From Verrucomicrobiota bacterium (lineage in GTDB: Bacteria; Verrucomicrobiota; Verrucomicrobiia; Limisphaerales; AV2), in contig QHPA01000131.1 in NCBI GenBank assembly GCA_003218935.1, forward strand, positions 1 to 13,227: a stretch of 13,227 nt of DNA. Reading direction: 5' to 3'. The position numbers and the translations under genes were made by a program. Below, in pieces: positions 1 to 13,227 of the stretch. How positions within the stretch are numbered: position 1 is the first letter of the stretch; each line of letters starts with the position of its first letter. The notes below the pieces were generated by a model, which worked only from the letters and a program-made list of their open reading frames with translations, searched no databases and was not told the DNA's origin.

Positions 1-1443
1 GATACGATCAGCCGGGAAAAGCGGGAGGGCACGCTTGGCCTGCTTTTTCTCACTCCATTGACGCCAATCGGGATCGTCTTCGGAAAGAGCCTCATTCACA
101 CGCTTCGTGCGATCACATTGTTTCTGGCGGTGCTTCCCGCTCTGGCATTGCCGTTCCTGCTGGGTGGCCTGAGCTGGAAAGATTGCGTGGTCTCTCTTTT
201 CCTCAATAGCAGCGCCCTCGTGCTCGCGCTGGCGGCTGGTCTGCTCGCTTCGACGCTGGCGACCGATTCGCGCCGGGCACTGGTCCTGGCCTTAGTGCTT
301 AGCCTTGGTTTTGCTTACCTGTTCATGCTGGTGCATCTCCACCTCTTCTACTCGACGCTGTCAAAATTTCTTAAACTTCCATTCGCGCCCCCAACTGATT
401 TTGCCTGGTTCTTGCCCGATAATCTCATTTCGCAAATCGAACTCCTGATCAGCTTCAACACTGGGCTTGGACGCGATCTCTACAGCTATTATGGGTTGGG
501 CCGCATGACACCTGGAGAGGGGTGGCGGTTCGTCTGGCTGAATTATCCGGTACCATTCCACTTCGCCTGGCTCCGGCAGTTGGGCTGGCTTTTCGTCGTA
601 TCCATCTTTGGCTTTGCCGCAATCGCAGTGCTGGCGTCCTGGCGCGTCCGCCACACCTGGCGGCTTGAACCACCCTCACTTCGGCACGCTCAACTCCAGA
701 AGTTTTTCTGTGCGCCGCGATTCTGGAAGTCCATCTTCCGCAGCAAAATGAGCGGCCTGCTCACGCGTAATCCCATCGGGTGGCTCCAACAATACACCTG
801 GAGCGCACGGCTGCTGAAGTGGGGATGGTGCCTTGGCATCGTGCTGCTCGAATGCATGCTCGTCACAGCCCCTTCGCTGTCCAATGTGTGGGACGGGCAA
901 TACCTCCTGGCATCTCTCCTCATTCTTGGGATCGCATTCACCGCTTCCGGAAGCTTTCGTGAGGAACGCCAGACAGGCGCAATGGAACTGCTCCTGATCA
1001 CGCCGTTGAAAGCGCGCCAAATTCTGCGTGGAAGAATCCGGGGTGTCTGGGGACAATTCCTGCCTGCAACAGTGGTGTTGGTATCAGCCTGGCTGTGGTT
1101 GTTGTAAGACGCTTCGCTCTTCGTCAGGCGTGATTACACGTCTCAGACCATTTACTGGCAGATATTCAGCATTGTTCTGCCGCTCTTCTTCCTCAGCAGC
1201 TTTTGCCTTCTTCCCGGAATCGGTCTTTTCTTCTCCATGCAACGGCTGCACTTTGTCGGCGCATGGGTTTTGACCTGCGCAACCGGTTTGCTCGTTCCGG
1301 CGCTGAGTTGCTGGTGGATGAAACGGAGTTGGCTCTTCGCTGTCTCTTCCTTGTTTACAACACAGTTTGTCTTGGCTCTCACCAGCCGAATTCTGCTGGA
1401 ACGGAACCTGACCGGGAGAAGGTTCGCTCTCGGTTCCGCGTGA
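1..1443 (+). pseudogene. ABC-2 type transporter permease, 5'-partial, interrupted by in-frame TAA at 1105-1107
   Basis: This is an integral membrane permease of the ABC-2 export family, expected to work with a separate ATP-binding subunit that lies outside the window. The frame is open from base 1, so the start is upstream. It opens with a cytoplasmic motif (SREKREGTLGLLFLTPL) and repeats it before the stop (FREERQTGAMELLLITPL), giving the two-halved layout seen in this family. Many hydrophobic segments lie between and after these motifs. A TAA at 1105-1107 ends the first 368 codons. The same frame then stays open for 111 codons to a TGA at 1441-1443 and encodes at least three more membrane-like segments and a basic tail (RNLTGRRFAL). 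The downstream part is therefore almost certainly the normal C-terminus. Either the gene carries a nonsense mutation or the base is wrong. The substrate cannot be told. The final TGA overlaps the next start (GTGA at 1440-1443). Confidence 0.8.
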
Positions 1444-1644
1444 AATCGCTCCATCTCCAGCTTCCCATTGTGCTGCATTCGTTCCCCTGAGCTTCAGAGA
1501 AGGATCGATGATCTGGCCGCCAAATCGACCGAAGGTCAACTCACCGAGGAGGAACGGGCCGAGTACGAAGGCTACGTCCGGACGAACAAATTCGTCGCCA
1601 TCCTTCAGCGGCAAGCGCGGCGAATGACTGGGACCAAACCGTAG
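1440..1644 (+). pseudogene. Small acidic partner protein of an HNH endonuclease, frameshifted
   Basis: A GTG at 1440 overlaps the permease stop and opens MKSLHLQLPIVLHSFP, which ends at a TGA at 1488. One frame over, from about 1486 to the TAG at 1642, lies a convincing helical, acidic sequence (PELQRRIDDLAAK, then EGQLTEEERAEYEGYV and a basic C-terminus ILQRQARRM). The two halves fit if one extra base is removed from the CCCC run at 1484-1487, giving about 67 residues. From memory, short proteins with the TEGxLTxEERAEYExYV pattern commonly sit directly in front of an HNH nuclease gene, which is the arrangement here (3 bases to the next ATG). Their role is not established; a toxin-antitoxin style pairing is a guess. 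It is broken or mis-sequenced. Confidence 0.6.
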
Positions 1645-1647
1645 AGG

Positions 1648-1914
1648 ATGAGCCCGGCGCTCCGAGCTCAGGTGCGGGAACGCGCCGGAAATCGGTGCGA
1701 GTATTGCCAATTGGGATTCGTTTCTCATCGGTTGCTGCAAATCGTGAACACGCCGGACAAATTCATTAAGGAAAGATCCACCTTTTATTTGTGCGCCGGC
1801 GATGATTCTGAAACCAGTTATGCAGATTGCGAGCGTGCCTTCCTAAGTGCCGTCCTTCCCGGCGAAGCGAACGCGGTATGTGGAGGCGAAGGGCAACAGG
1901 GCGCACTACATTGA
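1648..1914 (+). pseudogene. HNH endonuclease, truncated after the first Cys pair
   Basis: The first 22 residues (MSPALRAQVRERAGNRCEYC, then QL) are a typical start for a small HNH endonuclease. They include the first CxxC zinc pair (residues 17 and 20). From residue 23 on, the sequence no longer resembles the family: no HxxP-type or HNH histidine-asparagine motif appears in any frame downstream. The frame stays open to 1914 but reads as unrelated sequence, so the catalytic part has been lost and replaced. A GAGG lies only two bases before the ATG. It was presumably co-expressed with the small acidic gene just upstream. The rest (about 1714-1914) is of unknown origin. Another frame across 1870-1960 reads RYVEAKGNRAHYIDGVSEPY and could be a fragment of a different gene, which I do not recognise. 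Confidence 0.6.
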
Positions 1915-2157
1915 CGGCGTGAGCGAGCCGTATAATCGAGGCGCGAGGCACGCTCCGGTTCAGCCAATGCGCATATGCACTAGTGCTTATCGGCGGCTAG
2001 GCAGTGATGCTTATCGATGACTATGCACTAGTGCTTATACATTCCAGATTCGATCATTCTTTCACCAAACATACTTGCGTTACGCAGAACACACCCTGTA
2101 AAGGATTGCACCGCCCTAAGCGATTGGATTCGGGACTGGAAATCAAAAGTCAGGGAA
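1915..2157. other. Intergenic leader of the hybrid kinase, no gene seen
   Basis: No reading frame here looks coding except a possible short fragment running to about 1960. The stretch holds the GCACTAGTGC repeats and then about 120 bp of sequence without visible structure before the kinase ATG. A TATAAT at 1931-1936 has a TTGACG 14 bp upstream, too close for a standard promoter. The GGGA at 2153-2156 lies close to the ATG and is at best a weak ribosome binding site. Confidence 0.4.
1974..2038 (+). repeat. Two 17-bp repeats containing palindrome GCACTAGTGC
   Basis: TATGCACTAGTGCTTAT occurs exactly at 1974-1990 and again at 2022-2038, 48 bp apart. Each copy contains the perfect 10-bp palindrome GCACTAGTGC (1977-1986 and 2025-2034). 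A degenerate third copy sits between them (AGTGATGCTTATCG, 2003-2016). The set lies 120-185 bp upstream of the hybrid kinase start. It could be a paired operator for that gene or the scar of a mobile or duplicated element. The sequence shows only the repeats. Confidence 0.7.
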
Positions 2158-4443
2158 ATGCCACTGCGAATTATACATTTGGAAGACAGCCCCGTCGATG
2201 CCGTACTGCTTCGATCCTTGCTGGAATCAGAAGGCATCGAGTGTGCAGTCCGGCGGGTGGAAACCCGAATGCAATTTGAGGCTGCCCTGGAGGAGGCCGG
2301 TATAGATTTGATTCTATCTGATTTCACCCTTCCTTCGTTCGACGGATTGTCCGCGCTCAAAATCGCCCAGCAGAAGTCTCCGGGCGTGCCGTTCATTTTC
2401 GTATCGGGGACAATCGGCGAGGAGGCCGCAATTGACTCGTTGAAGGAAGGGGCAGTTGACTACGTGCTTAAAGATCGTTGGTCACGGTTGCCTGCGGCGG
2501 TGCGGCGGGCAATGCGGGAAGCGCAGGAGCGTGCCGAACGGCGGCGGGTCGAAGAAGAACTGCGCCAGGGCGAGGAACTATTTCGCAAGATCATGGAGAA
2601 CGTTGATGACCTGGTTACCGTGCAGGACGTGGAGGGCCATCGGGTGTTCACCAGTTCCTCTTACCGGCATGTCTTGGGCGATCCAGCGGCTCTGGTCGGT
2701 ACAGACGCCTTTGCTGAAATTCACCCGGAAGACAAGGAACGAATTCAGCGCATCTTTCGCGACACAGTGGCCACGGGCATTGGGCAACGGGCAGAGTATC
2801 GCTTCCTGCTCCGGGATGGCACGATCTGTTACATCGAGTCGCAAGGGAGCGTGATTCGGGACAAGGACGGCGAGGTAACGAATGTGGTGGTAGTCTCCCG
2901 CGACGTGACGGAACGGAAGAGGGTCGAACGGGAACTGATCGTGGCGGAAGCGAAGTTTCGGGCGCTGGTCGAGCAAGCCATTGTCGGCAACTACATCATC
3001 CAGGAGGGGACCCTGGTCTATGTGAATCCCAGGATGGCTGAAATCCTCGGCGAGACGCCAGAGCAGATAATTTCCCGACAATTTCTGGACTTAATCGTCG
3101 ATGAAGACCGCCCCATTGCGGCCAGAAATCTAGAGGAACGCTTGCGGGGCCAGGTGCTCCGTGCGCCCTATGAACTTCGGATGCGACGCAAAGACAGCCG
3201 CCTGATCCATGTAGAAGTCCACGGCGTGCTGACCGAATACGCGGGCAGGCCAGCGATTCTGGGCACACTCCTGGACATCACCGAGAAGAAGCGTTTGGAA
3301 GAGAAATTCCTCCGCGCTCAGAGGATGGAAAGCATTGGAGCCTTGGCTGGAGGCATTGCCCACGATTTGAATAACGTGCTGGCCCCGGTCCTCATGGCGG
3401 CGGAGTTGTTGCAAGACGAACTGTCCAGCGAGATGGGAAGGAACATGCTGGAGACGATCCGTGCCAGCGCCAACCGAGGTGCCGACATGGTCAAACAAAT
3501 CCTCTCTTTCGCCACTGGTGCTTCCGGCGAGCCGGCGGTGATTCAGCTTCGGCATCTGATCAAGGACATGGCCAAGCTGGTTCAGGACACCTTCCCGCGC
3601 TCGATCCAAGTGGAGAGCCGTGTCCCCAACGATCTCCAGCCAATCCTGGGCGATGCAACCCAACTTCATCAGGTGCTGCTGAACCTGTGCGTCAACGCCC
3701 GCGATGCCATGCCCCAGGGAGGCACACTCTTGATCCAGGCAGACAATGTCATCTTGGAAAACATATCCGTGCGCGGCAGGGAAGGTCCTCCATCCGGTCC
3801 GTTTGTCCTGCTGACGGTGTCGGATACGGGAACGGGTATCCCGGCCGAATTGCTGGACAAAATCTTTGAAACGGCTTTCACGACCAAGGCCCCTGGCAAA
3901 GGCACTGGCTTGGGACTTTCGACTGTAACCAATATCGTGCAGAAACACGGCGGGTTCGTCGAGGTATCGAGCGAAGTGGGAAAGGGCACTCGCTTTAAGG
4001 TTTATCTGCCAGCGACCGCCCAAGCCGAGCAGAAACCGGCCCAGGCGCAGCCCTCGGAACTTCCGGCAGGGAAGGGCGAACAGATTCTCGTGGTGGACGA
4101 CGAACTGGCGCTCCTGGAGATGACGAAGGAGACGCTGAAAACCTACGGTTATCGTGTATGGGGAGCGGGGAACGGAGCAGAAGCTCTGCTCCTTTACCAG
4201 CAACACCGGGATGAGATTGCCGCCGTCATCACCGATGCCATGATGCCGGTGATGGACGGCCCGGTTCTGATTCGCACGCTGCGGAATCTCGATCCCGACG
4301 TAAAAATCATCTGCGTCAGCGGGCTGGCATCGGAGCATAAGCTGGCGCAAATCGAAAAATCGCAGGTGCGCAGCTTCATCACCAAGCCGTTTACGCGGGC
4401 AACGCTGTTGACCACGTTGCGAGAAGTAATCACGTCGAATTGA
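2158..4443 (+). CDS. Hybrid sensor histidine kinase, REC-PAS-PAS-HisKA-HATPase-REC
   Basis: This 761-residue kinase has no membrane segment and is probably cytoplasmic, taking its input from another kinase or a ligand. It carries an N-terminal receiver (residues 1-120; phospho-acceptor D55 in ILSDFTLP, K105) and a coiled linker. Two PAS domains follow (about 137-255 and 260-378), each ending in a DxTE(R/K)K pattern. The dimerisation domain has the H-box GGIAHDLNN with the autophosphorylated His402. The ATPase has an N-box (NLCVNARDAMP, 509-519), a G1 box DTGTGI (556-561) and a G2 box GKGTGLGLS (580-588). A C-terminal receiver follows (641-761; D647/D648, D693, K743). All key residues are present, so it should be an active phosphotransfer protein. 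The start at 2158 leads directly into receiver strand one. The frequent PFFTTK segment reads TAFTTK here. Receiver genes follow immediately. Confidence 0.93.
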   Translation: MPLRIIHLEDSPVDAVLLRSLLESEGIECAVRRVETRMQFEAALEEAGIDLILSDFTLPSFDGLSALKIAQQKSPGVPFIFVSGTIGEEAAIDSLKEGAVDYVLKDRWSRLPAAVRRAMREAQERAERRRVEEELRQGEELFRKIMENVDDLVTVQDVEGHRVFTSSSYRHVLGDPAALVGTDAFAEIHPEDKERIQRIFRDTVATGIGQRAEYRFLLRDGTICYIESQGSVIRDKDGEVTNVVVVSRDVTERKRVERELIVAEAKFRALVEQAIVGNYIIQEGTLVYVNPRMAEILGETPEQIISRQFLDLIVDEDRPIAARNLEERLRGQVLRAPYELRMRRKDSRLIHVEVHGVLTEYAGRPAILGTLLDITEKKRLEEKFLRAQRMESIGALAGGIAHDLNNVLAPVLMAAELLQDELSSEMGRNMLETIRASANRGADMVKQILSFATGASGEPAVIQLRHLIKDMAKLVQDTFPRSIQVESRVPNDLQPILGDATQLHQVLLNLCVNARDAMPQGGTLLIQADNVILENISVRGREGPPSGPFVLLTVSDTGTGIPAELLDKIFETAFTTKAPGKGTGLGLSTVTNIVQKHGGFVEVSSEVGKGTRFKVYLPATAQAEQKPAQAQPSELPAGKGEQILVVDDELALLEMTKETLKTYGYRVWGAGNGAEALLLYQQHRDEIAAVITDAMMPVMDGPVLIRTLRNLDPDVKIICVSGLASEHKLAQIEKSQVRSFITKPFTRATLLTTLREVITSN

Positions 4444-4448
4444 AGCCA

Positions 4449-4589
4449 GTGAGTGCCCACATCTTGCTCATCGAAGACGAAGCGCCTCTCAGAACGAGCA
4501 TCGCGGAGATTCTGCGGCGCAAAGGATTCATGGTCATCGAAGCTTCTAACGGCTCTGAAATTCTCACATGGCCAGGATTCTCGTCATAG
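4449..4589 (+). pseudogene. Truncated CheY-like receiver, N-terminal remnant
   Basis: A short frame six bases after the hybrid kinase stop (GTG 4449, or TTG 4440 in the same frame) reads VSAHILLIEDEAPLRTSIAE followed by a helix and strand two (GFMVIEASNGSE). This is the first third of a response-regulator receiver, including the acidic pair E9-D10. It then runs out of frame into the next receiver gene and stops at the TAG at 4587. Strand three with the phospho-acceptor Asp and everything after it are missing. The simplest reading is a deletion that removed the rest of this receiver up to the next gene's start. The remnant is only 46 codons and cannot fold as a receiver. It is too short for most gene callers. 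Confidence 0.75.
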
Positions 4590-4936
4590 ACGACGACGCT
4601 GTGCAGCGAGTGCTGCTGAATGCGGTCTTTCGCAAACAGGGGTTGGAAGTCCTTCAGGCTGCCAACGGCCAGGAGGGAATACGGCTGGCTCGCGAGCAGA
4701 GGCCCGACTTGATCGTGTCGGACGTCAACTTGCCGGAGATGGACGGGTTCGCCGTTTTGGACCACCTGCGCAAGGAACCGATTACGGCAACCATTCCGTT
4801 CATCTTTATTACGGCCAATCCCAATGAGGCCGGTCAAAGGATGGCCAGAGAGTTGGGTGCCAATGGGTACCTGCCGAAACCGATTCCAATATCTGACTTG
4901 CAGGCACTGGTGAACGCCCAGATCCGAAAACAATAG
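4568..4936 (+). CDS. Single-domain response regulator, CheY-like
   Basis: This 122-residue protein is one receiver domain with no output domain. It starts MARILVIDDD (acidic triad D8-D10), has the phospho-acceptor D52 in IVSDVNLPEMDG, the conserved T82 in ITA and K104 in LPKPI. Such proteins act by binding partners or by passing phosphate between kinases. The neighbouring hybrid kinase on the same strand is the obvious phosphodonor. The start overlaps the remnant of a preceding receiver, and no good ribosome binding site precedes it, so expression may depend on readthrough from upstream. All residues needed for phosphorylation are present. It is the only intact member of a row of three stand-alone receivers. 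Confidence 0.88.
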   Translation: MARILVIDDDAVQRVLLNAVFRKQGLEVLQAANGQEGIRLAREQRPDLIVSDVNLPEMDGFAVLDHLRKEPITATIPFIFITANPNEAGQRMARELGANGYLPKPIPISDLQALVNAQIRKQ

Positions 4937-4950
4937 GGACTACATGCCGC

Positions 4951-5046
4951 ATGGCTAAAGTTCTGGTCATAGACGACGATGACAATTTCAGGGCAACTTT
5001 GATTCGAGGATCAAACCCGCTCACGGGATCAAGGGTGTTTCTGTGA
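4951..5046 (+). pseudogene. Truncated CheY-like receiver, 19-residue N-terminal remnant
   Basis: Fourteen bases after the intact receiver, an ATG opens MAKVLVIDDDDNFRATLIR, which is strand one, the acidic cluster and part of helix one of another receiver. After about residue 19 the sequence is unrelated and ends at the TGA at 5044. It closely parallels the start of the preceding intact receiver (MARILVIDDD), so it is most likely a paralogue cut off by a deletion. The following bases (5043-5144) form a 33-codon open frame that I do not recognise. Confidence 0.7.
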
Positions 5047-5131
5047 TTCGGGTAACGCGTCTACCTGAGAAGGCTCTTCTCAAGATCCGAAAGTTTGAGC
5101 CTCCTCACCTCGAAATCGACGACTCGAAGGG

Positions 5132-5160
5132 AAAACCGCCCTAAACCGCCGTGCGGTTTT
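5132..5160. terminator. Candidate bidirectional terminator between convergent operons
   Basis: AAACCGC (5143-5149) and GCGGTTT (5153-5159) form a perfect 7-bp stem with a 3-base loop. It overlaps the stop codon of the minus-strand regulator. An alternative outer arm AAAACCGC (5132-5139) can pair with the same right arm. The short T-run is inside the stem, so termination strength is uncertain. Position between two convergent operons supports the role. Confidence 0.4.
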
Positions 5161-5794
5161 CCAGAGCAAATTGGAGGAGGCTGTGGTTACCGTGCAAATC
5201 CAGCTTGGCCGATATGTGGGCACGATGGGCGTCAACAGTCCGCTGGCTAATGGACAATTCCATAGCGATTTCCCGGCTGGTCTTTTTCTCGGCGATGAGT
5301 TTGAGTATGCGCCGTTCGGCTTTTGTCAGATCGTTCAGACCAGGCTTCTTCATAGCGAGCTCCTCGGCACGACCGAGTCGGCGTAGGAGATAGCCTGAAA
5401 TGGTCGAGCTCAGGTAATGTTTGCCCGCCGCGACCGCGACGACACTGTTGAGGATGTCCTCTACGGCGTTTTCCTTGAGCACAAAGCCCATCACGCCGAA
5501 ATCCAGCGCGCGATTAAAAATCTCTTCCTCTTTGTACATTGTGAGAATGATCACACGTGTCGGCAGGCCTTTTCCCTGGAGTGCGCGTGCGACTTCGAGG
5601 CCGGACAGACGCGGCAGGTCCACGTCGAGCACCGCCACGTCTGGACTTTTATCCTGGATGGATCGCAACGCGGTTTCGCCATCGCCGGCCTCAGCCACCA
5701 GGTCGAAACGCGAATCAGCCTCGACTACCTGGCGTAAGCCCTGACGAAAAAGCGGATGGTCGTCCACGATTAATACTTTGATCTTTTCGGACAT
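5141..5794 (-). CDS. NarL/FixJ-family response regulator, DNA-binding
   Basis: This transcription regulator has an N-terminal receiver and a C-terminal LuxR-type helix-turn-helix. Starting at the ATG at 5794 it reads MSEKIKVLIVDDHPLFRQGL, the standard opening of this family. The acidic pair is in VDDH, the phospho-acceptor Asp is in VAVLDVDLPR (about residue 57) and the conserved Lys is in VLKENA (about 107). The HTH is in the last 65 residues (LTKAERRILKLIAEKKTSREIAMELSIS, split by family convention, then RTVDAHRAHI). A GTG at 5848 would add 18 residues of poor quality, so I chose 5794. It lies 58 bases after the ATPase end of the propeller kinase and is its expected partner. It should bind DNA when phosphorylated; targets are unknown. 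If the kinase is dead, another donor would be needed. Confidence 0.92.
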   Translation of the reverse strand: MSEKIKVLIVDDHPLFRQGLRQVVEADSRFDLVAEAGDGETALRSIQDKSPDVAVLDVDLPRLSGLEVARALQGKGLPTRVIILTMYKEEEIFNRALDFGVMGFVLKENAVEDILNSVVAVAAGKHYLSSTISGYLLRRLGRAEELAMKKPGLNDLTKAERRILKLIAEKKTSREIAMELSISQRTVDAHRAHISAKLDLHGNHSLLQFALENRTAV

Positions 5795-5852
5795 TGCCGA
5801 GGGACAGTGTGGCAGCGAACTGGATACAAATGCGAGACAGAATTCCACTGCA

Positions 5853-6359
5853 TTATTCGGTTTGCAGGATGGGAATTGTCACCTCGATGCGCGTGCCTCG
5901 ATTCGGCTCCGAGTCCACTTTCAATTTGCCGCCGAGGATGTGCACGCGCTCGGTCATATTTCGCAAGCCAATGCCGCCTGCGCTGTTCGCTGTGCCAGCA
6001 TCGAAACCGCAGCCGTTGTCCCTGACCTGCAGCAGGACTTCCCGCAGGTCCCGTTCCAGTTCGATACGCGCCCATGTGGCCCCAGAATGTTTCAGGATAT
6101 TGTTCAAACTCTCCTGGACGACGCGGTAAAGATGGGCGGCGGCGTCTGAGGAGAAGACGTCGTCAGCCGAGTCGAGCTTTCGCTCAATCGCAATTCCACT
6201 GGATTGCACGGCGCTATCAATCATTGCTTCGAGGGCGCGCGTCAGACCCAGATGGTCAAGTTGGCGGGGATGCAGGTCGCGCGAAATCTGGCGGATCTCA
6301 CTAACCGTTTGCGAAGCGAGGTGGCTGATGGCTTCAAGTTGCAGGCGCAAATCAGCAGC
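5853..6359 (-). pseudogene. C-terminal ATPase part of the propeller histidine kinase, separated by frameshift
   Basis: This is the catalytic end of the kinase encoded just upstream on the same strand, but in another frame. It begins near AADLRLQLEAISHLASQ, the second helix of a HisKA_3 dimerisation domain. It continues through IRQISRDLHPRQLDHLGL and into a HATPase domain with the N-box ESLNNILKHS, the G1 box DNGCGFD and the G2 box GGIGLRNMTERV. It ends at the TAA at 5853-5855. The ATP-binding residues are all present. The first half of the dimerisation domain, with the histidine, is in neither frame. A TTG at 6350 could in principle start a separate 165-residue ATPase-only protein, but no ribosome binding site is visible. 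It is best treated as part of one broken gene. Confidence 0.8.
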
Positions 6360-9300
6360 CGCAGCTCCGCAGCGATGCGTCTGCGCTCGGTTTCCTGCGA
6401 TAAGATTAATTGGCGCGTGTATTCTTCCTGCGTCCGTTGCTCCCTCAGCACTGCTTCTCTGCGTTCGATTTCGGCCTGATGCTGCCGAGTGATGTCACGC
6501 GTGACGCCCAGGAGCGCCGTGACGGTTCCTGCCGCGTCCCGCAGCGGCACGGCATTCGTTTCCAGACGGCGGCGCGTGCCCTTGAGGCCAACAACGTCAA
6601 ACTCCAGTTTGCCGGGCTGACCCTGAATGACCTGCTGATGCAACGCACGAAACGCGGCCTGGTACTCCGGGGCGATGAATTGCAAGAGCGGACAAGCCTG
6701 CACTTCCTTAAGGGAGGTTGCTTCCAACATAGCCAATCCAGCAGGATTCATGTCCAGCAGAACGCCATCTCGAGACACGATTTTAACGCACTCGGGCTCC
6801 GCTCTGATGATCAGGCGCAAGCGTTCCTGGCTTTGGTGTAGTGCCTCCTCCACTCGCTTGCGTTCGGTGATATCGCGAGCGATCGTCGATAAGAAATCGA
6901 GGTGGCCATCCGGCCCTTTGTGGGCAACGATGACCTGGGATACGGGAATCTCACGTCCATCACGATGCAACAGAGCAGTCTCCCCACTCCAGATGCCCGC
7001 ACTCATAGCAATCGGAAGCCCCTCTTGGACGAGGCGCGCCGTAGCCCAGGCGGGATGAAAGTCGCGGAGGTACCGCTCACCGATGTCTTCCTGCGCGCCC
7101 AGCCCGATCATCCGGCGGCCCGCCGCGTTGATGAACAGGGCACGCCCCTCGCAATCACCAAACCCGACAAAGTCGCTCGTCGCTTCGAGTACGCTGGCGA
7201 GCCGCGCCCGTTCTGCTTCGAGTACGCGACGCTGTTCGAGGCGCTCGATACGGTCGTGAAATTTGCTGCGGGTCAAGCGCCATGCCGCAAAACCAACGCC
7301 CCCCGTCAGCCCGGTCAGGGCCAGGAGGCGAAACCAGACCGTCTGCCAGACAAACGGCTGTACCGTCAGCGCGAGCGTCGCACCGGTTTCGTTCCAGACG
7401 CCATCGTTGTTCGCCGCTTTGATCCGAAATCGGATCGTGCCTGGGGCGGGCGTGTTAAAAAAGATGCTGCGGCGTCCGGTCGCGTCCACCCATTGCCCGT
7501 CGCGCCCTTCCAACTTATAGGCGAACCGTATTTTCTCCGGATCAGTGTAACTGAGCGCCGTGTAATTGACGCCAAGCTCGCGAGTGCCGGCTGGCGCAAC
7601 CACCGTGGGCTGGCCCGTCCAGGGAAGTTCTCGGAACACGCCGAAACGATCTCGACAAGTCACGCGTTCGATGAAGACCGCCGGCGGATTCGTATTGAGA
7701 TGAAGCTGGCGTGGATCAACTGTCGCCACACCTTTGAGCGTCGCGAACCACAAACGGCCCTGGCTGTCTTTCAGAGCGGTGGATTGATCGCCGTTAGCGC
7801 ACTCGATGCTCGCCATGCCGTCGCTCGAGTTGAACATCTGATACGGCAGCTTGGCCAGCACGCCGTCCGCCACCTGCTCCAAATCCTTTCGGGCCGCGCG
7901 GATCACACCGCGATTGGAGCCAAGCCAGAAGAAACCGAGATCATCGTCGACCAAACAGGTGATTTTGCGGGCTGGCAAACCTTGTTCCTCCGTGACTCCA
8001 GACCAGGAGCCGGCCCGCCACCGCAGCAGGCCGAAAGCTGATCCGCCGATCCACAAGCTTCCGTCCGGTTCGGCCCGCAGGCAGGTGATTCCCGCCACGG
8101 ACTTGCCGCCGGCGTTCCTGATCTCCTTCCAGGAACCCGACGCGAAACGAAACAACCCTTCGCTCGTCGCCGCCCAGAGCGCGCCCGCACGCGGGTCCTC
8201 CGCGAAATAGCGCGTGTCTGCCAGAGAGATGCCATCGCCCGGTGTCTGAGGCTTGAACTGCCCATCGGTAAACAAGGACACGGTTTGATTGGCACCGATC
8301 CAGATGCGGCCTTGTGAGTCCTGGAACAACGCATTGATGTCGAGGCCGCCACTGTCTGACCGAGGAATCAACCGCCGTTCCGAGCCGGTGATCACTTGCA
8401 GACCGCTCTGGAAGGTTCCCAGCCATGTACTTCCCTTTCGATCCACCAGGATACATTGCACATAAGAGCCGAATTTCTTGCCCTCCGCATCAAACAGACG
8501 AGAAATGCGCCCATCTTCGAGACGTGCGATTCCTTTGCCATAGGTTCCGAGAAGGAATCTTCCCGGAGCTTCCTCGACGACCGCCTTGACCACGGGTTCC
8601 GGCAGTCCGCTTTCGACGCCATAGTTCATGAAGGTACGTGGCTTGAGACGCGAAAGGCCCCCACCACTGCTGCCGACCCAAAGATTGCCCTCGCGGTCTT
8701 CGAAACTGAACCGGATGGTATTATACGGAAGGCCATTGGTGCAATTGTAACGGCGGACCGCACCTGTGGGCGAGACCTCGAAGAGACCTAGATGGGAGGT
8801 GCTAATGCACACGGCGCCTCGGCGGTCCTCATCCATCCGCCATACATTGTAAATCTCTTCCTTTCCAGGGGGCTCGATTCGGGAGAGGACTCGTCCCTGA
8901 TCAATCCGCAGGAGACCGGCCCCACTAAGTACCAACAAGCTGCCATCCCGCGCCGAGCTGGCAGCTTTGAAGGAGTTGGTGACGCTGCCGGCGATTTCCG
9001 ATGCTACCCACCGTTGCCCATCCCAGTAGCCGAAGAAATGGTCTTGTGCGACCCAGACGCCACCCTGGCGATCTACATAGCCGAAGTAGCCGGCGCCTTT
9101 CTTTCCGGGTGGCTCGGGCAATTCCTCAAGGCGGCCGTTCGCAGTTCGGAAAACCTTCCCGTTAAAACTCGTGATGCAGATAACGCCCGCCTGCTCGGCG
9201 AATGTCCGCGCATAATCTCCCGTCCACTTCGGCTCGCGATGAAACGCCGTCCAGCGGTGCGGCTCGCTTATGACCAGTCCCCGAACTGTGCTGACCCAAA

Positions 9301-9628
9301 GACGACCTGACGTATCGACGTGAAGATTCACGATGCCAGGGCTGGGCAACTCTGGAGTGTTGGAAGAATCGAACACGGTGAACTTCACGCCGTCGAAGCG
9401 GACCAATCCGCCGAACGTACCGAACCACAAGTAACCGTCGGCCGCCTGCACCATCGCCGTGGCCGAACTGTCCGGCAGGCCGTCGGCCGTCTCCCACGAG
9501 TGGATGAGGTAATCGCGGCCAGAACCGTCAGCCGACGGCTGTCCAGCAACCGCCCAATGGAACGCAAAGGCAATTAAACTGATGATCAGGACGCGCAGCC
9601 AAGGGCGAACGAAAACGAACTGGAACAC
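6242..9628 (-). CDS. Two-component propeller sensor kinase (sensor, PAS and partial DHp; broken at its H-box)
   Basis: This is a membrane sensor of the kind in which a periplasmic beta-propeller reads a ligand and drives a cytoplasmic kinase. From the GTG at 9628: an N-terminal signal or anchor segment (about 10-30), then a long array of propeller repeats (about 43-640, recurring DxxGxLWxGT-type strands). A Y_Y_Y domain follows (about 685-755, with LGVNYTALSYTDPEKIRFAYKLEG parts), one transmembrane helix (about 758-784) and a coiled coil (790-815). Two PAS domains come next (about 812-925 and 930-1050), each ending near RDIT. The dimerisation helix starts normally (QETERRRIAAEL, to residue 1089). 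At that point the family has His-Asp and a GQ-type helix; here the frame reads RLLICACN and ends in 38 unrelated residues. The kinase is therefore split from its ATPase (5853-6359) and lacks the phosphorylated His. Its partner regulator follows. Confidence 0.88.
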   Translation of the reverse strand: MFQFVFVRPWLRVLIISLIAFAFHWAVAGQPSADGSGRDYLIHSWETADGLPDSSATAMVQAADGYLWFGTFGGLVRFDGVKFTVFDSSNTPELPSPGIVNLHVDTSGRLWVSTVRGLVISEPHRWTAFHREPKWTGDYARTFAEQAGVICITSFNGKVFRTANGRLEELPEPPGKKGAGYFGYVDRQGGVWVAQDHFFGYWDGQRWVASEIAGSVTNSFKAASSARDGSLLVLSGAGLLRIDQGRVLSRIEPPGKEEIYNVWRMDEDRRGAVCISTSHLGLFEVSPTGAVRRYNCTNGLPYNTIRFSFEDREGNLWVGSSGGGLSRLKPRTFMNYGVESGLPEPVVKAVVEEAPGRFLLGTYGKGIARLEDGRISRLFDAEGKKFGSYVQCILVDRKGSTWLGTFQSGLQVITGSERRLIPRSDSGGLDINALFQDSQGRIWIGANQTVSLFTDGQFKPQTPGDGISLADTRYFAEDPRAGALWAATSEGLFRFASGSWKEIRNAGGKSVAGITCLRAEPDGSLWIGGSAFGLLRWRAGSWSGVTEEQGLPARKITCLVDDDLGFFWLGSNRGVIRAARKDLEQVADGVLAKLPYQMFNSSDGMASIECANGDQSTALKDSQGRLWFATLKGVATVDPRQLHLNTNPPAVFIERVTCRDRFGVFRELPWTGQPTVVAPAGTRELGVNYTALSYTDPEKIRFAYKLEGRDGQWVDATGRRSIFFNTPAPGTIRFRIKAANNDGVWNETGATLALTVQPFVWQTVWFRLLALTGLTGGVGFAAWRLTRSKFHDRIERLEQRRVLEAERARLASVLEATSDFVGFGDCEGRALFINAAGRRMIGLGAQEDIGERYLRDFHPAWATARLVQEGLPIAMSAGIWSGETALLHRDGREIPVSQVIVAHKGPDGHLDFLSTIARDITERKRVEEALHQSQERLRLIIRAEPECVKIVSRDGVLLDMNPAGLAMLEATSLKEVQACPLLQFIAPEYQAAFRALHQQVIQGQPGKLEFDVVGLKGTRRRLETNAVPLRDAAGTVTALLGVTRDITRQHQAEIERREAVLREQRTQEEYTRQLILSQETERRRIAAELRLLICACNLKPSATSLRKRLVRSARFRATCIPANLTIWV

Positions 9629-9949
9629 GCCGTAATCATTTCGTCAGAAATCGGAAGGAGCAAGCTCAGACTAATGTTGTATGGCGTGACCGTTCGGTGT
9701 TCATTCGGCGCCGGGGCACACTTGAATCGCGAATGACCCAGGCGAATCGGTCGGTGGCGGAGAACTCGCCGACACGGCGGGCGGGCGGATGGAACAGTAC
9801 GCTCCGGCGAGTTACAATTTGCCGATAAATTGGCAGCCCTTTCCAGGTGATAATGCCCGCGCCAATTGTTCGCATCAAAAAGAGCAGCAGATAGAGCCAG
9901 CAAAAAGGTTGGCCTGCTTCCACAGCCGGCGCTCATTGGGATTTTGTTT
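9629..9949. other. Stretch without a convincing gene upstream of the propeller kinase
   Basis: This should contain the kinase promoter, reading leftward, but I see no clear sigma-70 boxes. Two overlapping minus-strand open frames compete here (9586-9936 and 9666-9923, the latter beginning with a GTG). The second has a hydrophobic N-terminus (CWLYLLLFLMRTIGAGIITW) that could be a fragment of a membrane protein. Its C-terminal half looks random, so I do not call either one. Confidence 0.3.
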
Positions 9950-9976
9950 GATTAAACGAACCGGCGGTCGTTAATC
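9950..9976. repeat. Palindromic AACGAACCGG repeat, copy 1
   Basis: GATTAA at 9950-9955 pairs with TTAATC at 9971-9976, and ACGA pairs with TCGT inside. The core AACGAACCGGCGGTCGTT (9955-9972) recurs in altered form at 10038 and 10128. It could be an operator or a dispersed intergenic palindrome. Confidence 0.65.
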
Positions 9977-10030
9977 AGGGAGGGATCTGTTGAACCGGTT
10001 GCGATTTATGGATCGGGCTAGAAGACCGGA

Positions 10031-10056
10031 TTGAATCAACGAACCGGTCGTCGTAT
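10031..10056. repeat. Palindromic AACGAACCGG repeat, copy 2
   Basis: The core AACGAACCGGTCGTCGT starts at 10038, 83 bp after copy 1. ACCGGT at its centre is a perfect palindrome flanked by CGA and CG. Symmetry is weaker than in the other copies. Confidence 0.6.
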
Positions 10057-10120
10057 ACTGACGGCAGGTTTGGTTGATTATGAACAAGTTGGGACTTTCC
10101 GATTCGCTCGAAAGGCTGGT

Positions 10121-10148
10121 TTCAATAAACGAACCGGCGGTTGTTGAA
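10121..10148. repeat. Palindromic AACGAACCGG repeat, copy 3
   Basis: TTCAA (10121-10125) pairs with TTGAA (10144-10148), and AACCG pairs with CGGTT around a central G. The core AACGAACCGGCGGTTGTT starts at 10128, 90 bp after copy 2. It sits 21 bp before the ATG of the first cassette-like gene. Confidence 0.65.
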
Positions 10149-10169
10149 AGGTTCGCACTCGGTGCTCAC

Positions 10170-10419
10170 ATGAAGACTCGCATCTCAGTTTCCGTCGTCG
10201 GACTCGGTCTGATTGCGCTTCTGGGCGTTTGGTATCTGTTCACAGGTGACACGCCGCCACTTAACTGTGGGTGTGTTCACGGGTGCTGGCGGTTCACTTG
10301 CAGTTGGAGGCTCATTACCTTCCGACTCAGATGTTCAGCGGGTTCGTCAGGTCGTCGAGCGCACCGCGCCACCGGTCAGAGTTGTGTATCACGTCATCGC
10401 CACAAATGATCTCAGATAG
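10170..10419 (+). pseudogene. Small secreted or membrane-anchored protein, frameshifted
   Basis: From the ATG at 10170 the sequence reads MKTRISVSVVGLGLIALLGV followed by WYLFTGDTPPL, a clear signal or anchor segment. That frame then degrades into Cys- and Arg-rich shadow sequence. In the next frame, from about 10265, a coding-like sequence continues (TVGVFTGAGGSLAVGGSLP, then DSDVQRVRQVVERTAPP and RVVYHVIATNDLR) to the TAG at 10417. Removing one A from the AA at 10263-10264 joins them as PPLTVGVF, giving about 82 residues. I do not recognise the family. It is followed 13 bases later by a palindromic attC-like element. It is either a pseudogene or carries a one-base sequencing insertion. Confidence 0.55.
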
Positions 10420-10431
10420 ACATTGTTGTGC

Positions 10432-10533
10432 GCCGAACCAGAGCGTCGAGCCAACGGGAGGCAGCCGTTTAGCTCAGTTACAATTCCTGCGTAAGCGGCG
10501 GCTGCCTCCCGCCACTCACGCTGGTCGTTGCCC
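10432..10533 (+). repeat. attC-like element C, long imperfect palindrome
   Basis: The element begins GCCGAAC (10432-10438) and ends CGTTGCCC (10526-10533). A perfect 13-bp inner stem pairs 10455-10467 (CGGGAGGCAGCCG) with 10499-10511. Outward of it GAG/CTC, GCGT/ACGC, CAG/CTG and AAC/GTT pair again, with single bases bulged on one arm. Terminal AAC/GTT, extrahelical bases and a variable central loop (31 bases) are the hallmarks of integron attC sites. The left end shares the spacing AAC, 11-12 bases, GCCAACG with element A. The next gene starts 4 bases after the GTT. R' (GTTGCCC) departs from the GTTRRRY consensus. Confidence 0.65.
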
Positions 10534-11415
10534 GTGAGAACGCTCTCTCTTATCTTCCTGAGTTTCCTGTTTGTCGGATGCACTTCGCTCCCGCGCATGG
10601 AAAGCACGGAACTGATGAAGCGAATGACCGACACACATTCGAGATGTCAAAGTTATGAAGATGTCGGAACAATAGCCGAGGTGGAAATTGAAGGCCGTGA
10701 AACGAACACGTCACGCGTGCGTTTTCGCGTTCAGTTTGTCAGAAGCCGCGCTTTCAGGTTGGAACTTCATTCGGAGCGGCAGCATGGCATTGGACCGTAT
10801 TCTCTGGTCTATTATTGGGATGGCGCCAGATGGTCAGTCTTCAACTCGATCAATTCACATTATGGGAGCAATCCAGTGATCACGAATGCCGACGACTCGG
10901 AGGTTGTAGGTGGCGGTGTGGCTTTGTCGTATGATCTCGTGCCCTTTACTCCTCGCTTGTTGTGTCTGAGCGAGGATTTTTGCGGGTTTCGTGGTGCAGA
11001 TGAAGGGAAGTTTTCGATCAATGGAATTCCACAGACGAAAAGCGCCAAAGTGGCCATAGAGCGATTACGTCTTAGACAGGTCTATCGTCTTACGCTTCTG
11101 CGCGATGTTGCGATGTATCACGACGTGGAGGACTACTGGATTGATCCGCATACATACACTATAATCAAGCGCCGGTCGCAATACGCGAAAGACAGGGGAA
11201 ATCACACAGACTTCACCACGCGTGAGAGCACCCACCGTCCAAAGCTCGGCACGCTAACAGACGGGTCATTGATTGTGTTCAGTCCGCCACATTCACAGGC
11301 TACAAAATCACTGGACCGAATGCCGGCGGGCCACGTCAGTTGCGAATTCGGACGCACTGGGCCGCCCGCGTCGCTCAGTTTTCTCGTTGGCCTTTATGCC
11401 ACGTTCGCCGATTGA
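10534..11415 (+). CDS. Unrecognised lipoprotein, possibly LolA/LolB-like fold
   Basis: From the GTG at 10534 this 293-residue protein has a lipoprotein signal (RTLSLIFLSFLFVGC) with Cys16 as the lipidation site, so it should be anchored in an envelope membrane. The mature part opens with a helix (STELMKRMTDTHSRCQSYED) followed by alternating strands (GTIAEVEIEG, RVRFRVQFVR, FRLELHSE, YSLVYYWDGARWSVF). That pattern recalls the half-barrel proteins that bind lipoprotein acyl chains. It is inferred from the pattern only. A TTG at 10528 would add two residues. The start lies 4 bases after the GTT of the upstream palindrome and has no ribosome binding site. From about residue 255 the frame runs through the next attC-like element, so the last 39 residues are repeat-encoded, and the stop lies 20 bases inside the following gene. 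Confidence 0.78.
   Translation: MRTLSLIFLSFLFVGCTSLPRMESTELMKRMTDTHSRCQSYEDVGTIAEVEIEGRETNTSRVRFRVQFVRSRAFRLELHSERQHGIGPYSLVYYWDGARWSVFNSINSHYGSNPVITNADDSEVVGGGVALSYDLVPFTPRLLCLSEDFCGFRGADEGKFSINGIPQTKSAKVAIERLRLRQVYRLTLLRDVAMYHDVEDYWIDPHTYTIIKRRSQYAKDRGNHTDFTTRESTHRPKLGTLTDGSLIVFSPPHSQATKSLDRMPAGHVSCEFGRTGPPASLSFLVGLYATFAD
11298..11392 (+). repeat. attC-like element D, homologous to elements A and B
   Basis: It begins GGCTACAAAATCACTGG (11298-11314), matching element A's GGCTAACGAGATCACTGG. It ends GCGTCGCTCAGTTTT (11368-11382) and CGTTGGCC (11385-11392), matching A's GCGTGGCTCAGTTT. The inner arms are G/C-rich and near-palindromic. It lies inside the 3' end of the lipoprotein frame, and the next ATG is 7 bases after its GTT. 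Confidence 0.65.
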
Positions 11416-11846
11416 AATTCACGTCTCGCCAACAGGAGAATGGCAGGGCTCCGGCTTCCATGCGCATGCTTGGACGAGCGGAGACAACCGGCAGAAGACT
11501 TGGACCTACTGGTGGGTCGAAATCGAGGCCAAGAATCTTACTGCGGCTGAGTATGAGGGTTCTTCGCGACGGGACCGTCGTGGTGCAGCGCACACGACTG
11601 GTCAAGTCACCAAAGCTCTTTGCCAAGACCGGATTCGAGGACGAGGAGCCCGATCCGCCAGGTTACGGCCCGATTGGGGGAGCCGCAAAGTTGGATGCCG
11701 GAATTTACGCTGTGGATTTTTACCTTACGATTGGCGATGCCACGCACGTGTTGCGCGGAGTCCGCTTCGAGGTCGCGGAGCGCAAGGCTGCGAGTGGGGG
11801 TTGGCAGATTACAACACCATTGGCCGATGATGCTCCTAAAGGCTAA
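11396..11846 (+). pseudogene. Unrecognised soluble protein, frameshifted near 11557
   Basis: From the ATG at 11396 the frame reads MPRSPIEIHVSPTGEWQGSG and continues in protein-like sequence to KNLTAAEYE. It then turns to Arg-rich shadow sequence. One frame over, from 11559, it continues VLRDGTVVVQRTRLVKSPKL through LDAGIYAVDFYLTIGD and RGVRFEVAERKA to the TAA at 11844. Dropping one G from the GGG at 11557-11559 joins them into about 149 residues with a beta-rich, immunoglobulin-like pattern. The family is not recognised. There is no signal peptide. It begins 7 bases after the GTT of element D, and its stop lies within the first box (GGCTAAC) of element A, as cassette genes often do. It is either a pseudogene or carries a one-base insertion error. 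Confidence 0.62.
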
Positions 11847-11948
11847 CGAGATCACTGGCGCCAACGCCGGGAAGCGTCCCGGGTTTGCCGTGCCGTCGCG
11901 GGTCGCCCTTCGTCATCGGCCCTGCGTGGCTCAGTTTCGGCGTTCGGC
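11841..11948 (+). repeat. attC-like element A
   Basis: It starts GGCTAACGAGATCACTGG (11841-11858), then GCCAACGCCGG. It ends GCGTGGCTCAGTTT (11924-11937) and CGTTCGGC (11941-11948). Left AAC-GAG-CAC pairs with right GTG-CTC-GTT with bulged bases between. It shares AACGCCGG (11863-11870), GCGGGTCGC (11898-11906) and GCGTGGCTC (11924-11932) with element B in the same order. The TAA of the preceding gene is inside its first box. Confidence 0.68.
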
Positions 11949-11960
11949 GTTCGAGGGCGC

Positions 11961-12215
11961 ATGACCATTTCACCAATGAAACTCTCGCCACTGCCACTGC
12001 TCTTGCTGAGTAGCGTCTGTGTGATCTTGATCGCGCTCCTTCTCCACAGCATTCCTCAGCGGCCAGAAGGCGTGTCGGACACTGCATGGGCATTCGAGCG
12101 GTCGCGACACCTTTGGAAGGACTACTGGATTATCGGTCTCGCTATTGCAAGCGTCGGCTCATTCGGAGCAGGATGCTTGCGTTGGTTCAGACACCGAAGA
12201 GAGAGGACACAGTAA
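11961..12215 (+). CDS. Small two-helix membrane protein, unrecognised
   Basis: This 84-residue protein has two hydrophobic segments, about 8-31 (LPLLLLSSVCVILIALLL) and 55-73 (YWIIGLAIASVGSFGAGC). A polar loop with charged and aromatic residues lies between them, and the C-terminus is very basic (RWFRHRRERTQ). The positive tail suggests both ends face the cytoplasm. The ATG at 11961 lies 9 to 16 bases after the two GTT triplets at the end of element A, with no ribosome binding site. An in-frame ATG at 11976 is an alternative. I do not recognise the family. The gap to the next gene (12216-12332) has some inverted symmetry (GCTGA at 12220-12224 against TCAGC at 12266-12270) but no clear copy of the attC-like family. 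Confidence 0.6.
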   Translation: MTISPMKLSPLPLLLLSSVCVILIALLLHSIPQRPEGVSDTAWAFERSRHLWKDYWIIGLAIASVGSFGAGCLRWFRHRRERTQ

Positions 12216-12332
12216 CCACGCTGACCGCGCTGCTAATAACACTGTTCACCACGCGCTCTTGTGGGATCAGCACACTACATCGTTCTGGAGCGGAAGATCG
12301 AAGGTATATCGGACGATAGGCTTCGCAAGAAT

Positions 12333-12686
12333 ATGATTCTACGCATGGCTCAGTCTTTAGCGTGCGGCGCGGCGCTCATCTTTGCCGGCTGTACGTCTAG
12401 TCACGAGCCTGCGAGTCCGTCTTCGGGAGTGTTCCGTGGTCGCTACAAACGCGATTTCGAGGTGAGCAGCTTCACGCCATGCGATTCGTCCGAGAGATGG
12501 TGGGTATCAGGCGAAGTTCTCCCTCTTCGCGCCCCGCTCGGAGAGAAGACCGGCACGGTGTACGCAGAGGTTCGTGGCGATCTCAGCAGCAAGGGCAGCT
12601 ACGGTCATCTCGGCGCATATTCGCGAGAGCTGGTGGTACGGGAAGTTGTGACCACGCGGTTGCCGAGTGACAAGGATTGCCAGTGA
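12333..12686 (+). CDS. Small lipoprotein, unrecognised
   Basis: From the ATG at 12333 this 117-residue protein has a lipoprotein signal (MILRMAQSLACGAALIFAGC) with Cys20 as the lipidation site. A short Ser/Pro linker (TSSHEPASPSSG) follows. The mature domain reads as beta-rich, with FEVSSFTPC near its start, paired aromatics (ERWWVSGEV) and a YGHLGAYSRELVVREV segment. I recall similar small envelope proteins with an F-x-PC...WW pattern and a terminal YGHxGAY block, but cannot assign a function. The open frame extends back to a GTG at 12261; the lipobox decides for 12333. ATG 12345 would also keep the signal. It is followed by element B 74 bases on. Confidence 0.68.
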   Translation: MILRMAQSLACGAALIFAGCTSSHEPASPSSGVFRGRYKRDFEVSSFTPCDSSERWWVSGEVLPLRAPLGEKTGTVYAEVRGDLSSKGSYGHLGAYSRELVVREVVTTRLPSDKDCQ

Positions 12687-12760
12687 GTTCATGATGAGCC
12701 GGTGCCACTCGTCGCCGATGTTCAAATTCTTAATCACCATATGGTAGTCAGATGCTGGAT

Positions 12761-12845
12761 GCCTAGATCGCTGGAGCAAACGCCGGATGGCGTCTTCAGT
12801 TCCGCTGCGCGGGTCGCGTCTTTTGGCCAGCGTGGCTCGTTAGCA
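12761..12845 (+). repeat. attC-like element B, homologous to element A
   Basis: It starts GCCTAGATCGCTGG (12761-12774), which matches element A after a four-base gap in the first box. AACGCCGG (12779-12786), GCGGGTCGC (12809-12817) and GCGTGGCTC (12830-12838) follow in the same order as in A. It ends CGTTAGCA (12838-12845). The next gene's GTG is 21 bases after the GTT. Confidence 0.65.
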
Positions 12846-12862
12846 GTCATCGCTGTTGTGCT

Positions 12863-13227
12863 GTGCTCAAAACGCTGTCACTGATTGGTTACATCGGAAT
12901 GATTGGTGGCCTAGTTGGACTTCTGGCCATGCATGCTATTTTCTCGCCTTCTGCATGGGTCATCGCGATACAAGTCGTCGCCTTGTTGCTCGGGGTTTGG
13001 GCGCGAGTAACCTTTGGTCGCCGCAGTTATCATGTTGCCGCGAATCCGACCGAGGGCGGCCTGGTTACTTGGGGACCTTATCGCTACATTCGACATCCGA
13101 TCTACACGGCTATTTGCCTGGCGACCTTAGCCGGCGTCGGAGCGCACTGGTCGTTGAAAACGGGTGTTTGCGGAGGAGTTGTGGTTGGTAGCCTGGTGAT
13201 GCGGATATTCTGCGAGGAGCGCTTGCT
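12863..13227 (+). CDS. Isoprenylcysteine carboxyl methyltransferase-like membrane protein, 3'-partial
   Basis: From the GTG at 12863 the frame is open to the window end (121 codons plus two bases). It starts with two hydrophobic segments (IGYIGMIGGLVGLLAMHAIF and WVIAIQVVALLLGVWARV). It then has the motif GLVTWGPYRYIRHPIYTAIC, which is the diagnostic loop of the ICMT/phospholipid methyltransferase-like family. A further hydrophobic stretch (CGGVVVGSLVM) and RIFCEERLL near the edge fit the start of the C-terminal S-adenosylmethionine-binding part. Bacterial members are membrane enzymes that methylate varied lipid or small-molecule substrates; the substrate here is unknown. The start has no ribosome binding site and lies 21 bases after the GTT of element B; ATG 12899 is an alternative. 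A shadow frame (12856-13191) overlaps it. Confidence 0.82.
   Translation, partial: MLKTLSLIGYIGMIGGLVGLLAMHAIFSPSAWVIAIQVVALLLGVWARVTFGRRSYHVAANPTEGGLVTWGPYRYIRHPIYTAICLATLAGVGAHWSLKTGVCGGVVVGSLVMRIFCEERL

Follow-up and report, generated by a model that had tools for sequence, protein, structure and literature searches.

The window, by which we mean the whole stretch of 13,227 nucleotides analysed (contig C114 of the draft genome G000), carries near its right end, on the plus strand, a dispersed repeat (9933-10151, hereafter the block) followed by a row of small genes with four imperfect palindromes (E1 to E4) among them. To the left, the chromosome at 1969-9722 is 98-99% identical to contig C41 of a relative, G004, in which neither the block nor attC sites were found beyond the point equivalent to 9722. 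The right flank of G004:C41, when sought in G000, returned two short repeats only and no clean empty site. No match to 9723-13227 was found in plasmid and phage collections, and a search of the window against Rfam at E values up to 5 gave nothing; DNA upstream of the block gave one sub-threshold Rfam match.

The palindromes were scored with a covariance model, R1, built on 34 attC sites taken from other genomes, with no site of the window or of G000 included. Candidate sites were gathered by fold symmetry and R boxes, because a strict regular expression gave too few, and the 34 were then picked by hand, omitting coding-region look-alikes, a few near-duplicates and the site of the window's own genome. 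Sixteen of the 34 came from contigs fetched for their resemblance to E1 and 18 from contigs with intI. Covariation is present among the model sites, which were themselves selected for pairing. The scan returned exactly four good sites, all on the plus strand (25.8-58.2 bits), and nothing above 10.3 bits in the rest of the window on both strands (13,227 bases), so that the attC-like palindromes and their order, as given in an earlier note on this DNA, are real and stand far above the background. The score of E1 (10432-10533, model hit 10432-10532; R'' GCCGAAC, R' GTTGCCC), 35.2 bits, is not a blind test, because R1 includes sites from contigs picked by likeness to E1, four of these sites being E1 relatives (L147:817, L152:8084, L157:537 and L160:686). 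The other three sites played no part in choosing model sites or contigs: E2 (11298-11392; R'' GGCTACA, off consensus, R' GTTGGCC) scored 39.9 bits, E3 (11841-11948; R'' GGCTAAC, R' GTTCGGC at 11942-11948) 58.2 bits, and E4, with short outer arms (12761-12845, model hit 12761-12848; R'' GCCTAGA, R' GTTAGCA), 25.8 bits.

Measured against the consensus (R'' RYYYAAC, R' GTTRRRY), E1 and E3 have both AAC and GTT, and E2 and E4 have GTT without AAC. The deviation of the boxes noted earlier is thus confirmed for R'' of E2 and E4, but R'' of E1 and E3 is near consensus. Full R boxes were found in relatives of the window's sites, and because these attC families have canonical boxes there, the suggestion of another cassette-like system is withdrawn. 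Relatives of E1 occur in 10 of 97 genomes, the own genome counted; over 72 bases, E2 shares 87.5% identity with an attC site of G004:C245, which is preceded by a different gene; E3 is 81% identical to L152:6395-6499; and the short-armed form of E4 is also found in G004 and G001. Folding of the bottom strand as DNA, proposed as a check, gave z values of -3.4, -1.1, -0.5 and -1.6 for E1 to E4, separating E1 alone from shuffled sequences. The four palindromes are integron attC sites, and their recombination by IntI is predicted.

The units between these sites are described here with putative limits. Cassette A (10152-10527), closed by E1, holds a gene at 10170-10419 in two frames, and the second-frame piece resembles the first gene behind the block in G003:C497 (13 of 39 positions identical). 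Cassette 1 (10528-11386) carries a gene for a predicted lipoprotein-like product (10534-11415), whose frame passes through E2; the gene was found in 2 of the 320 genomes of the order, and the product had no match in Pfam or NCBIfam. Cassette 2 (11387-11942) contains gene 2 (11396-11846), again in two frames with a break near 11553-11560 and present in one of the 320 genomes, the window's own; its TAA (11844-11846) lies within R'' of E3, in agreement with the earlier report of a stop inside the first palindrome box. Unit 3 (11943-12839) contains gene 3 (11961-12215) and gene 4 (12333-12686), with no attC found between them by R1; gene 4 has five homologues including the window's own protein, one other coming from a Pyrinomonadaceae MAG. 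Cassette 5 (12840-13227) carries a methyltransferase-like gene of the ICMT family (12863 to 13225; PF04140, 30 bits against a cut-off of 24), truncated by the contig end. The stretch 12739-13227 is 95% identical in G004:C491 and 94% identical in G001:C395; 12739 was considered as a cassette edge and dropped, the alignment placing the join away from G|TT.

The unit structure first described needs correcting for the split genes before E1 and in cassette 2, the frame of gene 1 crossing E2, and the unit shared by genes 3 and 4. The short spacing between GTT and the next start codon was borne out for GTT at 10527, 11386 and 12839 and for the starts at 10534, 11396, 11961 and 12863; the GTT at 11949 is the second one there. 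The reported lack of ribosome binding sites does not extend to the start at 11961, where GAGGG is located a few bases before the ATG. The cassette bank of the window is partly decayed.

The array starts at about 10152, behind the attI-like block at 9933-10151, and not at 10432 as the earlier note had it. The block contains three 27-base repeats (9946, 10029 and 10119), and at least 14 copies were found on 12 contigs of six genomes, with identities of 85-94% within the genus and 77-84% in G078 and G075. The 14 copies share a common end, at which 10 have a GTT, the fixed sequence running up to G and followed by the TT of varying cassettes, and four do not; in the window, the crossover is predicted to lie between G10151 and T10152. 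Of the 13 judgeable copies, 11 are followed on their own strand by an attC site at a distance of 0.3-1.35 kb, placing the block at an array head, and two have none; the share at array heads may be overstated because the query contained attC sites and three candidates per genome were scored. The model had already detected the attC sites of C540 and C121 when the block came to attention. Another repeat of the window (1806-1976), taken as a control, has two copies, both on one contig and with no attC, and shows no such link to arrays. A 47-base pattern of the block had no match in viral contigs.

Within the block lies a promoter-like pair, TTGAAT-17-TATACT (10031-10059, plus strand; 9 of 12 matches), which is near chance by itself, with one found in 900 bases where shuffles would give 0.4; its TTGAAT is conserved in 12 of the 14 copies. 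A leader frame, MNKLGLSDSLERLVSINEPAVVE (10080-10409, plus strand), lacks its stop in the window and reads into the first cassette gene; in 7 of the 14 copies, the window's not among them, the frame is intact with a TAA three bases before the crossover. Judged by sequence, the repeated block likely serves as a landing site (attI) and promoter for captured genes, with cassette insertion predicted. Four copies have 1.2-1.3 kb of upstream DNA in common, at 88-92% identity up to the junction, and unrelated sequences in the 900 bases downstream. A transposon-like end of this upstream unit was sought and none was found, the identity fading gradually. Because the shared upstream DNA holds no IntI match, at least those four copies multiplied without intI.

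The earlier note saw no integrase, which is correct for C114, where neither a phage-type integrase domain nor anything above the TIGR02249 cut-off was found and IntI had no convincing match (best E 0.10). It holds for the contig alone, because contig C305 of the same assembly carries a full-length integron integrase gene (438.9 bits against a TIGR02249 cut-off of 265), and there are attC sites elsewhere in the assembly. C305 ends within a cassette-like frame. At E values up to 0.15, at least 17 attC sites were found on 9 of the 546 contigs of the genome (150 of 4039 candidates scored), eight of these contigs being other than the window's; the elements are rare and clustered, instead of lying genome-wide beside housekeeping genes. 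Integron integrases were found in 20 of 58 genomes searched, the own genome counted. Heptamer strings beside intI were weighed as sites, in small numbers. tblastn of IntI against the contigs of the block copies found no integron integrase beside them, the only match being, in L250, a recombinase of 29% identity that lies some 3.3 kb upstream, and the block profile had no match in 100 intI loci; the block thus lacks the adjacency to intI by which an attI is recognized. With four sites within 2.5 kb, running to the contig end, and intI not near, the array has the at least two close attC sites of a CALIN. As assembled, it is not a complete integron, in which intI lies by attI and the array, as intI is on C305 and 9.7 kb of other DNA precedes the block. 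With the block at its head and no integrase found beside the copies, it is therefore an array without integrase that has a likely attI platform of its own.

Comparison of related genomes revealed other attI sites, at the cytochrome-b locus and beside intI, in G000:C46, G001:C76, G004:C621, G003:C79 and G004:C432. These sites are alike up to ...TTTAACTG|TT and then continue with a different cassette in each. The attI at the cytochrome-b locus and the one beside the G004 intI are sequences unlike the block. At a locus which species of the genus have in common, other than the window's, the arrays hold different cassettes from species to species and break at G|TT, which is the unit-wise gain and loss asked for as a check; together with the model scores, this upholds the integron cassette architecture. 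The attI copy of G004:C432 adjoins intI, and G003:C79 keeps an end fragment of intI beside attI (81% over 42 residues), so loss of intI does happen in the genus.

We consider it probable that the final 3.3 kb of the window form a cassette array with an attI and promoter block at its head and an integrase acting in trans, supplied from elsewhere in the genome. The C305 integrase, or one not assembled, would insert cassette circles between the final G of the block and the TT of the cassette; the block promoter would transcribe the array, and the leader frame may aid translation of cassettes without a ribosome binding site, a role reported for ORF-11 in attI1. Because the block has several copies per genome, a single genome would harbour more than one small cassette bank without integrase. 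The attC part of the array is ordinary; the surprise is the multi-copy platform.

The alternative that survives best, though unlikely, is an ordinary CALIN, cut off by rearrangement or formed by off-target insertion in trans at an attG-like site, with the block as a bystander intergenic repeat. CALINs are common and such origins are described in published accounts (PMC8618304 and PMC12444791, in the portions consulted), the other attC places of G000 (C24, C322, C435, C467 and C143) gave no match to the block profile, and two block copies stand without an array; but 11 of 13 copies head an attC array at its 5' end and in the same orientation, the copies diverge from one another at G|TT, and the control repeat shows no such association. 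It is less probable still that an integron formerly at this site lost intI and left the block and array as a remnant: the intI fragment in G003:C79 gives a precedent at another locus, but the upstream DNA common to four block copies is free of IntI matches. A complete integron broken by assembly, whose integrase would join the window contig, is very improbable. The draft is in 546 contigs, the array runs up to the end of its contig at 13227 and C305 breaks off inside a cassette-like frame. In integrons, however, cassettes point away from intI, and where intI would be expected here there are 9.7 kb of other genes, 98-99% identical at 1969-9722 to G004:C41; the window as a whole has no better IntI match than E 0.10, though an integrase may lie on the far side, beyond 13227. 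Chance palindromes between ordinary genes, for which the folding energies of E2-E4 could be cited, are refuted by the R1 scan of the window, the covariation and the cassette turnover at the shared genus locus.

Under the preferred reading, of an array on an attI platform served in trans, a close known counterpart of the block is attI1 of class 1 integrons with Pc and ORF-11, which likewise has an upstream promoter, a short frame before the crossover and a crossover at G|TT (PMC8876359 and PMC12901181, in the sections consulted). The block differs in having no adjoining intI and several copies per genome, and in a sequence unrelated save for a short core: its end GAATAAAAG|TT resembles the cores AAACAAAGTTRRRY of attI1 and AATAAAATGTTRRRY of attI2, as far as these are given in PMC12901181. 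Unlike ORF-11, which overlaps the crossover, the block leader ends at a TAA of its own in front of it. Insertion of cassettes at attG sites outside integrons also yields arrays without intI (PMC12444791 and PMC12901181, in the portions consulted); attG sites, as published there, are many and varied in sequence, whereas the block is one recurring sequence. No multi-copy attI heads were found in the portions of the open-access literature consulted, though integrase-less arrays and attG insertion are described in them. Complete chromosomal integrons of the same order (G048:C183 and G045:C6) have the same kind of attC sites and keep intI and array together, whereas the block and array of the window stand without intI. 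CALINs resemble the window array in having at least two attC sites, cassettes that all point the same way and no integrase gene on the contig, but the window array has in addition a repeated attI-like block, a promoter-like pair and a leader frame at its head. We know of no attI-like head of this kind in CALINs.

In the usual integron, integrase, attI and promoter are found together, so that good expression is limited to the first cassettes of a single array. The chances seem to us evenly balanced that the present case is a distributed integron, in which, in this genus and some of its relatives, an integrase-less platform (promoter, leader and attI) has been multiplied over the genome and a trans-acting integrase fills each copy with a cassette bank of its own, so that several first-position cassettes are expressed at once in one cell. 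Its testable mark would be a repeated attI-like head preceding integrase-less arrays. If true, a genome with several attI platforms devoid of integrase would no longer have capture and expression tied to the integrase locus, many cassettes could hold the first position simultaneously, and some of the widespread integrase-less arrays would gain a defined origin.

An attC model was built by aligning 34 attC-like sites from genomes of the same genus and the same order, leaving out those of the window and of its own genome (G000); 18 came from contigs carrying intI and 16, including four relatives of E1, from contigs fetched for likeness to E1. The 34 sites share R and L boxes with an additional unpaired base. 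In the model stem, including the R boxes, 93.5% of cells were paired, compared with 25-42% with a slid partner, and two-sided changes occurred in 13 of 20 pairs, though these statistics are only partly a test because the sites were picked for pairing. When the model was run unfiltered on the window, its top four matches, all on the plus strand, were exactly the four palindromic elements on which the earlier note had based a cassette array: E3 (11841-11948, 58.2 bits), E2 (11298-11392, 39.9 bits), E1 (10432-10532, 35.2 bits) and E4 (12761-12848, 25.8 bits). The fifth-best match scored 10.3 bits. DNA folding energy alone gave no support to E2-E4. Throughout G000, where 150 of 4039 first-look candidates were scored, 17 attC sites (E up to 0.15) were found on nine contigs.

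Among 320 genomes of the order, the cassette gene 1 was present in two and gene 2 in G000 itself only; eight and 26 relatives, respectively, were found among 5.8 billion proteins. In G004, a genome of the same genus, a different attC comes after the homologue of gene 1 (51%), and an E2-like attC (87.5% identical, 72 bases) stands behind another gene. The similarity of nine gene 1 homologues extends to about FSPP; in P0003, P0004, P0006 and the G004 homologue AN follows and the ends diverge from there, the AN of the G004 homologue being the R'' box GGCTAAC in DNA. The region 12739-13227, including gene 5, is 95% identical in G004 and 94% identical in G001, where another gene precedes it. As this likeness begins 22 bases ahead of E4, away from G|TT, the join at 12739 is not a clean cassette exchange. 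A MAG of Pyrinomonadaceae (Acidobacteriota) encodes a relative of gene 4 (12333-12686) at 58% identity; this fits cassette traffic across phyla. The array shows signs of decay: gene A (10170-10419) and gene 2 are each broken across two frames, the gene 1 frame continues through E2, whose R'' box is off consensus, and the outer arms of E4 are short, in the same form in G004 and G001. The break in gene 2 is probably not a read error, as P0014, a 95% relative from another source, has the identical shifted start.

A search with 9723-13227 revealed that 9933-10148, ahead of gene A, recurs elsewhere. In six genomes this block (9933-10151) was located 14 times, spread over 12 contigs. G000 (C114, which is the window, C540 and C121), G004, G001 and G078 have three copies each and G003 and G075 one each; with three candidates scored per genome, these numbers are lower bounds. 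The copies are 77-94% identical to the window over aligned parts. An attC lies 281-1343 bases after the block, on the same strand, in 11 of 13 readable copies, a share that may be overstated because the query contained attC sites and three candidates per genome were scored; C540 and C121 were originally fetched for their attC sites. No attC was found downstream of the copies in G001:C7 and G078:C111, and the fourteenth copy, at a contig end, was left out of the count. Across 37 loci of the genus, a control repeat of the window turned up twice, each time on the same contig, which lacks attC. Two block copies stand in tandem about 0.75 kb apart (L252:54-226 and 845-974), with a frame and no recognised attC between them.

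The copies end in common with GTTGAATAAAAG or a near form. Together with the next letters this end forms GTT, the start of the cassette R' box, in 10 of 14 copies, TTT in one and neither in three. Four copies have 1.2-1.3 kb of upstream DNA in common (88-92%) as far as the block end, and no likeness among them was detected in the 900 bases past it. A frame of at least 60 residues starts soon after the block in 12 of 13 copies examined, and no two of the 12 proteins were related at E 0.001 (the wrong frame was used for the window copy); a second-frame piece of gene A resembles the first gene of G003:C497 (13/39 identical). Judged from sequence, such conservation up to the block end, followed by unlike DNA, is how an attI looks. 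Minimal cores are given as AAACAAAGTTRRRY for attI1 and AATAAAATGTTRRRY for attI2 in an excerpt of PMC12901181. Within the block lies TTGAAT-17-TATACT, a promoter-like pair that by itself is close to chance level (one found vs 0.4 expected). TTGAAT is retained in 12 of 14 copies; in 11, the second hexamer reads TATATT, TATACT or TATAAT. A 23-codon leader frame has its TAA three bases ahead of the putative crossover (G10151|T10152) in seven of 14 copies, and in the window it lacks this stop and reads on into gene A. The leaders of one G001 and one G078 copy differ at 5, 1 and 8 sites at codon positions 1, 2 and 3, which hints weakly that the peptide is translated; a similar frame, ORF-11, is present in attI1 (excerpt of PMC8876359). 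About 1 kb of common DNA upstream of four block copies (L204:1-1080, L250, L251 and L253) contains a basic conserved frame (...KGGKWRQIFMSKGNKLRQICRRLLSLFESAANAA...) and matched no Rfam family at threshold.

The earlier note saw no integrase gene; this holds for the window contig and not for the genome, which carries a full-length integron integrase gene at C305:9790-10740 (TIGR02249, 438.9 bits vs a cut-off of 265), with a cassette-like frame upstream at the contig end. C305 is assigned to the same cell as the window by binning, the genomes being drafts; the G000 assembly has 546 contigs (3.83 Mb, 82% complete), and the window is one entire contig. Among named relatives of the G000 IntI, the nearest belongs to an uncultured Verrucomicrobiae bacterium (76% identity), which makes Verrucomicrobiota the probable phylum of the organism, given that integrases can move. 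Counting G000, 20 of 58 genomes searched have an integron integrase gene, as do two of five within the genus, G000 and G004. The apparent absence beside the array is unlikely to be only an assembly break. Integron cassettes point away from intI, whereas the DNA behind those of the window is 9.7 kb of other genes; three segments of it, lying within 1969-9722, are 98-99% identical to G004:C41, and a further 210 bases (9723-9932) precede the block. No attC was found on G004:C41, and its right flank was not found in G000. A second dispersed repeat of the window (1806-1976 and 1969-2040), overlapping three tandem 24-base repeats, has two copies at 85-87% in G004:C41. Near the block copies, the sole match to IntI queries was a recombinase of 29% identity in L250, some 3.3 kb upstream, and a block profile found no copy in 100 intI loci within 1.8 Mb searched. 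Because four copies share more than 1 kb of upstream DNA without intI, we infer that the block already lacked an integrase before at least these copies multiplied.

Unit-wise cassette gain and loss among relatives, a check proposed in the earlier note, was seen at a cytochrome-b-like locus, not at that of the window. The attI sequences beside the cytochrome-b-like gene in G000 (C46), G001 (C76) and G004 (C621) agree to AACTG|TT and are then followed by a different cassette in each. The same attI also adjoins intI in G004 (C432) and an intI end fragment in G003 (C79; L226:4219-4371). At the far border, DNA starting with ATGCGGC or a near form is common to G000, G001, G004 and G003, preceded by GTT in three of the four. 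Between the borders are two attC in G000, and in G001 nine on the right-hand contig and two on the left-hand contig, which we infer to be ends of one array. G000:C46 (L202:11400-11669) has the attI and DNA in common with the intI start region of G004, no intI gene, and cassettes thereafter; it and G003:C79 look like integrons that have lost intI. Strings of at least three GTTNNNN heptamers within 500 bases after intI were present in four of 20 same-order intI loci (L016:9531-9669, L155:1963-1990, L167:12337-12371 and L031:1922-1977) and none of 80 named loci. They account for seven of nine such strings in 898 kb, and 13 occur in 649 kb elsewhere in the genus; their form is that of the attC R' box, which may be coincidence.

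An attC array alone would be ordinary, since Verrucomicrobiota are among the phyla in which integrons are already recorded (excerpt of PMC8618304). The integrase-less platform in repeated copies is the part that a specialist would not expect.
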